Assembly: GCA_029261795.1 (NCBI GenBank) | Contig: JAJDAP010000033.1 | Span: 1-64,000, forward strand | DNA from: Deltaproteobacteria bacterium | GTDB lineage: Bacteria; Myxococcota_A; UBA9160; UBA6930 | DNA: 64,000 bases | Direction of reading: 5' to 3' | Shown: piece after piece, positions 1 to 64,000 of the stretch | Position numbering within the stretch: position 1 is the first letter of the stretch | Layout: each line of letters starts with the position of its first letter | Translations under genes and position numbers: made by a program | Notes under the pieces: model-generated | What the model was told of the DNA's origin: nothing | Databases searched by the model: none | What the model saw: the letters and a program-made list of their open reading frames with translations, nothing else

Positions 1-161
1 AGCAGGTTGCGGAAGAACCCCGGACCGAGCCCGGTGCGCAGATTTTCGGTCCAATCAAGGCGCGGAGCCGCCGCTGGGGCGAGCCCCAGCAAGGCTTCGC
101 AACGCAGATTGGGCCGGAAAGATGCGTGCCAGGCGACGGGAGTGGGTTTTTCCGCAGCCTG
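1..161. other. Left edge, no assignable gene
   Basis: Downstream of metX the minus strand stays open for about 50 codons to the window edge, in the same frame as metX and directly after its stop. It has no ATG or GTG, only a TTG, so a truncated 5' end of another gene is possible but unproven. The translation resembles no family I recognise, and it does not look like MetW, the common partner of MetX. The plus strand gives only a Ser/Arg-rich frame. I cannot assign a function. Confidence 0.2.
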
Positions 162-1289
162 CTAGGCCTCGAGATGCACTCGCAGCGGCTCGCCGACGCG
201 TTCGAGATCGATCATGAAGGTGTCGTGGCCGTAATAGCCATCAATCTCGACGAAGGTTACCTCGGCGCCGTTGGCTTCGATTCGTTCGGCGACCTCGCGT
301 TGCTGCCAACTCGGAAACAGGATGTCCGAGCTCACGCCGATGACGAGCGCGGGCACCGTGATGTTGTCGATCAACGGACGCCCGTCGGCGCCGGGTGCCG
401 TGACATCGAAGAGATCCATCGCCTTCGAGATGTAGAGATACGAGTTCGGGTCGTACTGCAGACAGAACTTCTCGCCCTGGTGGACCAGGTAGCCCTCGAT
501 GGAAAAATCCTCGTCGAGCGTGGGAACCCCGTCGCCGATGCGTTCGCGACCGAAGCGTTCCTGCCACTCCGGGCCCGAGCGGTAGGTGGTCGTACCGATC
601 TCGCGTGCCACCTTCTGGCCGCGATGGGGGAAGCTTGCGCCGTAGTAGCGGCCGCCCTGCCAATCGGGATCGAGCATCACGGCCTGACGTTGCACGAAGC
701 GCATGGCGATCGATTGAGGGTAGGAGCGCGTGGCCGCCGAGATCGAGACCACCCGTGCGGCGCGCTCCGGTGCAACCGCTGCCAGTTGGAGCGATTGCAT
801 CCCGCCGAGCGATGAACCGACTGTCGCATGAAGGCGCTCGACCCCGAGATGATCGAGCAGCAGGAGCTGCGCCCGCACCATGTCGTTCACCGTCAGGATC
901 GGAAAGTCGGTGGCGTAGGGTTCGCCCGTCTTCGGACTCGTGGAGGAGGGCCCGGTGCTCCCGTAGCAGCCACCTAACAAGTTCGAACAGATCACGAAGA
1001 AACGATCCGTATCGACGGGTCGACCCGGGCCCACGAACGCCTCCCACCAGCCATCGTGAGTATTCTTCGGCTGACTGCGGACGTGAGACGATGACGAGAG
1101 ACCCGTGTGCAGCAGGATCGCGTTGTCGCGTGCCGGCGAAAGTTCACCCCAGGTCTCATAGGCCAGCGAGAACTCGGCGAGTTCGCCGCCCCAATCCGTG
1201 CCGAAGCGATCCTTGTGGTGGAACGTCTCGTAACCCGAGACCACCTTCTCGTACTGGGGCTCGGGCCCGTCGGCGATGGGTCGGGGCAT
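162..1289 (-). CDS. metX: Homoserine O-acetyltransferase MetX
   Basis: This 375-residue alpha/beta-hydrolase-fold acyltransferase transfers an acyl group, usually acetyl from acetyl-CoA, to L-homoserine in cytoplasmic methionine synthesis. The nucleophile elbow GSSLGGMQ places the catalytic Ser at residue 160. The family block NLLGGCYGSTGPSS lies at 103-116. The acid Asp is near 322 (SSDILFPSWQQ) and the catalytic His is at 355 (YYGHDTF). Length and motif order match MetX throughout. The ATG start is followed by a typical N-terminus. Acetyl versus succinyl specificity cannot be settled by eye. The gene stands alone, with 124 bp to the next upstream minus-strand gene. Confidence 0.93.
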   Translation of the reverse strand: MPRPIADGPEPQYEKVVSGYETFHHKDRFGTDWGGELAEFSLAYETWGELSPARDNAILLHTGLSSSSHVRSQPKNTHDGWWEAFVGPGRPVDTDRFFVICSNLLGGCYGSTGPSSTSPKTGEPYATDFPILTVNDMVRAQLLLLDHLGVERLHATVGSSLGGMQSLQLAAVAPERAARVVSISAATRSYPQSIAMRFVQRQAVMLDPDWQGGRYYGASFPHRGQKVAREIGTTTYRSGPEWQERFGRERIGDGVPTLDEDFSIEGYLVHQGEKFCLQYDPNSYLYISKAMDLFDVTAPGADGRPLIDNITVPALVIGVSSDILFPSWQQREVAERIEANGAEVTFVEIDGYYGHDTFMIDLERVGEPLRVHLEA

Positions 1290-1413
1290 GGGCAGGTTCC
1301 TGGGCGCAGACTCGACGGAGAAGCCTAGCAGGCCACCGTGTCTCAGCTTTCGGTGAGCGGTTTCCGGAAGGTCCGCTGGGCGACCCCGCCGAGCGCTCCG
1401 AAACTCGCGAGGC

Positions 1414-2313
1414 TCATCGGGGCCCGGCCTCGGCCTTACGGGTATGGTCGGCGATGGCGTCGGCCAGGGTGTCGCAGAGTCCGATGGGAAGATCGTGACC
1501 CATGCCCGGGACCTCCATCAACTCGGCGCCGGGAATCGTCGCGGCGATGTCGCGGCCGCCTTCGACCGGGACGAGCGGGTCGTCGAGCCCGTGGATGACC
1601 AGGGTCGGTGCCGTGATCGTGGCGATTTCCTTGCGGCGATCGCCGGAGGCGCCGATCGCCAGATACTGACGCGCGGTGCCTTCGGGGTGGAACGCACGAT
1701 CGTAGACGCGGCCAGCCATGTCGGCGCGCGCCGCGTCGGCCGTCGGATAGCCTGGGCTCGCGATCGCCTTCGACGTCCGCACGTGATGCTCGATGAACGC
1801 TGCGCGTTCTCGCGGCGCCGGAGACATCAGCGCTTCCATGGCCGCCGGTGTCGGCGGCGGCAGCGCCGGGTTTCCCGTGCTCGCCATCACGGGTACGAGA
1901 CTGCGCACGCGCGTCGGGTGTCGGTAGCCGACGACCGTCGTCAACATGCCGCCCATCGACATCCCGGCGATGTGCGCGGTTTCGAGTTCGAGAAAATCCA
2001 GCAACCCGGCCACGTCGTCGGCCATGTCGTGGAGCGTGTAGGGAAGGCCCGGATCCCGACCCTCCTTCACGGCGGCGGCAATCTCGGCGATTTCCGGAAC
2101 GCCGGCGTCATCGAACCACTGGCTCTTGCCCACGTCGCGATTGTCGAAGGTCACCAGGAAATGGCCACGCTCGACGAGGCCCTCCCGGAACTCGGGCGCC
2201 CACTGGATCATCTGCGTGCCGAGGCCCCGCAAGATGACGAGCGGGCGACCGCTCTCGCGGTCCCCGAGGGTTTCGTACTCGAGCTCGATTCCGTTGGCCT
2301 GGGCGCGGGGCAT
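1414..2313 (-). CDS. Alpha/beta-fold hydrolase
   Basis: This 299-residue protein belongs to the alpha/beta-hydrolase superfamily. The HG-like oxyanion region is changed to RGLGTQ at about 29-34, followed by FDNRDVGKS at 56-64. The nucleophile elbow is GMSMGG with Ser119, the acid region is HGLDDPLVP near 245, and the catalytic His is in GMGHDLP near 275. The arrangement resembles small esterases and aclacinomycin methylesterase-like hydrolases. The substrate is unknown. It has no signal peptide, so it is probably cytoplasmic. It lies between metX and the Smr gene on the same strand. Confidence 0.85.
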   Translation of the reverse strand: MPRAQANGIELEYETLGDRESGRPLVILRGLGTQMIQWAPEFREGLVERGHFLVTFDNRDVGKSQWFDDAGVPEIAEIAAAVKEGRDPGLPYTLHDMADDVAGLLDFLELETAHIAGMSMGGMLTTVVGYRHPTRVRSLVPVMASTGNPALPPPTPAAMEALMSPAPRERAAFIEHHVRTSKAIASPGYPTADAARADMAGRVYDRAFHPEGTARQYLAIGASGDRRKEIATITAPTLVIHGLDDPLVPVEGGRDIAATIPGAELMEVPGMGHDLPIGLCDTLADAIADHTRKAEAGPR

Positions 2314-2336
2314 CGCGCCACCGTAGCAGGTCTCGG

Positions 2337-2684
2337 CTACCGCTCGGGGAGGTCCGGCTCGGTGGCAGCCGAGCGCAGCACCACCACGGTCGCGCCCCAG
2401 CCTCCGCGATCGCCGGGCGCATCGGCGAAGGATTCGACGCGTGGACTCGCTGCCAATAGCGACTGCACCCGGGCGCGCTGCACGCCCTTCCCGCGGCCGT
2501 GGATGATGCGAACCTCGCCAAAGCCCTTCTCCTGCGCAGCTTCGAGGTAGGCCTCCACCAGCTCGGGGATCTCCTTCGGGTGGAAGTCGTGAAGATCGAA
2601 GCGCTCGGTGATCTCGACGACCACGGGATCCACGTCGTCAACGAAGTCGGCGTCGCCGGGCTCCGGGGGGCGGTAGCGGGTCAC
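2337..2684 (-). CDS. Smr domain protein
   Basis: This is a 115-residue Smr (small MutS-related) domain protein. The N-terminal motif is FDLHDFHP, where the usual LDLHG glycine is replaced by Asp. It is followed by a helix (PELVEAYLEAAQ) and the nucleic-acid-binding loop IIHGRGKG. Smr domains in other proteins bind or nick DNA or cleave RNA; activity here is inferred only. I chose the GTG at 2682-2684 because GAAGGAAG lies just upstream. A longer frame from 2732 would overlap the upstream PQQ dehydrogenase gene, which ends at 2698, and would lose this ribosome binding site. Confidence 0.82.
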   Translation of the reverse strand: MTRYRPPEPGDADFVDDVDPVVVEITERFDLHDFHPKEIPELVEAYLEAAQEKGFGEVRIIHGRGKGVQRARVQSLLAASPRVESFADAPGDRGGWGATVVVLRSAATEPDLPER

Positions 2685-2697
2685 GATGCTTCCTTCG

Positions 2698-4821
2698 TTA
2701 TTCCGTGAGCCAGGAGGACGGGACACAGGCACCGCGATCGACGGCCCACTGGATCAGTCGACCGGCAACCGGCGTCGGCTGGTTCGCTCGGTAGAGCACA
2801 TAGGCGCGGATCGCCTGGGCTTCGTCGGCGTCGAGCACGTCCGCGAAGCTCGCCATGCCCTGCCCGGCCCGAATGCCGCCCAACACGATGTCATTCCAAC
2901 GCTCATGCACCGCCTTCGACGAATAACGAAGGTCCGGCAGCACGCCGCTACCCGCTGCCGCCATGCCGTGGCACCAGAAGCAGTTCTGACCGTAGAGCTT
3001 TCGTCCTTGCGCCACACGCTCTTCTGGAACGTCGAGGGCAGGCAGGGCGACCACACGCTCGGGTCGCGGCTCGACGGGCAAGAGCGTGGATTCCCCACCC
3101 AGCTTGAACGCCACCAGTCTGCCGTCGTTCACGTAGTCGAGGTCGACGAAGTGATTGCCGAGGCTGCCGCCGGTTCCCGCGAGCACGGCCACGTACTGCT
3201 CACCGTCTACTGCATAGCTGATCGGGGGCGCGATTATGCCGATCCCGATATCGCCAGTCCAGAGGCGCGCGCCGGTCTCCGCATCGTAAGCGACGAGTTC
3301 GCCGGTTCCGCTTCCCTGGAACACCAGACCGCCCGCAGTCGAAACGACGCCGCCCGGAACGGCCGTATCCAACGGTGCCTTCCATGCCTTCTTCTGGTGG
3401 ATCGGATCCCAGGCCAACAGATGCGTGCCGTCGCAGAGCAGGTTCTTCGCGGCCTCGAGTCCCTCGAGACCCTCGGTGGCCGCGACGATGTCCTCACCGG
3501 AATTGAAGCGCCCGGGAACGAACCGGTAGTCCTGATCGGACTCGTAGGCGTAGGCCTGGGAAATTGCCGGGATATAGACCAGGCCGGTTCCCGGGTGGAA
3601 GCTCATCGGGTTCCAGTTGTGCCCGCCGACGACCGCGGGCGCGACCCGCGCAGAACCACCGGACCACGAGGCTTCCGGACGTTCGACCGGTCTTCCGGTT
3701 GCCAGATCGACGTGGCTTGCCCAACTAACGTGGACGTAGTTCTCGGCGGAGAGCAACTCGCCGGTACCGCGATCGAGTACGTAGAAGAACCCGTTCTTGG
3801 GCGCCTGCATCAGGACCTTGCGCGGGCGCCCGTCGAGCTCGAGATCCGCCAGGATCATGTGTTGGGTAGCGGTGTAGTCCCATTGTTCGCCCGGGACCGT
3901 CTGGTAGTGCCAGACCAGGCGGCCGGTATCCGGCCGCAAGGCGAGAATCGACGCTACGAACAGGTTGTCTCCGCCGCCGGGGCTACGGACCTCACGGTCG
4001 TAGATCGCCGAGTTGCCCGTGCCGACGTAGAGCAGGTCGAGCTCGGCGTCGTAGGCCATCGAGTCCCAGGCGGTGCCTCCGAGACCCGAGGCCCAGTGAG
4101 AGTCCGCAGGCCAGGTGGCCGCAGCGCGCACCAGTTCGTCGTGCTCGTGGGGCCCGTCCTTGCTCGCGGGCACCGTGTAGAAGCGCCACGCCTGCTCGCC
4201 GGTCTCGGCATCGTAGGCCGAGACATAACCGCGCACGCCGAGATCCGCGCCGCCGTTTCCGATGATGACCTTGCCCTTCACCACCCGGGGTGCGCCCGTA
4301 ATCGTGTAGGCCTTCTCGAAGTCCGTGGTCCGAACCGTCCAGAGCGGCGTCCCGGCCTTCGCGTCGAGCGCGATGAGCCGCCCATCGAGGGCACCGACGA
4401 AGATCCGCCCGTCTTGATAGGCGACACCCCGATTGACGACGTCGCAACAGGCGTGTCGCCCTTTCGCCTTCGGCACCTCTGGATCGAAGCGCCACAATTC
4501 CCGCCCCGTGGCAGCATCGAGAGCGAACACGACGCTCCAGCTGCCCGTGGCGTACATCACGCCGTCCACGACGAGCGGGGTCGCCTCGAGTCCGCGCCGG
4601 CTCCCGGCTCGGTAGCTCCAGGCCGGGCCCAGCGTGGCCACGTTCGTACGATCGATCTGGGTGAGCGGACTGTGCCGCTGCTCTCCCGCGTCGAGGCCGT
4701 GAAGGGGCCAGTCGCCCGGCGCTGCCGCCGCCGCTCGGACAGCGCCGAACCCTACGGAAACGGCGATGATGAGGAGCCAGAACGAGTCGACGACGCGCAA
4801 GGGCCTAACGAGTGATTTCAC
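2698..4821 (-). CDS. PQQ-dependent alcohol dehydrogenase with C-terminal cytochrome c
   Basis: This is a type II quinohemoprotein alcohol dehydrogenase of about 707 residues, periplasmic, oxidising alcohols with PQQ and passing electrons to its own haem. A signal peptide (hydrophobic SFWLLIIAVSVGF then an Ala-rich cleavage region) precedes an eight-bladed propeller. The vicinal disulfide Cys pair occurs in GRHACCDVV, the catalytic Asp in QWDYTATQHM, and haem-binding CFWCH near residue 614 with a likely axial Met in GQGMASF. The residue two after the catalytic Asp is Thr, not the Asp that marks lanthanide enzymes, so calcium use is expected. The GTG at 4821 gives a normal signal peptide and overlaps the upstream gene by 17 bp; an ATG at 4896 is the alternative. 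Confidence 0.9.
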   Translation of the reverse strand: MKSLVRPLRVVDSFWLLIIAVSVGFGAVRAAAAAPGDWPLHGLDAGEQRHSPLTQIDRTNVATLGPAWSYRAGSRRGLEATPLVVDGVMYATGSWSVVFALDAATGRELWRFDPEVPKAKGRHACCDVVNRGVAYQDGRIFVGALDGRLIALDAKAGTPLWTVRTTDFEKAYTITGAPRVVKGKVIIGNGGADLGVRGYVSAYDAETGEQAWRFYTVPASKDGPHEHDELVRAAATWPADSHWASGLGGTAWDSMAYDAELDLLYVGTGNSAIYDREVRSPGGGDNLFVASILALRPDTGRLVWHYQTVPGEQWDYTATQHMILADLELDGRPRKVLMQAPKNGFFYVLDRGTGELLSAENYVHVSWASHVDLATGRPVERPEASWSGGSARVAPAVVGGHNWNPMSFHPGTGLVYIPAISQAYAYESDQDYRFVPGRFNSGEDIVAATEGLEGLEAAKNLLCDGTHLLAWDPIHQKKAWKAPLDTAVPGGVVSTAGGLVFQGSGTGELVAYDAETGARLWTGDIGIGIIAPPISYAVDGEQYVAVLAGTGGSLGNHFVDLDYVNDGRLVAFKLGGESTLLPVEPRPERVVALPALDVPEERVAQGRKLYGQNCFWCHGMAAAGSGVLPDLRYSSKAVHERWNDIVLGGIRAGQGMASFADVLDADEAQAIRAYVLYRANQPTPVAGRLIQWAVDRGACVPSSWLTE

Positions 4822-6259
4822 GCGCCACCGGCTGACTTCCGATCGCCCCGTTCGCCCAGCCCCCGATGATCGCCGAGAAGAGGCCGGCACCTCCACCGCA
4901 GTGGACGATCATCAAGCCGCCTTCCTTGAACTTCGGGAACGTCGAGTCCAGCGCCTCCGCCGGCAAGGGAAGACCCTCGGCGATGCCGTCGGCGCCGCGG
5001 ACGAGTTCCGCCCCGGGAAGCTGCAGCAACTCGTGTAGGCGAGCCAGCACCTGCGCCTTCGACCAGCCGGCCTCGCGGAAGATACGCGCGTGTTCCGGGC
5101 CCATCGCGAGAACCGCGTCGAACCCGAGCACCAGCTTCGGATGGTGCACGGTGCGTAGACACACAGCGAAACTCCGACAGAGCGATTCGGGATCTCGCGA
5201 GAGCTGATCGACGATATTCCGCGGGCCTTCCCCGGCGAACACGGTCACCGAATTCTTGCCGGCCTCGATTCCGAATTGCGTCGAGAAGGGTTCGAAGGGC
5301 GAAGCCTCTTCGTCTTCGGCGAAGCAGAAGCCCAGCTTCCCCGGGCTGCCGTAGGTGGCGCGATCCACCTCGCCGGGCCGACCGCCTCCGACGTTGCGCA
5401 CGACCAACTGCAGGGCGCGCCCGATCGTCGCGTTCGGCCGATTGCCCTGGCCGAAGACGTTGACGCCCGAGTTCATTCCGATCGCACGGCGGATCGGACC
5501 GTTCACGATGATCATGGGGCCCACGCCCATGGTGGTCGCCAGCACGCCGTGGATGTTGAACTCGTCGGTGCAGACCGCTTCCACGGCGGCGAGCACCACC
5601 GGAAGATAGTCGGGCCGGCAGCCGGCCATGACCGCGTTGATGGCGACCTTCTCGACCGTGCATGGCACCAGGTCCGGCGGCACGATGGCCACCACCTCGT
5701 CCGGCGCTCGGCCGGTTCCTTCGAGCATGGCCAGCACGCGAGCTTCCGTCGGAGGTACCAGCGGCAGGCCGTCGCTCCAGCCGCGATCGAATAGCGCCTC
5801 CACTTCGTCCTCGAGATCCGCGAGTTCGACGCGTCGGGCGTGGAGCTTCGAACCGCTGAACCTGACGCGCAGCGCGTCGACCCGGGACGGATCGACCGAG
5901 AGCGATCCACAACCGGGACGCCAGTCCGGGAGTTCGCTTCCGAGGCCACCCACGCCCGTCAGCGCTTCCCATTCTGCGCGATGCCAGCCGAGGACGCGTT
6001 CGCTCTCGCGGCCCTTCTCGATGCGCAGCAGCGTGGGCACCGCCTCGATCTCGTAGTGCCAGGAGCGCTCCAGCGAGGTCTCGTCCACCGCTTCGACACC
6101 TTCCGGGAAGTCGGGATCATCCTGGGTGTAGACGGTGAGCTGGGTCTTGGCACCGAGCTGGGCCAGTACCGGAGCGACCAGCTCGCAGGTGGGGCAATCG
6201 CGCTTCACGAACGCGACCACACCGTCGGGGAGCGGCGGGCGGGGGGTCTCGGGATCCAT
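4805..6259 (-). CDS. Thioredoxin-like domain fused to a large conserved domain of unknown function
   Basis: This 484-residue protein has two parts. Residues 1 to about 95 form a glutaredoxin/thioredoxin-like domain with the redox motif RDCPTCELV. The remaining ~380 residues form a conserved domain beginning GWSDGLPLVPPTE, with blocks EKVAINAVMAGCRPDYLPVV, IIVNGPIR and FGQGNRPNATIGRA, and a Cys/Gly-rich C-terminus (IVHCGGGAGLFS). From memory this resembles proteins annotated as UGSC-type (seleno)proteins, whose reaction is not established. A CGS motif (RPGCGSLS) sits between the two domains. ATG 6259 is preferred because GGAG lies five bases upstream; ATG 6280 is possible. It is divergent from the acyl-CoA synthetase across a shared promoter region. 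Confidence 0.75.
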   Translation of the reverse strand: MDPETPRPPLPDGVVAFVKRDCPTCELVAPVLAQLGAKTQLTVYTQDDPDFPEGVEAVDETSLERSWHYEIEAVPTLLRIEKGRESERVLGWHRAEWEALTGVGGLGSELPDWRPGCGSLSVDPSRVDALRVRFSGSKLHARRVELADLEDEVEALFDRGWSDGLPLVPPTEARVLAMLEGTGRAPDEVVAIVPPDLVPCTVEKVAINAVMAGCRPDYLPVVLAAVEAVCTDEFNIHGVLATTMGVGPMIIVNGPIRRAIGMNSGVNVFGQGNRPNATIGRALQLVVRNVGGGRPGEVDRATYGSPGKLGFCFAEDEEASPFEPFSTQFGIEAGKNSVTVFAGEGPRNIVDQLSRDPESLCRSFAVCLRTVHHPKLVLGFDAVLAMGPEHARIFREAGWSKAQVLARLHELLQLPGAELVRGADGIAEGLPLPAEALDSTFPKFKEGGLMIVHCGGGAGLFSAIIGGWANGAIGSQPVAREITR

Positions 6260-6273
6260 GGGAACTCCATTTC

Positions 6274-6303
6274 CTGACATGGGCGGTGCCATCATGTCAT
6301 AAT
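6274..6303 (+). promoter_or_regulatory. Sigma70-like promoter overlapping a dyad operator candidate
   Basis: CTGACA (6274-6279) and CATAAT (6298-6303) are 18 bp apart and match the -35 and -10 consensus at five of six positions each. The predicted transcript would start about 25 bp before the acyl-CoA synthetase ATG at 6335. Between the hexamers lies GTGCCATCATGTCAT (6286-6300), a near-palindrome, and TGACA/TGTCA form an outer inverted repeat with 15 bp between them. The same arrangement occurs upstream of the enoyl-CoA hydratase gene. This placement is typical of a repressor operator; the regulator is not proven. Confidence 0.55.
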
Positions 6304-6334
6304 CGGCCGCCGCCCGAGCGCTGGAGTTTCGCGC

Positions 6335-8101
6335 ATGTCTGAGCTTTCGACCTACCTCACCGAAGCGGGCGTCGCCGCCCGCGTCGCCAGCCGCTACCCC
6401 CGCTTTCGCCCCGGTGCCTCCTGGAGCCCGGCTCGCTGCCTCTCGGAGTGCGCGCGCCGCTGGCCCGAGCGCGCCGCGGTCCTGTTCGAGGATCGGCGCT
6501 ACACCTGGCGCGAAGTCGATCGCATCGTCGACCGCACCGCGCGCGCCTTCCAGGAGATTGGGATCGAGGCGGGGGATTCCGTCGCCCTGCTGATGGACAA
6601 CCGGCCCGAGTACCTGTTCGCGGCCTCTGCGCTCTCGCGGCTGCGAGCGAAGGCTGCCCTGCTCAACACGAACGTGAGCGGTCCGGCGCTGATTCACGCC
6701 CTCGAGGCGGGGCGCGCACGGCTGGCCCTGGTCGGCGCCGAACACGAAGACAAGGTCGCGGAGATTCGCGGCGAACTCCCGATTCCGGCAGAGGCCGTCT
6801 ACATCCAGCGCGACGGCGAACTCGAGGGTTCTGCCGGCTTCGCCTCCTTCGACACACTCGTGTGCCGCGCCACGGACGGGCCGATCGAGGGATTGCAAGC
6901 GCCCCGCGTCGAAGAGCACGCTTGTTACATCTACACCTCCGGAACCACGGGTCTCCCCAAGGCCGCCGTCATCCCCAACAGCCGCTTCGTGATGGGCGGA
7001 ACGCTATTCGGCCGCGGGCTTCTCGACCTCGGACCCGGGGACGTCGTCTACCTGACGCTCCCGCTATATCACAGCAACGGAATGATCGGCGGCTGGTCGA
7101 GCGTGCTCCAGGGTGGTGCAACGATCGCGCTGCGGCGGAAGTTCTCGGCCTCGAACTTCTGGTCGGACGTCCGCAAGTTCGAAGCGACCGCCTTCATCTA
7201 TATTGGCGAGTTGCTCCGCTATTTGTTGAACGCACCTGAGCACCCGCGTGACGGTCACCACAAGCTTCGCGTGATCGCCGGAAATGGCCTTCGGCCCGAC
7301 ATCTGGGAGGAGTTCCAGAATCGCTTCAAGGTGCCGATGATTCGGGAGATCTACGGTGCCACCGAAGGTACGACCGTACTGGCAAACTGCACGGGGCGCG
7401 TCGGAATGGTCGGACGCCTGCAGCCGGGGCTGGTGGTGGCGCGTTGCGACCTGCTGAGCGGCGATCTCTGGCGCGGCGAGGACGGACACAGCGAAGCTGT
7501 CGCGGCCGGAGAGATCGGCCTGTTGATCACGCCAATCAACACGCTCACGAAGTTCGATGGTTATGTCGACGAGGAAGCCAGCCAGGAGAAGATCCTGAGC
7601 GACGTCTTCGAGGCCGGCGATCGCTACTTCAATACCGGCGACCTGCTGAAGCTCCACGAAGGGCGTTGGCTCTCGTTCGCCGACCGCGTTGGCGACACCT
7701 TCCGCTGGAAGGGCGAGAACGTCTCGACCAACGAAGTCGCAGAAACCCTGAACGGGGCGATCGGCGTGCTCGAAAGCAACGTCTACGGCGTCGAAGTTCC
7801 CAATACCGAGGGCCGTGCGGGCATGGCCAGCGTGAACCACGACGAGAGCTTCGACCTCGACCTGTTCAACCACTGGGTCATCGATAAGCTTCCCGTCTAC
7901 ATGCGGCCCTACTTCCTGCGGCTCCAGAGCGAGATGCGGATCACGGGAACCTTCAAGCACCAGAAGGTCGACTATCGCGACGAAGGCTATGACCCGGCCA
8001 AGACCAGCGATCCCCTGTTCTTCCTCGACGGAGAAAAATACGTGCCCCTCAGCGTGGCACTCCATGACCGGATCGCCACGGGCGACCTGAAGATTCGTTA
8101 G
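6335..8101 (+). CDS. Long/very-long-chain acyl-CoA synthetase (FATP type)
   Basis: This 588-residue adenylate-forming enzyme activates a fatty or other lipophilic acid to its CoA ester using ATP. The AMP-binding P-loop YTSGTTGLPKA spans 200-210, followed by the IYGATEGT motif, the FNTGDLL motif and the VLACS/FATP signature DRVGDTFRWKGENVST. That last block is characteristic of the SLC27/FadD6-like branch rather than ordinary FadD. No transmembrane anchor is obvious. The next gene begins at the base after this stop codon, so the two are almost certainly cotranscribed and translationally coupled. Chain length and substrate class are not determinable by eye. Confidence 0.9.
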   Translation: MSELSTYLTEAGVAARVASRYPRFRPGASWSPARCLSECARRWPERAAVLFEDRRYTWREVDRIVDRTARAFQEIGIEAGDSVALLMDNRPEYLFAASALSRLRAKAALLNTNVSGPALIHALEAGRARLALVGAEHEDKVAEIRGELPIPAEAVYIQRDGELEGSAGFASFDTLVCRATDGPIEGLQAPRVEEHACYIYTSGTTGLPKAAVIPNSRFVMGGTLFGRGLLDLGPGDVVYLTLPLYHSNGMIGGWSSVLQGGATIALRRKFSASNFWSDVRKFEATAFIYIGELLRYLLNAPEHPRDGHHKLRVIAGNGLRPDIWEEFQNRFKVPMIREIYGATEGTTVLANCTGRVGMVGRLQPGLVVARCDLLSGDLWRGEDGHSEAVAAGEIGLLITPINTLTKFDGYVDEEASQEKILSDVFEAGDRYFNTGDLLKLHEGRWLSFADRVGDTFRWKGENVSTNEVAETLNGAIGVLESNVYGVEVPNTEGRAGMASVNHDESFDLDLFNHWVIDKLPVYMRPYFLRLQSEMRITGTFKHQKVDYRDEGYDPAKTSDPLFFLDGEKYVPLSVALHDRIATGDLKIR

Positions 8102-9475
8102 GTGGCAGAAGAGGCACCGAACCAGTCGAGCCGTTCCGACCCGAGTGCCCTCGAGAGGCGGATCAGTTCGCTCCTGGTCCGTACGATTACGAGCCCCGCG
8201 CGCCGCAAACTGCGCGCGCGCCTTGCCGCCACCCGACGGGGTTTGAGCGGAGGCCCGCGACAGGTCCACTACTTCCACGAGGTAGAAGAGCCTTACAGCC
8301 AGCTTGCAGCCCAGACGCTTGGCGAACTCGCGCGGCGTTACGAAATCGAACTGGTGCCGCACACGACGGCGCGCCTCGATGGCATCACCCGACCGGAACC
8401 CGAATTGCTGCGCGACTACGCGCGCCGGGATGCTGCCGCCGTAGCCGCGGACTATGGGCTCGCATTCAGCGACCCCGGCCATCCAGCAGACCCGGCCCTG
8501 GTCGAGCGCGGCGAGCGAATCCTGGCGGGAGCGGAAGCGTCGGGGCGTTTCGTCGAACTCGCACCCCGATTGGGGGCGGCGATCTGGCAAGGCGACGAGG
8601 CGGCGTTGTCCGCGTTCGAAGCCGAGGAGCCGGGACTCTCCCCAGAAGCAACCCGAGAGCACTGCAAAGCTGCCTCTGCGTTGCGGAACCGGAAGCGCCA
8701 CTACTCCGGCGCCATGTTCTTCTACGAGGGCGAGTGGTTCTGGGGCGTCGATCGGCTGCACCACCTGGAGCGACGGTTGATCGAGGAAGGCGCCGCGCGC
8801 GAAAGCCTCGACCTTGCGTTTCCGCGCCCCGCCGCCTACCCCGGCCCGCTGCGAGACGATGGACAGATCGTGCTCGAGTACTTCCCTTCCTTACGCAGCC
8901 CCTACACCGCTACGGCGCATGAGCCCACGCTTCGCCTCGCGGCGGAGTCCGGCGTGCGACTGGAGATCCGCCCGGTCCTCCCGATGGTGATGCGCGGCGT
9001 CCCTGTGAGCCTGACCAAGGCCCTCTACATCTCCGAGGATGCGCGGCGCGAAGCCGAGGCGGCCGGTGTGCCGACGGGCAAGATGCACGACCCGATCGGC
9101 TACCCCGCCGAGAACGGCTTTGCGCTCTGGAGCTGGGCCTGCAGGCGGGGACGAGGAAACGAGCTGCTCACCGAGTTCCTGCGTGCCGCGTTCGCCGAGG
9201 CCATTCCCGTGAGCACCGACGCGGGCTTGAAGCGGGTGGTCGAGCGCGCGGGCCTGTCCTGGGAAGAAGCCCGCCCGGCGCTGCAAGAGGACGGCTGGCG
9301 CAAGACCCTCGAAGAGAATCGGCTGCGCCTGGTCGCGGATCTCGGCCTCTGGGGTGTGCCGAGCTATCGGGTCTCGGGCCCCGGCGGCGAACCGGCCTAT
9401 GCCTGCTGGGGCAATGATCGGCTCTGGAAGGTGGCGCGGGAGATTCGCCGAAGGATCGAAAGCGCGGCCAGCTAG
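8102..9475 (+). CDS. Tandem DsbA/HCCA-isomerase-like protein
   Basis: This 457-residue protein contains two copies of a DsbA-like thioredoxin fold of the 2-hydroxychromene-2-carboxylate isomerase/kappa-GST type. The first begins near 55 (QVHYFHEVEEPYSQLAAQ) and the second near 260 (IVLEYFPSLRSPYTATAH). The second retains the SPY signature in which Ser binds glutathione; the first has EPY instead. The second ends with the family motif LWGVPSYRVSG. No CxxC motif is present, so it is not a disulfide oxidoreductase. The GTG start directly abuts the acyl-CoA synthetase stop. A glutathione-dependent isomerase or detoxification role in the same pathway is inferred. Confidence 0.75.
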   Translation: MAEEAPNQSSRSDPSALERRISSLLVRTITSPARRKLRARLAATRRGLSGGPRQVHYFHEVEEPYSQLAAQTLGELARRYEIELVPHTTARLDGITRPEPELLRDYARRDAAAVAADYGLAFSDPGHPADPALVERGERILAGAEASGRFVELAPRLGAAIWQGDEAALSAFEAEEPGLSPEATREHCKAASALRNRKRHYSGAMFFYEGEWFWGVDRLHHLERRLIEEGAARESLDLAFPRPAAYPGPLRDDGQIVLEYFPSLRSPYTATAHEPTLRLAAESGVRLEIRPVLPMVMRGVPVSLTKALYISEDARREAEAAGVPTGKMHDPIGYPAENGFALWSWACRRGRGNELLTEFLRAAFAEAIPVSTDAGLKRVVERAGLSWEEARPALQEDGWRKTLEENRLRLVADLGLWGVPSYRVSGPGGEPAYACWGNDRLWKVAREIRRRIESAAS

Positions 9476-9494
9476 CGAGCGACGCCGGCCCCGC

Positions 9495-10439
9495 CTAGCG
9501 AAACTTTCGAACGAGCCAGTCGATCATGGCCCGGTTCAAGGCTTCGGGTTTGTCCTGCTGGGTCCAGTGACCACACTCGGCAATGTCCACGCGCTCATGG
9601 TCCTTGCAGACCGCGGGCATGGCGTCGGCCGTGGCTGGCGGAAGCGCTGCGTCCCACTCGGCCGTGACCATCAAGGTCGGCAGCTCGAGCACCTGGCTGC
9701 CGATGCCGGGGACGAGTTCCATGTTGCGGTCGATGTTGCGATACCAGCTCACCGGCCCGAAGAAGCCCGAGCTGGTGAAGCCATCGACGTAGACCTGGAG
9801 TTCTTCTTCCGAGAGCATGGGCGGCGCCGAGGTCTCGAGCTCGTCGATGCGACGGAAGGGGTTGGCATCGCCCAACTCGGCGATGCTCGCGACCTCGGGC
9901 TTTTCCGCATGACGCATCAATTTTTCGAACAACGTGCGCGTATTCGCTTCGAGCACGGCCTCGGCGACACCGGGCTCCTGGAACCAGAGGATGTAGAGCT
10001 TTTCCGGATCCGGGAAGGCGAGCTTCAACATGGCCGTCGACGGGAACGGAACGTAGGGCGTGTTCACACCGATGACGCCGAGACAGCGATCCGGATGGAG
10101 GAGGGGCATCGCCCAGGCGACGAAGCCGCCCCAATCGTGGCCGGCGAACACGGCCTTCTCGATGCCGCGCGCGTCGAGCAGGCCCATCAGGTCGCCGGTC
10201 AGGTGGCCGAGGTGGTAGGCCTCGACCTCGGCCGGGCAGTCACTGCCGCCGTAGCCTCGTTGGTCGGGCGCAAGGGCATGGAAACCGGCCCCGGCCAGCG
10301 CTGCGACCTGGTGTCGCCAGGAGTAGGCGAGTTCCGGGAAGCCGTGACACAAGACAACGGGAACGCCCTCCCCGGCTTCGTGGACGTCGAGCGTGAGTTC
10401 CCCGACGTCGACGCGTTCGGCCTTCGGAAAATCAGACAT
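9495..10439 (-). CDS. Soluble epoxide hydrolase-like alpha/beta hydrolase
   Basis: This 314-residue hydrolase has the epoxide hydrolase/haloalkane dehalogenase motif set. The oxyanion motif is HGFPELAYSW at 32-41, followed by DQRGYGGSD at 59-67 and the nucleophile elbow GHDWGG with Asp102. The catalytic His lies in ECGHWTQQDKPE near the C-terminus. An Asp nucleophile, rather than Ser, fits hydrolysis of epoxides through an alkyl-enzyme intermediate. No signal peptide is seen. It is convergent with the DsbA-like gene and lies downstream of the glutathione transferase gene on the same strand, consistent with a shared role in handling reactive oxygenated intermediates. Confidence 0.88.
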   Translation of the reverse strand: MSDFPKAERVDVGELTLDVHEAGEGVPVVLCHGFPELAYSWRHQVAALAGAGFHALAPDQRGYGGSDCPAEVEAYHLGHLTGDLMGLLDARGIEKAVFAGHDWGGFVAWAMPLLHPDRCLGVIGVNTPYVPFPSTAMLKLAFPDPEKLYILWFQEPGVAEAVLEANTRTLFEKLMRHAEKPEVASIAELGDANPFRRIDELETSAPPMLSEEELQVYVDGFTSSGFFGPVSWYRNIDRNMELVPGIGSQVLELPTLMVTAEWDAALPPATADAMPAVCKDHERVDIAECGHWTQQDKPEALNRAMIDWLVRKFR

Positions 10440-10468
10440 GGGTGCTCCTCTTTTGGGGCGCTGCTAGA

Positions 10469-11155
10469 TCAAGCGGAGAGATCGATCGGAGCCTGCTTCA
10501 CGATCTTTCGACAGATCTCGAGGCAGGGCACGAAGCTCGGACGCTTCGTCATGCGTTCCGAGTGACTAGCAACGCCTGGCCAGCGGCCGGCATCCAGGGG
10601 GCCGGCCACCAGCGCGAGTTGTGCGAGCAAGCATGCGAGCGAAATGTCGGCGATCGAGAGCGAATCCCCGACCAGGAACTCTCGACCTCCAAGTTCACCT
10701 TCCAGATAGTCGAGCACCCTGGGCAGCTTCTCGGTGTAGGTCTTCTTCGCGGTCGCGATGTCGGGTTCCTGTTTCTGGAAGCGCGCGAACTGGATCGGCC
10801 GGAAGATGCCGAGGCCGACGAGGGCGCCGAGTTCGGTGTCGCAGTACTCCTCGAGCCAGAGGGCGCGCCCGTACTCGTAGGGGTCACTTGGATACAACGC
10901 CGGCTCCGGGTACTTGCGCTCGATGTAGGCGCAGATTGCCGAGGAGTCCGGAATGGTGCCGTGGGTGCCCTCCTCTCCGACGGACTTGTCGCGCAACACC
11001 GGGATCCGTCGCGCCGGGCTGATCTCCTTGAACCAGTCGGGCATCGGCATGATGTTCACGGACTCGAGCTCGAAGGGAACGTTCTTCTCGCGCAGCACAG
11101 CGTCGGCCTTGCGAACGAACGGCGACAGCGGTGCGCCATAGAGGACGAGACTCAT
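10469..11155 (-). CDS. Glutathione S-transferase
   Basis: This 228-residue protein has a thioredoxin-like N-terminal domain with a candidate catalytic Ser11 in GAPLSPFVRK, the cis-Pro region RRIPVL and the glutathione gamma-glutamyl-binding motif IPDSSAI. An all-helical C-terminal domain contains the hydrophobic staple-type SIADISLA segment. These are classic cytosolic GST features; the Ser active site suggests theta- or phi-like chemistry. GAAGGAG lies upstream of the ATG start. The gene precedes the epoxide hydrolase on the same strand with 29 bp between them and is probably in one operon with it. Confidence 0.9.
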   Translation of the reverse strand: MSLVLYGAPLSPFVRKADAVLREKNVPFELESVNIMPMPDWFKEISPARRIPVLRDKSVGEEGTHGTIPDSSAICAYIERKYPEPALYPSDPYEYGRALWLEEYCDTELGALVGLGIFRPIQFARFQKQEPDIATAKKTYTEKLPRVLDYLEGELGGREFLVGDSLSIADISLACLLAQLALVAGPLDAGRWPGVASHSERMTKRPSFVPCLEICRKIVKQAPIDLSA

Positions 11156-11169
11156 TCTGGGGGTGACTC

Positions 11170-11214
11170 CTTCTGGGGGCCAATCTTCTGGAAGCCAACC
11201 TTCCGGAAGCCAAC
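11170..11214. repeat. Three 15-bp direct repeats upstream of the GST gene
   Basis: CTTCTGGGGGCCAAT, CTTCTGGAAGCCAAC and CTTCCGGAAGCCAAC follow one another without spacers. The last two differ by one base, and each carries a CCGGAAG/CTTCTGG-like partial dyad. The array ends 15 bp upstream of the GST start codon on the minus strand and lies about 20 bp before the TTGACA element of the enoyl-CoA hydratase promoter. It could be a regulatory array or a simple slippage repeat. Confidence 0.6.
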
Positions 11215-11234
11215 TGGTTGGCCAGGGAACCCAA

Positions 11235-11261
11235 TTGACACAAGGCGTGCCATTATGTCAT
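11235..11261 (+). promoter_or_regulatory. TTGACA element with the same dyad as at 6274
   Basis: A consensus -35 hexamer TTGACA (11235-11240) is followed after six bases by GTGCCATTATGTCAT (11247-11261). The 15-bp core differs by one base from the core at 6286-6300, and the spacing from the -35-like hexamer is the same in both places. No good -10 hexamer is visible at 17-18 bp here. It lies 67 bp before the enoyl-CoA hydratase start codon. It is probably an operator of the same regulator as the 6286 site. Confidence 0.5.
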
Positions 11262-11327
11262 TCAGCGGGCAGCGGTGCCAGACAGGCTGCCCCTTGGGTC
11301 GCGCAGTTTGCGCGTGGAGGAATCGTG

Positions 11328-12188
11328 ATGGAACTGGGTCCCTACGCAGGCTTCGAGATCGCACTGGAAGAGCCGGGTATCGCGGTCTTCACGTTCAATC
11401 AGCCGGAGCGGCTGAACGGAATGACTGTCGCCATGAAGCGCGACCTCGTCGAAGCGCTGCTCCAGGCCCAGATGGATGACGACGTTCGCGTCGTCCTCTT
11501 CACCGGCCAGGGCCGCGGCTTCTGCGCGGGCGACGACCTCGCCGAGTACGGCACCCACGACGGCGGGGCGAATCGACATATGCCGGAAATCCCGCCGGGC
11601 CACGGCTCGGCGGCGTCCACTTATGCGGCGTTGCGCGGGATCTCCCAGGCCGTCAACCGCTCGATTCGCGAACTCGACAAGATTTCGATTGCCGCGATCA
11701 ATGGCGTCGCCATCCAGACCGGCCTCTCGCTGGCGTTGGCCTGCGACTTCCGGATCGCCTCGGAAGCGGCACGACTCGGCAGCGCGACCCTGCGCTTCGG
11801 CTTGCTCCCGGATGAGGGGGGCCATGCGTTGCTGGTCCAGCATCTCGGGGTGGGCCGCGCCCTCGATTTCGTGATGCGCAAGCGCATCGTACCCGCCGCG
11901 TATGCGCTGGCGCTCGGACTCGTCGGCGAGGTCGTCCCCCATGAGCAGCTGATGCCAAGCGCCCTCGAACTGGCGCGCGAAATGGCACTGGGCCCGCAGG
12001 TCGCGATGCGGATGCTGAAGCGCTCGCTCTACAACGCCGCCGAACAGAGTTGGTCGCACGCTTGCGAGGACATCGCGGCGCGCACCGCCGTCACCGATCA
12101 CCATCCGGATTCACGCGAAGGGGTGACCGCCTGGCGTGAGAAGCGCACACCGCGATTCAATCAAGGCCTGGGAAAACCGCCTGCCTGA
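11328..12188 (+). CDS. Enoyl-CoA hydratase/isomerase family protein
   Basis: This 286-residue crotonase-fold protein has the N-terminal VFTFNQPERLNGM block, the first oxyanion-hole segment GRGFCAGDDL and the second oxyanion segment around AAINGVAIQTG. The catalytic Glu positions of hydratases (GxxxE...E) are not clearly preserved; DEGGHALL occupies the later catalytic area. It may therefore be an isomerase or another crotonase. ATG 11328 is chosen because GGAGG lies seven bases upstream; the frame is open further upstream but without a ribosome binding site. It precedes the TetR gene on the same strand by 54 bp. Confidence 0.87.
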   Translation: MELGPYAGFEIALEEPGIAVFTFNQPERLNGMTVAMKRDLVEALLQAQMDDDVRVVLFTGQGRGFCAGDDLAEYGTHDGGANRHMPEIPPGHGSAASTYAALRGISQAVNRSIRELDKISIAAINGVAIQTGLSLALACDFRIASEAARLGSATLRFGLLPDEGGHALLVQHLGVGRALDFVMRKRIVPAAYALALGLVGEVVPHEQLMPSALELAREMALGPQVAMRMLKRSLYNAAEQSWSHACEDIAARTAVTDHHPDSREGVTAWREKRTPRFNQGLGKPPA

Positions 12189-12242
12189 CATTCTGAAGCC
12201 GGCTGGCGTACTTTCTGAGCCCCGCCGACCTGGAGATTTCCG

Positions 12243-12845
12243 TTGAGCCGCGCCCCCGAAAGCTCTGAAGACTCGTCAACCCTGGACGGGCGGGTTCGGC
12301 GTGGGGCCCGTAATCGCGAGCGTATCGTCGAGGCCCTGCTGGAGCTGTTGAGGGCCGGTTCGCTGCGGCCCACCGCCGAACAGGTCGCCGATCGCGCGGG
12401 CGTCGGCACGCGAACCGTGTTCCGACACTTCGACGACATGGACTCGCTCTATGCCGAGATGGACCAGGCCGTCAAGAAGAGAGCGGGAACGCTCACCGAG
12501 CCGCTCGAGCCCGGCAGGAGCCTCGCGGACCGGATCGACTGGGTGATCGATCGACGCGCGGCGGTGTACGAGTACATCGCACCCTTCAAGCGCGCAGCGG
12601 CACTTCAGCTCTGGCGCTCGGATTTTCTCAGGGCACGGCATGATGACATGAACTGTGGGCTTCGCAGCCAGCTCCTGAGTGCGATTCCCGAGTTCGAGCA
12701 GCTTTCGCCGGCTCATCGGGATGCCGCCGAACTAGCAACCTCCTTCGAGAGTTGGAACCGGCTTCGCACAGACCAGGGGCTCGAAGGCGACGCCGCCGCC
12801 GCTGCGTTGAAGACCCTGCTACGCGCCTTGTTGGGGGCAAGCTAG
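12243..12845 (+). CDS. TetR family transcriptional regulator
   Basis: This 200-residue repressor-type protein has a TetR DNA-binding domain: helix 1 RNRERIVEALLELL, then the helix-turn-helix TAEQVADRAGVGTRTVFRHF at about 41-60. A helical ligand-binding domain follows. The TTG start at 12243 is supported by GGAGAT eight bases upstream. Its neighbours are CoA-ester enzymes. It is the best candidate to bind the repeated dyad at 6286-6300 and 11247-11261, since TetR dimers bind such operators between promoter hexamers. The ligand may be an acyl-CoA, which is inference. It converges with the SDR gene, overlapping its end by 4 bp. Confidence 0.9.
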   Translation: MSRAPESSEDSSTLDGRVRRGARNRERIVEALLELLRAGSLRPTAEQVADRAGVGTRTVFRHFDDMDSLYAEMDQAVKKRAGTLTEPLEPGRSLADRIDWVIDRRAAVYEYIAPFKRAAALQLWRSDFLRARHDDMNCGLRSQLLSAIPEFEQLSPAHRDAAELATSFESWNRLRTDQGLEGDAAAAALKTLLRALLGAS

Positions 12846-13675
12846 TCGCCGAGGCCGCCGAGCGGCGCTCCGAGCCAGCCTCCATCGCAGGGGATTGCCG
12901 TTGCCGTCACGAAGCCCGAGGCTGGCGACGCCAGGAAGACCGCCAGGTTCGCGATATCGGCGGGTTCGCCGAGCCGTTGCACCGGGATCCCCTCGACACT
13001 GCGCTCGCGAATCCTCGCTGGCATCGAGAGCACCAGCGGCGTGCCGATCAGGCCGGGCAGGATCGCATTCGCCGTCACCCCCCGCGGCCCGAATTCTTGC
13101 GCCACGGCGCGGGTGAAACTGACGACCGCCGCCTTGCTCGCGGCGTAGGCTGGCTGGCCGAGCGGCGGCTGCACCGCCGCGACCGAGGCGATGTTGACCA
13201 CCCGGCCCCAGCCCCGCTCGGCCATCGAGGGTACGGCCGCCTTCACGCAGTGGAATCCGCCGGTCAGGTTGACGCGGATCTCCTGTTCCCAGGCCTCTGC
13301 CGACATCTCCTCGATCGAGGCGATGTTGTTCACGATGCCGGCGTTGTTCACCAGGATGTCGATCGGGCCGAGTTCGCTCTCGACCTGCGCGATGCCCGCG
13401 AGCACCGAGGCCTCCTCGGCCACATCCATGGCCACCTGACAGGCTCGGACCCCGAGAGCCCGGGCCGCAGCGGCGGTCGGGGTTTCCTCGTCGTCGCCGG
13501 ACCAACGCTCGCGCAGCCGAAACCAACGCTCGCCACGGAAGGGCTCCAGCCGGAGATCCGCAACGGCGACGTCAGCACCTGCGGCGCCAAGCCCCAGTGC
13601 GATGGCACGCCCGATCCCGCGAGCGCCCCCGGTTACCAGGGCGACCTTGCCATGCAGTGCTTTCGATTCCGTCAT
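12842..13675 (-). CDS. Short-chain dehydrogenase/reductase
   Basis: This 277-residue classical SDR has the nucleotide-binding motif TGGARGIGRA at about 15-24, then VADLR, NNAG and the active-site motif YAASK, with a conserved Ser in NIAS. An unusual stretch of about 25 residues (ERWFRLRERWSGDDEETP) is inserted after the second beta strand, where SDRs normally have a short loop; this could be a lid or a cofactor-specificity insert. VADLR, with an acidic residue after strand 2, suggests NAD(H). The gene is divergent from the MaoC hydratase, which fits a paired dehydrogenase and hydratase role in beta-oxidation. Confidence 0.9.
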   Translation of the reverse strand: MTESKALHGKVALVTGGARGIGRAIALGLGAAGADVAVADLRLEPFRGERWFRLRERWSGDDEETPTAAAARALGVRACQVAMDVAEEASVLAGIAQVESELGPIDILVNNAGIVNNIASIEEMSAEAWEQEIRVNLTGGFHCVKAAVPSMAERGWGRVVNIASVAAVQPPLGQPAYAASKAAVVSFTRAVAQEFGPRGVTANAILPGLIGTPLVLSMPARIRERSVEGIPVQRLGEPADIANLAVFLASPASGFVTATAIPCDGGWLGAPLGGLGD

Positions 13676-13724
13676 TCCCGGACTCTACGGTGTATCTTCC
13701 GGGCCCACCTCAGGAGGACACGAA

Positions 13725-14204
13725 ATGGGCAAGGCTGCAGACGCGCTGGCGCGCTTCGAGAAGCGGATCGGTGAAGAAGAAGGCGTGAGCGACTGGTTCC
13801 AGGTGGACCAGCAACGCATCAACGATTTCGCCGATGCGACGCTCGATCACCAGTTCATCCACATCGACCCGGAGAAGTCGGCCAAGCTCTCACCCTACAA
13901 GGTGACGATCGCGCACGGCTTCCTGACGCTTTCGTTGTTGCCGCATCTCGGCTCGAAGATTCCGCCGCTCGACCCCGAGGCCTACCAGGGCATGACGATG
14001 GGCATCAACTACGGCCTCGACAAGGTGCGCTTCCCGGCCCCGGTCAAGGTCGGCTCCCGAGTGCGCGCCCGCCGCAGCCTGGCCGGCGCCGAACTCAAGG
14101 GCACGATGATCCAGACCAAACAAATCGTAACCATCGAGATCGAAGGTGAAGACAAACCCGCCTGCGTCGCCGAAAGCCTCACCCGCCTCGTCTACGCCTC
14201 CTGA
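13725..14204 (+). CDS. MaoC-like (R)-specific enoyl-CoA hydratase
   Basis: This 159-residue single hot-dog domain carries the hydratase-2 motif FADATLDHQFIH, with catalytic Asp41 and His46 in the D-x4-H arrangement, and IAHGFLTLSL as the following active-site helix. It would hydrate 2-enoyl-CoA to (R)-3-hydroxyacyl-CoA. AGGAGG lies eight bases before the ATG at 13725, deciding the start over an earlier open stretch that overlaps the SDR. Its last codons and stop codon fall inside the left arm of the palindrome at 14197-14300. Confidence 0.9.
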   Translation: MGKAADALARFEKRIGEEEGVSDWFQVDQQRINDFADATLDHQFIHIDPEKSAKLSPYKVTIAHGFLTLSLLPHLGSKIPPLDPEAYQGMTMGINYGLDKVRFPAPVKVGSRVRARRSLAGAELKGTMIQTKQIVTIEIEGEDKPACVAESLTRLVYAS

Positions 14205-14300
14205 GCGGGGACGGACTCCTCAAAGTTTCAAAGTTGCAAGTTTCCCCACAGGGAAACTTGCAACTTTGAAACTTTGAGGAGTCCGTCCCCGCTCAGGAGG
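14197..14300. repeat. Perfect 50-bp inverted repeat with 4-nt loop, copy 1
   Basis: The two 50-bp arms (14197-14246 and 14251-14300) are exact reverse complements around a CACA loop. The shared core with copy 2 runs from GAGCGGGGACGG inward to AAGTTTCCC. The outermost six bases here are CCTCCT on the left, inside the MaoC gene, and AGGAGG on the right, which is the ribosome binding site of the following gene. There is no T-run, so it is not a simple intrinsic terminator. It resembles a REP/MITE-type palindromic unit; no transposase is nearby. Confidence 0.95.
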
Positions 14301-14305
14301 TTGTC

Positions 14306-15523
14306 ATGGCTCGTGTTGTCAAGCTTGGGGTGAAGCGCCCCGCTGTGAATCCCTTGCTTCCGGATCCGGAGAAGCGAGAGGAGAAGTACACGCTCATCTC
14401 GGTGGACGACCACCTGATGGAGCCCCCGCATACCTTCGAAGGGCGCATGCCGGCGAAGTTCACCGAACAGGCGCCGCGCATCGTCGAGACCGAGGAGGGG
14501 CATCAGGTCTGGGTCTACGAGGACACGCCCTACTTCCAGGTCGGCTTCATGTGTGTCGCCGGCCGACCCGTGGAAGATCACCGCGTCGAACCCTCGCGCT
14601 ATGAAGAAGTCCGCAAGGGCTGCTGGGACATCGACGCGCGAATCCACGATATGGATCTCAACGGTTGTTGGGCCAGCGTGAACTTCCCCTCCGGCGTCAC
14701 GGGATTCGGCGGAACGCTATTCAGCGAATCGAAGGACCCGGAACTCGGGTTGGCGTGCACGCGCGCCTGGAACGATTGGCTCTTCGAGGAATGGTACGGG
14801 AGCTACCCCGACCGGATCGTGCCGCTCGGCATCACCTTTCTTGCCGACCCCGAGAAGGGCGCAGAGGAGATCCGTCGCAACGCGAAGCGCGGCTTCACCG
14901 CTGTGACGCTTCCCGAGCAGCCGCACAATCAGGGCTTGCCGCCCATCTTCGACCCGTGCTGGGAGCCGATCATTCGCGCCTGCGCCGAGACTGGAACGGT
15001 GCTGAACCTGCACGTCGGTTCCTCGGGCTTCGCCAAGATGCCGCCGGGCGCACCGATGCTCGAACTCGGCGCGACGCTATTCCAAGCGATGGCCTTCAGC
15101 TCCTGCGCCGAGTGGCTCTGGAGCGGTTGGCCCGCCAAGTACCCGGAACTCAAGATCGCCATGAGCGAGGGCGGCATCGCCTGGGTCGCCGGATTGGTCG
15201 ATCGCCTCGACAACATCATGTCGCGTTCGGGCTACGGCGTCGGCTGGCCCGATCCGAAGATCAGCCCCTCCGATTGCCTGCGCCGGAACTTCTGGTTCTG
15301 CATGATCGACGACCCATCGTCGGTCCCGACGCTTCCGACCATCGGTGTGGAGAACGTGCTCTTCGAGAGCGACTACCCCCACGGCGACGGCACCTGGCCG
15401 GACACCCAGAAGGTGATGGACGATCTGTTGGGGACACTCCCTGACGACTGGATCCGGAAGATCGCCCACGAGAACGCGGCGAAGTTGTACCGGCATCCGC
15501 TGCCGGAAGTGTGCAAGCCCTAG
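14306..15523 (+). CDS. Amidohydrolase family 2 (ACMSD-like) protein
   Basis: This 405-residue metal-dependent hydrolase is of the amidohydrolase-2 type. It starts its barrel with SVDDHLMEPP (32-41), has the later metal ligand in LNLHVGSSG, and ends with the Asp-containing motif FESDYPHGDGTWPD. This subgroup is common beside hydrocarbon and steroid catabolic genes and is often annotated as a decarboxylase or lactonase-like hydrolase; the substrate is unknown. The start ATG follows AGGAGG by five bases, and that ribosome binding site is the outer end of the palindrome. It converges with the propeller gene, overlapping by 4 bp. Confidence 0.87.
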   Translation: MARVVKLGVKRPAVNPLLPDPEKREEKYTLISVDDHLMEPPHTFEGRMPAKFTEQAPRIVETEEGHQVWVYEDTPYFQVGFMCVAGRPVEDHRVEPSRYEEVRKGCWDIDARIHDMDLNGCWASVNFPSGVTGFGGTLFSESKDPELGLACTRAWNDWLFEEWYGSYPDRIVPLGITFLADPEKGAEEIRRNAKRGFTAVTLPEQPHNQGLPPIFDPCWEPIIRACAETGTVLNLHVGSSGFAKMPPGAPMLELGATLFQAMAFSSCAEWLWSGWPAKYPELKIAMSEGGIAWVAGLVDRLDNIMSRSGYGVGWPDPKISPSDCLRRNFWFCMIDDPSSVPTLPTIGVENVLFESDYPHGDGTWPDTQKVMDDLLGTLPDDWIRKIAHENAAKLYRHPLPEVCKP

Positions 15524-16815
15524 CGCGGGTGGCTCGATGTGAGTCCGGGCGCGAACAAGCAATCCTGGTCCTGACAGTGGCACGCCGGTTTTACGGAATG
15601 TGAGCCGAAGGTCGTCATCTCCGTGAAGCCTGAACTCCATGCGGCTCCCGGCGTCGCGCAGTCACACTCAGGAGCGCCCGATCCGATGAGCTGCCGAAAG
15701 GCGCAGGCGGGGGGCGGTCCGAAGAGCCGACCGTGCTCCAGCAACTCGCTCGCGTCCAATGCGAACGGCACGGGCGAGTCTGGCGAGGCGGCCTTCCATC
15801 GGAAGTGGGTGAAGCGCCCGCTCGCGCGATCGCGGAACGAGAGCCCGGCGTCCGTACCGATCCAGATGCCGTTGAAGCGAACCCGGATCCACCAGACCAG
15901 GTCGCTGGGCAGGCCGCTGTTCTCGCTCGTGAACCGGTCCCAACGCTGTTCGACCGGATCGAAGCGGAGCAGCCCGCTCCCCGGGCCAGGCCCCCATTCG
16001 CCGAACGACGCCGTCGAAACCCAGATCGCACCGGCCACCGGATCCGCCTGGACGTCCGTGACGGCAACGTCGAGGAGCGCCCGGGGGTGGACTCGCTGCC
16101 ATTTCTCGGAACCGAGATCGAAGATCGCCATTCCGCCGAACACGCCCTCCCCCTCGTAGAAACCACCCAGTAGCGCGACGTAGAGCTTCTGCTTCCACTG
16201 TCCGTGCGGCCCGAGGCGCAACACCGGCCCTGCTCCCTGGGATTGCTGAAGCAGCTCCGAAAGGGAATAGCCCCGCTCTTCGAGATCCGTTCGAGCGAAC
16301 CAGCGAGCGAACTCCGCTCGATCGGGCGCCGGGATCGGATGGAAGCGGTGCTGGTCGCCCTCTTCGATCGCGATCCCGCCCGTCTCGATCCGATAACGCT
16401 GGCTCCCTTGCGAAATCCACGGGTCCGTGTCCGCACGCGCCCGGGACGAGATCGATGGCGCAGCGATCTCCTGCCGCTCGACCCACGTGTTGCGGAGAGC
16501 CGCACTGACCGCGGGATCACCAAGCGACAGGGCCGTCACGCCGCGCGGCCCAAGTCGATAGACCGCTTCCTAGAGCCTCTGTGAGTCTGGCTCCATTGCC
16601 AGGAACCACTCGGCACCCGCTTCGAACCAACAGGTTCTCGTCGCGCCGCCCGTCTTGCCGACGCCGAGTGGTCGGTCGTAGCACTGGAGGATCCTCGGGT
16701 TTTCGGGAACTCCCGCGTTCGGCTCCCTGGCGGCGGACGCTACGGCGGCGAGCGCTATGAGGCCTGCACAGATCATCCAGTCTGCCCTTCGACCTCGCCC
16801 CACGCGCGCCCCCAC
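15520..16815 (-). pseudogene. Secreted beta-propeller-like protein gene interrupted by one amber codon
   Basis: A single minus-strand frame of about 431 codons has one TAG at 16570-16572. Upstream (16815-16573) it encodes a signal peptide (hydrophobic MICAGLIALAAVASAA) and a Cys-containing segment. Downstream, without any frame change, it encodes about 10 further codons and then 339 codons with repeated propeller-like blades (LYVALLGG, GMAIFDLG, IWVSTASFGEWG, GIWIGTDAGLSF) like ligand-binding two-component-regulator propellers, plus a Cys-rich tail. The sequence around the stop reads as ordinary protein on both sides. A recent nonsense mutation, a sequencing error or readthrough are all possible. 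A GTG at 16539 could restart the second part, but without a signal peptide. Confidence 0.65.
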
Positions 16816-16851
16816 CGGCCCGAGAGATCGCGGAGCCGTCGAGTTGGGAGC

Positions 16852-19224
16852 TTACAGCCAGGCGGGCCTGGTTCCGATCACCTTCTCCTTCCGCAACCGT
16901 TCGATCTCTTGGGCCGAAAGACCGAGTTCGCCGACGAGGATCTCCTCGTTGTGTTGGCCCAGCGTCGGCGGCGGACTCCGACGCTCTGCCGAGTTCCATG
17001 CGGAGAATCGTGCCGGGAAACCCGGATAGCGCGTCGGCCCCGTGAACGGGTGCTCGATCACCTCGTGGAAGCCGCGATGCTCGAGTTGCGGATTCGGCAC
17101 TACGAAGTGGGCGTTCCAGAGGGGTGAGGCCGGGACGCCGGCTTCGGCCAGGAGCGTGGCTGCATCTTCGGCGCTTCGCTCCTTGCACCAGATACCGATC
17201 TCCCGATCGATCTCGTCATGGTTGGCGTGACGACCTCCCGCGGTCTGGAGAACCTCACGTGCGGCCCACCCAGGGTCGCCTAGCACTTTCCGGAGTCCGG
17301 CCCACTGTGCGTCGGTGGCAACGGAGATCGCTAGCCACGGCTCCGTGGGAGACTCCGCGCGATCACGCGCCGCCTCGCCGGCGCAGCGATAGCAGCCCTG
17401 GGGAGCCGCTCCGGAACCCCGATTCTCCTGTCGGGTCAACAGCACTTCGTGCGCGCTCCACTCGATGATCTGCTCGGCGGCAAGGTTGAGTGCGGGCTCG
17501 ACCAACGCGCATTCGATGAGCTGCCCCTCGCCGGTCTTGCGGCGGTCTTCCAGCGCGGCGAGCAGACCCATCAGCGCATGCATACCACCGACCGGATCAC
17601 AGGCGCCGCGGATGATCAGCGGCATTTCTTCGTAGCCGGTGATCCAGGCCAGGCCGCTCGCTTGCTCCACGCTGGCAGCGAAGCCGACGCGGTCGCGCCA
17701 GGGACCATCGAGGCCCCAGGCGGGCATGCGGAGCAGACAGAGTCTCGGGTTCCAGGCGTGCAGGGTCTCCCAATCGAGACCGAAGTGATCCATCACCCGG
17801 GCGGAGAAGTTCTCGGTGAGGACGTCGGCCTCTTCGATGAGCTGCCGCAAGATTTGCTTGCCTGCTTCGGAATCGAGATCGAGCGTGATCGCGCGCTTGC
17901 CCGGATTCGCGCCGTGATAGACCGGCGACCACTCCCACATGACGTCGTTGCGGACGGCACCGGCGAACCGCATCCCGTCCGGACGTTGGATCGACTCGAC
18001 CTTGACGACGTCAGCGCCCCAATCGGCCAGGGTTGCGCCGACCACGGGGCCCGCCCAGAACGCGGCCAGTTCGACCACGCGAATCCCCTCGAGGGGACGA
18101 GCAGCACCCCCCGCCGAGACGGGTTCGCGCATCGCACCAGACGACGCGCGAATGCGGTCGTCGCTCTCACCTAGCATCGGCGCCGCCCGAACTTCGCCTG
18201 CCGGATGGCTGGACAAGCGCCACGGCCGCCGGGGCTGTTCGAAGCCCGCCGGGTTCCTCACGAAGACACCGCGCTCCCGGTAATGCTGCTGCTCGAGCAC
18301 GAGCTGACCATTCCCGACCGCGGCGACCGGAATCCGCATCGCGCTGGCGAGTTCGATGACCTCATCCGTGGTGTGCGTCCGGGTGAAGGCGTGCATCACC
18401 TCCTGGATGAAAGGAAGGTGTTCCATCCGCGAACGGGCGTCGTAGTAGCGCTCGTCATCGGCGACCTCCGGCCGGCCGACCATCAGGCAGAAATCCTTCC
18501 ACTGCTGCCCCGTGTAGGCGCAGAGCCCGACCCAGCCGTCCCGAGTCGGCTCGATCGAGGGCGTTTCGAGGGATTGCGGGAGCGGGCCCTCCAACCATTG
18601 GCCCTGGAGATCGTGGTAGACCGTGAGCGCGGCCAGCGCGACTTCGAACATCGAGACGTCGGCATGAACGCCCTGCCCGGTTCGCCGCGCCGAAAGATAG
18701 GCGGCGATGGCGGACACACCGGCGTAGGCTCCGGCCGCCCACTCGCCGAGCTGGCCGCCGGCTGCAACAGGTCCGCGGCCCGGGAGTCCGCGGTAGGCGG
18801 TGGAACCGGCCGCCGCTTGAAGCGTGAACTCCGTCGCGGGTCGGTCGCGCTCCGGACCGGTCGTTCCCCATGGCGTGATCGTCACGAGGGATAGGCTGGG
18901 CCTGGTGCGCCCCAACGCGGCGAAGTCGAGCGCACTCGAAGCGACGACGAGGTCTGCATCGCCGACGAGTTCGTCGAGCCGGCCGGGCCCGTCGCGAACG
19001 CTGCACTTCCCGGCAGCCAGGAAGTGGAAGAGTGTGCCGGAACCATCCTCGGGGATGGTTTGGCTCGAGGCCGAATAGCGTCGCAACGGATGGCCGCTCT
19101 CGGCTTCGAGCATCACGACGTCGGCACCGGCGTCGACCAACATCTTGGTCGCGTAGGCACCTGCGACCGTGGTCGAGACATCGACCACCCGGAGTTCTGC
19201 GAAGGGCTGGTCTCGTTCGCTCAA
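16852..19224 (-). CDS. Double-length CaiB/BaiF (family III) CoA-transferase
   Basis: This 790-residue protein is two family III CoA-transferase units in one chain, about 1-375 and 385-790. Each has the Rossmann opening (RVVDVSTTVAGAYATKML; RVVELAAFWAGPVVGATLADWG), and each has a block around the usual catalytic Asp: GQGVHADVSMFE in the first and GEGQLIECALVE in the second, both with Glu where formyl-CoA transferase has Asp169 by my alignment. Family members are normally about 400 residues and act as interlocked dimers, so one chain here may supply both subunits. It would move CoA between organic acids or act as an acyl-CoA racemase; substrate unknown. Confidence 0.88.
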   Translation of the reverse strand: MSERDQPFAELRVVDVSTTVAGAYATKMLVDAGADVVMLEAESGHPLRRYSASSQTIPEDGSGTLFHFLAAGKCSVRDGPGRLDELVGDADLVVASSALDFAALGRTRPSLSLVTITPWGTTGPERDRPATEFTLQAAAGSTAYRGLPGRGPVAAGGQLGEWAAGAYAGVSAIAAYLSARRTGQGVHADVSMFEVALAALTVYHDLQGQWLEGPLPQSLETPSIEPTRDGWVGLCAYTGQQWKDFCLMVGRPEVADDERYYDARSRMEHLPFIQEVMHAFTRTHTTDEVIELASAMRIPVAAVGNGQLVLEQQHYRERGVFVRNPAGFEQPRRPWRLSSHPAGEVRAAPMLGESDDRIRASSGAMREPVSAGGAARPLEGIRVVELAAFWAGPVVGATLADWGADVVKVESIQRPDGMRFAGAVRNDVMWEWSPVYHGANPGKRAITLDLDSEAGKQILRQLIEEADVLTENFSARVMDHFGLDWETLHAWNPRLCLLRMPAWGLDGPWRDRVGFAASVEQASGLAWITGYEEMPLIIRGACDPVGGMHALMGLLAALEDRRKTGEGQLIECALVEPALNLAAEQIIEWSAHEVLLTRQENRGSGAAPQGCYRCAGEAARDRAESPTEPWLAISVATDAQWAGLRKVLGDPGWAAREVLQTAGGRHANHDEIDREIGIWCKERSAEDAATLLAEAGVPASPLWNAHFVVPNPQLEHRGFHEVIEHPFTGPTRYPGFPARFSAWNSAERRSPPPTLGQHNEEILVGELGLSAQEIERLRKEKVIGTRPAWL

Positions 19225-19276
19225 GCGACCTCCGTTCGAGAGAGACGAGTAGCCTAGCTCGCTCGTCCTGGTCGCC

Positions 19277-20518
19277 TCAGGCCGAGGGCTCCCCGCGTCG
19301 GGGCGGATCCAGTCGGAAGCGGCCGATACAGAGCGCGGCCAGAGCCAGGACGCCAGCGGCGCCGAGGAACGCGGGCCCGTACTCGCCCGTCACGCTCCGC
19401 ACGGCCCCGGCGATGAGCGGTGCACCGGCCAACAAGGGGAGACCGATCAGCCCCTGAATTCCCATCACGCTGGCCACGACCTCGGGGCCGAAGCGGCGAC
19501 CCACGAAGAGCGGGTGGATCGGTGCGGCCCCACCGGTTCCGAGTCCCATGCCGGCGGCCGCGATCAGGGCGACGTTGAAGGTCGGCCAGGATGCGAGCGC
19601 AGCGTAGGATGCGCCGAACAGACCCAGCAACACGAACAGCACGAGCTTCGGTGGAAAGCGATCGACCAACGCACCACTACCCAGGGTTCCGATGAAACCG
19701 AACACGGCCGCGACCGAGATGGAGAGCGCGGCGCGTTGCGGCGAGACACCGGCCTCTTCGAGGAACGGAACCAGATACAGGCCCATTCCGACGGGTACGG
19801 CGAAGATGAGGCCGATCCCGATCGCCAGCCACCAGAAATCCGCTTCGCGCAGCCAGTCGCCGGCAGAAGCCGCCGGCAGCGGGACGCTCTCTTCGACGGG
19901 CCGTGCGGGGCGTCCGTCCTGGGTCTGACCCAGTGCTTCCGGGCGTCCCACAACGGCGAAGCCAATGACCGGAAGCCCGATGGCGACGGCGCCGAAGCCG
20001 AGCATCTGGATCGCGCTGCGCCAGCCGTCTGCGTCGATCGCCCAGGCCACCGCAAGCGGAATTCCAAAGCCGGCCACCGCTGGCCCCGCCGCGGATATGG
20101 CGAGCGCCGTGCCGCGCCGTGCCAGGAACCAGCGGACGATCGTGGCGTTCGCGGGCAACGGACCGTAGAGCGCGATCCCGACGGAAATCACGACCATTCC
20201 CGCAGCGAGCTGCCAGGACTCGACCGCCAAGGAGAAGCCGTAGAGTCCGATGCCCGCCAGGACCACACCCCCCGCCATCAGACTCTTCACCCAGCCACGA
20301 TCGACGGCCGGTCCGATGGTCACGCCGACCAACGCCAGCATGACGATCAGGATCGACATTCCAGCCCCGACTTCGCCGGGTTCCATCGCGAACTCGCGAG
20401 CGATGGGGTTCACCAATGGGCTGTAGGCCTGTAGCAGGCCGACGCCGCACGCCTGCGTCGCCGAGAGGGCGAAGGCAACCCGCCAGCCCGAAAAGCCCGG
20501 CGGATTCGCGGTGCTCAA
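19277..20518 (-). CDS. Major facilitator superfamily transporter
   Basis: This 413-residue inner-membrane protein has about twelve hydrophobic helices in two halves, separated by a charged loop (GRPEALGQTQDGRPARPVEES) near residue 200. It resembles the oxalate/formate-antiporter-like MFS branch, inferred from the N-terminal helix ending in LLQAYSPLVNPIAREF. The TTG start at 20518 overlaps the stop of the upstream flavoprotein gene (TTGA) and leaves a short cytoplasmic N-terminus before helix 1. A longer in-frame upstream stretch is Arg-rich and antisense-like in composition, so it is not used. Coupling with the flavoprotein suggests uptake of its substrate. Confidence 0.85.
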   Translation of the reverse strand: MSTANPPGFSGWRVAFALSATQACGVGLLQAYSPLVNPIAREFAMEPGEVGAGMSILIVMLALVGVTIGPAVDRGWVKSLMAGGVVLAGIGLYGFSLAVESWQLAAGMVVISVGIALYGPLPANATIVRWFLARRGTALAISAAGPAVAGFGIPLAVAWAIDADGWRSAIQMLGFGAVAIGLPVIGFAVVGRPEALGQTQDGRPARPVEESVPLPAASAGDWLREADFWWLAIGIGLIFAVPVGMGLYLVPFLEEAGVSPQRAALSISVAAVFGFIGTLGSGALVDRFPPKLVLFVLLGLFGASYAALASWPTFNVALIAAAGMGLGTGGAAPIHPLFVGRRFGPEVVASVMGIQGLIGLPLLAGAPLIAGAVRSVTGEYGPAFLGAAGVLALAALCIGRFRLDPPRRGEPSA

Positions 20519-21606
20519 GCCTCGCCGGCGAGCGCGGCGCTTGCCCAGGTCTCGGCGGCCTGATCCCAGCTCAGGAGGGCATGTGCGTGCCCCGCGTTGA
20601 CGTCTCGCCAGATGCGTTGGATCGGCTCGCTCTCCTGGAGTGCCCCGCCGCCACTGGCTTCGAAAACGCGCTGGGTCGCACGCGTGCAAAGTTCGGCGCA
20701 GTATCCGGTGTCGCGAACCCAACGTGCGTTCGGCGGATTGTCCGGCATTCCCGCGGCGAGCCACTCGTCGATCTCGCGGGCATTGCGTTCCAGCAGGAGA
20801 CGCGCCGCCTCGACCTCGACGGCAGATTCGGCGAGCCGCGAGCGCGCGACGGCCGACTGGCCCTGCTTCGTCATGTTGACCAGAACCCGCCCCGCGAGCC
20901 GTTCCTGAAAACGCGCCACCGCGGCTTCGGCCCCGCCTAACACCGGGCCCGCGATGATCGTCACGGCGAGGCCCATCAGCTTGCCGACCACGTCTCCCCA
21001 GGGTAGATATTGGGCGGCCGGGACGAAGACATCCTCGGCGAGGATGTCCTTGCTCCCGGTGCCGCGCAGTCCCATCACGTGCCAATTGTCGAGCACTTCG
21101 AGTTCACGCTTCTCGACGAGATAGAGGTAGGGGACCGGCGGGTCGGCCGTGGTCTCGACGGCGCCGAGGAAGAGCCAATCCGCGTGGTCGCAGCCCGAAG
21201 CGAATGACCAGCGACCCGAGAGGCGCATGCCCCCCTCGACAGCCTGGGCGCGACCGACCGGGCCCAATGAAGCGGAGACCATCGTTTCCGGATCATCTCC
21301 CCAGACCGCTTCCTGAGCCGCCTCCGGGTAGACGGAAAGCAGCTTGTTGTGGCCGCACCAGACGAACTCGCACCAGCCGGTCGAGACACAGGCGTGGGCC
21401 AGGGTCGAGGTGAGTGCCACGTGGGTGGTCGCGCCGAGGTCGGAGCCTCCATGGCGAGCGGGTTGAAGAGCACGGGTGAGGCCGCTCTCGATCAGCGAGC
21501 GGACACTCGCTTTCGGCAGCTGCCGTAGGCTCTCGGCTTCGGCCGTTCGCTCGCGCAGTTCGGGAAGCAGCTTTTCGGCTCGCTCGACCAGCGTCTCGTG
21601 ATCCAT
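20515..21606 (-). CDS. Acyl-CoA dehydrogenase-fold flavoprotein (group D monooxygenase-like)
   Basis: This 363-residue protein has the acyl-CoA dehydrogenase fold but carries motifs of the two-component flavin monooxygenase/HsaA-like branch. These are WSFASGCDHADW (in the middle beta domain), WHVMGLRGTGSKD and a C-terminal helical domain with FEASGGGALQE. Such proteins hydroxylate aromatic or sulfur-containing substrates using reduced flavin from a partner reductase; no reductase is adjacent. ATG 21606 is chosen because MDHETLVERAEKLLPELRER is a normal family N-terminus and a GGTGGG stretch precedes it. Its stop overlaps the MFS start. Confidence 0.8.
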   Translation of the reverse strand: MDHETLVERAEKLLPELRERTAEAESLRQLPKASVRSLIESGLTRALQPARHGGSDLGATTHVALTSTLAHACVSTGWCEFVWCGHNKLLSVYPEAAQEAVWGDDPETMVSASLGPVGRAQAVEGGMRLSGRWSFASGCDHADWLFLGAVETTADPPVPYLYLVEKRELEVLDNWHVMGLRGTGSKDILAEDVFVPAAQYLPWGDVVGKLMGLAVTIIAGPVLGGAEAAVARFQERLAGRVLVNMTKQGQSAVARSRLAESAVEVEAARLLLERNAREIDEWLAAGMPDNPPNARWVRDTGYCAELCTRATQRVFEASGGGALQESEPIQRIWRDVNAGHAHALLSWDQAAETWASAALAGEA

Positions 21607-21710
21607 CCCACCGGTGTACCCCATCCCGCCGATCTTGGCCCAGCAATCCTTGGCTCGCTGGCAGGCTCCGTGCGATGATCGCGACAACCCGCGCCCAGGA
21701 GGAGATAGAC

Positions 21711-22277
21711 ATGGAACTCAGCTGGTCCCACATCGTCATCAAGGTCCGCGACATCGACGCGATGATCGGGTTCTACCGCGAGGTACTCGGCTTCGAGATC
21801 GCGGACCAGGGCCCCCTGTTCGGCGATTCCGGCCCGCACATCGTGTTCATGAGCCAGACCCCGGACGACCATCATCAGGTCGCCTTCGCCGAGGTGCGAC
21901 AGGACGATGGCGAATCGAACTCGGTCGACCACATCGCGTTCCGCGTGGACTCGCTCGCTGAGGTTCGGGAGATGATGGATCGCGTCGCCCAGGACGATCG
22001 CGTGGATGCCGGCGCACCGGTCACCCATGGAAACGCGCTCTCGGTCTATTTCAAGGATCCCGAAGGCAACGGGATCGAGGTCTTCTGCGACACACCGTGG
22101 CACGTGCAACAGCCCGTCATCGGCCCGTGGGATCCGGCCAAGAGCGACGCCGAGGTTCTCCGGGAAACAGAAGCGCAGTTCCAGGACAAGCCGGAATTCC
22201 AACCGATGGACGACTACCGGAAGGCCCACGCCACACGTTATGTCGACCCGAGCGTCAAACGCTCCATCGATCGTTAG
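21711..22277 (+). CDS. VOC family (glyoxalase/extradiol dioxygenase-like) protein
   Basis: This 188-residue vicinal-oxygen-chelate protein has a metal triad readable as His7 (WSHIVIKV), His74 (VDHIAFRV) and Glu123 (GIEVF), the arrangement of type I extradiol dioxygenases and related enzymes. The core fold occupies about 1-130; a C-terminal extension (DTPWHVQQPVIGPWDP) is typical of the biphenyl-diol dioxygenase-like subgroup. Ring cleavage of a catechol is a reasonable but unproven function. AGGAGG precedes the ATG. The DUF3604 gene begins 7 bp after its stop. Confidence 0.85.
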   Translation: MELSWSHIVIKVRDIDAMIGFYREVLGFEIADQGPLFGDSGPHIVFMSQTPDDHHQVAFAEVRQDDGESNSVDHIAFRVDSLAEVREMMDRVAQDDRVDAGAPVTHGNALSVYFKDPEGNGIEVFCDTPWHVQQPVIGPWDPAKSDAEVLRETEAQFQDKPEFQPMDDYRKAHATRYVDPSVKRSIDR

Positions 22278-22284
22278 GTCCGGG

Positions 22285-24441
22285 GTGAATCCGTGGTGCC
22301 GTGGCCCTTGGCTCGCCTCGCTTCTGCTGGCGCTCGCCTGTAGCGGCGAACACGAGCCGCCGGGAGTCGTGACGAATCGCGAACGACCGCGGGAGGAAGT
22401 GGCGGCACGAGACGCGCTCTCACGGGCTTCCGCTACGACACGGGGACGGTCCGCGGGGAAGCAGATCCTGTTCGGGGACCTCCACACGCACACGACGTTT
22501 TCCCAGGACGCCTTCTCGATCAGCCTGCCGTTGCTGGGTGGTGAGGGTGCGCATCCGCCGGCGGATGCTTGCGACTACGCGCGTTTCTGCTCCTCGCTCG
22601 ACTTCTGGAGCATCAACGATCACGCCGAGGGGCTGACACCCCTGCACTGGGAGGAGACGCGCACTTCGGTTCGAGCCTGCAACGCCGCGACGAGCGACCC
22701 GGCGAATCCGGACCTCGTGACATTCCTCGGCTGGGAGTGGACCCAGGTCGGCACCAGCGCAGCGAGCCACTTCGGCCACAAGAACGTGGTGCTTCGCGAG
22801 ACGGCGGAAGGCAAGGTGCCGCCGCGCCCGATCGCTGCACCTCGCAAGGAATTCGGAAAGATCCCCGTGGGTCCGGCGCAGCGCGTCCTGATGCCCCTCG
22901 CCGATTGGCAGAACCGCCAGCGATACTGGGACTTCTTCACGTTGTACGAAGAGATGGGCGCTGTCCCGCCCTGCGAGGTCGGCGTCGATACGCGGGAACT
23001 CCCGGACGACTGCCACGAAGTCGCTGCCGACCCTCGCGAACTCTACGAGAAGCTCGATCAATGGGGCGTCGACGCATTGGTCATCCCGCATGGCACGGCC
23101 TGGGGGCTCTCGACCCCGCCCGGAACGACCTTGCGCCAGCAACTTTCCCAAGAGCAGCACGATCCCAAGCGCCAGATCGCCTTCGAGATCTACTCGGGGC
23201 ACGGAACCTCCGAGGAGTACCGCCAGTGGCCGGACCTGACCCAGCAGGAATGCCCTGCGCCTAGCGACGACTATCTCGCCTGCTGCTGGCAGGCCGGCGA
23301 GATCATTCGCTCACGCTGCGAAGATCCGACTGCGGGTTCCTGCGATGAGAAGGCCGCCCTCGCACGCCGCTACTATGTGGAGGCCGGCGTCGGGGGACAT
23401 AACACCGTGCCGGGCGCGCGTGTCGAAGATTGGCTCGACTGCGGGCAATGCCGCGGCTGCTTCATGCCTGCCATGGACATGCGACCCGGCATGACCGGTC
23501 AGGCCGCGCTTGCCATGACGAACCTCGAGGACGGCGCGCGCTTCCGCTTCGGCTTCATCGGTTCGAGCGATACACACCGAGCCCGGCCGGGAAACGGCTA
23601 CAAGGAGACCGACCCCGATCGAACCATCGATTCGATCCGCCCGATCGCGGCGTTGGGCGGAAGGGGCGAGGCCTCACCGGATCCGGTGCCGATCGTGCTC
23701 GACGAGCTGCCGATCGCGGGTCGCCGCTACACCGAGCGGCAGGCATCGTTCTACGTCACCGGGGGTCTCGTGGCGGTCCACGCCGAAGGTCGCGATCGGG
23801 ATGCGGTCTACGATGCCCTCGAGCGCCGCGAGGTGTACGGGACCTCGGGCGATCGGATCCTGCTCTGGTTCGATCTGCTGAACGCGACTTCGGGCACAGC
23901 CGCGATGGGCAGCGAGGCATCGGTTTCGGGCGTGCCGCGGTTTCGCGTTTCCGCGGTCGGCTCCTTCGACCAGAACCCCGGCTGCCCGGTGTCGGTGCAC
24001 GGCGCGCTCGACGCGGCGCGGATCGAGTCGGTCTGCGCCGGCGAGTGTTATCACCCCGCTGACACGCGACGACGGATCGACGCCATCGAGGTGGTGCGTA
24101 TCCGCGCACAGGCGGCCGCCGACGAATCCCTCGCTGAACTCATCGAGGACCCCTGGCTCCGACACGCGTGTTCCGGAAGTCCCGACGGCTGCGACTTCGA
24201 ATTCGAAGACCCGGAGTTCGCTGGAACCGATCGCGAGATCGTCTACTACGTCCGGGCACTCCAGGAGCCGACACCCGCGATCAACGGCGACCCCCTGCGC
24301 TGCGCGCGAGACGAGCGCGGCTTCTGCATCGAGGCGCGCCCTTGCACCTCGCCCAGCTCCGACGACAGTTGCGTCTCGGAGATCCGCGAGCGTGCCTGGT
24401 CTTCGCCCATCTTCGTGAGCGCGGCACCAACCGTGGAGTAG
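22285..24441 (+). CDS. DUF3604 family lipoprotein
   Basis: This 718-residue putative outer or periplasmic lipoprotein has an N-terminal signal with a lipobox ending at Cys19 (LLLALACSG). The body matches DUF3604, a PHP/metallohydrolase-like family: a metal-binding opening GDLHTHTTFSQDAF, then DFWSINDHAEG, FLGWEWTQ, ALVIPHGTAWG and GFIGSSDTHRARPG. It is unusually Cys-rich (ACCWQ, DCGQCRGCF), consistent with disulfides outside the cytoplasm. The GTG at 22285 is chosen because it gives the lipoprotein signal; the frame is open upstream but overlaps the VOC gene. The function of DUF3604 is unknown; the ligand pattern suggests a di- or tri-metal hydrolase. Confidence 0.83.
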   Translation: MNPWCRGPWLASLLLALACSGEHEPPGVVTNRERPREEVAARDALSRASATTRGRSAGKQILFGDLHTHTTFSQDAFSISLPLLGGEGAHPPADACDYARFCSSLDFWSINDHAEGLTPLHWEETRTSVRACNAATSDPANPDLVTFLGWEWTQVGTSAASHFGHKNVVLRETAEGKVPPRPIAAPRKEFGKIPVGPAQRVLMPLADWQNRQRYWDFFTLYEEMGAVPPCEVGVDTRELPDDCHEVAADPRELYEKLDQWGVDALVIPHGTAWGLSTPPGTTLRQQLSQEQHDPKRQIAFEIYSGHGTSEEYRQWPDLTQQECPAPSDDYLACCWQAGEIIRSRCEDPTAGSCDEKAALARRYYVEAGVGGHNTVPGARVEDWLDCGQCRGCFMPAMDMRPGMTGQAALAMTNLEDGARFRFGFIGSSDTHRARPGNGYKETDPDRTIDSIRPIAALGGRGEASPDPVPIVLDELPIAGRRYTERQASFYVTGGLVAVHAEGRDRDAVYDALERREVYGTSGDRILLWFDLLNATSGTAAMGSEASVSGVPRFRVSAVGSFDQNPGCPVSVHGALDAARIESVCAGECYHPADTRRRIDAIEVVRIRAQAAADESLAELIEDPWLRHACSGSPDGCDFEFEDPEFAGTDREIVYYVRALQEPTPAINGDPLRCARDERGFCIEARPCTSPSSDDSCVSEIRERAWSSPIFVSAAPTVE

Positions 24442-24520
24442 AAACCAGGGAACCGCGGCGATTCCGCTCGTGTCTGCTATCGCTGGTGCCCCTGCTGGAC
24501 GAGGGCTGGAGGATTCGAAG

Positions 24521-25417
24521 ATGCGCGGAGGTCGCGCTGCTGCCCTTGGAGCCTGCCTGGCCCTCGCTTGGCTCGGCTGCGCATTCGCTGGTACGCCGGA
24601 TCCGCCGCCGGAGCACTGGCGGCTCAGCGAGATCCAGGACCGCAAGATCCGGGAATCCTCCGGTCTCGCGCGCAGCCGCACCTACCAAGGGGTCTACTGG
24701 ACCCACAACGATTCAGGAGACACCGCGCGCTTCTTCGCGATCAATGATTCCGGCAGCCTCCTCGCCGAGTTCACGGTGACCGGCGCCGGACAGATCGACT
24801 GGGAGGACATCGCGATCGATGATGCCGGCTTCCTCTACCTCGGAGATTTCGGCAACAACGGGAACGACCGGGACGACCTCGTCGTCTATCGCGTCGCCGA
24901 ACCCGACCCGGCCTCCGGTGGTGGCAGTGTCCCGCTGGAACGGCCGATACCGTTCTCCTACGCCGACCAGGAACGGCTCGGCGATCGGCGGCGGATGAAT
25001 TTCGATGGCGAGGCGCTCTTCTGGCGCAGTGGAGCGCTCTATCTCTTCACCAAACATCGCAGCGATGCCGCGACCCAGCTCTATCGCCTGGACCCCGACG
25101 CCACATCGCCCCAGCGGCTCTCGCCAATCGCGCGTTTCGAGCTCAGCGGCGGTGCCGACGGATTCCTCGGTAACACCACCGCCGCAGACCTGAGCCCCGA
25201 CGGGAGACGCCTGGCACTCCTGACCTACCGTGGGATCTTCCTGTTCGAGTGGGAAAGCGGTGCGGCATTGCCGACCGGCCCGGTCGCCGTGCTTCCCCTC
25301 GATATCGGCGTGACCCAGCAAGCGGAATCGATCAGCTGGGACGGTGACGCGCTGATCGTCGGCAATGAGCAGCGGCGCCTGTTCCGAATCCCGGATCCGT
25401 TCGGCGAGGCTCGTTAG
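24521..25417 (+). CDS. Putative lipoprotein with propeller-like repeats
   Basis: This 298-residue protein begins with a signal peptide containing a lipobox-like LAWLGC (Cys20). The mature part has SGLARSRTYQGVYWTHNDSGD, DWEDIAIDDAGFLYLGDFGNN, WDGDALIVGNEQ and similar strands, suggesting a beta-propeller related to SdiA-regulated or esterase-like phytase domains. No catalytic residues are identified. ATG 24521 is chosen over ATG 24470 because GGAGGATT lies nine bases upstream and the signal peptide starts there. It is 79 bp after the DUF3604 gene and converges with the phosphotransferase gene, overlapping it by 4 bp. Confidence 0.7.
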   Translation: MRGGRAAALGACLALAWLGCAFAGTPDPPPEHWRLSEIQDRKIRESSGLARSRTYQGVYWTHNDSGDTARFFAINDSGSLLAEFTVTGAGQIDWEDIAIDDAGFLYLGDFGNNGNDRDDLVVYRVAEPDPASGGGSVPLERPIPFSYADQERLGDRRRMNFDGEALFWRSGALYLFTKHRSDAATQLYRLDPDATSPQRLSPIARFELSGGADGFLGNTTAADLSPDGRRLALLTYRGIFLFEWESGAALPTGPVAVLPLDIGVTQQAESISWDGDALIVGNEQRRLFRIPDPFGEAR

Positions 25418-26766
25418 TCGGAGAACTTCTGGATCGGAAGGTGCCGCGCCATCGCGGAGCCCGCGGGGCCGAGCGTCGCCTTGCTGCGCGAGAGTCGGCG
25501 ATGGAACAAGCGAATCAGCGTCTCGTCGTTCGTGCCATCGTCGCCACCCACGAATGCTTCCAGTTCCGCGTCCCCCGCCTGCCAGGATGCGGGACGCGCG
25601 CCAAGCAACTGCCCAAGATCGTCCAGATCTGCTTCCGTCACGGCGTCGCCGATCTCGTCGAAGCGCGCCAGGTGTCGTTCGAGGCGGAACGCGGTGCGAA
25701 CATCGTTGCGAACCAACTCGTCATCGCTCTCGAAGTGGCGGAGCCAGTGGACGAGATGCCCATGGCCCGCGGCCACCGGCGAGACCCGCGGCTCGGGCAT
25801 CGCAACCTCTTCGAGCTCGAATCCGAGGATCTCGGCCAACGCCTCGACGGCAAACAGGTTCGTCTCGCTGCACCACTGCAGATTCGTCATGTAGTCCGAA
25901 CCCGGAACCGGCTCGGCCAGCGCTGCGTGGAAGGCGAGCTGATTGGTCAAGGTGAACGAGAGATGATGATGTCGAATCGCACCGGTATCGACGGGTTCTC
26001 CCGTGATCTCCGCATAACGTTCGTAGATGCGCGGAAACTCTCCGTAGCCGATCACGGAATCGCGCATTCGGAAGCCGGCGAGATCCATCATCGGGTCGCC
26101 GACGTGGCCCAACTCGAGATCCAGCACGGCCTCGACCTTGCCGTTCTTGTGGTGGAACTGGCCGGAATCCCAGACGATCGGGGCCTCGCGGCCGCGAACG
26201 TCCAACGGGTTGCGTTTCAACCAGGCCAGGCAGAATTCGAGGAACGGATCCGGGCGCCGCTTCGATTTCCGGTAGAACTCCTCGTAGCGACGCATGCCGA
26301 CGACGCCGGACTCCTCGGGGCGTCCGGCGCGAAGCACGCCGGCACGCTCGAATGGTTCCGGATCCAGGGCATGGATGCGGGCCAGCACCGCGATGTAATC
26401 GTCCATCACCGAGCGACGTTCTTCGTCAGATGCCTCGGAGAAATCGTTCCGGCCAGCGACCCTGTCCATCACGTAGGCCCGGGGCTCGTCGATCCAGCCG
26501 TGGATGGCGGCCACCGGGATTCCCGCATCGCTGAGACACTGCTGAAACCGCATCTCCTGGTTCAGGGAGAAACCGATCTCCGCGTCCACCCGGTCTCCGC
26601 GGATGCAGAGTTCGAGGGTCTCGCCGGCGCGCTCGACATCGGCGAACCAGACCGGGCGCCAGCGGGGCTGCCGCTGCAATGAGACGACGCGCCCACCCAG
26701 ATTCATTTCGAGCCAGCTTCGCAGCTGAGCCGACTCGCGTTCGAAATCCCGGGCGCCGGCGCTCAA
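25414..26766 (-). CDS. Aminoglycoside phosphotransferase-fold (ACAD10/11-like) kinase
   Basis: This protein of about 450 residues has a kinase-like APH domain over the first two thirds: RAYVMDRVAG, then VAVLARIHALDPEPF-type helices and VLDLELGHVGDPMMDLAGF, which holds the metal-binding Asp. The usual catalytic HGD...N is replaced by IVWDSGQFHHKNG, seen in a subgroup of these proteins as far as I recall. A C-terminal helical region (about 320-450) is extra. The likely role is phosphorylation of a hydroxy-acyl or steroid-type substrate, by analogy with ACAD10/11; this is not shown. The TTG start at 26766 overlaps the TauD stop (TTGA). Third gene of an SDR-TauD-kinase operon. Confidence 0.75.
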   Translation of the reverse strand: MSAGARDFERESAQLRSWLEMNLGGRVVSLQRQPRWRPVWFADVERAGETLELCIRGDRVDAEIGFSLNQEMRFQQCLSDAGIPVAAIHGWIDEPRAYVMDRVAGRNDFSEASDEERRSVMDDYIAVLARIHALDPEPFERAGVLRAGRPEESGVVGMRRYEEFYRKSKRRPDPFLEFCLAWLKRNPLDVRGREAPIVWDSGQFHHKNGKVEAVLDLELGHVGDPMMDLAGFRMRDSVIGYGEFPRIYERYAEITGEPVDTGAIRHHHLSFTLTNQLAFHAALAEPVPGSDYMTNLQWCSETNLFAVEALAEILGFELEEVAMPEPRVSPVAAGHGHLVHWLRHFESDDELVRNDVRTAFRLERHLARFDEIGDAVTEADLDDLGQLLGARPASWQAGDAELEAFVGGDDGTNDETLIRLFHRRLSRSKATLGPAGSAMARHLPIQKFSD

Positions 26767-27596
26767 GAAATGGCCCCGCGGAGGGGACCCCCCGCCAGGG
26801 TGATCCGGTGCATCAAGCGCCGGTGACCTTGATAGTCGTTGTCGGCCATATGCCAGGTTCGCCGGTTGTCCCAGAAGGCCACCGAACCCGGTTCCCACCT
26901 AAGCCTCGAGGTGCAGCCGGAAGTTTTCACGTGCTCGAACAGGAAATCGAGCAGCGCTCGGCTCTCAGGCACACTCCAGCCATCGATTCGGGTCGTGTGG
27001 CCCGGGTTCACGTACAACACCTTCCGGCCGCTCTCGGGGTGCCGAATAACAATGGGGTGGGTCGCATCGCCGACGCGATCCTCACCACCGAGCTGATCGG
27101 CCAGATCCGTCTGGCGGTAGATGCCCTTCTCCCCGTAGAGATGTCGGTTCGAGTGCACGGCGTCGAGCGATTCGAGGGTCTTCCGCAACCCTGGCGAAAG
27201 CGTCTCGTAGGCGGCAGCCAGGTCCGCGAACTTCGTATCGCCGCCCGCCGGTGGAAGCTCCCGCGCAACCAGGATGGAGCCCAGCGCCGGCTCCTCGTCG
27301 TAGGAGTGGTCCGCATGCCAACCGCCGCCGATGTTGGTCTGCTGCTCCTTTTCCTTGCGCACCTCGGCGATCTCTCCGTGTGCGCCGCTTTCCGGAAAGA
27401 ACTTGTTGACCACGATCTTGCCAAAACGCCTCGCGAAGCCGAGATGATCGTCCGGTGAGAGCTCCTGCTCCCGGAACACCAGGAGTCCGTGGCTGGCCAG
27501 CGCCTCGCGTAGCGATTCCAGTTCCGGGTCCGAACAACCCGAAAGCTGGAGCGCTCGAACTTCCGCTCCACATCCTTTCCACGGTTCGACCTGCAT
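26763..27596 (-). CDS. TauD/TfdA-family Fe(II)/2-oxoglutarate dioxygenase
   Basis: This 277-residue oxygenase has the iron facial triad readable as His94 and Asp96 (GWHADHSYDEEP) and His249 (TWHMADND), with the 2-oxoglutarate-binding Arg in the HRRLMHRI segment that follows. The core block THPIVIRHPESGRKVLYVN and DNRRTWH match taurine or alpha-ketoglutarate-dependent dioxygenases. It would hydroxylate a substrate while decarboxylating 2-oxoglutarate. GGGAG upstream of the ATG overlaps the preceding SDR stop, so it is translationally linked. The substrate is unknown; the neighbours make a lipid or alicyclic acid more likely than taurine. Confidence 0.9.
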   Translation of the reverse strand: MQVEPWKGCGAEVRALQLSGCSDPELESLREALASHGLLVFREQELSPDDHLGFARRFGKIVVNKFFPESGAHGEIAEVRKEKEQQTNIGGGWHADHSYDEEPALGSILVARELPPAGGDTKFADLAAAYETLSPGLRKTLESLDAVHSNRHLYGEKGIYRQTDLADQLGGEDRVGDATHPIVIRHPESGRKVLYVNPGHTTRIDGWSVPESRALLDFLFEHVKTSGCTSRLRWEPGSVAFWDNRRTWHMADNDYQGHRRLMHRITLAGGPLRGAIS

Positions 27597-27599
27597 ACG

Positions 27600-28565
27600 C
27601 TAACTCCCGAGCTGCCAGTTCGTCCTTGCTGCCAGCTTTTCCATGAACGCGGGCTCGTAGGCGTCTTCGGGCGCCGCGCGCACGAGCTCGTCGAGAACCG
27701 TGGCATCCTCGCCGATGAGGATCCGCCAGCGTTCTTCGCGCACGCCATCCAGGATGACACCAGCCGCTTCCGCCGCCGAAACCGGTGCCTCGTCGCGGAA
27801 CGACTCGGCCCGCTCTTGCAGCGCGTGCCGAATATCATCAGTGCTCAGGCCATCGACGGGGAACCCCATGTCCGCCAATCGATCCCGCGTCTCGGCGAGC
27901 TTCTCATCCGGCATTTCCTTGGGATCGTTTCCGAGGATCTTGCCGGAGTTGATCACGATGGAAGTACCGATGTGCCCGGGCATCACGACCGAGGCCTTCA
28001 GATGGGGGGCGTTGTTGCGGAAGTCATTCACCAACGCCTCGGTGAAACCCTTCACTGCGAACTTGGCCGCGCTGTACGCCGTGTGCGCCGTCGCCGGGCC
28101 CAGCGAAGCCCAGAAACCATTCACGCTGCTGGTGTTGATCACGTGTCCTTCTTCCGCGGCCAGCAGCAACGGAAGAAAGGCGCGGGTTCCGTAGTACACG
28201 CCACCCCAACAGACGTCGAAGGTCTTGTCCCACTCTTCGCGTTCGCCGGAGATCAAGCTGCCGCCGCCGCCGATGCCGGCGTTGTTGAAGACGAGGTTGA
28301 CGTAGTCTGTCTCGTGTTCCCGAACGACGGCGTCGCGGAACGCTTCGACCTGGGCCTCGATCGAGACGTCCGCCAGATGGGTCGTCACGCGGGTGCCTGC
28401 CGGAGCCCCCTCTTCACAGAGCGCTTTGGTCTGCTGCATGTTCTCGTCGGAGACGTCGCACATGGCCACGTGACATCCTTCGGCCGCAAGCTGACGGCAG
28501 AGTTCACGACCCATGCCGGTTCCACCGCCGGTGATGACCGCGATCTTGGCGTTGAAGTTCTTCAT
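27600..28565 (-). CDS. Short-chain dehydrogenase/reductase
   Basis: This 321-residue classical SDR opens with ITGGGTGMGRELCRQLA, followed by CDVSDE (NAD-type acidic residue), NNAGIGGGG, INTSSVNG and the catalytic YSAAKFA. A long C-terminal tail (about 75 residues after PGHIGTSI) includes EAAGVILDGVREERWRILIG, typical of the SDR subgroup near acyl-CoA genes. ATG 28565 with CAGGAG upstream decides the start; a longer frame is open but overlaps the divergent DUF5655 region. First gene of the SDR-TauD-kinase operon. Confidence 0.9.
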   Translation of the reverse strand: MKNFNAKIAVITGGGTGMGRELCRQLAAEGCHVAMCDVSDENMQQTKALCEEGAPAGTRVTTHLADVSIEAQVEAFRDAVVREHETDYVNLVFNNAGIGGGGSLISGEREEWDKTFDVCWGGVYYGTRAFLPLLLAAEEGHVINTSSVNGFWASLGPATAHTAYSAAKFAVKGFTEALVNDFRNNAPHLKASVVMPGHIGTSIVINSGKILGNDPKEMPDEKLAETRDRLADMGFPVDGLSTDDIRHALQERAESFRDEAPVSAAEAAGVILDGVREERWRILIGEDATVLDELVRAAPEDAYEPAFMEKLAARTNWQLGS

Positions 28566-28659
28566 GATTCTCCTGCTCCGGTGCGACGCTTGGGGAAGCA
28601 GGCATGCTACCGCGCTAGCGGGGGTCGACGCCGCCATTCTCCCGGGGCACGCTCGAAGC

Positions 28660-29076
28660 GTGCCGAACTGGACCTGCCCCGAGTGCGGCCGCCCCCTGGG
28701 ACGGCGAAACCAGAGCCACGAATGCACTCCTGGCCTGAGCCTCGATGCGTTCCTCGAACGGCAGCCAACGCATTGGCAAGCGACCTGGCGAGCGGCCATC
28801 GCGTTGTTCCAGGAGATCGATAAGATCATCATCGAGCCCGTCGACATCGGCATCCTGATGAAGCGGCGCGGGACCTTCGCCGAGCTGCGACCCAGGGCGA
28901 AGGCGGTCGAACTCTCGTTCAAGCTCACGCGAAGCCTCGATCACCCTCGCATTCGCCGGGTCGTCAAGAGTTCGGTCCACCGCCGCGCGCACTTCATCTG
29001 GCTGACGTCAGCCGAGGACATCGACGAACAGGTACGTGCCTGGATCGCCGAGGCCTGGCACAACTCTCCGGTCTAA
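28660..29076 (+). CDS. DUF5655 domain protein with zinc-ribbon-like N-terminus
   Basis: This 138-residue protein begins with a small Cys motif, WTCPECGRPLGRRNQSHEC, likely to bind zinc. It continues with a DUF5655-like domain: a helix from about 33-55, then VDIGILMKRRGTFAELRPR and a beta/helix end HFIWLTSAEDIDEQVRAWI. DUF5655 is often found in small cytoplasmic proteins of unknown role. The GTG at 28660 is chosen because the Cys motif follows directly; the ribosome binding site is weak. The gene is divergent from the SDR gene with 94 bp between them. Confidence 0.68.
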   Translation: MPNWTCPECGRPLGRRNQSHECTPGLSLDAFLERQPTHWQATWRAAIALFQEIDKIIIEPVDIGILMKRRGTFAELRPRAKAVELSFKLTRSLDHPRIRRVVKSSVHRRAHFIWLTSAEDIDEQVRAWIAEAWHNSPV

Positions 29077-29611
29077 CCACGACGCGCGGTTCCTCGGCGT
29101 TCGCTCAGGGCAGGAAGGTCTCGAGGGGTGGGGTGGCTCTCGACTCTCTGAGGAGGGTTTGCAGGTTGCTCTCGCGGGGCAGCTTCTTGGGTCGAGGACG
29201 TTCGGACTAGCGGTGCCTGCACGTGTGGATGCCGGTCGGGGCGGTGAGGACGGTTCAGCCCGGAGCGGCAGCGGGGTCCAGGAGAGGACCGGCCCGCTTC
29301 CAGCCTTCGTTGAGCAGCCAGGTGTGGGTGAACGCGACCGCCCGGGTTCCGGGCGTTCCTCTTGCCGCGGCCACAACGTCCCGCGCGGAGCGCTTCCAGC
29401 CCCCGAACCACCTCCCAGAAGAGGCGGGGTCGCCCGCTCGCGCCCTCGACCCTGGCCTGGTCTACCTAACATCTCTGCGAGCTACCCCTCAAAAGCCCCT
29501 CCGGAACCCAGCTCCGCTCGAGGCGGACCGAAATCTCATCCTCGAAACATCGTTCGAGCCCCCCAGGCCCGCACGCACGCGTGACCAACGGAACGCTGGT
29601 CTCCTCCGGCT
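29077..29611. other. 535 bp without a convincing gene
   Basis: This is the gap between two converging genes. Frames on both strands are rich in Arg, Pro and Ser and match nothing. On the minus strand a short stretch (about 29240-29410) looks partly protein-like in two different frames, as a decayed and frameshifted coding remnant might. No inverted repeat pair, tRNA or terminator with a T-run was found. Confidence 0.5.
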
Positions 29612-30511
29612 TCAGCCGAGCCAGGTTTGCATCAGGTGTTCGCGAAGCAGGGCTGCGTCGACGTCGGTTGCGACCTCGATGTTGGGCTCGCCGCTGATCA
29701 CCTCGGAGCCCCCACGTGCGTCGACACGGATCCGTTCGAAGCCGAACGGACATAGCGCGGGCTCTACCAGGGTGGCCGCGGTAAGCGGATCGTGCAGAGC
29801 CACTCGCGGCTCGGCAGACTTGAACCCTTCCGCCTGGAAACGCAGCCACTCCGAGCAGAGCCGCGCGAGGGCCTGATTCAATTCGTTCCCGGACGCCAGG
29901 CGCTCGACATCCCCTTCGGCAAGCGCGGTGCGGAAAGTGACTTCGGCGGGCACCACCCGAGCCGGGACCGGGAGCGGCGCGTCGAGGACGAGCTGCACCG
30001 CATCGGGATCGCAGTACCAGTTCCACTCGGGGATCTGCGGGATCATACCCGGCAGCATCACGTCCTGGATCTTGCCGCCCATAATGGCGAGCCGCGGCAA
30101 CGAAACGCCGCGCCTGACCAGGGCGCCCAGGTTGGTCAGTGGACCGACGGCCACGATCAGGTCCGGCTCCGCACTGCCGAGTTCTGTCGCCAGGCGCTCG
30201 ATCTGCCGTTCCGGGTCGGGATCTGCCTGGACGATCATCTCCGGCGCGGCGCCTTCGAGGATGCCGCGGCCTTCGTGGCCGAACATCCGACCCTCTCGCC
30301 CCGGCGTCAACGGACGACCCAGGCCGGTCACGACCGGAACCTCGGCATCGGTGAGCGCGAGCAACGCTTGGGTGATGCGTGTGCGCAGCGCGACATCTCC
30401 GAACACCGTCGAGACACCCACCAGTTCGAAGCCCGGGTGCGCGAGCAGGTAGGCCAGGGTCAGGGCATCGTCGACGTCGCTACCGAGATCCGTATCCAGC
30501 CAGACGCGCAT
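29612..30511 (-). CDS. Inosine/uridine-preferring nucleoside hydrolase
   Basis: This 299-residue enzyme hydrolyses the N-glycosidic bond of ribonucleosides. The calcium-binding N-terminal signature DTDLGSDVDDA spans 6-16, followed by TVFGDVALRT, AVGPLTNLG, IMGGKIQ, WNWYCDPDA and the later metal ligand in LHDPLTAA. All are in the order of the IUNH family. ATG 30511 is preferred over the TTG two codons earlier, which directly follows the upstream stop. It follows the DUF1214 gene with only 6 bp between them, so cotranscription is likely though the functional link is unclear. Confidence 0.92.
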   Translation of the reverse strand: MRVWLDTDLGSDVDDALTLAYLLAHPGFELVGVSTVFGDVALRTRITQALLALTDAEVPVVTGLGRPLTPGREGRMFGHEGRGILEGAAPEMIVQADPDPERQIERLATELGSAEPDLIVAVGPLTNLGALVRRGVSLPRLAIMGGKIQDVMLPGMIPQIPEWNWYCDPDAVQLVLDAPLPVPARVVPAEVTFRTALAEGDVERLASGNELNQALARLCSEWLRFQAEGFKSAEPRVALHDPLTAATLVEPALCPFGFERIRVDARGGSEVISGEPNIEVATDVDAALLREHLMQTWLG

Positions 30512-30517
30512 CGGCAA

Positions 30518-31636
30518 CTAACGTCCCGCCAACGCCGCAAACGGAACGACCTCGGAGCTCGGCTGCTCGATATCCCCGTTCGCAAGCAGGAATCGCCAGT
30601 AGAGAACCCCGTTTGGACGTCCCTCGGTATCGAGCCAGTTCGGCACCCCTGGATCCTCGTGGGCGACCACGATCCGAAAGCGCCCGTTCTCGTCGGCCGC
30701 CATCTGCTTGCGGTTCAACGAGCAGGAGCGATAGCGGTAGTCGTAGCCCTGCAAGAAGCGGTTCCAGAGCATCACATTGGCGTACACGCACTCGGGCCAG
30801 CGCCCTTCGATGACCAGCGCCTCGTCCGGTGCCAGCACGTACAGCCCTGCGCAATACGCGTTGTCGACGGCACCGGCGCCGCCGCCCTCGCTCGGCTCCC
30901 ATTGCATGGGCTTGGGAAGCCGATTGGGTACCAACGAGAACCAGGCCGGCGGCTCGCCCTGTCCGATCGGCGGCCGCGCCAGGGTCTGACCCTCGATGAA
31001 AGTCATCGCCGCACGCAGCCGCTCGGAAAGGTCTGCCGCTGCGATCGGGCGCGGGAAGCTCGGATCCTCCAAGACTTCGATCGACAATGCGATGTGCAGA
31101 TCCGGATTGGCCATCGCGCAGATTTCGTCTTCGAAGTAGTGGCGCGAGATCACACAATTGGCGACGCCTGGCTCCATGTGAAGCTTGCCAGCCTCGGCTT
31201 CCACACCGATCTCGATCTCGAACTCGCCGTCCGTGCCAACGGTGAACTCGCGATGATTGAGCGCCGAGATCACGCCATCATTCCAGTCGCCCTGTTCCTT
31301 TCCCTTGTACACGGTGAACGAGACGTATTGGGCGGTGCCGACGTTCCCGCAAATCCGGTAGCGCCGAGCGGGATCCAATGGCGCGCAGTGCGACGGGTTG
31401 TCCGCACCCTCGCCACCCCACTTCAATGTCGGGCCGGCCAGGGGCGCGAAACGCGGCCGGCCGGGGTCGTTGTCGACGTAGACGTCGAGCCCGACCTTCA
31501 ACAGGTGGAGCAGCATGTGCTCGCCCTCGGCCACGTCGGCGGGAGAGGAGATTCCGCGTGCCGCGCTCAGGTATTCGCTGTCGAGCCTTTGCATGAAGGC
31601 GAAGAACTCGCCCCAGGCAGGTCTGGAATCGGACAT
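30518..31636 (-). CDS. DUF1214 domain protein
   Basis: This 372-residue cytoplasmic protein ends in the DUF1214 signature HEDPGVPNWLDTEGRPNGV followed by LYWRFL. The N-terminal half is beta-rich (YRICGNVGTAQYVSFTVYKG; FTVGTDGEFEIEIG). The family has no established reaction. It is often near hydrocarbon and steroid catabolic genes, as I recall. A second, frameshifted member lies at 51191-52410, and the two align through the segment NDP...YxxxGN...FVSxxxYxG. No signal peptide is present. Confidence 0.82.
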   Translation of the reverse strand: MSDSRPAWGEFFAFMQRLDSEYLSAARGISSPADVAEGEHMLLHLLKVGLDVYVDNDPGRPRFAPLAGPTLKWGGEGADNPSHCAPLDPARRYRICGNVGTAQYVSFTVYKGKEQGDWNDGVISALNHREFTVGTDGEFEIEIGVEAEAGKLHMEPGVANCVISRHYFEDEICAMANPDLHIALSIEVLEDPSFPRPIAAADLSERLRAAMTFIEGQTLARPPIGQGEPPAWFSLVPNRLPKPMQWEPSEGGGAGAVDNAYCAGLYVLAPDEALVIEGRWPECVYANVMLWNRFLQGYDYRYRSCSLNRKQMAADENGRFRIVVAHEDPGVPNWLDTEGRPNGVLYWRFLLANGDIEQPSSEVVPFAALAGR

Positions 31637-31670
31637 CGGCAGTGCGCTCCGGATGAAGGCGTGGGGCGAA

Positions 31671-32147
31671 CTAACCCTGCCAGGTCAGCACTTCTCCGCC
31701 ATTGCCCATCAATACGCTGCCGGGAAAGACGCGGATGCGCCAAGGATCGAGGCGGAGCGAAGCGAAGCCCGGTGACGTCGGCTCATCCCAACCCGGGATG
31801 ATCGCCGGGTCGTAGCCCACGGGCACGGGGCCGTTCTTCAGCAGGTTCCAGGTGCGCGTGCAGGTTTGGTCGTCGAATCCCCAACTGGCGCGACACTCGG
31901 CGACGCAGGTGTCCTGGTTGGGCGACCAGTAGTTCACCGAGACGTGGGGGCTCGCGTCCAGATGGGCGCGTTTGGTCGGTGTCGGGCCGGTTCCGATCCA
32001 GCCGACGAGTTCCTGGCCATCCCACTCCCAGATTGGATGAAGCACGCGCGAGCGCGGGCGGCCCTTGGCATCGACGGTGGCGACGGAGCACCAGACGATC
32101 TGGTGGGCCATTTCGACGAAGGCCGGAGCGACCTGGGCGAGGGACAT
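31671..32147 (-). CDS. PNPOx-like flavin-binding split-barrel protein
   Basis: This 158-residue protein is of the pyridoxamine 5'-phosphate oxidase-like/FMN-binding split-barrel family. The opening strand pair WCSVATVDAKGRPRSRVLHPIW is typical, followed by LVGWIGTGPTPTKRAHL and VSVNYWSP. Such proteins bind FMN or F420 and reduce various small molecules. No specific substrate can be given. The gene sits 34 bp upstream of the DUF1214 gene on the same strand. Confidence 0.8.
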   Translation of the reverse strand: MSLAQVAPAFVEMAHQIVWCSVATVDAKGRPRSRVLHPIWEWDGQELVGWIGTGPTPTKRAHLDASPHVSVNYWSPNQDTCVAECRASWGFDDQTCTRTWNLLKNGPVPVGYDPAIIPGWDEPTSPGFASLRLDPWRIRVFPGSVLMGNGGEVLTWQG

Positions 32148-32210
32148 GGGAACTCCACAGCGCGGAAAGCAGGGATGGAATCAGGCGGGCTCGAGTCAGA
32201 TGGAACCGAA

Positions 32211-32399
32211 TCAGGAAGAGGCGGATTCGCGCATCTCGCGAAGTCTGCAGGCCCTGGCTGCCAGCGGGCTGCACTCGCAGTCTTTGCCGGTGCCGCCACA
32301 GCTGCCGCGCAGGCGCTTGCCCTGGACCAGCACGCCGATCGCCATGGCGGCGAAGACGAGACCGAAGACGACCAGGGTGGCAAGAAGCGTTGCAAACAC
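32211..32399 (-). CDS. nqrM: Na+-NQR maturation protein NqrM
   Basis: This 62-residue protein has one N-terminal transmembrane helix (LLATLVVFGLVFAAMAIGVLV) followed by RGSCGGTGKDCEC and a further Cys; the cysteines are at 34, 41, 43 and 51. This is the NqrM (DUF539) layout. NqrM is required for Na+-NQR assembly and is thought to deliver iron for the Cys4-[Fe] site between NqrD and NqrE. Its place downstream of nqrA-F and apbE supports the call. The start is a GTG with no clear Shine-Dalgarno; the 19-bp repeat array lies just upstream. Confidence 0.8.
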   Translation of the reverse strand: MFATLLATLVVFGLVFAAMAIGVLVQGKRLRGSCGGTGKDCECSPLAARACRLREMRESASS

Positions 32400-32411
32400 C
32401 CGGAGATTCTA

Positions 32412-32495
32412 GTCGCCTGGCGACGACTTCGCCGTCTGGCGACGATTGCGCCGTCTGGCGACGATTGCGCCGTCCGGCGACGGTTTCGCCGTCAG
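32412..32495. repeat. Four 19-bp tandem repeats with internal dyad
   Basis: Units at 32412-32430, 32431-32449, 32450-32468 and 32469-32487 follow without spacers, with a partial fifth. The central two are identical (GCCGTCTGGCGACGATTGC); the outer ones differ at three or four positions. Each unit holds a CGCC-N4-GGCG-type dyad, so a transcript could form a row of small hairpins. The array fills the gap between the LiaF-like gene and nqrM and covers the end of the former. It could attenuate or protect the transcript, or be a slippage array. Confidence 0.85.
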
Positions 32496-33052
32496 TCCAC
32501 CTCGACCGTGATCTGGCCGAAGACGGCATTCCCGACCACACGCAGCATCATGGGCTCCTCGTTGAGGTCCTCATCTGCGTCCTCGGCGTAGTCGTCCTCG
32601 GCCTCTCCCGTCAGCCATCGGCGAGCCAGTTGGCCGAGCTTCTTCTCGACGCGCTTGCTTTCGACTCCTCCGAAGAGGGCCGAAACGCCACCCATCTCGA
32701 TCTCGGTACCCCGCGGAACCTTCAGCGTGACCTGACCGAAGACCGCGTTCGCCTTCACCTCCACGACGCCGTCGGAAGCGATCTCGGCCTCGCGGAAATC
32801 GAGACTCACCTCGCCGAACCACGCTTCGACCAGCAGCCGGTCGGGCGCAGACCATGCGCCGCTCCTTTCGCAACTCCCGAACACGGCGGAGTAGGAACCA
32901 TGCGTGAGGGCCTCTTCATTGCGACGGGCGGGAAGCGAGGCGTCGCTCCGGGGCCCGAAAGAATCCTCGAGATCGTCGATTTCACCGCGATCGTCGAGTT
33001 CTTCGAGTTCGGGCTCGGCGTACACCGGGTCGCGGTCGCTCGGTCGGCTCAT
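32492..33052 (-). CDS. LiaF-like C-terminal domain protein
   Basis: This 186-residue protein has an acidic N-terminal third (many Asp/Glu, residues 10-40) and a beta-rich remainder. The remainder carries repeated AVFG-type strands: SAVFGSCER, WFGEVSLDF, NAVFGQVTLKVP, SALFGGVE and NAVFGQITVEV. This pattern matches the C-terminal domain of LiaF/DUF2154-type proteins that inhibit or sense cell-envelope stress signalling. It has no transmembrane segment, unlike full LiaF. It lies between apbE and nqrM, an unusual place; it may be cotranscribed with them. Confidence 0.6.
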   Translation of the reverse strand: MSRPSDRDPVYAEPELEELDDRGEIDDLEDSFGPRSDASLPARRNEEALTHGSYSAVFGSCERSGAWSAPDRLLVEAWFGEVSLDFREAEIASDGVVEVKANAVFGQVTLKVPRGTEIEMGGVSALFGGVESKRVEKKLGQLARRWLTGEAEDDYAEDADEDLNEEPMMLRVVGNAVFGQITVEVD

Positions 33053-33123
33053 CGCGAGAGGGTCTCACAGACCGCTAGAGCGAGCCAACGCAGTGGATCT
33101 GCTGCAGCGCTGTGGCTTCAACG

Positions 33124-34170
33124 CTAGTCGGACGTGGCCGCGGCCACCCTATCGACCGGAGGAAAATTCGGCGTGGCCCGCTGGCGAAAGCCCTCGTCCC
33201 CCTCGTGAAGGATCCAGTAGGCGGCAATCCCGGCTGCCGCGGCAAGCGCCCTCCCCTCTTCGTCGCCAAGCACGGTGAGTGCCGTGGCCCAGGCATCGGC
33301 GACGGCCGCGCGCTCATGGACCACGCTGACCGACGCCACACCATGGGACGCAGGGCGTCCGGTTCGCGGGTCGATGATGTGGGTGACGCGCGTGCCGCCC
33401 TGCTCGTGGAAGCTTCGATAGTCGCCGGAGGTGGCCATCGCGAGGCCGTCGAGGCTCACGATGCCGTGGATCTCCCGGCCGTCGCTCGTCGGCCGCTCGA
33501 TCCCGAGCTTCCAGCTGCCACCCTGCGGGCGTTGGCCATGGGCCCGCACCTCGCCGCCGACTTCGACCAGATAGTCCGCGTGGCCAAGCGCTTCGAGCGC
33601 CTCGGCGGCCTGGTCGACGCCGAAGCCCTTCGCAATGGCCGAGAGATCGATCTCGAGAGCCGGCTCCAGTTTTCTTGCGGTCAACGCGGCAACATCGAGT
33701 TCGAGACGCTGGTACCCGACACGTGCGTCGATGGCTCGGAGTTCCTCTTCGGTCGGCCCGTTTCCTGGCAGCCGCGCCGCGGCGCCGAAGCCCCAGGCCG
33801 CCACGAGCGGGCGCACGGTGACATCGAATGCGCCCCCGCTCGCCGAACTGACATCGCGAGCGAGTGCCAACACAGCGATCGTTTCGGGTGATAACGGGAA
33901 CGGCTCGAGGGAAGCGTGCGCGTTGAAGCGCGAGACTTCCGAGGCCGGGTCCCAGGTGGACATGGCGGCGTCCACTTTGTCGAGAGCGGCCTGAATGGTT
34001 TCTCGTGCGCGAATCCGACCCTCACGAGGGAGCCCGGGTGCATTCAGGACGACGGACCAGATGGTCCCCATCGTTTCGCCATTCAAGGCGACGCGCGGAG
34101 GTGGCGGCGCACAGACGAGCGTGCGCAGCGTCAAGCCGAGAAGCAGCGCCGCGAATAGCGGTAGCAACAC
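33124..34170 (-). CDS. apbE: FAD:protein FMN transferase ApbE
   Basis: This 348-residue exported protein covalently attaches FMN from FAD to Thr in NqrB and NqrC. The N-terminal hydrophobic segment (LLPLFAALLLGLTLRTLVC) is a signal or lipoprotein leader. The body has MGTIWSV, EVSRFN, SGGAFDVTVRPLV, IDLSAIAKGFGVD, the glycine-rich VEVGGEVRAHG, SGDY and the Mg-binding HIIDPRTGRP. All are in the standard order. It starts 46 bp after the nqrF stop, as in many nqr operons. The start codon is GTG and the ribosome binding site is not obvious. Confidence 0.92.
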   Translation of the reverse strand: MLLPLFAALLLGLTLRTLVCAPPPPRVALNGETMGTIWSVVLNAPGLPREGRIRARETIQAALDKVDAAMSTWDPASEVSRFNAHASLEPFPLSPETIAVLALARDVSSASGGAFDVTVRPLVAAWGFGAAARLPGNGPTEEELRAIDARVGYQRLELDVAALTARKLEPALEIDLSAIAKGFGVDQAAEALEALGHADYLVEVGGEVRAHGQRPQGGSWKLGIERPTSDGREIHGIVSLDGLAMATSGDYRSFHEQGGTRVTHIIDPRTGRPASHGVASVSVVHERAAVADAWATALTVLGDEEGRALAAAAGIAAYWILHEGDEGFRQRATPNFPPVDRVAAATSD

Positions 34171-34215
34171 CCGCGCCCGGGGCGAGAGCTCTCCGGCGGC
34201 GATGGCGCCGGCTCC

Positions 34216-35439
34216 CTACTCGCCGAAGTCGTCGAACATGACGTTCTCGGGTTCCACTCCAAGATTGTCGAGCATCTTCTTGCAGGCCTCGATCATCATC
34301 GGCGGGCCACACAGGTAGTACTCGATCTCTTCCGGCTCGGGATGATCCTTCAGGTAGTTGTCGTAGAGCACCTGATGGATGAAGCCCGTGAGCCCGGTCC
34401 ACTTGTCCTCTTCGAGCGGCTCGGAGAGTGCGAGGTGCCACTCGAAGTTTTCGTTCTCGGCGATGGAGTCGAAATCCTCCATGTAGAACGCTTCCCGCAA
34501 GGAACGCGCGCCATACCAGAACGTGACCTTGCGGTCGGTCGAGAGGCGACGGAACTGGTCGAAGATGTGCGAACGCATCGGCGCCATGCCGGCACCGCCG
34601 CCGATGAAGCACATTTCCGAACCGGTTTCGCGCGCGAAGAACTCACCATAGGGGCCCGAGATCGTCACTTCGTCGCCGGGTTTCAGGTCGAAGATGTAGG
34701 ACGACATCAGCCCCGGCGGAACATCGGGATTCCGGGGCGGCGGCGCTGCAACCCGGACGTTCAGCATGATGATGCCGGTCTCGCCCGGGTAGTTGGCCAT
34801 CGAGTAGGCACGGTTCACTTCTTCGTTGGCCACCGACGTGTATCGCCAGAGATCGAACTTGTCCCAGTCTTCGCGGTACTCGTCTTCGACCACGAAATCC
34901 CGGTAGTTGGCCGTGTGCGGGGGGCACTCGATCTGGATGTAGCCGCCGGCGCGGAACGGCACGTCTTCGCCCTCGGGCAACTCGAGGATCAGCTCCTTGA
35001 TGAAGGTGGCCACGTTGTGGTTGCTGTGGACCTTGCACTTCCACTTGCGAACGTCGAAGACATCGGCGGGCAGCGCGATCTCGATATCCTCTTTCACCTT
35101 CACCTGGCAGGAAAGCCGTTCGCCGGCCCGCGCCTGCTTCGGCGTGATGTGCGAGGTCTCGGTGGGAAGCAGTGCACCGCCGCCACTCTCGACGTGGCAG
35201 CGGCAGACGCCGCAGGTGCCCTTGCCGCCGCAGGCCGACGGTATGAAGATGCCGTGGCTGGCGAGGCTCGAGAGCAGGGTGTCGCCGGCCCCGACCTCGA
35301 TCGTCTTCTCCGGGTCGCCGTTGATCCCGATCTTCACCGTCCCACCTGGCGAGAGCTTCGATTTCACCACGAGCAGGAGCACCGTGAGGACCACGATGAT
35401 GACGGTGAAGCCGAGCATGCCGAAAAGGACGGTATTCAT
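34216..35439 (-). CDS. nqrF: Na+-NQR subunit F (NADH dehydrogenase)
   Basis: This 407-residue entry subunit of the sodium-pumping NADH:quinone oxidoreductase has an N-terminal membrane helix ([16 protein letters not shown]). A [2Fe-2S] ferredoxin domain follows with Cys70, Cys76, Cys79 and Cys111 ([10 protein letters not shown]), then an FAD domain with RAYSMAN and an NADH domain with [12 protein letters not shown] and CGPPMM, ending FDDFGE. The electron route is NADH to FAD to 2Fe-2S and onward. Length and cysteine spacing match the Vibrio protein. It is the last subunit gene of the nqrABCDEF run. Confidence 0.97.
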
Positions 35440-35448
35440 GACGAGTGC

Positions 35449-36060
35449 CTAGAGCTGGATTCCGGAAAAGGACATGAACGCGATCGCCATGAGCCCCACG
35501 GTAATGAAAGTGATGCCGAGGCCGCGAAGCGGCGGTGGGACGTCGCTGTAGCGGAGGCGCTCACGCACGGCGGCAAGCGCCACGATGGCCAGGAACCAGC
35601 CGACGCCGGAACCGACGCCATAGACCGCCGCCTCACCAAAGGTGTAGTCGCGCTGCACCATGAAGAGCGCGCCGCCCAGGATCGCGCAGTTGACGGCGAT
35701 CAGTGGCAAGAAGACGCCTAACGAGCCGTAGAGGGCCGGCAGATAGCGATCGATCGCCATCTCTACGACCTGGACCGTTGCCGCGATCGTGCCGATCAGT
35801 ACCAGGTAGGAGAGAAACGAGAGGTTCACGCTCTCGCCGCCCGGGATCCAGGCCAGTGCGCCCTCCTCGAGGAAATTCTCGACGAGGAACTGGTTCAGCG
35901 GGGTTGTCAGGCCGAGGACGAAGATGACGGCAACGCCGAGTCCGATGGCAGTTTCGACCTTTCGAGAGACGGCTAGGAAAGAGCACATCCCCAGAAAGAA
36001 GGCCAAAGCCATGTTCTCAACGAAGATCGCCTTCATAGCCAGGCTCAAATAGTGCTCCAA
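35449..36060 (-). CDS. nqrE: Na+-NQR subunit E
   Basis: This 203-residue inner-membrane subunit has six hydrophobic segments. It opens with the conserved MEHY and [13 protein letters not shown] (Cys26), and a second conserved Cys125 lies in AVNCAILGG; together with NqrD cysteines these form the iron site in the membrane. Its first 44 bp overlap the end of nqrD in a different frame, and the family-typical N-terminus falls inside that overlap, so the overlap is real. It translocates nothing alone and works with NqrD in the sodium channel region. Confidence 0.96.
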
Positions 36061-36685
36061 CGTGGAACTCCTCCTCCACCTGTTCCGGTCGGTACGCGCG
36101 TACCGCCCAGATGAAGATTCCGATCAGGATGAATGCTGCCGGCGCCATGACCATGAAGCCGTTCTGCACGTACCAACCACCTTCGCTGACGGTCTGGAGA
36201 ACCGTCACACCGAACAGCTTGCCGCTGCCCAGCAGTTCGCGCGGGATCGCCACCGCGATCAGCACCAGGCCGTAGCCAGCCGAGTTTCCGATGGCGTCAA
36301 GGAACGCAGGCCAGGGTTTGTTCTGCATCGCGAAGGCTTCGGCGCGCCCCATGATGATGCAGTTGGTGATGATCAGGCCGACGAAGACCGAGAGCTGCAG
36401 GCTGATCTCGTAGAGGAACGCGCGCAGGAACTGATCCGCGATCATCACGAGCGACGCGATGATCGTCAGCTGCGCGATGATGCGCACGCTCCCCGGAATC
36501 TGATTGCGCAGCAGGCTGATGATGACGTTGCTCGCGGCCAACACGAACATGACGGCAAACGTCATCACGATGGCCTTGTCCAGCTGCGTCGTCACGGCCA
36601 GCGCCGAACAGATGCCGAGGACCTGGAGCCCGATCGGATTGTTGTCGATCAGGGGATCGAGCAGGATCTCGTTCTGCTTGCTCAT
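36017..36685 (-). CDS. nqrD: Na+-NQR subunit D
   Basis: This 222-residue membrane subunit is homologous in fold to NqrE. The conserved opening [16 protein letters not shown] carries Cys26, and [13 protein letters not shown] carries Cys109, which are iron-site ligands shared with NqrE. Six transmembrane segments are visible. The C-terminal tail ([18 protein letters not shown]) is soluble and overlaps the nqrE start. The start ATG overlaps the end of nqrC by 4 bp. Confidence 0.96.
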
Positions 36686-37467
36686 CCCTGTCCTCCCTGC
36701 TGCTGCTTGAACTTCTGGATGTAGGTGGCAAAGCCGTCGCGGCCGAGCCAGAACGCCAACATGTTCGACACGCCCCTGGATGTGATCGTCGCGCCGGACA
36801 GCCCATCCACCTGGTACGGATCGGTCTCCGCGGGACCGGCCTGACCCTTCTTCACGCGGAGTGCGGGTTTGCCCTTGTCATCGAACGCCAGGCGCCCGGG
36901 CCAGAGCGCCTTCCAGCGATCGTTGTCGACTTCACCGCCGAGCCCCGGGGTTTCGCCGTGCGAGTAGTAGGTGATGCCCTTGACGGTGCGGCCGTCGGTC
37001 TCGAGCGCCAGGTATCCGTAGAGGGTCGACCACAGGCCGTAGCCCTCGATCGGAATGACCACACCGCTCGTCTCGTCGCCAGCCTTGATCAAGTAGATCA
37101 CCACCTGATGTGGCACGCGGCGAACCTTTGCCGCGTTGGCCGGCACCGCCTCGCTCGTCTCGGAATCCTTCGCCGCCTTCCGCTGGTCGAACGAGAGCGC
37201 GTCGACGCCCTCGACGTACTCGCCGGTCGCGAGATCGACCACGCGAGCCTCGAGGCCGCTCTCGAAGCGCGCGAGCATTTCCTCCGCCGAGAGGTCTTCG
37301 TCCGTACTCTTCAGGCCAGCCACGCCAAGCACGTTCTTGATTCGGTCGAGCCGCACGTTCTCGTCCTGGCGATCCTTCAGGCCGACGGCCACCGAGGAGA
37401 CCAACACCGAGAACACGACGCATAACAACGCCGTGAAGATCATCGTGTGTCGCGCACTATGCTCCAC
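36682..37467 (-). CDS. nqrC: Na+-NQR subunit C (covalent FMN)
   Basis: This 261-residue subunit has one N-terminal helix ([18 protein letters not shown]) and a periplasmic FMN-binding domain. The flavinylation site is [10 protein letters not shown], with Thr227 the residue modified by ApbE. Conserved surroundings are [13 protein letters not shown] and [12 protein letters not shown]. It relays electrons between the 2Fe-2S/iron centres and NqrB flavins. The gene overlaps nqrB by 11 bp and nqrD by 4 bp. Confidence 0.96.
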
Positions 37468-38674
37468 TGCGCGCGAGCCTCCGCCTTATGTTCCGCCGCA
37501 CCACGAAGTGGTCGATCAACGGCGCGAACATGTTCATGAACAGGATCGCCAGCATCATGCCCTCGGGATAGGCCGGGTTCACGCTGCGGATGATGACGCA
37601 GAGCGCGCCGATCCCGAAACCGTAGACCCATTTGCCGCTATCGGTATACGACGAGGAGACGGGGTCGGTTGTCATGAACACCGTTCCGAGGGCCCAGCCA
37701 CCGAGGACCATGTGCCACCACCAGGTCACACCGAACATCGGGTTCGTCTCCGAGCCGACGAAGTTCAGGAAGCTCGCCAGGGCGATGGTGCCGAGGGCCG
37801 TGCCCGCCATGGTGCGCCAGGAGCCGACGCCGGTACCGATCACGATGCCCGCGCCCATCAGACAGGCAGCCGTGGAGGTCTCCCCCATCGAACCCGGGAT
37901 CCCGCCCCAGAAGGCGGCGAACCAGTTCTGGGTGTGAAGGACCCCCTCGGTCACGGCGGCTTGCGCCAATAGCGTTGCACCAGTGAAGCCGTCGACGCCC
38001 AGGTGATCCGCCGCGATCCAGGGAGCGTCGCCGGAGATATAGGCGGGATAGGCGAAGAACAGGAAGGCGCGGCAGACCAGCGCCGGGTTCAGGAAGTTCA
38101 TCCCGGTGCCGCCGAAGACCTCCTTGCCGATGATCAGACCGAAGGCGGTGCCGAGCCCGACCTGCCAGAGAGGAATCGTCGGCGGCAGGATCAGCGGAAG
38201 CAGCATGCCCGTGACGAGGAAGCCCTCCGACACATCGTGATTGCGGAGCTGCGCGGTAATGACCTCGATCCCGAGCCCCACCACGTGCACGACCAGGAAG
38301 ATCGGCACGAAGTAGATCAGCCCGAACAACATGCAATAGAGGAAGTTCGACGAATCGTAGACGCCACCGATGGCCTGGAAGAGCGCGTTCTGCCAATCCG
38401 CCAACGGCACGGCACCCGCGTCGATGGCGCTGAAGGCCTGGAAGCCCGTGTTCCAGATGCCGACCAACAAGCAAGGCACCAGGGCGTTCACCACCAGGAA
38501 CATCATGCGCTTGTAATCGAGGCCGTCGCGCACGTGGGATGCCGTGCGCGTCTGGAAGCCCGGCGAGAAGGCCAGCGTGTCGATCGCTTCGTAGAGCGAA
38601 CCGAACGCCTGGAACCTGCCGCCCTTCGAAACGTGCGGGTGGATCTTGTCGAGTAGATCGCGGACCGGCTTCAC
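37457..38674 (-). CDS. nqrB: Na+-NQR subunit B (covalent FMN, riboflavin)
   Basis: This 405-residue subunit has about ten membrane segments. The flavinylation motif DGFTGATLLA has Thr234 as the attachment residue, and MNFLNPALV and GSMGETSTAACLMG are conserved helices of the sodium/quinone path. The soluble N-terminus has KGGRFQAFGSLYEAIDT. The GTG at 38674 is chosen: it lies 4 bp after the nqrA stop with GAAGGAAGG upstream, and the resulting N-terminus fits the family. A longer frame is open upstream but is Arg/Ser-rich and overlaps nqrA. Confidence 0.95.
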   Translation of the reverse strand: MKPVRDLLDKIHPHVSKGGRFQAFGSLYEAIDTLAFSPGFQTRTASHVRDGLDYKRMMFLVVNALVPCLLVGIWNTGFQAFSAIDAGAVPLADWQNALFQAIGGVYDSSNFLYCMLFGLIYFVPIFLVVHVVGLGIEVITAQLRNHDVSEGFLVTGMLLPLILPPTIPLWQVGLGTAFGLIIGKEVFGGTGMNFLNPALVCRAFLFFAYPAYISGDAPWIAADHLGVDGFTGATLLAQAAVTEGVLHTQNWFAAFWGGIPGSMGETSTAACLMGAGIVIGTGVGSWRTMAGTALGTIALASFLNFVGSETNPMFGVTWWWHMVLGGWALGTVFMTTDPVSSSYTDSGKWVYGFGIGALCVIIRSVNPAYPEGMMLAILFMNMFAPLIDHFVVRRNIRRRLARSGA

Positions 38675-38678
38675 GCGC

Positions 38679-40061
38679 CTAGCCTTCCTTCTCGATGCGC
38701 TCGAGGTTCTGGCGCAAGTAGGGGCCGAAGTCCGTCTTTCCGGGGCAGACGTAGGTGCAGAGCGCGAGATCCTCCTCATCGAGTTCCAGCGCGCCCAACT
38801 CCACCGCTCGCTCGATATCGCCGACCACCAGGGCGCGGAGCAGGAAGGTCGGGAGGATGTCCATCGGCATCACCTTCTCGTAGGTGCCGATAGGGAAGAT
38901 GGGACGCGGCGAACCGTTGGTATCGGTGTCGAAATCGAACTTCTTGCCCGGAACCAGTCCGGACACGAAGACCGGCAAGATCGAGAACTTCTCCATGCCG
39001 GGTTCGACCCAGCCGAGGAACTTGCGGCCGCCGATGCGGAGCACGCTCGCCTGCAGGTGGTAGCGGCCGAGGTAGCCGAACTCGGGGCCATCCGCGGTCT
39101 TTCCCGAGAGCACCGAGCCGGAGACGATGCGTACGGCTCCGGCCTCGGGATCGATGTTCCCGTCGGTCAGTTCATCGAGGTTGGCGCCGAGGCGCGTGCG
39201 AACGATCGCGGGCTGCTTCAGCGGCGGGCCGGCCACGGACACGATGCGCTCGACCGACAACTTTCCGGTCTGGGCAAGCCGCCCGAGCGCTAGCACGTCC
39301 GCATAACCGATGTGCCACACCGTGCGTTTCTGCGAGACCGGCATCAGCGTGTGGATGTGTAGGCCCGGTGTCCCCGCTGGATGCGGTCCATCGAAGATCG
39401 AAACTTCGACGGGAGAGTCGAGGGCGCCGCGAACCGGCGAATCCTTGCCGCTGCAAAGGTGGGTCGGACCGTCGCAAAGCCGGTCGATGAGAGCCAAGCC
39501 GAGCGCGAACGCGGCGGGATCCTCGTCGACCCCGAGCGCGGGCTTTGCCGCGAGCGGATTGGTATCGACCGCCGTGATGAAGATCGCGGCCGGATCCGAA
39601 TCCGGCAGCGGGACCTTGCTGAAGGGACGCGTGCGAAACGCCGTCCACATCCCCGACTCGACCATCAGGGCGCGGACGTCGGCTCGGCTCCAGTGGCCAG
39701 GATCGCCACCCTTGTAGGCGGCGAAGCTCGCGTACTCGTCATTCGCGGGATCACCGGCACGCTCGCCCTGGGACAGCTCGATCACCACCGAGCGCAGCAC
39801 CCGCCGGGCGCCGCGGAAGATCGCCTGGACGCGCCCGGCTCCGGGCGCGGTGTATCGAACGCCCGGCCGCTTGCGGTCCTCGAATAGCAGCTGTCCGCGC
39901 TTCACCGTCTCGCCTTCCTCGACGGCCAGACGGGCGCGAACGCCGGGCGTATCGTCGCCCATCACGGCCACCCGGCGGATCTCGGGGCCCGGCTGGATGG
40001 TCTGCTCCGGCTCACCGGCAATGGGCAGATCCAGCCCTTTCTTGATGCGGTGCACCGCCAT
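38679..40061 (-). CDS. nqrA: Na+-NQR subunit A
   Basis: This is a 460-residue cytoplasmic-side subunit. The N-terminus HRIKKGLDLPIAGEPEQ is the NqrA signature, and DDTPGVRARLAVEEGETVKRG is a lipoyl/barrel-sandwich-like region. PHPAGTPGLHIHTLMPV, WHIGYADVLALGRL and LYTYVCPGKTDFGP-type C-terminal elements are present. ATG 40061 is chosen because the conserved N-terminus starts there, with GGAG upstream. It is the first gene of the operon; the 175-bp gap to the divergent CBS gene holds its promoter. Confidence 0.96.
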   Translation of the reverse strand: MAVHRIKKGLDLPIAGEPEQTIQPGPEIRRVAVMGDDTPGVRARLAVEEGETVKRGQLLFEDRKRPGVRYTAPGAGRVQAIFRGARRVLRSVVIELSQGERAGDPANDEYASFAAYKGGDPGHWSRADVRALMVESGMWTAFRTRPFSKVPLPDSDPAAIFITAVDTNPLAAKPALGVDEDPAAFALGLALIDRLCDGPTHLCSGKDSPVRGALDSPVEVSIFDGPHPAGTPGLHIHTLMPVSQKRTVWHIGYADVLALGRLAQTGKLSVERIVSVAGPPLKQPAIVRTRLGANLDELTDGNIDPEAGAVRIVSGSVLSGKTADGPEFGYLGRYHLQASVLRIGGRKFLGWVEPGMEKFSILPVFVSGLVPGKKFDFDTDTNGSPRPIFPIGTYEKVMPMDILPTFLLRALVVGDIERAVELGALELDEEDLALCTYVCPGKTDFGPYLRQNLERIEKEG

Positions 40062-40236
40062 TCGAACGACTCCGTGGAGCGGCTGGGGAGAGCGTCTCAC
40101 CCGCGCCTCCCGCCGGGGGTGCGGGGGCGCGCGGAATCTACTTTGAGTTTGCGGATTTCGCTAAGGGAAACAGCCATCTTCGTGCCCATTGATGGTATTT
40201 TGAGAGGTAACGGGGGGCGCTCGGAGGACAATCCAG
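40062..40236. promoter_or_regulatory. Divergent promoter region between nqrA and the CBS gene
   Basis: This 175-bp gap is more AT-rich in its middle (about 40138-40200) than its surroundings. On the minus strand TTAGCG and TAGATT, 18 bp apart, give a weak sigma70-like pair for nqrA. On the plus strand TATTTT near 40196 could serve the CBS gene. These are weak matches only. Confidence 0.3.
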
Positions 40237-40725
40237 ATGCCGCACCGCAAGGTTGCAACGGTTCGTGAGATGATGACGCGCAAAGTCATCACGCTGGCCC
40301 CCGAGATGGCCGCCGTCGAGGCCGCCGAGGTCCTGCTGAAGAACGGGATCTCGGGCGCCCCGGTGATCGACCAGGACCGCCGGCTGCTCGGCCTGGTCTC
40401 CGAATTCGACTGCCTAAGGGCGGTTGCCGCCTCGGACTACGAAATGGATTCCCACGATGCCATCGAGCTGGTAGGCGACCTGATGACCCGGGAACCGATC
40501 ACCGTGCCGCCGGAAATGGACCTCTTCACGCTGGCTCACGAGTTCGTGACGCACCGCGTCCGGCGTTTTCCGGTGGTCGAGAGCGGTTTCGTGATCGGCC
40601 AGGTCAGCCGCCGGGACGCCCTGAAGGCAGCCTTGATGTTTCGAAAGGAGCGGATCGCCAACTCGCCGAATTACCCCGATTACCCGCGGGGAAGGGCCCC
40701 GATCAAGAACTACCCGAGGGGCTGA
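40237..40725 (+). CDS. Tandem CBS domain protein
   Basis: This 162-residue cytoplasmic protein has two CBS motifs in a row: VREMMTRKVITLAPEM, then SGAPVIDQDRRLLGLVSEFD (about 10-65), and VGDLMTREPITVPPEM, then RRFPVVESGFVIGQVSRRD (about 80-130). Such pairs bind adenosine nucleotides and act as energy sensors. The last residues carry an odd Tyr/Pro-rich tail (NYPDYPRGR...KNYPRG) with an imperfect repeat. GGAGGA upstream of the ATG decides the start. It ends 16 bp inside the end of the convergent protease gene. Confidence 0.88.
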   Translation: MPHRKVATVREMMTRKVITLAPEMAAVEAAEVLLKNGISGAPVIDQDRRLLGLVSEFDCLRAVAASDYEMDSHDAIELVGDLMTREPITVPPEMDLFTLAHEFVTHRVRRFPVVESGFVIGQVSRRDALKAALMFRKERIANSPNYPDYPRGRAPIKNYPRG

Positions 40726-41627
40726 GCTGGGGCGCCCCTTCTACGACGCACCGCCAGGACGCCGGCTGTCACGAGGAGCCCCGCCAGCGCTGGCTCCGGC
40801 ACGGGATAGAGGACATTCAGCCCCGAGAGATCGTCTGCAGTCCAGAAGGCACGATTGGTGCGCAGGATCAGCCCGGAATTCATGATCGCGGTGCCCACTG
40901 GCGTGGAAACGGCCATGCCCGGCCAGGGTGGCCCGAGGTTCGCGGGGATGACCGTGGTGGGATCCCCGTCGTTGTCGAGGTTCGCCTCCGGGAATTCGTT
41001 CGGGTGCTCGAGCCCGACCAGGTGGCCGAGTTCGTGCATCACCAATTGCTGCAAATGAAGGCCCATGTCCTCGGCGAGGAGGATGCCGGCCACGAGCAGG
41101 CTATCCGCGATGACATTGAACTGGTCGATGTTGATGTGGATCGTGCCGTGCGTGATCGCGTTGCCGGCGAGTGTCGTTCCGTCGGTGAGCCCCCGGTTCG
41201 CCCGGAAATCGGTGTGGAAGGTCGCGAACCCGGTGAAGCCGTTGTTCTGGAACACCGAATCCGTCCCCCGGACGGCGAAGAACTCGATTTCGGCGGCGCC
41301 GCCCCCGAGACGGATGTCGAAATCGAACTCGGGCACGGCCAGTTCGAGTGCGCTGAACGAATCGAAGAGGCCATCGTCGAGCAGCTGGGTGTCGGCCGCG
41401 CTCCGACCGAAAGCGGCTGCGAAACCTGGGGAGACCGAGACTGAGACCCCGCCGGAAAGGCCCTGCGCATTGGGGTTCGCATCCCAGCGCGGTGCACCTG
41501 CAAGCGTCCGCTCCACATCGAGAATACCTCCCGCGAACACCTGGAAGACGTCGTCGATCGTGAAAGCGCGGGCCCCGGTCGACGGGAAGAGCACCAGCAG
41601 GCTCAGCAGGAACGGGACGCGGAGCAT
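40710..41627 (-). CDS. Secreted matrixin-like metalloprotease with PEP-CTERM-like anchor
   Basis: This 305-residue protein begins with a signal peptide ([21 protein letters not shown]). The zinc protease motif [11 protein letters not shown] lies about two thirds along, with the catalytic Glu and three His, followed by a Met-containing segment (GTAIMNSG) that fits the Met-turn of metzincins. The C-terminus [18 protein letters not shown] followed by RRRRG is a PEP-CTERM sorting signal: VPEP, hydrophobic helix, basic tail. It is expected to be handled by an exosortase. ATG 41627 gives the signal peptide. It is divergent from the enoyl-CoA hydratase gene. Confidence 0.83.
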
Positions 41628-41730
41628 GGAATGGAAGTGGCCCTTTCGGCGCGAAGGTGGCGTGACGATGCGGCGCCCCCGTCGCTGTGCCACGTTCGCT
41701 GGCGCCGCGGCCCGCGGCCCAGGAGACCCG

Positions 41731-42555
41731 ATGCCCAAGCCCCCGCCCGACTACGAACGCGACTACCAGCGCCTGAAGTTCGACCGGCCCTCCGATGGCG
41801 TCCTGCGCATCACGATGGATCGCGAGGACCAACCGCTGAACCCGGTCGACCAGGAGATGCACGGCGAACTCGGCGAGGTCTGGCGGGACATCGACCGCGA
41901 TCCCGGGGTCCGGGCCGTGATCATCACGGGAGCGGGCCGCGCGTTCTCGGCCGGCGGCGATTTCGAGATGATCGAAACGATCATCGAAGACTTCGACATC
42001 CGCGCCCAGAACTGGAAGGAAGCGCGCGAGCTCGTCTACAACGTGATCAACTGCAACAAGCCGATCGTCTCGGCGATGCGCGGGCCCGCGATCGGCGCAG
42101 GCCTGGTGGCCGGCCTCCTCGCCGACGTCTCGATCGCATCGAAGACGGCGCGAATCATCGATGGTCACACGCGGCTCGGCGTCGCAGCCGGCGATCACGC
42201 GGCGATCGTCTGGCCTTTGCTATGCGGCCTCGCCAAGGCCAAGTACTACCTCTTGCTATGCGAGCGCGTCACCGGCGAAGAGGCCGAGCGCATGGGCCTC
42301 GTATCGCTGTGCGTCGAGGACGAAGAACTCGACGCCAAATCGATCGAGATCGCGTCGCGGCTGGCGGCCATGTCGCCCTCGGCCGTGCGCTTCACCAAGC
42401 ACTCGCTCAACAACTGGCTCCGCATGGCCGGCCCGATCTTCGACAACAGCCTCTCGCTCGAATTCCTGGGCTTCACCGGCCCCGACGCCAAAGAAGGCCT
42501 CGCCTCCCACCTCGAAAAGCGAGACCCCGCCTTCTCGAAGCGATCGCCAATCTAG
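41731..42555 (+). CDS. Enoyl-CoA hydratase/isomerase family protein
   Basis: This 274-residue crotonase-fold protein has [18 protein letters not shown], oxyanion segment [15 protein letters not shown], second oxyanion segment [11 protein letters not shown] and a later block [18 protein letters not shown]. In this last block the usual catalytic Glu pair is replaced by Gly/Asp-His, as in many isomerase or thioesterase crotonases. AGGAG precedes ATG 41731 with good spacing. Its TAG stop is one base left of the start of the second palindrome. Confidence 0.87.
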
Positions 42556-42645
42556 GAGCGGGGACGGACTCCTCAAGTTTCAACTTTGCAAGTTTCCCCA
42601 CAGGGAAACTTGCAAAGTTGAAACTTGAGGAGTCCGTCCCCGCTC
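42556..42645. repeat. Perfect 43-bp inverted repeat with 4-nt loop, copy 2
   Basis: Arms 42556-42598 and 42603-42645 are exact reverse complements around CACA. The outer 16 bases (GAGCGGGGACGGACTC) and the inner GCAAGTTTCCC are identical to copy 1, while the middle differs (CAAGTTTCAACTTT here, CAAAGTTTCAAAGTT in copy 1). It fills the whole gap between two converging genes. Its right end supplies two bases of the stop codon of the epoxide hydrolase gene. No T-run is present. Confidence 0.95.
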
Positions 42646-43783
42646 AGGCGTTCAGGGTGCGGAAGCAGGTGCGGACTTCGGTGATGAAGGTTTCGGGTTG
42701 CTCGAAGGCTGCGAAGTGGCCGCCTTTTTCGAGGGTGTTGAAGTGGAGCAGCTCGCCGTACTGCTTCTCGGCCCAGCGCTTCGAGGTGCGGAAGATCTCC
42801 TTCGGGAAGATGCTGCAACCCACTGGCACCTGGACCTTGCCCATCGGCGGCTGGTTGAAGCTTTCCCAATAGAGGCGCGCCGAAGAGGCGGCGGTTCCCG
42901 GCAGCCAGTAGAGCATCACGTTGTCGAGCAGTTCATCGCGCGTCAGGACGTTTTCCGGGTGACCGTTGCAATCGGTCCAACTCCAGAACTTCTCGATGAT
43001 CCAGGCAGCCTGGCCCACTGGTGAATCGACCAGGCCGTAGCCCACCGTCTGCGGGCGCGTGCTCTGTTGCTTCGAGTAGCCGGAATCCCACTGCTGGTAG
43101 TGCTGCATGCCGGCCATCGCGGACTTCTCCGCATCGGTCAGGTCTTCCATCGTCTCGGGGTCCGGCGGTGCGATCGGCATGTTCAGGTGGATGGCGCGAC
43201 AGTGCTCGGGGTCTTGCATGCCGATGCAGGTGGTCACCATCGAGCCCCAGTCTCCTCCCTGGGCCACATAACGTTCGTAGCCGAGCCGCTGCATCAGCGT
43301 GCTCCAGGTATCCGCAATCTTCTGTACACCCCAGCCGGTTTCCTTCGGCTGGCTCGAGAAGCCGTAGCCGGGGAGCGAGGGACATACGACGTGGAAGGCG
43401 TCCGCCGCATCGCCGCCGTGGGCGGCCGGGTCGGCCAGCGGTCCGATCACCTTCAAGAACTCGACGATCGAACCCGGCCAGCCGTGGGTCATCACCAGCG
43501 GGAGCGCGTTCTCGTTGGGCGATCGCACGTGGAGAAAGTGCACATCCACGCCATTGATTTCCGTCGTGAACTGCGGGTGCTGGTTGATCCGCTCGACGCG
43601 CTTGTTCCAATCGTATCCGTCCGCCCAGTAGCTGCAGACTTCCTGGAGGTAGGAGAGCGGAATCCCCATCGACCAGTCCTCCACGGGCTCGGGTTCCGGC
43701 CAACGGGCAGCGCCGAGCCGCCGCTTCAGGTCGGCGATCTCCGCCTCGGAGGTCTCGATGCGAAAGGGCTTGATATCGGACAT
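42644..43783 (-). CDS. Microsomal-type epoxide hydrolase with N-terminal EHN domain
   Basis: This 379-residue enzyme has an N-terminal epoxide-hydrolase lid/EHN domain (ISDLKRRL-type start, WPEPEPVEDWSMGIPLSYL; about 1-110). The alpha/beta core has oxyanion THGWPGS, nucleophile elbow QGGDWGS (Asp nucleophile) and catalytic His in KGGHFAAFEQPE near the end. It would open epoxides to diols; cytoplasmic, since no signal is seen. The start is an ATG at 43783. It is divergent from the Rieske oxygenase gene, with 143 bp between them. Confidence 0.9.
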   Translation of the reverse strand: MSDIKPFRIETSEAEIADLKRRLGAARWPEPEPVEDWSMGIPLSYLQEVCSYWADGYDWNKRVERINQHPQFTTEINGVDVHFLHVRSPNENALPLVMTHGWPGSIVEFLKVIGPLADPAAHGGDAADAFHVVCPSLPGYGFSSQPKETGWGVQKIADTWSTLMQRLGYERYVAQGGDWGSMVTTCIGMQDPEHCRAIHLNMPIAPPDPETMEDLTDAEKSAMAGMQHYQQWDSGYSKQQSTRPQTVGYGLVDSPVGQAAWIIEKFWSWTDCNGHPENVLTRDELLDNVMLYWLPGTAASSARLYWESFNQPPMGKVQVPVGCSIFPKEIFRTSKRWAEKQYGELLHFNTLEKGGHFAAFEQPETFITEVRTCFRTLNA

Positions 43784-43926
43784 GGGGTTCTCCCTTGGTT
43801 TCAGACGGGTCGAAGGCCGGCAACATTACTCTGGACGTGCCCTGCTCTGCCACGATCGCGGCCGAGGCCCATGCAACGGAGTAGAGTCTCCGGGCTCTGT
43901 GTTGGGCAGCAGACGGGAGGACGGCG

Positions 43927-45120
43927 ATGGCACGGGAGAAGCTGATCGAGATGGCCCGGGAGAACCTCGGCTACGTGAAAGCCGGGACGACCCAGCTCCG
44001 GCCGGATGTGCTGCGCGTACCCGCCCACCACTATTTCGAAGCGGACCGCTTCGAACTCGAAGTAGAGCGCATCTTCATGCGCATGCCGCTGATGTTGGCC
44101 TTCAGCTGCGAACTGCGGGAGCCCGGCAGCTACAAATCGATGGTCGCGGCGGGAGTGCCCCTCTTCATCGTCCGAGGCCGCGATGGCGCGGCGCGGGCAT
44201 TCCTGAATTCGTGCGCTCATCGCGGCGCCCAGGTGGTTCCCGAAGGCAACGGCAAGGCGCGCCGCTTCACCTGCCCGTACCACGCCTGGAGCTACGACGA
44301 GAAGGGGGCGCTGGTCGGCATCCTCGACGAGGACGAGTTCGGCGAGATCGACCGCGGCTGCCACGGCCTGACACCGCTTCCGCTGAGCGAACGCGCCGGC
44401 TTCATCTGGGTCGGGCTGCGCGCGGACTGCCCGGTGGATTTCGACGTGTTCCTGGCCGGCTACGACGAGGCGCTCGCGCACTTCGGCTTCGAAGGCTGGC
44501 ACCTGGTTTCGCGTCGCGAAGTCGCCGGGCCGAACTGGAAGATCGCCTACGACGGCTACCTCGATCTCTACCATCTCCCGATCCTGCACAAGGACACCTT
44601 CGGCCCTGACTTCCCCAACAAGGCGATCTACACCCCCTGGGGCCCACACCAGAGAGTGTCCGGCCCGAATCCGTTGCTGCTGGATCTCGAGAAGAAGTCG
44701 GAAGAGGAGTGGCCTACCGAGCATTTGATCGGTGGCGTCTGGACCGTGTTCCCGCATGTCTCGATCGCCACCTTCAATGCGGGCGGGGCCGGCGTGCTGG
44801 TCTCCCAACTCTTCCCGGGCAAGGAAGCGGGCTCCTCGATCACCGTGCAGAACTACCTGATGGCGGAGGAGCCGGACGAAGCCGGGCGCGAAGAAGCCGA
44901 GAAACGGGTCGACCTGCTCGAGTACGTCGTCCGGGAAGAAGACTACGCCACAGGTCTGCGCCAACAACAGGCGCTCAGGGCTGGCGGGCGCAAGGAAGTG
45001 CTATTCGGCCGCAACGAAGGTGGCGGCCAGCGCTTCCACCGCTGGCTCGACCGCTTGCTGGCGACCGATGACGAAGACGTCAACGACGCGCTCGGTGCCG
45101 GCGACCCGCTGGCCGACTGA
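43927..45120 (+). CDS. Rieske non-heme iron oxygenase, alpha subunit
   Basis: This 397-residue catalytic subunit of a ring-hydroxylating or demethylating oxygenase has a Rieske [2Fe-2S] centre: Cys96, His98, Cys116, His119 (CAHRG and CPYHAW). The mononuclear iron site is in DGYLDLYHLPILH, with His216 and His221 and bridging Asp213. No beta subunit, ferredoxin or reductase gene is next to it, so its electron donor lies elsewhere. GGGAGG precedes the ATG. The ADH gene starts 3 bp after the stop, so a Rieske-ADH-DUF1080 operon is likely. Confidence 0.92.
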   Translation: MAREKLIEMARENLGYVKAGTTQLRPDVLRVPAHHYFEADRFELEVERIFMRMPLMLAFSCELREPGSYKSMVAAGVPLFIVRGRDGAARAFLNSCAHRGAQVVPEGNGKARRFTCPYHAWSYDEKGALVGILDEDEFGEIDRGCHGLTPLPLSERAGFIWVGLRADCPVDFDVFLAGYDEALAHFGFEGWHLVSRREVAGPNWKIAYDGYLDLYHLPILHKDTFGPDFPNKAIYTPWGPHQRVSGPNPLLLDLEKKSEEEWPTEHLIGGVWTVFPHVSIATFNAGGAGVLVSQLFPGKEAGSSITVQNYLMAEEPDEAGREEAEKRVDLLEYVVREEDYATGLRQQQALRAGGRKEVLFGRNEGGGQRFHRWLDRLLATDDEDVNDALGAGDPLAD

Positions 45121-45122
45121 CG

Positions 45123-46142
45123 ATGAAGATCGCGCGCATCCACGGACCCGAAGACGTGCGCCTCGACGACCTCGAGATGCCCGAGCCCGGCCCCCGTGAC
45201 GCCGTGCTTCGCGTCGAAGCCTGCGGCATCTGCGGCAGTGATGTCGGCTACGTCAAGCTCGGCGGCATGGCCGGGCCGGCACCAGAGCCGGTGGCCCTCG
45301 GCCACGAATTCATGGCCGTCGTCGATCGCGTCGGAAGTGAGGTCGCCCACGTCGCGCCGGGAACGCGGGTGGTGATGAACCCGATCGCGGCGGCCAACGA
45401 CGTGGGCAACGGCAATGCCAGCAGCGGCGGTTTCTGCGGCGAAGTCCTGGCGCGGAACGTCACCGAGCCGGGGGTGCTGTTCCCGGTGCCGGACCATGTC
45501 TCGGCAGAGCGCGCGGCGCTGGCCGAACCCCTCGGCGTCGGCATGCAGGCGGTCAACCAGGCACAACTGAGCGAACGCGATCAGGTGGTCGTTTTCGGCG
45601 CCGGCTGCATCGGCATGATGGCCATGGTGACGCTGAAGGATCGCGGCTTCGAGAACGTGGCCATCGTCGACGTCTCCGACGCGCGGCTGGAGATCGCTCG
45701 AAAACTGGGCGCGGACCTCGCTCTCAATCCCGAGCGCGACGACGTCTGGTCCGTCTTGCGCGAGGCCCATGGCACCGAACTGCTGCTCGGGACCATTCCC
45801 TGCAACGGAAGCGACGCCTACATCGAATGCACCGGCGTCGGCGCCGTGATGAGCGACATCCTGGACCAGGCAAAGCCCGGCGCCCACATCTCGGTTCCGG
45901 CCCTACACAGGGAGATCTTCCCGATGTCCCTGATGACGGTGATGATGAAGCAGCTCCAGATCCGCGGCTCCATGTGCTACCCGGACGATTTTGGCGAGAC
46001 CGTGGAGTTGCTCTCGCGCGTCGATCTCACACCGATCGTCACGCATCACTTCGCCCTCGATGATTTCGCCGAAGCGCTTGCCATCGCGCGGGATCCCCAG
46101 GCTGCTGGCAAGGTGATGATCCATCCCGAAAGGAACGCTTGA
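45123..46142 (+). CDS. Zinc-type alcohol dehydrogenase (MDR family)
   Basis: This 339-residue medium-chain dehydrogenase has catalytic zinc ligands at Cys37 (CGICGSD) and His61/Glu62 (LGHEF), and the nucleotide fold GAGCIGMMAM. The structural zinc lobe near 85-110 has a single Cys, so the usual four-Cys site is missing, as in some sorbitol/threonine dehydrogenase-like members. It would oxidise a secondary alcohol, possibly the diol made by the upstream Rieske oxygenase. Its stop TGA overlaps the next start (TGATG). Confidence 0.88.
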   Translation: MKIARIHGPEDVRLDDLEMPEPGPRDAVLRVEACGICGSDVGYVKLGGMAGPAPEPVALGHEFMAVVDRVGSEVAHVAPGTRVVMNPIAAANDVGNGNASSGGFCGEVLARNVTEPGVLFPVPDHVSAERAALAEPLGVGMQAVNQAQLSERDQVVVFGAGCIGMMAMVTLKDRGFENVAIVDVSDARLEIARKLGADLALNPERDDVWSVLREAHGTELLLGTIPCNGSDAYIECTGVGAVMSDILDQAKPGAHISVPALHREIFPMSLMTVMMKQLQIRGSMCYPDDFGETVELLSRVDLTPIVTHHFALDDFAEALAIARDPQAAGKVMIHPERNA

Positions 46143-46879
46143 TGCTTCGAAGGCTTCTGGTCGCTTCCGTACTTGCGCTCGCCGTGCCCGCGAGCGCGGA
46201 TGAAGGCGCTGTCCCGCTCATCGACGAAGACTCTATCGGAACCTGGCGCCACGAAGGCGCGAGCCGGGCGGACTATCGCTTCGAGAACGGCGTGGTCACG
46301 GGTCGGCCAATTGGCCACGAACCCGAGAACGCGTTCCTGTGTTCGCCCCGCGAGTACACGGATTTCGAGCTCAGCTTCGCCTTCCGCATCGCTCCGGCCT
46401 CGCTGAATTCGGGTCTCCAGTTCCGTAGCCTCGTACGCGAGGACGGCATCGTCGCGGGGCCGCAGTTCGAGATGGAGGTCGAGAACCCGGCGGATATCGG
46501 ATTCGTTCGGCGCTGGCTGTATCCCGTGGGCGCCAGACTCGCCGGCGTCGCCTGGCGGCCACGCTACTGGGCGGCGGCCGGCGTCTATGGCGAAGGGCTC
46601 GAGATGGGCTGGATCTTCCCGGGCGAAGCTGGCGGCGATGCCGACCGATTCCAACAACAGGGACACCAGCTCACGCGCCCGGAGGGGTGGAACCAGGCAC
46701 GCATCGAGGCCATCGGCCCTCACGTGCGCACATGGCTCGCCGGTGAACCCAGAGCGGACTACCGCCACGAAGCCACCGCCGGCCCGGGGCTCATCTGTCT
46801 CCAGGTCCACGGCGGCAGCTACGAAGACCCGAGCGCCTACAGGGTCGAGTGGAAGGACCTGCGCATCCTGGAACGTTAG
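46142..46879 (+). CDS. Secreted DUF1080 (3-keto-disaccharide hydrolase-like) protein
   Basis: This is a 245-residue exported protein. A signal peptide (LLVASVLALAVPASA) precedes a concanavalin-like jelly roll typical of DUF1080: FENGVVTGRPIG, YTDFELSFAFRI, NSGLQFRS, FEMEVENPADIG and GLICLQVHGG. The family includes glycoside hydrolases of 3-keto sugars; binding or hydrolysis of a glycosyl substrate is possible. ATG 46142 overlaps the ADH stop by one base, with AAAGGA upstream. It converges with the acyl-CoA dehydrogenase gene, overlapping by 4 bp. Confidence 0.8.
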   Translation: MLRRLLVASVLALAVPASADEGAVPLIDEDSIGTWRHEGASRADYRFENGVVTGRPIGHEPENAFLCSPREYTDFELSFAFRIAPASLNSGLQFRSLVREDGIVAGPQFEMEVENPADIGFVRRWLYPVGARLAGVAWRPRYWAAAGVYGEGLEMGWIFPGEAGGDADRFQQQGHQLTRPEGWNQARIEAIGPHVRTWLAGEPRADYRHEATAGPGLICLQVHGGSYEDPSAYRVEWKDLRILER

Positions 46880-47799
46880 GCGCCGGCACTCCAGCGCAAC
46901 CGGGCAAGAGCCCGGTAGTGCGCGCCGGCCCCGCCGAGTTCGAGCTCCAGCGCCTTCAACCGCATCGTGTGCACGTGGAGATCGTGTTCGTGGGTGAAGC
47001 CGATCGCGCCGGTGAGTTGGTGCGTCTCCCGATGGATCAAGCCGGCCAGCTCGGCTGCGAGCCCGGCCGTCGTGGCGGCAGCCTCCCGTGGTGCACTCTG
47101 GTGCGCCGTCTCGTAGACGAGCCACCGCAACCCTTCGAGACGAACGGCGCAATCCGCGAGGCGATGTTGTACGGCCTGGAACGCGCCGATCGGTTGACCG
47201 AACTGCCGCCGCTCGGTCAGATAGGCGACGGTGCAATCCAGCGCCGCGCCCGCCGAGCCCAGGATTTCGGCCGCGAGGGCCAGACGCCACCAGCGCTCGA
47301 GGTGTGCGCTCGACCCTGGCCCCAACGAACGACCGGCAGCGACCTCCTCTTCAGGAACGCGACCGAGTGGAAAACCGAAGTTCGATTCCACGGCCGGCGC
47401 GGATGCGCTCGCCGCGAGCTCCCGTGCTTCCTCCCCACACAGCACCAACATCGTTTCGGCATCGGACGCGAAACGCGCAAGAAAGCTCCGCGCTGGATCG
47501 ACCAGCGCCGTCACGCCGGGGGCGGCTTCGCCCTTGAGCATCGGCCACACCAGGAGCGACGCGCCCGCGGAGATCGCCCCAGCCGCGCGCGCCACTCGCT
47601 CGATCGCGAGTACGGCGGCGAGCGGGTCCAGATCGAGGGCCACGCGATCGAAGCCTGCCTCGACGAACGCGCCCATCAGCACGACATCGAGAGCCGAAGG
47701 GCCGAGTTCGATGGCGCGTGCGGTGCCCGCGTGGCGTGCGAGCAACGCGTCCACGGCTTCGACCAGGGCACGCTGATCCTCGTTGAGCGAAAACTCCAT
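46876..47799 (-). CDS. Acyl-CoA dehydrogenase, short subunit
   Basis: This 307-residue protein keeps the C-terminal helical domain of acyl-CoA dehydrogenases with RRQFGQPIGAFQAVQHRLAD (FAD adenine side and dimer contact). Its N-terminal part is shortened and its middle beta domain is reduced. It starts with EFSLNEDQRALVEAVDALL. Such short partners form alpha2beta2 enzymes with a full-length subunit, as described for mycobacterial cholesterol-side-chain FadE pairs. It lies one base after the stop of its probable partner, so both are translated together. Confidence 0.88.
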   Translation of the reverse strand: MEFSLNEDQRALVEAVDALLARHAGTARAIELGPSALDVVLMGAFVEAGFDRVALDLDPLAAVLAIERVARAAGAISAGASLLVWPMLKGEAAPGVTALVDPARSFLARFASDAETMLVLCGEEARELAASASAPAVESNFGFPLGRVPEEEVAAGRSLGPGSSAHLERWWRLALAAEILGSAGAALDCTVAYLTERRQFGQPIGAFQAVQHRLADCAVRLEGLRWLVYETAHQSAPREAAATTAGLAAELAGLIHRETHQLTGAIGFTHEHDLHVHTMRLKALELELGGAGAHYRALARLRWSAGA

Positions 47800-47800
47800 G

Positions 47801-48946
47801 TCAGGCCCGCGGCAAGCCGAGGAAGCGGCTCGCAACCAGGTTGAGCTGCACCTCGGTGGCCCCCACCGCAACGCCCGCCGTCATCGCGAGCCGGAAGTTG
47901 GAAGCCGCCTCGCTCCCGTACTCGAGCCCGTCGAAGCCGAACACCTCGAGAGCGAGTTCGCCGACGTGCTTGTCGGCCGAAGTCCCCGCGATCCGGGCGA
48001 TGTTCGTATCGGGTGTCGGCGCGCTGCCGTTCGCGCGCAGATCGATCACGCGATAGGCGAGCAGACGCGCCGCTTCGCATTGCGCCCGCGCCGCACCCAG
48101 CTTCTCTTGAATCGCCGGGTCCGAGAGTCGCCCGGTCTTCGCCGCATGGGCGGCGATCGCATCGAGGGTCAACGCCGCCCGCGCATAACGTGCCGCACCG
48201 ACCCGTTCGTAGGCAAGCGAGTACGTGACGACATTCCAACCTCCACCCTCTTCCCCGAGCAGACAGGTCGCAGGAACCACTACGTCGGTCAGGAAGACTT
48301 CGTGGAAATACTTCTGGCCGACAATGGATTCGATCTCGCGCACCTGGACGCCGGGCAGAGCCATCGGCATCAGCAGCACGGACAAGCCGTGTCGGCCCTG
48401 GGAGCCTTGTTCCGTTCGCACCAACAGGAAGCAGTAGTCGGCCCCGTTGCAGTAGGAAGTCCAGATCTTCTGGCCGTTCACGCGATAGTGGTCGCCTTCG
48501 CGCTCGGCCCGCGTCCGCAACGAAGCCAGGTCCGAACCCGCGCCCGGCTCCGAGAACCCCTGACACCAGAGCACGTCGCCGGCCGAGATGCGCGGCAGAT
48601 GCAAGGCCTTCTGCGCCGCGCTCCCGTGCTGCATGATCGTGGGCCCGATCCAGTTGACGTTCATGTACTGCGAACCCCGCGGCTCGCCGATCGCCCACAT
48701 CTCCTCGCCCAGAATCGCGTGCCGCCACGGCGTCGCATCGTTGCCGCCGTACTCGGCGGGCCAATGCTGGGTCAGCCAACCCCGCTCGGCGAGCTTCCCG
48801 CAGAACGCCTTCGAGAACGAGAGCTGCGCCTCGCTTCCGGGCCCATCCTTCGAGATCTCGCCCCAGTGCCCGGGGAGCGCTTCGGCCAGGAAGGCCTGCA
48901 GTTCCTCGCGGAAGCGCTGATCAGCGGCATCCCAATCGAATTCCAT
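47801..48946 (-). CDS. Acyl-CoA dehydrogenase, long subunit
   Basis: This 381-residue protein has the FAD-binding middle domain intact (WCQGFSEPGAGSDLASL; YRVNGQKIWTSYC), while the C-terminal domain lacks the RQFGxPIGxFQ block, which the adjacent short subunit has. This complementary loss fits a heterotetrameric dehydrogenase for bulky acyl-CoAs such as sterol side chains. The C-terminal EVFGFDGLEYGSEA is characteristic. ATG 48946 starts a normal family N-terminus (EFDWDAADQRFREELQAFL); the frame is open further upstream but is low-complexity and lies in the divergent gap. Confidence 0.9.
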   Translation of the reverse strand: MEFDWDAADQRFREELQAFLAEALPGHWGEISKDGPGSEAQLSFSKAFCGKLAERGWLTQHWPAEYGGNDATPWRHAILGEEMWAIGEPRGSQYMNVNWIGPTIMQHGSAAQKALHLPRISAGDVLWCQGFSEPGAGSDLASLRTRAEREGDHYRVNGQKIWTSYCNGADYCFLLVRTEQGSQGRHGLSVLLMPMALPGVQVREIESIVGQKYFHEVFLTDVVVPATCLLGEEGGGWNVVTYSLAYERVGAARYARAALTLDAIAAHAAKTGRLSDPAIQEKLGAARAQCEAARLLAYRVIDLRANGSAPTPDTNIARIAGTSADKHVGELALEVFGFDGLEYGSEAASNFRLAMTAGVAVGATEVQLNLVASRFLGLPRA

Positions 48947-49189
48947 GGCTTCGAGCTTGGCGCAGAATCGCGGGTTCCCCAATCGGGGCTCGGCCGCAGT
49001 CCCACCAGCGCAGGCAGCGAGCAGCGCGAGGTTCCCACGATCCGCCGAGCGCCCCGGGAGGTGCTGCCCAGAACGCTCGCGCGTTCCACTAGAATGAGCC
49101 GATGAAACGCGCCGACCTCCCATCCACGACACATCCGGTTGCCCCGTATCGGCAGGCTTGCGGTAGTGACTGTATCGGCGCTCCAGGCG
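48947..49189. other. Divergent intergenic region, 243 bp
   Basis: The gap separates the acyl-CoA dehydrogenase operon from the cyclase-like gene and must hold both promoters. I see no strong hexamer pair, no dyad like those at 6286 or 11247, and no repeat. Confidence 0.4.
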
Positions 49190-51157
49190 ATGTCTGACGG
49201 GACGGGTACGTCGCGGATCCTGACGTTGGTCTTCACGGACCTGGCGGATTCCACGGCACTGAAGACGACGCATGGCGATGAACTCGTCGGCGATCTGATC
49301 GAGCAACATCGCGAACTGGTGCGCCGCTTTGCCGAGGAGTTCGAAGGACGCATCATCGACTGGGCCGGCGACGGCTGTTTTCTGACCTTCGAGACCGCCA
49401 GCGCCGCGGTCTCGTTCGCGCTGCGGATCCAGCAGGCGCACGCCGACGCGCGCGAGCTGCCCGGGGTGCGCACGGGCCTGCACATGGGAGAGGTCGGTGA
49501 GCGGCCCGGGCCCGACGGTGACGGCGCGCCCCCCCGCGTGGCGGGGCTCGCGGTAGATCTGGCCGCCCGCATCGCGGGCCTCGCGCGACCCGGGCAGGTG
49601 CTGATGTCCGCCGCGGTCGGCAACAGTGCGAGGCAACGGATCGACCCCGGACTGCTTCGCCAACCGATTCGCTGGCAGGCCTACGGGAGCTATCTGCTGA
49701 AGGGCTTCGACGAGCCGCTTTCGATCCGCGAGGCGGGGCTCGAGGGGATTGCGCGCTTTGTCGCGCCGACGGCCAGCGAGAAGGCGGCGCCGGTGGCGGA
49801 GCCGCAGACGTCACTGCGACGTCGCCGTTTGCTTCCGCTCGCCCTCGGGTCTCTGGTCGTCGCGTTGATCGCGTATCTCGTAGGGACGGCCGCACTCGAG
49901 CCCCCTGCGGTGACGAACGCGAACGACGTGCGGCAGACCACGCCTGACCTGGCCGAAGTACCCGGCTTTGGCGGCCGCCCCGCGATCGCCGTGCTGCCCT
50001 TCGACAACCGTTCGCCTGATCCCGAGCAGGCCTTCTTCGCCGACGGTCTCGCCGAAGATCTGATCATGCGCCTGTCGAGTTGGCGTGCGTTCCCGGTGAT
50101 CGCGCGCAATTCGAGCTTCCAGCACCGCGGCGGCAACCTGGACCTCAAGCGGGTCAGTGCCGAGCTCGGCGCGCGCTACCTGGTCGAGGGCAGCGTGCGG
50201 CGCGCGGGCGATCAAATTCGCGTCACGGCGCAGCTGATCGACGCGTCGACCGACCAGCACGTCTGGGCGCAGAGCTACGATCGCGCGATCACGGACCTGT
50301 TCACCCTGCAGGACGAGATCAGCTCGACGATTGCGGCATCGCTCGTCGGCGACCTCACCCGTGCCGAGGGCGAGCGTGCGCGCCAGCGCGGAACGGAGAA
50401 TCTGGAAGCGTGGAGCCTGTACCAGCTCGGCATGCAGCACGCCGAGCGGTTCTCGCTCGAGGAGTACGGCGAGGCGCGCAAGTTCTTCGCTAGAGCGGTC
50501 GATCGCGATCCCCGCTTCGCGACAGCACGAGCACAGCTCGCCCTTTCGACGGTGATGGAAATCATGCTAGGCGGCAGCGGTGTGCGCGAGGACATGGTGT
50601 CTACGGCGTTCGAGAGCGGGCGCCGCGCGGTCGCGCTCGACGCCCGCGACCCGACGGCGCATGCCGCCCTCGGTGGAGCGTATCTTGCAGCGGGCGACCC
50701 GAAGAACGGCATCGATTCGATCCAGCGTGCCGTGGATCTCAACCCGAGCATGCCGGAGGCATGGACCTGGCTCGGTTGGGCCCAGGTCCTCGCGGGGAAT
50801 CCGGAGGCCGCGATTGCCGCCAGCCTGCGCGCCCAGCAGCTCAACCCGCAGGGCTCCATGGTCTGGATCTACGAGAACCTGGCGGTCGCCTACTGGGAGG
50901 TGGGTCGCTACGAGGAAGGGCTCGAGCTGGCTCGGCGGCTGGTCGCCACGCAACCCAGCTACCCCACGGGCTATGCGTACATTGCGATGAATGCCATCGG
51001 CCTCGGAGAGATCGACGAAGCGCGCGCAGCGATCATCGCAGGACGCCAGGCCAGGCCCGATCTCTCGCTCGCCCTGATCCAGGGATACTTCGGCGTTTCG
51101 CGTCCCGCCTTCGACGCGCGCCGCAACGAGGTGCTGCGTCAAGCGGGCCTGGAGTGA
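49190..51157 (+). CDS. Class III nucleotide cyclase-like domain with TolB/FlgO-like and TPR domains
   Basis: This 655-residue protein has four parts: a cyclase homology domain (about 8-190), one membrane helix (214-236), a FlgO/TolB-like domain (about 255-365; PAIAVLPFDNRSPDPEQAFFADGL) and TPR-like helices (about 395-645). Metal-binding Asp17 (VFTDLADS) and Asp61 (AGDGCF) are present. The position that is normally Lys (adenine recognition) is Asp57, and the transition-state Asn is Asp123, though Arg127 remains. It may be a degenerate or altered-specificity cyclase. ATG 49190 gives the normal cyclase start; an upstream TTG at 49139 is less likely. Confidence 0.82.
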   Translation: MSDGTGTSRILTLVFTDLADSTALKTTHGDELVGDLIEQHRELVRRFAEEFEGRIIDWAGDGCFLTFETASAAVSFALRIQQAHADARELPGVRTGLHMGEVGERPGPDGDGAPPRVAGLAVDLAARIAGLARPGQVLMSAAVGNSARQRIDPGLLRQPIRWQAYGSYLLKGFDEPLSIREAGLEGIARFVAPTASEKAAPVAEPQTSLRRRRLLPLALGSLVVALIAYLVGTAALEPPAVTNANDVRQTTPDLAEVPGFGGRPAIAVLPFDNRSPDPEQAFFADGLAEDLIMRLSSWRAFPVIARNSSFQHRGGNLDLKRVSAELGARYLVEGSVRRAGDQIRVTAQLIDASTDQHVWAQSYDRAITDLFTLQDEISSTIAASLVGDLTRAEGERARQRGTENLEAWSLYQLGMQHAERFSLEEYGEARKFFARAVDRDPRFATARAQLALSTVMEIMLGGSGVREDMVSTAFESGRRAVALDARDPTAHAALGGAYLAAGDPKNGIDSIQRAVDLNPSMPEAWTWLGWAQVLAGNPEAAIAASLRAQQLNPQGSMVWIYENLAVAYWEVGRYEEGLELARRLVATQPSYPTGYAYIAMNAIGLGEIDEARAAIIAGRQARPDLSLALIQGYFGVSRPAFDARRNEVLRQAGLE

Positions 51158-51190
51158 GCGCGCGATGGCAGGCGCCGCCTGCTGCCGTGA

Positions 51191-52410
51191 CTAACCGCCC
51201 GCCATCCTCCGACTGAACGCGGCCTGACGGCGTGCGATCGTCTCGGCGCGCTGTTCGGCGGTCACCATCGGCGTCGACGCTGGAAGTTGGGTGCGGAGTT
51301 CGCTCAGTGAGACGACCGCGGACGTCAGTTCTTCGGGATAGGGGTCGCAGTGGGTCCAGCGGGCGAACAGGGAGCCCTCCGCGTACCCGGCGGTATCGAG
51401 CCAGTTGGGAACGCCCGGGTCGCGCCGGCTCACGACGTAGCGGATCTTCCCATCTTCATCCGTGTGCGCCTGCCGATGATTGAGGCTCGACTGATGGCTC
51501 GCGTAATCGCCCGCCTCCATCCAGGGATTCGCGAGTTGGATGTTGGTGAACCGGCAGGGGACGCGTGGGACCGTGATCAGGAGCGCCTCATCCTCTTCCA
51601 GCCGAAACTGCGCGCGGACGGTGGCCTGGAACGGATCCGACATGGGCAGGGCCTTGTCGGACCTCGCAGGGATGGGAACTTCATTGGGATCGAGCTGGAG
51701 CTGGAATAGCATCCGATGGGCCATGGTCAGGGTGGATCGCACGCCGCGCACACGGCGTACGGACTCTCGGAGCTGAGCTTCGATCCGCTCGGGAGTGGGT
51801 CGCGGTGAACCCTGCCCGAGCGTCGTCAGGTTCAGGATGACCCAGTCACCTTCCTCGGTCTCTTCCCAGTCGGCCTGCAGCCGCCGGATGACCAGCTGAT
51901 TCGCGTCCGGCTCCAGCCGTAGCCAGTTCCCGGGCTGCGGTTTCGCGCTCAGGGTCAGCTCGAAGTTCCCCGCCTCGTCCGTCTCGATCTCTTCGGAAGT
52001 GACGCCGCCGGTGTTGCGCATCTCGGAGATGGGCGTGTAGCCGAGCATGCCGCTGTAGATGTTGAGGCTCACGAAGTCGAAGACCGCGAGGTTCCCGCGA
52101 ATGACGTAGTCGTGGTCGCCTCGAACGTGCGCGCTCAGGTAGAGGCTGTCCGGGTTGTTCCATCCGATCTGGGCCACCGAGTTCGGGAAGCGCACGAATG
52201 CGGATAGTCGGGGTCGTTGTGGTCGGTCTCCGTCGCGATCATCGAGCTCAGGAATCGCGCGAGGTGCCGATAACCCTCCGCCGCGGTCTGATCATCTTCG
52301 TTGAAGGGCGCGTCCTCCACCAACTCGCCAAGGGCTTCGATCTCCCGCGCGAACTCCTTCCACACCTCGTTCGCCGATTCCTGCCATGCCTCGAGACTAC
52401 CGCAAGACAT
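51191..52410 (-). pseudogene. DUF1214 protein gene split by a -1 frameshift
   Basis: The C-terminal frame (52195-51191, 334 codons) carries the DUF1214 signature RRDPGVPNWLDTAGY. The missing N-terminus is found just upstream in another frame (52410 to about 52200), reading AWQESANEVWKEFAREIEAL and ending DPDYP. Inserting one base near 52200 joins DPDYP to AFVRFPNSVAQIGW, matching the layout of the paralogue at 30518. No slippery heptamer is seen, so a one-base deletion or a sequencing error is more likely than programmed frameshifting. A GTG at 52195 could start the shorter protein. Confidence 0.72.
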
Positions 52411-52487
52411 CGCGGCGGGGCCTCAGCGAAGTTGGCGAGACGGTTCCGGGCGCCTCGGCCCGGCCTCAATTGCGTCATGCGGTGGGT

Positions 52488-53420
52488 TCATCGGGTCGTC
52501 GCGCGCTCCGCCTCCATGGAAGCAGCGATCATCTCGAGCCAGACGCGCGCGGGAACGAGATCGCTGCTCCAGGCCGCCCAATCCTCGGGCAGCCCGGCAG
52601 CGATGATCTCGTCTGCGCTGGCGCCACTAACGAACCGGGGTTCTGCAAACCGACGTGTCTCACGAATCATCGTCCGGTACGCGTCGACCTCGTCGTAGTC
52701 GAGCACCCCACCGTGACCGGGAATGAACCTGAAGTCCTTCGCCGCTTCCGTTAGCAGCTTGCCGAGCGCGCGTTCCAGGCCCGCGACCGTGCCACCGTTG
52801 TGAACGTCCACGTAGGGGAATGCACCGGGCCAGATCAGGTCGCCCACGGCGGCGACCTTCTCCACATCGAAGTAGACGACCAGGTCGCTGTCGGTGTGGG
52901 CCCGCGGGTAGTGGACGACTCGGATGGCGCCCTGCCCGGTGGGGAACTCGAACGAGCCCGAGATGGCCCGAGTCGGCAATCCAGCCGCCGTTCGCGCCGG
53001 GAACGTGTGGTGCGATCCCGGTTTCGTCAGGCCGAACCCCTGCTGTGGCCGAGATAGGCGATCGAAGACGTTCTCATGCGCCACCACCTCGGTATCCACC
53101 GAGTACCGCTCGATGCCGCCGCTGTGATCCGGGTGCCAATGCGTCACGACGACCAGCCCGATGGGTGCTCTTGCGATTTCTTCCGCGCGTTCGCGCTTCG
53201 AGCCGGCGAGCGGTTGAAGCTGCGTATCGACCACGATCCCGGTCTCGCCATCGGCGTAGACGACGACGTTGGCTCCGATCTGATCGAGCACGTTCCTCTG
53301 CGTGAGTACAGCCACGGAATCGGTAACCCGTGTGAGCCCTCCGTAACCGAAGAAGAAGTGATAGGCGGCGGCCGCGGAGACGAGCAAGGCGGCCGCGACG
53401 ACGCCGCCGAACCGCTTCAT
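52488..53420 (-). CDS. Secreted metallo-beta-lactamase-fold hydrolase
   Basis: This 310-residue protein has an N-terminal signal or anchor (GGVVAAALLVSAAAAYHFFFGY) and the MBL metal motif THWHPDHSGG, with ligands His94, His96, Asp98 and His99. Later ligands lie in YPRAHTDSD and in VGD and IPGHGG. The layout is that of exported hydrolases related to quorum-quenching or glyoxalase-II-like enzymes; the substrate is unknown. Its ATG overlaps the TetR stop (ATGA), so it is the last gene of a four-gene minus-strand operon. Confidence 0.85.
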   Translation of the reverse strand: MKRFGGVVAAALLVSAAAAYHFFFGYGGLTRVTDSVAVLTQRNVLDQIGANVVVYADGETGIVVDTQLQPLAGSKRERAEEIARAPIGLVVVTHWHPDHSGGIERYSVDTEVVAHENVFDRLSRPQQGFGLTKPGSHHTFPARTAAGLPTRAISGSFEFPTGQGAIRVVHYPRAHTDSDLVVYFDVEKVAAVGDLIWPGAFPYVDVHNGGTVAGLERALGKLLTEAAKDFRFIPGHGGVLDYDEVDAYRTMIRETRRFAEPRFVSGASADEIIAAGLPEDWAAWSSDLVPARVWLEMIAASMEAERATTR

Positions 53421-54019
53421 CGGCTCAGATCTTCGGCCACCAGGTACCGATGCATGACATCGGCCACGCGGCGGGCGATCGATCGGGTGTCGCGCGGCTG
53501 CGGATAGAGGCTGGCGTCTCCGAAGACGATCGCGTCGCGAAGCATGGCGGACATGCAGGCCATCGCCGTCCGGATCGCGACACGCGGCCGACCGTGCACG
53601 ATCTCGTTGCGCTTCTGGAGCAGCAGCCGCTCCATCTGGGAGACGATCCCCTCGTTGTAGGCGACGCGCGCTTCGTCCTCGCCACTCAGCGGCATCATGC
53701 GGGAGCTCACGTAGACGACGGCAAGCACGCCCCGGTACTTCGCGTAGATCTTGGCGTTCCGTGCCGCGACGTGGGTCAGCAACTCGCGCATGCTCTTGCG
53801 GGACCAGTCCGCGGCGAGGGCCTCCTCGATTTCCCAACGGGTCTCGCGAGCGAGCTGATCGAACAAGGTGCCGAGGAGCGCGTCCTTGTTCTCGAAGCGG
53901 GAGTAGAAAGCACCCACCGATATGCTCGCGCGGGCCGCGATCTCGGCGATCGATACTTCGTCGTAGGACTTCTCGGAGATCAGCGCGGTTCCGGATGACA
54001 GAATCCGGTCGAGCGTCTG
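53417..54019 (-). CDS. TetR family regulator with no canonical start codon
   Basis: The frame encodes a complete TetR DNA-binding domain (TLDRILSSGTALISEKSYDE; SIAEIAARASISVGAFYSRF) and ligand domain, about 200 residues. It begins immediately after the TAA of the upstream lipoprotein gene, in the same frame. No ATG, GTG or TTG exists before the helix-turn-helix; the first is a GTG at 53917, inside the recognition region, and the only alternatives are ATT or CTG. Either a rare start codon is used, or the 5' end was lost by deletion. It is otherwise intact. Confidence 0.65.
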   Translation of the reverse strand, partial: QTLDRILSSGTALISEKSYDEVSIAEIAARASISVGAFYSRFENKDALLGTLFDQLARETRWEIEEALAADWSRKSMRELLTHVAARNAKIYAKYRGVLAVVYVSSRMMPLSGEDEARVAYNEGIVSQMERLLLQKRNEIVHGRPRVAIRTAMACMSAMLRDAIVFGDASLYPQPRDTRSIARRVADVMHRYLVAEDLSR

Positions 54020-55081
54020 TTAGCGGGGTGCCTTCTCGAAATCGTAGAGCAGCATTCCCTCGGCGTTGCCGTGGCCGCCACCCTTGACGCGCAGGCCGAA
54101 CGCCATCTTGCGGCCATCGGGGCTGATCACCGGATTGTTGGCGCCATAGCCTCTGTACTCGGAGAAGTAGGTGAGCCGCTCTGGAACGCCGCGGCCATCG
54201 AGCGGCAGTCGCCAGATGTCGATGTCGCCGACCGGCACGGCCGTGTATGTGTCGACCTCGCGCTCGATGGCGATGCTCTCGCCATCCGGGAAGACGCCTT
54301 CCGCCTCGTCGTAGGCCCAAGCGCGGGAGTAGTTGGTCAGTTCGCCCGACTCGAGATCAATGCCCATCACCTCGCCGCCTCTGTAGGCGTACGCGGTGAA
54401 CAGCAGCTCTCGGTCGTCGGGTGGGCGGAAGTCCTGGGATTCCAGATGGGCCAGGTACATGAAATCTCCGCGATCTACCCGCTTCCGCCGGTCGACGAGT
54501 CGCGCCTTGCCTCCCACGAACTCGACCCGGCCCGTCCAGATTTCCGACGCACCGAACAGGGGATCGTCCCGAGACTCCGACACGGTCCAGGCGATCTGCA
54601 TGTCGCGCCGCGATACGGCGGGGCCCTCGAAGCAGGGCGTCTCGAGGGGCTGGGCAGGCCCCTCGAGGCTGCGCGACAGGTACCACATCTCGGCGTTCCA
54701 GCGACCGCCTTCTGCCTCGTCTTCTACCGCCCGGACCGGCCCACATAGCAACAGGTCGCCGTTTGCGAGATAGCGCGCGCGCGTGAACCCGCGGTGCTCG
54801 AAATGTCGTGTCAGGATGCGGCGCTCACCCGTCGCTAGTTCGAGTTCGTAGACATCGCCGACGAGCGCGTCGAGATAGAGGAGATGGTTTCCGTCGCCCG
54901 ACCAGTCGGGGCGAACCCCCGACGGGAGCAGCGGACTGATCCATATGGGCAGCTCGTCCATCGGTGAGCCGGTCCGGCTCCCGACGCCCGCCGAGCGACC
55001 GCAACCGACCAGACTCGACGCGAGCAGCAGCCAGACGAGCCCGATGTGCAGCGGTCTCCCGATTCTGCCAGGCCGGTTCAC
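54020..55081 (-). CDS. TolB-like propeller lipoprotein
   Basis: This 353-residue protein has a lipoprotein signal ending in LLASSLVGC. The mature part contains repeated PD40/WD-like strands (RPDWSGDGNHLLYLDAL; VFPDGESIAIEREVDTYT; NPVISPDGRKMAFGLRVKGG), suggesting a six-bladed TolB-type propeller in the periplasm. The GTG start overlaps the stop of the upstream gene (GTGA). Role unknown; such proteins often bind partner proteins or peptides. Confidence 0.78.
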   Translation of the reverse strand: MNRPGRIGRPLHIGLVWLLLASSLVGCGRSAGVGSRTGSPMDELPIWISPLLPSGVRPDWSGDGNHLLYLDALVGDVYELELATGERRILTRHFEHRGFTRARYLANGDLLLCGPVRAVEDEAEGGRWNAEMWYLSRSLEGPAQPLETPCFEGPAVSRRDMQIAWTVSESRDDPLFGASEIWTGRVEFVGGKARLVDRRKRVDRGDFMYLAHLESQDFRPPDDRELLFTAYAYRGGEVMGIDLESGELTNYSRAWAYDEAEGVFPDGESIAIEREVDTYTAVPVGDIDIWRLPLDGRGVPERLTYFSEYRGYGANNPVISPDGRKMAFGLRVKGGGHGNAEGMLLYDFEKAPR

Positions 55082-55623
55082 GCGCCGCGGCCCACGATCT
55101 CACCGGCCACGGGCATGTGCGCAATGGTCTTTGCTTCGAGGCCGGCCATCGCTTCGTCGACCAGCTGGACGAACTCGGGCGATTCCAGTTCGTGCCAGAT
55201 GCGGTTGAGTCCCCACTCCTCCCGCATCGTGGCGGACTTGCGTCCTTCGCTGGCGACGCTGAGCACCGCCTGCCGGGCGAGCCCCGCTGCGCCAACGGTC
55301 CTGGCGCGTACGAAGTTGGCACGTTGGGTGTTCGTGAAGTCGATCCAAACGAAGCTGAGACGCACGCGCGCAATCGCATCGAGCGGCTCGTCCTTGCCGG
55401 CCGCGTGCCAGATCCGCATCAGGTCCTCGTTCTCCATGAGGCGCCCGCGCCAGCGCCCGATCGAGTCGCTGTGGCGATCCAGGGCCGAAGCGCGTTCGAG
55501 CCGGTTGGACTCCTGCGTGGCCCGCGTGCTGTCGCGAATCTGGAAGACCAGGATGATCAGCGTCGCCACCACGGCCGCAGCGCCGACGATCTCCCCGACG
55601 GCGCCGATCGCTTCCCAGTTCAT
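55078..55623 (-). CDS. Small membrane-anchored hypothetical protein
   Basis: This 181-residue protein has one N-terminal helix in the common pattern IGAVGEIVGAAAVVATLIILVFQIRDST, followed by a soluble helical domain (RLERASALDRHSDSIGRWRGRL and VRLSFVWIDFTNTQRANFVRAR). Proteins with this opening are widespread and uncharacterised. No catalytic motif is seen. It is the first gene of the operon with the TolB-like, TetR and MBL genes. Confidence 0.65.
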   Translation of the reverse strand: MNWEAIGAVGEIVGAAAVVATLIILVFQIRDSTRATQESNRLERASALDRHSDSIGRWRGRLMENEDLMRIWHAAGKDEPLDAIARVRLSFVWIDFTNTQRANFVRARTVGAAGLARQAVLSVASEGRKSATMREEWGLNRIWHELESPEFVQLVDEAMAGLEAKTIAHMPVAGEIVGRGA

Positions 55624-55816
55624 GCCTTCAGGCTAACGCAGCGCCGATGGGCAGCGTTCATCCTGTAGCACTGCCAGTGCAAACCTCCCCAGAGTCGGCC
55701 CTTTCGTGACGATTCGCCCCGTGAGCAGTGGCTGCATCCCGATCCGCAAGCGCGAGCGGCCTTCTCGGCAGCGGCACATCGCTTGCAACGCCCCTGCGGA
55801 GGTCGCGGGAGGGCGA

Positions 55817-57319
55817 ATGGAACATCTTCAGCTGCCGGCCCTCTCGGGGAGCGCGCAATGGGTTGGACGGACACTCGATCCGGGTGCCTGTGCCGACCCG
55901 GTGTCGCTACTCGCCTCGCTCGCCGAGGAGGCTGCCGAGGACGCCCAGGGCGGGCGCCGACTGCTCGACGCGATCGACACCATCGGGTTGCTCGGCTCCG
56001 CGGGCTGGTCGCCCGACAATGGACCGCGGCTGCTGGGCGAGCGACTCGGCGTGAAGCCTCACTGCGAGATCGAGACGGCCGTGGGAGGCGAGATCCCGAT
56101 CACGCTGGTCAACCACGTGGCCGACCGGATCGTCCGCGGGCAGACACGGGTCGCCCTGATCGGGGGCGTCCATCTGATGCGCGTGCTGAAGGCTGCCGCG
56201 GCCAGCGGCGAGCGGCCGAACTGGCCGAGCCGTTCCGGCGGAGCGCCTCAGGTGCTGGGCGAGCCGCGCTCCGGCCACAGCGAACGCGAGCAGAATGGCG
56301 GGCTCGACGCACCCATCCATCTCTACCCGCTGATCGAGAACGCCATCCGCGCCCGGCTCGGCCGTGGTCTCGAGGAGCATCGCGAGGCGCTCGGCCGCCT
56401 GTTTGCGCCGTTCACGCGGGTGGCGGCCGAGAACCCGTATGCGTGGTTCCCGGTGGAACGCTCTGCGGCGGAGCTGACCCGGATCAGCGCCGCGAACCGC
56501 ATGATCTCGTACCCGTACACGAAGTATCTGAACGCGGTGCTCGATACCAATCAGGCCGCCGTGCTGATCCTGTGCTCGGCCGAAGCGGCGCGATCCCTCG
56601 GAGTTCCCGAAAGACGTCTGGTCCACTGGTGGGGAGGCGCCCATACCCAGGAACGCGCCTGGAACGTGAGCGAGCGTCCGGAGATCGGAGACTCCCCCGC
56701 GCTCCGCGAATGTGCGCGCCGCACCTTGACCCGCGCTGGAATGACGGGAGACGATCTCGGCATCGCCGATTTCTACAGCTGCTTTCCCGCCCCGGTTCAA
56801 CTCGCCTGCGACGCATACGGGATCTCCGAGGACGATCCCCGAGGCCTCACGGTGACGGGCGGGCTCCCCTACTTCGGCGGTCCCGGCAGCGGCTACCCGC
56901 TACACGCGATCGCGACGATGTCGCAGCGGCTTCGCGCGCAGCCCGGCGAGAAGGGTCTCACCACCGGCAACGGCTGGTACGCGACGAAGCACTCGGCGTG
57001 CGTCTGGTCGACGGAGCCCCCGCCGCCTGCCGTGGTCGCACCCGTGGAGGCGCGGGCCGAGGTCGGCCCGCAACCCCTTACCGTGGTGGATGCACCCTCG
57101 GGAGCGGCCCGCGTGGCCTCCTATACCGTCGCGTTCGGACGCGACGGGCAGCCGTCACGCGGAATCGTCGTTGCCGACCTCCCCTCCGGCGAGCGCTGTG
57201 TGGTCGACACGCCCGGCGACGTGCCGTTCCTCGAGGATTTCGTCGCCCGCGAACAGGTCGGAGCGACGGGCATCATCCGGGATGGCGCGGGAGCCCCCGT
57301 CTTCATACCCGGTGGATGA
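55817..57319 (+). CDS. Thiolase-superfamily (SCP-x-like) protein with C-terminal OB-like domain
   Basis: This 500-residue protein has a thiolase-like core: LLGSAGWSPDNGPRLLGERLGVKPHCEIE near the usual nucleophile region, FYSCFPAPVQLACDAYGI, GGLPYFGGPGSGYPLHAIATM and GNGWYATKHSACVWST. The normal nucleophilic Cys block is replaced by ETAVGGEIP, so true thiolysis is doubtful. The last ~100 residues (AARVASYTVAFGRDGQPSRG) resemble a DUF35/OB-like acyl-CoA binding domain. AGGG precedes ATG 55817; an upstream in-frame extension lacks a ribosome binding site. Confidence 0.78.
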   Translation: MEHLQLPALSGSAQWVGRTLDPGACADPVSLLASLAEEAAEDAQGGRRLLDAIDTIGLLGSAGWSPDNGPRLLGERLGVKPHCEIETAVGGEIPITLVNHVADRIVRGQTRVALIGGVHLMRVLKAAAASGERPNWPSRSGGAPQVLGEPRSGHSEREQNGGLDAPIHLYPLIENAIRARLGRGLEEHREALGRLFAPFTRVAAENPYAWFPVERSAAELTRISAANRMISYPYTKYLNAVLDTNQAAVLILCSAEAARSLGVPERRLVHWWGGAHTQERAWNVSERPEIGDSPALRECARRTLTRAGMTGDDLGIADFYSCFPAPVQLACDAYGISEDDPRGLTVTGGLPYFGGPGSGYPLHAIATMSQRLRAQPGEKGLTTGNGWYATKHSACVWSTEPPPPAVVAPVEARAEVGPQPLTVVDAPSGAARVASYTVAFGRDGQPSRGIVVADLPSGERCVVDTPGDVPFLEDFVAREQVGATGIIRDGAGAPVFIPGG

Positions 57320-57452
57320 TCCAGGCGAGGCCTCGCCCCCGCCTGGAGGAAGATGCAATCAAAAGGGCCCCTCGCTCGTCTACCCGTAGAGCGCGCCCGC
57401 TCAACCTTGCGACGGGAGACCCCGAAGCAGGAATCACGAAGGAGAAAACAAG

Positions 57453-57863
57453 ATGACCATCGGGAAGATCTGGCCCTCGAAAATCGGGGCGATCGCCCTG
57501 GCATTGCTGCTCGGAATCATGGCGACGGCGGCCAGCGCCGCGGACGATCCCTCGATCAAGGGAGACCTGCGAACCAACGTCCATGGGGCGATGGACCAGT
57601 TCGTGGCCGACAACACGGTAGATGGCGTGCTGCGCCTCTACGACGCAGTCGACGGCAAGCTGCTCAGCCTCCGCTCTTATGAGCTGCACAGCGGCATCGT
57701 CAAGAAGGGCGATTTCTACGTGAGCTGTGCGGATTTCGTGGACCAGGAAGGACGCAAGATCGACGTCGATTTCCTGGTGCTGCCGAAGGACGGCAAGCTC
57801 CAGACCAGCCAGGGGATCGTGCACTCCATCGAGGGTGAGAAGCGCAAGTACCACCTCGAATAG
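57453..57863 (+). CDS. Small secreted protein
   Basis: This 136-residue protein has a clear signal peptide (IGAIALALLLGIMATAASA) and a mature part of about 105 residues with a likely alpha/beta fold (VLRLYDAVDGKLLSLRSYELHSGIVKKGDFYVSCADFVD). One Cys remains in the mature chain. I recognise no family. AAGGAG precedes the ATG. It ends 17 bp before the ECF sigma gene and may be cotranscribed with it. Confidence 0.75.
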   Translation: MTIGKIWPSKIGAIALALLLGIMATAASAADDPSIKGDLRTNVHGAMDQFVADNTVDGVLRLYDAVDGKLLSLRSYELHSGIVKKGDFYVSCADFVDQEGRKIDVDFLVLPKDGKLQTSQGIVHSIEGEKRKYHLE

Positions 57864-57880
57864 GGAGCCCTGGAGCGCGA

Positions 57881-58426
57881 GTGAAGAAGCGATCCATGCA
57901 ATTGCGCGCCCGATCCGGCGAGAGCGAGAAGGCCCGGGACGAAGATCTCGATGAGCTGTTTCAGCGAGGTTTTCGCTACGCCCTGGCACTCAGCCACGAT
58001 CCGGATCGGGCGGCGGACCTGCTCCAGGACGCCTGCGTCTCGTGCCTGCGCGCGGGCGCAGCGTGGCGCACCGGGTACCTGTTCTCGGCGATTCGCAGCC
58101 GCTTCGTCGATCAGTACCGAAGACAGATGATCTCCGTGGTCGAGCCGATCGGTGACCCGGGCGCCCTGGAGCGGGCCGGAGCAGCCGAGGATCCGACACA
58201 CGACGAGCTTTTCCGGGCCGATCTCGATCACCTCGATCGCGCCCTCGGAGGCCTCCGAGCTGACGAGCGCGAGGCACTCTATTTGAGCGCCGTCGAGGGA
58301 TACAGCGCCCGGGAGATCGCGGAAGCGACTGGACGTCCCCGGGGCACGGTCCTGAGCGTCATCCACCGCGCCCGGCGCAAGCTTCGCGATCGGCTCCGTG
58401 ATTCGGGCATCGAGGAGACCCTATGA
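57881..58426 (+). CDS. ECF-type RNA polymerase sigma factor
   Basis: This 181-residue sigma factor has a region 2 (FQRGFRYALALSHDPDRAADLLQDACV; FSAIRSRFVDQYRR) and a region 4 with helix-turn-helix (LSAVEGYSAREIAEATGRPRGTVLSVIHRARRKLRDRL). The length and absence of region 3 define an extracytoplasmic-function factor. The start is a GTG. The next gene overlaps its stop (ATGA) and encodes a membrane protein likely to be its anti-sigma factor. Neighbouring copper-protein genes may be in its regulon. Confidence 0.9.
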   Translation: MKKRSMQLRARSGESEKARDEDLDELFQRGFRYALALSHDPDRAADLLQDACVSCLRAGAAWRTGYLFSAIRSRFVDQYRRQMISVVEPIGDPGALERAGAAEDPTHDELFRADLDHLDRALGGLRADEREALYLSAVEGYSAREIAEATGRPRGTVLSVIHRARRKLRDRLRDSGIEETL

Positions 58427-59055
58427 GTAGAGAACGTCTGGACGGTCACCTGCGCCGCTACTACGGCTCGCAGCAGCTCGACGCGACGACGCTCGAGCGC
58501 CTGAAGCAGCTCGCACAGGTCGAGACGCGAGCCGAAGTGCCGGAGTCATCGACGCACGGCTCCCAAGGGCGACGCCGCTTCGCTTCCCGCTTGCTGGGCG
58601 CAACGACCGCAGTCGCGGCCCTGGTGCTGCTGACGTTCGTCTTGCCCGCCCTTCGCAGCGACCCGGTCGCCCGCCCCGAAGCGCTAGCGGGCTCCATCGC
58701 GCGCGAGATCGCGCTCAACCACGTCAAGAACCTGACGGTCGAGTTCCCCGCCGAGGGCTACCCGGGGCTCCGTGAACAGATGGGCAAGCTCGACTTCTCG
58801 CTCCGTTCGCCGGAACACACCGGCGGCGGCGGCGCCTTCCGGGTGATCGGGGGGCGCTACTGCTCGATCCAGGGCCAGTTGGCCGCACAGATCAAGCTCG
58901 AGGACGGGGCGGGCCGGCTGCTGACGCTCTACCAGACCGACTTCAGCGAAGATTTCGAGGGGCTTTCCATGCAGCAGCGCGAACTCGAGGGAATCCAGAT
59001 CCGGATCTGGCGCGAGGGCGACCTGCTCTTCGGACTCGCCGCCTCGGAGATCTGA
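58423..59055 (+). CDS. Putative anti-sigma factor
   Basis: This 210-residue protein has a cytoplasmic N-terminus (about 55 residues, helix-forming), one membrane helix (LLGATTAVAALVLLTFVLPAL, about 60-80) and an outer domain of about 125 residues with NHVKNLTVEFPAEGYPGLREQMGKLDFSL. Overlap with the ECF sigma gene and this topology fit an anti-sigma factor, although no ZAS zinc motif is seen. The outer domain would sense an unknown signal; the adjacent copper proteins make a metal or oxidation signal possible. Confidence 0.7.
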   Translation: MSRERLDGHLRRYYGSQQLDATTLERLKQLAQVETRAEVPESSTHGSQGRRRFASRLLGATTAVAALVLLTFVLPALRSDPVARPEALAGSIAREIALNHVKNLTVEFPAEGYPGLREQMGKLDFSLRSPEHTGGGGAFRVIGGRYCSIQGQLAAQIKLEDGAGRLLTLYQTDFSEDFEGLSMQQRELEGIQIRIWREGDLLFGLAASEI

Positions 59056-59243
59056 GCCAGTCTGCGCTCAGATCCGCGGGCACCTGCCAGCGAGCACGCC
59101 CCGTAGCCCTCGGCATCGAACGACCTTCGGGGTTTGAGCCGAGACGGATCGGTCGCTGCTAGTTCGGAGCGTTCGGGATGCTCGATCGTTTCTTCGGACT
59201 CGGCCCGAAAGGATCTCGCCGCCCATGCTGAACTCGGGCGAGG

Positions 59244-59279
59244 TCGGGACGCCGACCAACCGTTCGATCGGCGTCCCGA
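59244..59279. repeat. Perfect 12-bp inverted repeat (hairpin)
   Basis: TCGGGACGCCGA and TCGGCGTCCCGA form a perfect 12-bp stem with a 12-nt loop. No T-run follows. It could be a structured RNA element, a factor-dependent terminator or a protein-binding dyad. Confidence 0.75.
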
Positions 59280-59282
59280 TAG

Positions 59283-59324
59283 GTGGGGCTCGTGGCCCGT
59301 CGCGCCCGAGGCAAAGAGCCCCAC
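59283..59324. repeat. Second hairpin, 9-bp stem
   Basis: GTGGGGCTC and GAGCCCCAC form a 9-bp stem with a 24-nt loop, immediately after the first hairpin. Together they suggest a structured stretch downstream of the sigma/anti-sigma genes. Confidence 0.6.
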
Positions 59325-59798
59325 TCGCATGCGCGACGTGTAGAAGAATCCCTCAGATCCGGTGGTCTGGTTCGCTTGCGAAGCGGCGGGAGCTTCGAGG
59401 CGCGACACATTCCGCGCTTCCCGCTGCGCCCGAAGAGGCGTCTCGCGCCGTGATTGCGCCGAAATCCATCCGCGCAATCGCGGCGGCGCCGAAACCAGCG
59501 GATTCAATCGATGTTGGTCTGCGGTTTGCATCGACCCCTTTCAGCTGGCCCGAGTGGGCCTGCGAAAAGGAGCGCTTCGCTTGGTCCCGGTCAGAACCTT
59601 CGTGGATGAGATCGAGGACACGTGCGACGGGCCAGGAGCGTGGCGTAACGGCACATCGAGCCAGCCCGGAACCTCCAGGACCAACGCGACGCCGGTTTGT
59701 CGTCGTCTCCTTCCGAGCAGGAAGGGCGATCGATGAGTTCGCCGCTGCTGCGCCGCCCTTGTTTCGATGTCACACCCCCGACCACTGGGAGAACGAGA

Positions 59799-60662
59799 AT
59801 GTCGACCATGCGAGCCACCACGACGGTTGCACTCTGCGCGATCGCGATGTTAGTCGCGCAGGCCGCCGCCGCCTACGACGTCGTGCCCGTCACGGATGGA
59901 GGCAAGATCTCGGGAACGATCTCGGTCGTTGGTGACATCCCCTCGCTCCGGCGCTTCAAGGTCGAGAAGACCCCCGAAGTCTGTGGCACCGACGACCGGT
60001 TGGTGGCCGAGATCCGCGCCACGAACGGGAAGCTGGCGGATGTGGTGGTGCACCTCGAAGAAGTGGACGCCGGCAAGCCCTACCCGAAGGAAGAGGCCCA
60101 GGGCGGCCCTCCTGAGACCGCCTTCCACTCACAGGTAGCCGGGGGCAATGGCGAGTTTCCGGGAACCACCATCAAGCCCAAGAAGTGCATCTTCGGGCCC
60201 TACACCGGCGTGATCGCACAGGGCAAGATGCTGAACTTCCGGAACCAGGATCCGGTGAAGCACAGCCCGCACACCTACGCCTCCAGGGGTCGCGTGAAGA
60301 CGACCATGCACAACGAAGATCTCGAAGGCGAGGGCAAGCTCGATCTCGAGATCAAGTTCGAGAAGGATTCGACCAACGTCCTGAAGCTCGAGTGCGACCA
60401 GCACGAGCACATGCAGAACTGGTTCCGCAAGGTCGAGAACCCGTATTACGCGTTCTCCGGCGAAGATGGGACGTTCGAGATCGGCGAGGTTCCGCCGGGC
60501 ACCTACAAGCTGATTGCGTGGCACCCCAAGTTCAAGCGGGAGAAGACGCAGAAGGTGACCGTGTCCGAGAACGGAACCGTCGAAGCGAGCTTCGAATTCA
60601 AGTCGCGAGTCCGGAAGGTAGCCCCCGCACCGGTCGCCGCGGGAACAGGAGCAGGTGAATGA
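59799..60662 (+). CDS. Exported cupredoxin-like protein with carboxypeptidase-regulatory-like domain
   Basis: This 287-residue protein has a signal peptide (VALCAIAMLVAQAAAA). A cupredoxin-like core has candidate copper ligands His155/His158 (KHSPHTY), Cys199, His202 and Met205 (ECDQHEHMQNW). A C-terminal CarboxypepD_reg-like domain follows (DGTFEIGEVPPGTYKLIAWH). The mature end is Ala/Pro-rich. It probably binds type 1 copper and passes electrons or delivers copper. GGGAG precedes ATG 59799. Its stop overlaps the start of the multicopper oxidase (ATGA), linking the two. Confidence 0.8.
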   Translation: MSTMRATTTVALCAIAMLVAQAAAAYDVVPVTDGGKISGTISVVGDIPSLRRFKVEKTPEVCGTDDRLVAEIRATNGKLADVVVHLEEVDAGKPYPKEEAQGGPPETAFHSQVAGGNGEFPGTTIKPKKCIFGPYTGVIAQGKMLNFRNQDPVKHSPHTYASRGRVKTTMHNEDLEGEGKLDLEIKFEKDSTNVLKLECDQHEHMQNWFRKVENPYYAFSGEDGTFEIGEVPPGTYKLIAWHPKFKREKTQKVTVSENGTVEASFEFKSRVRKVAPAPVAAGTGAGE

Positions 60663-63600
60663 GCGCAGCGGCTCATTGCGCTCCCGGGGCGCTCGCTCGC
60701 CTTGTGCTTGCCCTCGCTCTCGCTGGCGGCCTTGTCGTCAGCGGCAGCGCGGCATATGGCCATGGCGAGGAGAGAACCAAGGAAGCCGAGGACGCGAGCC
60801 AGAGCATCTACTCGGGAGCGGCTGGGATTCCTGCCGCGATCAACCTGGGCTTGACGGGAAGAAAGGGGAGCATCGATCCGAGCCTGGCGGCTCGCCACCT
60901 GATGGAAAAGCAGAAGGTTGCCCTGGAGGGCACCTACACCCAGTCCGGGAAACAACATTTCGGCGGCGACCTGCGTGAGGATGTTCGCCTGGTCCGAACC
61001 GCGACCGATTCGGTTCGCCGCGGCCACCGTTGCCCCGCCGATGTCACGAAGCGCGTCTTCGACGTGACCGCCATCAACGTCGACATCACGCTCAACCAGT
61101 ACCACGACTTCTACCCCGGCTACATGTACGTGCTGACGGAAAACATCGAGAAGGTGCGGGAAGAGGAGCAGCGCAACGAAGACGCGCGTTACGAGCTGAA
61201 CGATCCCGGCGCCGTCACCAATGGCCTCTCGGGCGACATCATCCAGCCGCTCGCGATCCGCGTGAACCAGGGCGAATGCCTGGTGGTGAACCTTTCCAAC
61301 GAGGTGGAGGACGAAGACGTCAGCTTCCACCTGCACGGCTCCAGTCTCGTCGTGGCCGCGACGGGAGAACCGGCGAGCGCGGTGAACCCCGACACGAACG
61401 TCGCACCGGGCGAGAGCCAGGCATTCGAGTGGCACGTCGCGTACAGCCAGCAGGAGGGCGTCCACCAGGTTCACAGCCACAACCACACACAGGCCGCCAC
61501 GGGAATGTTCGGAACCGTGACCGTCGAGCCGGAAGGGTCGCGCTACCTGAGCCCCTACACGGGAGAGCCGATCAAGAGTGGCTGGCTGGCCATGATCGAA
61601 GACCCCAATGGCCCGGACTTCCGCGAGTTCGTGGTCGTCTATCACGAGACCGGCGATGGCGAGATGCGCCCGCTCAACATCGACGAAGAGATGATCTCCC
61701 AGCGCGATCCGACTGCGCACAACTACCTCTCCGCTGGAAAGGCGCTGAACTACCGGAGTGAGCCCTTCGGAAACGGTCTCCGAAAGGAGGAAGAACTCTT
61801 CGGTCTGATGGACGAGTCGCAGTCCTACAGCTCCTATCACAACGGCGATCCCTCGACTCCGATTCCGCGTTCCTATCTCGGCGACCCGGCCAAGTGGCGG
61901 CTCGTCCACGGCGGTACGGAGGTCTTCCATTCCCACCACCTGCACGGTGGCGCGATCCGCTGGCGCCGGCAGTCCGAACTCGAGCAGGAGCTCGACCTGT
62001 TCGGGTCCGCCAACGAAAACCTGGCCACGAACGGGCCGATCAAGTATCCCCCGATCCAGGTCGCCTCGAACCGGGTCGACGTGCAATCGCTGGGTCCGGC
62101 AGAGACCCACGATCTGGTGATCGAGTGTGGCTCGGGCGGTTGTCAGCGGACGGCGGGCGACTTCCTGTATCACTGCCACGTCGTCCACCACTACGTGGCA
62201 GGGATGTGGTCCTTCTGGCGCACCTACAACACGCTGCAGGTCGACGGCGCGAGGACCGACACGATGCCCGCGCTGGCCGAGCTGCCCGATCGACACGGCG
62301 GGATGCTCGCGGCCGTGGATTCGACCCAGCTGGTGGGGAAGACCGTCGAGTGGTTCGGGAAGGAGTTCGAGATTGCCGACCTCGACGCCAGTACCGACCT
62401 CGAGAAGAACGTCTTCTCCCTGACGGACTGGGTCGAGATGCAGTTGCCGCCGAAGGGGCTGCCCGGAAAGAAGCAGGACTGGAAGGAACAGATCCTCGCC
62501 TATGACTCGAGCGTCTGGAACTGGGATCGGAAAGGCGCGCTCTATCTGGGCGAACCGGAAACGATGGTCCAATGGGCGAAGTACAAGCCTGCCTGGATGG
62601 GCAACGAGCCCGGCGACCGGCCCGCGTTGCTATTCGACCCGGCAACGGGCAAGCGCGCATTCCCGGGAATGCGGCCCCACTTCGGCAAGCGCCCACCGTT
62701 CAGTCCGGACAAGAACCCGGCGCCATTCCTCGAGCCGATCCACCGCCAGGCGAACGGTGCCAACAGCGCCAACGTCGCTCGCCCCGGGGAGAACGGGCCG
62801 TGGAGCCTGTGTCCACGGGAGGCCGACTCAACGAGCCAGCGTAAGCAGTTCAACATCCACGCGATCGCTACGCCGATCACCATGTCCGAGGCGAAGTGGG
62901 GGCAAGCGGCCATCACGGATCCGCAGGGCCAGCTCTACGTGCTTCACGAAGAGGAAGAGAGGATCCGCGCGAATAACGAGCTGAAGGTTCCGCTCGTCGT
63001 TCGCATGAACGTCCACGACTGCGCGGATGTGATTCTCACCAACGAGATTCCGGACGATCACGAGAACCTCTACTCCAGCAAAGTGAACATGCACATCCAC
63101 TTCGTGCAGTTCGACGTCCAGGCCTCGGACGGTGTGATCACGGGAATGAACTACGAACAGTCGGTCCGCCCGTTCACGATCCTCGAAGACGAAGGCAAGG
63201 GGATGGGCACCCCGCAGAACACCCTGACGAAATCCAGGGCGAAGGCCGGTGCCACCTCGATCAAGGTCGAGGACGCCAGCATCTACCAGGAGGGCGTCCA
63301 GGTCGGCGTCGGGATGGACGCCGTCGGACGTCTCGACATCCGGGAGATCGAGAAGATCAAGGGCAATACCCTGGTCTTCAGTGAGCCGCTCAGCCACGAA
63401 CACAAGAAGGGCGAGTTCGTCAGCACCGAGTTCGTACGCTACCGCTGGTATGCCGATTCGGATTTCGGAATCACCTACTGGCACGACCACGTCTATGGCC
63501 TGACCTCGTGGGGCCACGGCCTGTTCGGTTCGACGATCATCGAACCCAAGGGCTCCACCTATCACGACCCCGTCACCGGTCGGCCGGTTCGCAGCGGAAA

Positions 63601-64000
63601 TGTCGTCGACATCCACACGACCGAACCGGTCTCCTCCCAGGTGACCGGCAGCTTCCGCGAATTCGTGATGCAGATCCAGGACAGCAACCCCACCACCGAA
63701 ACCCAGGTGATCGCGGGTGCGGTGCCCAACAAGAAGCCCAGCCCGGAAGCCGAGCCGAACACCATCAACGCGCTCGGAAGCATGGATTCGTGGAGCCTGC
63801 CGCTGAATGCGTTCAGCTACCTGAACGGCGGCGATCGCACCTCGGGTGGCTCGATCGGGCTGCGAGTCGAGCCGCTGCATCGACGCCTGCGCGCCAACAG
63901 CGACGCGTCCGTCCTGTTCAGCAGCGTCGAACACGGCGATCCCGACACGCCCCTGGTGAACGCCTATCTCGGCGATCCCATCGTGATCCGCGCCCTGGCC
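60659..64000 (+). CDS. Very large multicopper oxidase, 3' end outside the window
   Basis: The frame is open from ATG 60659 to the window end (1114 codons, no stop). It has a signal peptide (LARLVLALALAGGLVVSGSAAYG). A full four-motif copper set lies in the first half: FHLHG (His224/226), VHSHNH, HSHHLHG and HCHVVHHYVAGM (from His505). A second, incomplete set lies further on: MHIHF (His812/814) and YWHDHVYG (His942/944). Size and multi-domain layout resemble MnxG-type Mn(II) oxidases and ceruloplasmin-like enzymes more than ~500-residue laccases. A copper, Mn or Fe oxidation role is inferred. The ATG overlaps the cupredoxin gene stop. Confidence 0.85.
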   Translation, partial: MSAAAHCAPGALARLVLALALAGGLVVSGSAAYGHGEERTKEAEDASQSIYSGAAGIPAAINLGLTGRKGSIDPSLAARHLMEKQKVALEGTYTQSGKQHFGGDLREDVRLVRTATDSVRRGHRCPADVTKRVFDVTAINVDITLNQYHDFYPGYMYVLTENIEKVREEEQRNEDARYELNDPGAVTNGLSGDIIQPLAIRVNQGECLVVNLSNEVEDEDVSFHLHGSSLVVAATGEPASAVNPDTNVAPGESQAFEWHVAYSQQEGVHQVHSHNHTQAATGMFGTVTVEPEGSRYLSPYTGEPIKSGWLAMIEDPNGPDFREFVVVYHETGDGEMRPLNIDEEMISQRDPTAHNYLSAGKALNYRSEPFGNGLRKEEELFGLMDESQSYSSYHNGDPSTPIPRSYLGDPAKWRLVHGGTEVFHSHHLHGGAIRWRRQSELEQELDLFGSANENLATNGPIKYPPIQVASNRVDVQSLGPAETHDLVIECGSGGCQRTAGDFLYHCHVVHHYVAGMWSFWRTYNTLQVDGARTDTMPALAELPDRHGGMLAAVDSTQLVGKTVEWFGKEFEIADLDASTDLEKNVFSLTDWVEMQLPPKGLPGKKQDWKEQILAYDSSVWNWDRKGALYLGEPETMVQWAKYKPAWMGNEPGDRPALLFDPATGKRAFPGMRPHFGKRPPFSPDKNPAPFLEPIHRQANGANSANVARPGENGPWSLCPREADSTSQRKQFNIHAIATPITMSEAKWGQAAITDPQGQLYVLHEEEERIRANNELKVPLVVRMNVHDCADVILTNEIPDDHENLYSSKVNMHIHFVQFDVQASDGVITGMNYEQSVRPFTILEDEGKGMGTPQNTLTKSRAKAGATSIKVEDASIYQEGVQVGVGMDAVGRLDIREIEKIKGNTLVFSEPLSHEHKKGEFVSTEFVRYRWYADSDFGITYWHDHVYGLTSWGHGLFGSTIIEPKGSTYHDPVTGRPVRSGNVVDIHTTEPVSSQVTGSFREFVMQIQDSNPTTETQVIAGAVPNKKPSPEAEPNTINALGSMDSWSLPLNAFSYLNGGDRTSGGSIGLRVEPLHRRLRANSDASVLFSSVEHGDPDTPLVNAYLGDPIVIRALA

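Follow-up and report, generated by a model that had tools for sequence, protein, structure and literature searches.

What places a perfect 50-bp hairpin across the junction of two neighboring genes, with the ribosome-binding site of the second at its foot? The question arises in the 64-kb stretch of DNA analyzed here (the window), where a MaoC-like dehydratase gene (13725–14204, plus strand; PF01575, E 2.8e-21) is followed by an amidohydrolase gene (14306–15523, plus strand; Amidohydro_2, PF04909, E 9.9e-28), both open reading frames being supported by Pfam. The junction contains a perfect inverted repeat with arms at 14197–14246 and 14251–14300 (50 nt, 100% complementary) around the 4-nt loop CACA. 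Folding of the RNA from 14180 to 14330 yields one unbroken stem with a minimum free energy of -113.9 kcal/mol, compared to a shuffle mean of -46.9 kcal/mol (z -16.5), and 0 of 200 shuffles matched it. At the base of the stem, CCTCCT (14197–14202) lies in the MaoC codons GCC TCC and ends on the first base of the MaoC stop, the 3' end of the gene reading GTC TAC GCC TCC TGA and the protein ending VYAS*. Its partner, AGGAGG (14295–14300), is the Shine–Dalgarno (SD) sequence of the amidohydrolase, 5 nt upstream of the ATG at 14306.

The original prediction held that the stem runs six base pairs past a shared core and that these pairs join the end of MaoC to the amidohydrolase SD; the sequence confirms both. 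The core is the palindrome GAGC-GGGGACGGACTCC...GGAGTCCGTCCCC-GCTC (14203–14294, without strand; 44-nt arms and the 4-nt loop), referred to as copy 1, the ends of which follow a consensus common to dozens of copies, with related elements elsewhere. Six extra pairs lie beyond GAGC and GCTC in copy 1; a seventh, A-T, is internal. A second copy in the window (42556–42645, without strand; arms 42556–42598 and 42603–42645, 43 nt each) is located between convergent genes, with a TAG (42553–42555) abutting its left end and a minus-strand T|GA on its right, and has no pairing past GAGC/GCTC.

Copy 1 belongs to a mobile family that has spread recently. A strict pattern has 46 forward matches in the 5.74-Mb genome and a looser one identifies at least 57 palindromes, while single element ends, with up to one mismatch, occur 81 and 78 times compared to 5 and 4 times in a reversed control. 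The looser pattern is present in this genome only among the 97 analyzed (0 of 96 relatives), with zero matches in G001, the sole genome of the same genus. For further analysis, 49 interior copies were retained; copies whose flank was shorter than 150 nt, mirrored copies at contig ends, and the pair of overlapping contigs C11/C78 had been removed first. The first 34 nt of the arms are identical in 33 of these 49, which together have 36 distinct left arms. The two arms of one copy differ at a mean of 0.57 positions, compared to 6.0 between copies, which indicates that the stem is kept while its sequence changes. By setting, 23 interior copies lie between convergent genes, 18 between tandem genes, and 3 between two gene starts. 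Three copies are found inside 6 kb on contig C119 of this genome (3705–9393).

Snap-back at palindromes can also occur in a fragmented assembly, and the flanks of contig-end copies C20, C24, C38, and C84 of this genome (G000), mirrored over 35–103 nt, likely arose in that manner. As an explanation of copy 1, such an artifact is extremely unlikely, since copy 1 is located at 14 kb in a 116-kb contig and its two sides carry different genes, 49 copies are interior, and elements of this kind are present in other assemblies.

The origin of the six extra pairs becomes apparent when the element is removed. Excision of GAGC..GCTC from copy 1 leaves GTC TAC GCC TCC T^AG GAG GTT GTC ATG. The rejoined flanks form the palindrome CCTCCT^AGGAGG, so the extra pairs correspond to the two halves of the target rather than to element sequence: the left half (plus strand, 14197–14202) is host DNA that pairs with the SD, and the right half (plus strand, 14295–14300) is the SD itself. 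Extension of the stem by arm-to-arm repair was considered and set aside, the joined flanks offering the better explanation. Six or more further pairs are found in 2 of the 29 interior copies with intact GAGC..GCTC ends (shuffled flanks, mean 0.24; P 0.02); the stem extension of copy 1 is unusual, yet it is accounted for by target choice.

Target statistics were restricted to these 29 of the 49 interior copies, in which GAGC and GCTC are intact on both sides. CT precedes 30 of their 58 ends (P 4e-23), and CA precedes 6. Rejoining the flanks yields CTAG in nine copies and CATG in three, the remaining 17 of 29 forming neither. In the 64-kb window, CTAG occurs 31 times compared to 202 expected from composition. 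Other tetranucleotide biases of the window include TTAA (0 versus 54 expected) and, most striking, GATC (649 versus 202 expected). The nine joined CTAG sites hardly exceed the 7.8 expected from independent CT ends, and CT may be required at each end individually rather than CT^AG as a whole. Flank symmetry of three or more pairs is found in 8 of 29 copies in this genome, compared to 3.4 with shuffled flanks (P 0.007).

Corresponding elements of relatives were examined at 40 places fetched from four genomes, the places in G021 having been picked for common arm sequence; the counts of target boundaries cover 17 of the 20 G021 elements, those with intact ends, and 6 of the 7 from G037. Symmetrical flanks were present in 10 of 17 copies in G021 (4.7 shuffled, P 0.0008) and, at five or more pairs, in 5 of 6 in G037 (1.2 shuffled, P 0.003); 11 of the 17 intact-ended G021 copies occupy CT^AG.

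Some DDE insertion sequences have CTAG-like targets, and the family might accordingly consist of ordinary MITEs mobilized by a DDE transposase, with a YTAR/CTAG target duplicated on insertion. Such an origin is highly improbable, given that a target-site duplication of 3–9 nt is present in 0 of the 29 intact copies, that the element ends match the flanks of a Y1 transposase gene described below, and that Y1 genes and palindromes co-occur across genomes.

Target choice is also reflected in the stop codons of the neighboring genes, gene ends being called from codon usage, with a score trained on 29 long ORFs of the window, rather than from annotation. For the 49 interior copies, 46 of 68 gene 3' ends have an in-frame stop that begins between -3 and 0 from the element, and this holds for both genes in 14 of 23 convergent pairs. 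Where the flank reads T|GAGC, T|GA is the in-frame stop at 27 of 33 gene 3' ends (P 1e-8 versus 1/3); with contig-end copies kept, TGA at -1 is found at 28 of 75. The MaoC stop (TGA, 14202–14204, plus strand) has the same composition, a host T followed by GA of the element. Insertion within TAG (CT^AG), with the element's GA making TGA on both strands, is the simplest account.

A bias toward gene 3' ends could also be expected if the palindromes were shared terminators or mRNA stabilizers, placed by selection rather than by transposase targeting. The predominance of convergent (23 of 49) and tandem (18) settings fits this proposal, and REPs are known between convergent and unidirectional genes (the accessible text of PMC3733652). 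We nevertheless consider it unlikely: the exact abutment of stops, the CT before element ends, and the joined CTAG sites are explained by targeting instead, and three copies lie between two gene starts. In addition, the interval 14000–14500 contains 0 terminator-like sites, and the hairpin of copy 1 is not followed by a terminator-like T run.

If the family inserts in this manner, related genomes should help to define the state of the sites before insertion. In G001, 11 of 12 junctions could be aligned, and the element is absent there. CTAG is located at or near the junction in 3 of the 11 (L018, L079, and L083); at L018, the G001 orthologue reads CCC TAG compared to CTC T|GA here. At the site of copy 1, the element-free spacer between MaoC and the amidohydrolase is 35 nt in G001 and 30 nt in G006, neither of which contains CTAG, and the MaoC C-termini are VYTD*/VYPD* in G001/G006 versus VYAS* here. 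Given these spacer lengths, the lack of CTAG, and the differing C-termini, the lineage of copy 1 must also have lost spacer sequence and changed codons before or at insertion. G001 thus reveals the absence of the element at this site, with no CTAG, and we infer an empty allele GCCTCCTAGGAGG, in which CT^AG would have carried a TAG stop.

A candidate for the mobilizing enzyme is encoded in the same genome. P0001, a Y1_Tnp gene with an intact frame of 306 aa (L037 943–1863, minus strand), is flanked by element-type ends (L037 922–953 and 1945–1976; 32 nt, 91% complementary, 991 nt apart). It matches PF01797 (Y1_Tnp) with 31.2 bits (cut-off 23), and its C-terminal region matches HTH_23 weakly (E 0.0085; 16.3 bits, below the cut-off of 24.6). 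With the REP_Tyr_transpos model NF047646, it scores 63.4 bits, under the cut-off of 80, which makes it related, but not a member by cut-off. The protein sequence contains H-A-H and a tyrosine in YVHLNPV, which we take to be Y1 transposase motifs. Beyond L036 and L037, 28 weak Y1_Tnp matches were found, none with element ends in the retrieved stretch when one mismatch was allowed; they were rejected as movers of the element and belong to another family. These matches (G000 L038–L065) cover model positions ~24–85, many near contig starts, as in a repeated transposase-like family.

Homologues of P0001 were found in 28 of 97 genomes, and the homologous transposases in relatives often have inverted ends of their own, GGGGACG.. 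or similar. A general GGGGACG...CGTCCCC pattern, applied to 60 relatives, identified many genomes, each with its own palindrome sequence in tens of copies (58 in G005, 52 in G009, 44 in G049, and 37 in G021). Eleven of 18 transposase-bearing genomes are palindrome-rich, compared to 2 of 42 transposase-free ones (Fisher P 5e-6), with palindrome-rich defined as a forward minus control count of at least 10 and transposase-bearing as E <1e-30, both thresholds having been set after the counts were known. In G021, G033, and G037, the ends adjacent to the transposase resemble the dispersed palindromes. Taken together, mobilization of the palindrome by a P0001-type TIRYT Y1 transposase is likely, the enzyme being distant from those tested. 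G025 and G038 are palindrome-rich (24 and 17 GGGGACG palindromes), with no P0001 homologue found in either, and G022 contains three or more palindrome families that differ in their arms (GGGGACGTTGGTT, GGGGACGTTCCT, and GGGGACGGTCCT).

Based on these data, a model can be formulated that we regard, as a whole, as very probable. Copy 1 would be a non-autonomous perfect palindrome, GAGC...GCTC, of 92 nt, from a family moved by a TIRYT-type Y1 (HUH) transposase and inserted midway in a symmetrical CT^AG target with no target duplication. At this site, the target CCTCCT^AGGAGG would have comprised the last codons of MaoC, the TAG that formerly ended it, and the SD overlapping that stop. The terminal GA of the element would have restored the MaoC stop, converting TAG to TGA, and the target halves would have prolonged the element stem, leaving the SD at the foot of the 50-bp hairpin. 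On a readthrough mRNA, the amidohydrolase could then be started only with a MaoC-terminating ribosome on the left base of the stem, or once the hairpin is cut or opened.

Several features of this model have counterparts in described systems. In TIRYTs, or TIRtrons, GGGGWSAS terminal inverted repeats border a tyrosine transposase gene (in the available text of PMC3733652); they form subclass 2.1 of TnpA-Y1 (in that of PMC6006769). P0001 resembles them as a Y1/HUH protein of ~300 aa with a putative C-terminal HTH-like region (a match below cut-off) and terminal inverted repeats starting GGGGAC, and its gene is bounded by such repeats rather than by GTAG REPs; dispersed repeats with transposase-type ends, some of them paired, are a further shared property. 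In contrast to the TIRYT/TIRtron descriptions in the accessible parts of these papers, the end here is GGGGACGG, which agrees with GGGGWSAS at 7 of 8 letters and is preceded by GAGC, and the copies are near-perfect palindromes of ~80–100 nt. CT^AG targeting and stop-codon restoration likewise differ from what those parts of PMC3733652 and PMC6006769 describe for TIRs.

REPINs, the REP doublets associated with RAYT genes, are similar in that they are non-autonomous two-unit inverted hairpins, linked to a particular transposase gene and showing compensatory changes; they differ, as far as the text available from PMC3116915 describes them, in carrying a GTAG tetranucleotide 5' of the stem, in place of which GAGC is found here, and in being composed of two REPs and a spacer rather than one long perfect stem. 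With respect to target choice, cleavage by TnpA-REP enzymes occurs at CT, and in the case of Marinomonas also at CA (PMC8266576, accessible sections), reminiscent of the CT and, less often, CA that precede the element on both strands. CT/CA cleavage is a fitting model by analogy for the element's targets; the data in those sections were obtained in vitro with group 2 and 3 enzymes and GTAG guides. GTAG REPs are described as providing adjacent genes with TAG stops (PMC3733652, in part), and both they and the present elements thus provide a neighboring gene with its stop through the element terminus. In the GTAG REPs of that account, the TAG lies inside the repeat, whereas here a host T and the element's GA form TGA after insertion into TAG, on both strands. 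A CT^AG target rule was not found described in the available portions of the literature on REP, TIRYT/TIRtron, and RAYT elements and on stop-codon insertion. The element type is already known, and its target rule may not have been described before.

The consequences for the amidohydrolase were assessed by computing the accessibility of its SD. In the predicted fold of the readthrough RNA, the SD has a mean unpaired fraction of 0.001 and costs 15.7 kcal/mol to open, a value that falls to 5.5–5.7 kcal/mol when the footprint of a ribosome on the MaoC stop codon is held open. RNAs starting at 14251–14290 have an SD opening cost of about 5 kcal/mol, and at the element-free joined junction the SD region still costs 7.0 kcal/mol to open. 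The folding thus supports the original prediction that the SD is buried in a readthrough transcript and freed by ribosomes finishing MaoC. Because CCTCCT sits in the last codons of MaoC, a ribosome that reaches the stop would have to expose the SD, and coupling would be likely if the transcript is shared. According to this modeling, translational coupling may be regarded as a plausible side effect of the insertion. The alternative offered at the time, a transcription start inside the element, finds no sequence support, as a scan of 14000–14500 revealed no sigma-70-like promoter.

A hairpin with these properties could instead have been selected at this locus as an RNA device that couples or switches amidohydrolase translation, a role also raised by the original prediction. 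The full pairing of the SD in the predicted readthrough RNA and its release when the MaoC stop region is open agree with such a role, as does the burial of AGGAGG by a sequence-diverged element in G021 (see below). An evolved device is nonetheless quite improbable. The hairpin belongs to a mobile family with dozens of copies between unrelated genes, mostly convergent (23 of 49) or away from an SD; an SD-like sequence adjoins ~7 of 19 tandem copies, and only copy 1 pairs with its SD, through pairing contributed by the target. The same gene pair occurs in G001 and G006 with a short, hairpin-free spacer, and the 64-kb window has 0 Rfam matches at gathering score. A search of the literature for palindromes at ribosome-binding sites found no paper. 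Liang, Rudd and Deutscher reportedly studied REPs acting on translation in 2015.

A parallel to copy 1 is found in G021. At L188 (about 300–590), a diverged element with different arms and ends lies within CCTCCT^AGGAGG, directly behind a TAG stop, and AGGAGG is followed by TGGGT-ATG of the downstream frame (AGGAGGTGGGT-ATG). Judged from its sequence, this element buries the downstream SD as copy 1 does, and it represents an independent insertion.

A more general proposition, which we regard as possible although doubtful, is that TIRYT palindromes prefer symmetrical CTAG targets, including the stop/SD junction CCTCCTAGGAGG, and that such junctions repeatedly become obligate translational couplers, with the stop repaired. 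If true, a mobile element would rewire translation between neighboring genes without breaking either. Site choice by REP-like and TIRYT elements, and their frequent location exactly at gene ends, are little understood. The family suggests a concrete, testable rule: CT^AG insertion in stops, conversion of TAG to TGA on both strands, and a preference for symmetrical flanks. Burial or coupling of ribosome-binding sites could follow incidentally from such insertions, and a strong hairpin over an SD alone does not constitute evidence of a regulatory RNA. At three places in G037 (L211, L216, and L217), elements start with AAGAAA after CT or TT, and T|AA forms the TAA stop of the neighboring gene, parallel to the T|GA that forms TGA stops in this genome.

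Follow-up and report, generated by a model that had tools for sequence, protein, structure and literature searches.

Iodate reduction by the idrABP1P2 cluster is known; what IdrP1 and IdrP2 do, and which organisms produce the iodate of oxic sea water, are still open questions (PMC11445184, PMC12335899). The gene order P-P-B-A is described as a hallmark of idr that aio loci do not show (PMC8692401, PMC10989891), and the genes surrounding idrABP1P2 are poorly conserved (PMC8692401). In aerobic marine bacteria Idr activity occurs mainly under limited oxygen (PMC11445184). Here, an idr island is described in which this cluster is preceded by genes for a cupredoxin-like protein and a giant multicopper oxidase (MCO), the latter being, as judged from its sequence, a six-domain protein distantly related to the Mn oxidase MnxG. 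The upstream genes and the first part of the MCO gene lie at the end of the window, i.e. the whole stretch of 64,000 nucleotides that was analyzed; the remaining genes follow on the same contig and strand.

The MCO gene (60659 to 64000 in the window, plus strand) continues to a stop codon at contig position 65491. It encodes a protein of 1610 amino acids with a Sec-type leader, in line with the preliminary description, which had announced an oxidase of more than 1114 residues whose start is overlapped by the gene for a cupredoxin-like protein; the overlap amounts to 4 bp. Since the protein matches Cu-oxidase_3 (E 3.7e-19) and the solved MnxG structure 9bxa (E 5e-102), its assignment as an MCO is not due to chance. 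Motif reading and alignment place a full set of copper ligands on domains 2 and 3. The predicted T1/T3 ligands of domain 2 (61928 to 62206, plus strand; HxxHxH and HCHxxxHxxxxM) are H424-xx-H427-x-H429 and H505-C506-H507-xxx-H511-xxxx-M516, which align to MnxG 9bxa residues about 280-345. The predicted T2/T3 ligands of domain 3 (63092 to 63490, plus strand) are H812-x-H814 and H942-x-H944, aligned to the HIH and HDH motifs of MnxG. Domain 1 bears an extra HxH pair, H224-x-H226 and H272-x-H274 (61328 to 61480, plus strand), which is absent from the MnxG alignment. Every copper-motif His and Cys of the three domains is retained without change in seven homologues, which come from four phyla. By sequence, the subfamily possesses every canonical copper ligand plus an additional conserved His-X-His pair. 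The preliminary description was right in counting a full and a partial set of copper motifs: the complete set belongs to domains 2 and 3, the extra pair to domain 1. An AF2 model of domains 1-4 was unusable (pLDDT 33). An extracytoplasmic location and an MnxG-type architecture are supported, as is the earlier view of a copper-protein module with a giant oxidase. The comparison of the full protein with MnxG held as far as a distant six-domain relationship is concerned; its score of 171 bits was well below the cut-off of 3100 bits of the NCBI MnxG equivalog model.

Downstream of the MCO gene, and on the same strand, follow genes for two di-heme peroxidases, IdrP2-like (contig positions 65580-66704) and IdrP1-like (66790-68010), a TAT-exported Rieske protein, IdrB-like (68037-68588), and a molybdenum enzyme, IdrA-like (68639-71323), i.e. 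the order P-P-B-A. They are followed, up to about position 78342, by genes for c-type cytochromes, an FKBP protein, a third di-heme peroxidase, two SCO proteins, a PCuAC protein and a plastocyanin-like protein; the genes 3' of the MCO are conserved in locus L023 and partly in L024. With the Mo subunit, the Rieske subunit and two di-heme peroxidases, the locus shows the synteny by which idr is defined (PMC8692401, PMC10989891). Read directly, the N-terminus of IdrB shows the TAT motif RRRFLQAAG, and both IdrPs begin with a hydrophobic leader; IdrA has none. In a tree of 43 rows, which did not include the confirmed enzymes of SCT and IR-12, the protein was placed among IdrA-type rows and AioA sequences stood apart (support 100/100). 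The Mo enzyme is 27-30% identical to AioA. At the aligned position of the arsenite-site Glu (E203 of A. faecalis, E207 of NT-26), all six AioA rows have E and the other 93 have D, S or A, with Asp in the window's protein. NCBI models label the enzyme "arsenate reductase (azurin)", above cut-off. Taken by their sequences, the four genes directly after the MCO are an iodate reductase cluster idrABP1P2.

Upstream of the MCO, the secreted protein, the ECF σ factor, the likely anti-σ factor and the cupredoxin named in the preliminary description were recovered where it had placed them, as was the MCO itself; all are encoded on the plus strand. The small secreted protein (57453..57863; 136 amino acids) has no Pfam match and belongs to no known family. 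Its homologues adjoin the σ/anti-σ genes and the island in two other Myxococcota genomes, G078 (68% identity) and G013 (74-80%). Because the family is also present in four relatives that lack IdrA (G001, G005, G011 and G071), it is not specific for idr. The ECF σ factor (57881..58426; PF08281; TIGR02937, E 2.7e-18) has homologues beside the same island in G078 (72%) and G013 (66%). It overlaps by 4 bp (ATGA) with the gene for the likely membrane anti-σ factor (58423..59055), which has one hydrophobic segment, gave no match in a family search and is 55% and 60% identical to its counterparts in G078 and G013, respectively. The association of these three genes, as proposed earlier, was borne out: the set lies beside the MCO in all three Myxococcota genomes that have one (the window's genome, G078 and G013). 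The ECF σ factor is a candidate regulator of the island. A search for a common promoter upstream of 57453 and 59799, made by aligning G078 to the window, did not bring out clearly conserved -35/-10 elements. The exported cupredoxin-like protein (59799..60662) has a C-terminal CarboxypepD_reg domain (PF13620) and an H...C-x2-H-x2-M ligand set, and residues H131, H134, C175, H178 and M181 are invariant in the alignment. Its AF2 model (pLDDT 71) gave weak fold matches to purple cupredoxin and amicyanin. Homologues are found in many idr islands.

The MCO subfamily (at least 60% identity) was detected in six of 1354 genomes surveyed, and all six also carry idr. All or some of the block cupredoxin-MCO-P-P-B-A is found in members of Myxococcota, Gammaproteobacteria, Verrucomicrobiota and Planctomycetota; it is complete in L023, L024, L144 and L157, and partial owing to contig ends in L030/L156, L053 and L027/L145. 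In three genomes of Verrucomicrobiota and Planctomycetota, the MCO and an IdrP-like peroxidase form a single reading frame, joined by a membrane-spanning linker. Divergence of the MCO parallels that of IdrA. The MCO is the second gene of an idr block with which it is inherited, and the island has passed horizontally between marine bacteria of several phyla. The MCO-bearing idr carriers are split between two IdrA subclades, and a single origin of the MCO-bearing clade was neither rejected (AU p 0.114) nor demonstrated. The majority of idr islands lack the MCO, which is therefore not needed for iodate reduction. Other giant MCOs from Myxococcota and Planctomycetota (1594-2215 amino acids, about 22-44% identity in local pieces) had no idr within the flanking stretches examined. 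Nitrospinae and NIOZ-UU50 idr genomes also encode a distant giant MCO, on contigs other than that of idr.

In our best explanation, to which we assign a probability of roughly 55%, the locus is an iodine-redox island in which idrP-idrP-idrB-idrA, an exported cupredoxin and a giant MnxG-like MCO act as partners in the periplasm. The MCO probably functions within the Idr system. As it forms the front part of an idr island spread among phyla, its chemistry is probably that of iodine and not of manganese or iron; an iodine species as its substrate is proposed more tentatively, at somewhat less than even odds. It may be a member of iodine redox metabolism that uses oxygen, and perhaps oxidizes iodide. 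What the MCO acts on, which way the flow runs and how the island is regulated are inferred in the following scheme. When oxygen is low, IdrAB would draw electrons from periplasmic cytochromes and reduce iodate, giving HOI, a reactive form of iodine, as well as iodide; peroxide would be cleared by the di-heme IdrPs. The MCO would be the O2-using partner: its T1 copper would most likely be the site at which iodide or HOI is oxidized, with O2 being reduced to water. Electrons would be carried by the cupredoxin and the cytochromes, copper would be supplied by SCO and PCuAC, and the ECF σ factor might regulate the system. The order P-P-B-A, the IdrA tree, the residue at the arsenite site, the recurring block, the parallel divergence, the fusions and the confinement of the MCO subfamily to genomes with idr are counted in favor of this explanation, as are the SCO and PCuAC genes 3' in the island; SCO genes also accompany the iodide-oxidizing MCO IoxA (PMC9415286). 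Several observations count against it: most idr islands do without the MCO; its nearest characterized relative oxidizes Mn and not iodide; the known iodide oxidase IoxA has a size of 62 kDa and is set beside the MCO by size and description only; and oxygen-limited Idr activity (PMC11445184) fits awkwardly with an O2-using partner. In a variant that we consider distinctly unlikely, the island is an oxygen-linked chain for the oxidation of iodide to iodate: the MCO would oxidize iodide to HOI with O2 and also, via a high-potential cupredoxin, take electrons from IdrAB working in reverse from HOI to iodate. If true, the re-oxidation of iodide in the sea, which is still unexplained, would have an enzymatic pathway of its own.

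In a rather doubtful alternative, the MCO oxidizes cupredoxin or cytochrome c in the periplasm and has no iodine substrate. It would consume O2, much as the IdrPs dispose of H2O2, and so shield IdrAB or carry off surplus electrons. The overlapping cupredoxin gene, the c-type cytochromes and di-heme peroxidases of the island, and the fusion to a peroxidase via a membrane-spanning linker would all suit such a role, as would the finding that Idr works only under low oxygen in washed cells of R. azorensis (PMC11445184). However, MnxG as the nearest characterized relative oxidizes a small inorganic ion, a haem-copper oxidase is already encoded in this genome, and most idr islands manage without the MCO. 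The preliminary description had suggested extracellular oxidation of Mn, Fe or Cu. This is not supported as the main reading and was rejected on grounds of the idr linkage, the common inheritance, the fusion to IdrP-like proteins in three genomes and the low MnxG score. A remaining form of it, in which the MCO oxidizes Mn(II) (or Fe) as an MnxG-type enzyme and merely travels with idr, or oxidizes iodide indirectly by means of its Mn oxides, is unlikely. While MnxG is the best solved relative and its T1/T2/T3 ligands are all kept, the score, the extra His pair of domain 1 and the tight linkage and fusion to Idr proteins speak against it; on inspection of the neighboring genes, no MnxE/F-like gene was recognized.

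Two further readings concern the identity of the cluster and its coherence. It is very improbable that the Mo and Rieske subunits make up an arsenite oxidase (AioBA) and that the island oxidizes arsenic with O2: the NCBI name given to the Mo enzyme would agree with this, but the separate clade, the low identity to AioA and the replacement of the arsenite-site Glu by Asp led us to reject it, and the two IdrP genes found here have no counterpart in aio loci (PMC8692401). It is hardly conceivable that a copper-resistance type MCO lies by chance beside an unrelated respiratory cluster. The functional link of MCO and idr is a prediction from sequence, but this view is already contradicted by the parallel divergence, the gene fusion and the conserved synteny in four phyla.

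The idr cluster itself is known; among PMC articles, to which the search was confined (subscription papers and preprints being outside its scope), none linking MnxG-like or giant MCOs with idr was found. A horizontally spread idr variant in which a giant copper oxidase that uses O2 is tied to the idr genes, and in Planctomycetota and Verrucomicrobiota even fused to IdrP, suggests that iodine metabolism includes a step linked to oxygen, and the MCO is a named protein on which this step could be examined. Automatic annotation would mislabel the Mo enzyme as "arsenate reductase (azurin)" and the MCO as "manganese oxidase-like".

Compared with known systems, the island shares with AioBA a large subunit with Mo-bisPGD and a [3Fe-4S] cluster and a TAT-exported Rieske small subunit; AioA, however, forms its own clade and keeps the arsenite-site Glu, and aio loci lack the two peroxidases. 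With the IoxA/IoxC system of Iodidimonas and Roseovarius it has in common an exported MCO in iodine metabolism and SCO1/SenC genes in the cluster, whereas IoxA (62 kDa) and IoxC (71 kDa) differ in size and no Idr genes are described in that cluster, the comparison being one by description only (PMC9415286). There is also agreement with idrABP1P2 of Pseudomonas sp. SCT, Denitromonas sp. IR-12, Azoarcus sp. DN11 and Roseovarius azorensis: the order P-P-B-A, the IdrA-type sequence, a TAT-type IdrB, an IdrA without signal peptide and Sec-type leaders on the IdrPs are all alike. A c-type cytochrome gene 3' of idr, as seen here, is also present on the Azonexus idr plasmid. In contrast, the cupredoxin and the giant MCO that precede the cluster are unmentioned in the published accounts examined. 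MnxG (PDB 9bxa; NF041487), finally, resembles the MCO in its six domains and in the predicted position of the T1/T2/T3 ligands on domains 2 and 3, but the MCO is distant and longer, carries the conserved HxH pair in domain 1, is linked to idr and, in some phyla, is fused to a di-heme peroxidase.

The genes of the copper-protein module (57453-64000) listed in the preliminary description were all found in their places, and the module proved to be real but truncated by the window edge. The window makes up positions 1-64000 of a contig of 115,977 bases, on which the reading frame of the giant multicopper oxidase (MCO; start at 60659) continues beyond 64000 to a stop at 65491. The complete protein comprises 1610 residues and carries a hydrophobic leader. 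Its start shares four bases with the preceding gene (59799-60662), and the genes for the ECF sigma factor and the probable anti-sigma factor likewise overlap by four bases. The 59799-60662 product is an exported protein of cupredoxin-like type: distant homologues share with it an invariant His...Cys-x2-His-x2-Met set, and a CarboxypepD_reg domain forms the C-terminus. Its predicted structure was of moderate quality and matched small cupredoxins only weakly.

Downstream of the MCO gene and on the same strand lie two di-heme peroxidase genes (65580-66704, directly adjacent, and 66790-68010). They are followed by genes for a Rieske protein with TAT export (68037-68588), a molybdenum enzyme of 894 aa (68639-71323) and a c-type cytochrome (71429-71758). 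NCBI models label the Rieske protein and the molybdenum enzyme as arsenite oxidase subunits. The order IdrP-IdrP-IdrB-IdrA (P-P-B-A) is that of iodate reductase (idr) clusters, which are set apart from arsenite oxidase (aio) loci by their two peroxidases (PMC8692401, PMC10989891). When compared with plasmid records, the molybdenum enzyme was 50-52% identical to three IdrA-type proteins; identity fell to 25-30% in the next records, most of which carry an arsenite oxidase annotation. The six AioA rows of a 43-row tree formed one side (100/100), and the molybdenum enzyme grouped with the IdrA-type rows; as the IdrA of the experimentally confirmed strains SCT and IR-12 was not part of this tree, placement beside those two is indirect. 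At the arsenite site all AioA rows had Glu, whereas the other 93 rows had Asp, Ser or Ala there. The predicted assignment of the block to iodine metabolism is based on family membership and synteny.

Comparison of 80 IdrA loci with their flanks revealed an MCO gene just upstream of P-P-B-A in MAGs of Myxococcota (L023, from Deltaproteobacteria bacterium ARS66, genome G013, ranked Myxococcota), Gammaproteobacteria (L024), Verrucomicrobia (L029) and Pirellulales (L030). The C-terminal part of an MCO was located at a contig end in a Halieaceae MAG (L053), the full set was present in G078, a genome of the same order as that of the window (locus L144), and in a Pirellulaceae genome the set was divided between two contigs (L145, L027). 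Within the window's group, identities were 78-85% for MCO and 83-92% for IdrA; between the two groups they fell in parallel to 60-61% and 59-63%, which shows that the pair travelled and diverged as a unit. The window's genome is placed in Myxococcota through its kinship to G013. The G+C content of the island is 62-64%, that of its surroundings 66%. The block is a mobile, phylum-crossing iodate reductase variant linked to a giant copper oxidase.

Genomes of Myxococcota (379) were surveyed, together with genomes from the Planctomycetota (392), Gammaproteobacteria (369) and Verrucomicrobiota (214) sides. Members of the MCO subfamily (at least 60% identity) were present in six of them, all with idr, although three had been picked as survey centres for having idr. 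Only two results are free of this bias: no carrier without idr turned up, and in Myxococcota (sampled regardless of idr, window's genome counted) three of three carriers had it. The majority of idr islands have no MCO. Near distant giant MCOs of other genomes (about 22-44% identity over local pieces), no idr was found within the stretches fetched. Idr-bearing Nitrospinae and NIOZ-UU50 MAGs encode distant giant MCOs of 2200 aa on contigs other than that of idr (L146, L147).

In the Verrucomicrobia genome and both Planctomycetota genomes, a single frame of 2057-2123 residues encodes both the MCO and an IdrP-like di-heme peroxidase, connected by a linker that contains a hydrophobic membrane-spanning segment (L029, 2-6373; frames in L156 and L145 also end in the IdrP-like domain). 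That some lineages make the MCO and the IdrP-like peroxidase as a single chain, and others encode them side by side, is strong evidence for their acting together.

The MCO matches Cu-oxidase families. A profile search was run, and the best solved relative was the six-domain Mn oxidase MnxG (PDB 9bxa; seven stretches aligned); the score against the NCBI MnxG model was 171 bits, far under the cut-off of 3100 bits. The T1 ligands H424, H505-C506-H507, H511 and M516 and two HxH motifs in domain 3 line up with MnxG counterparts. H511 corresponds to Ala at position 340 of the solved MnxG, which we take to be an H340A mutant. By analogy with MnxG and two-domain laccases, the trinuclear site may lie at the domain 2/3 interface. 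An extra HxH pair in domain 1 (224/226, 272/274) is invariant in seven MCO homologues from four phyla, whereas MnxG, as aligned, lacks it.

Each of the three Myxococcota genomes with the MCO has the genes for the small secreted protein, ECF sigma factor and anti-sigma factor next to the island; they are co-oriented in G078 and the window, and divergent in G013. The secreted-protein family occurs in all five sampled idr-bearing genomes of the order (G000, G012, G013, G042, G078) and elsewhere in the order in only four genomes, all without IdrA. Members were noted in the window (57453-57863), G001, G005, G011, G012, G042 and G071. The tie of this set to the island is suggestive only, because none of its three genes was found upstream of the gammaproteobacterial copy and the family also occurs in IdrA-free relatives.

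Further downstream are genes for c-type cytochromes, an FKBP isomerase, a third di-heme peroxidase, two SCO1/SenC proteins, a PCuAC copper chaperone and a plastocyanin-like protein, kept largely in L023 and partly in L024. The gene at 78347-79975 of the contig encodes a membrane protein of 542 aa that contains a Cys-rich cluster (CRSCSAERCQRGEDCVGCNEC) and has no family match. This protein is conserved in both islands, L023 and L024; a distant homologue adjoins a second molybdenum cluster. The oxidoreductase of that cluster (108666-111422, 37 kb downstream of idrA) is Nap/Fdh-like with an RR-type leader, its nearest models being well under cut-off, and c-type cytochrome and cytochrome b genes lie close by. 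In alphaproteobacterial idr loci (L060, L086 at 15.0-19.6 kb, others), a cupredoxin-CarboxypepD_reg homologue (about 30%) recurs some 2.5 kb downstream of idrA, together with apparent universal-stress and radical-SAM genes.

Aerobic marine Idr carriers reduce iodate at low oxygen, and iodate induces the genes (PMC11445184). Reactive iodine and peroxide are considered to be among the products (PMC8692401). If active, the MCO would have to reduce O2. Our first choice for its substrate is iodide or HOI, given the genetic tie to idr, the IdrP fusion and the precedent of IoxA, an MCO iodide oxidase with SCO proteins in its cluster (PMC9415286). As the main rival, the MCO might oxidise the cupredoxin or a cytochrome c, both encoded close by, and thereby clear O2. 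Oxidation of Mn(II), one of the metals first suggested and the substrate of MnxG, is less likely. The host is probably an aerobic heterotroph, as a haem-copper oxidase and no RuBisCO were detected in its genome. The copper-oxidase module is of greater interest than first proposed in that it belongs with a mobile iodate reductase island, whose P-P-B-A genes are followed by one for a c-type cytochrome, as on an Azonexus plasmid.
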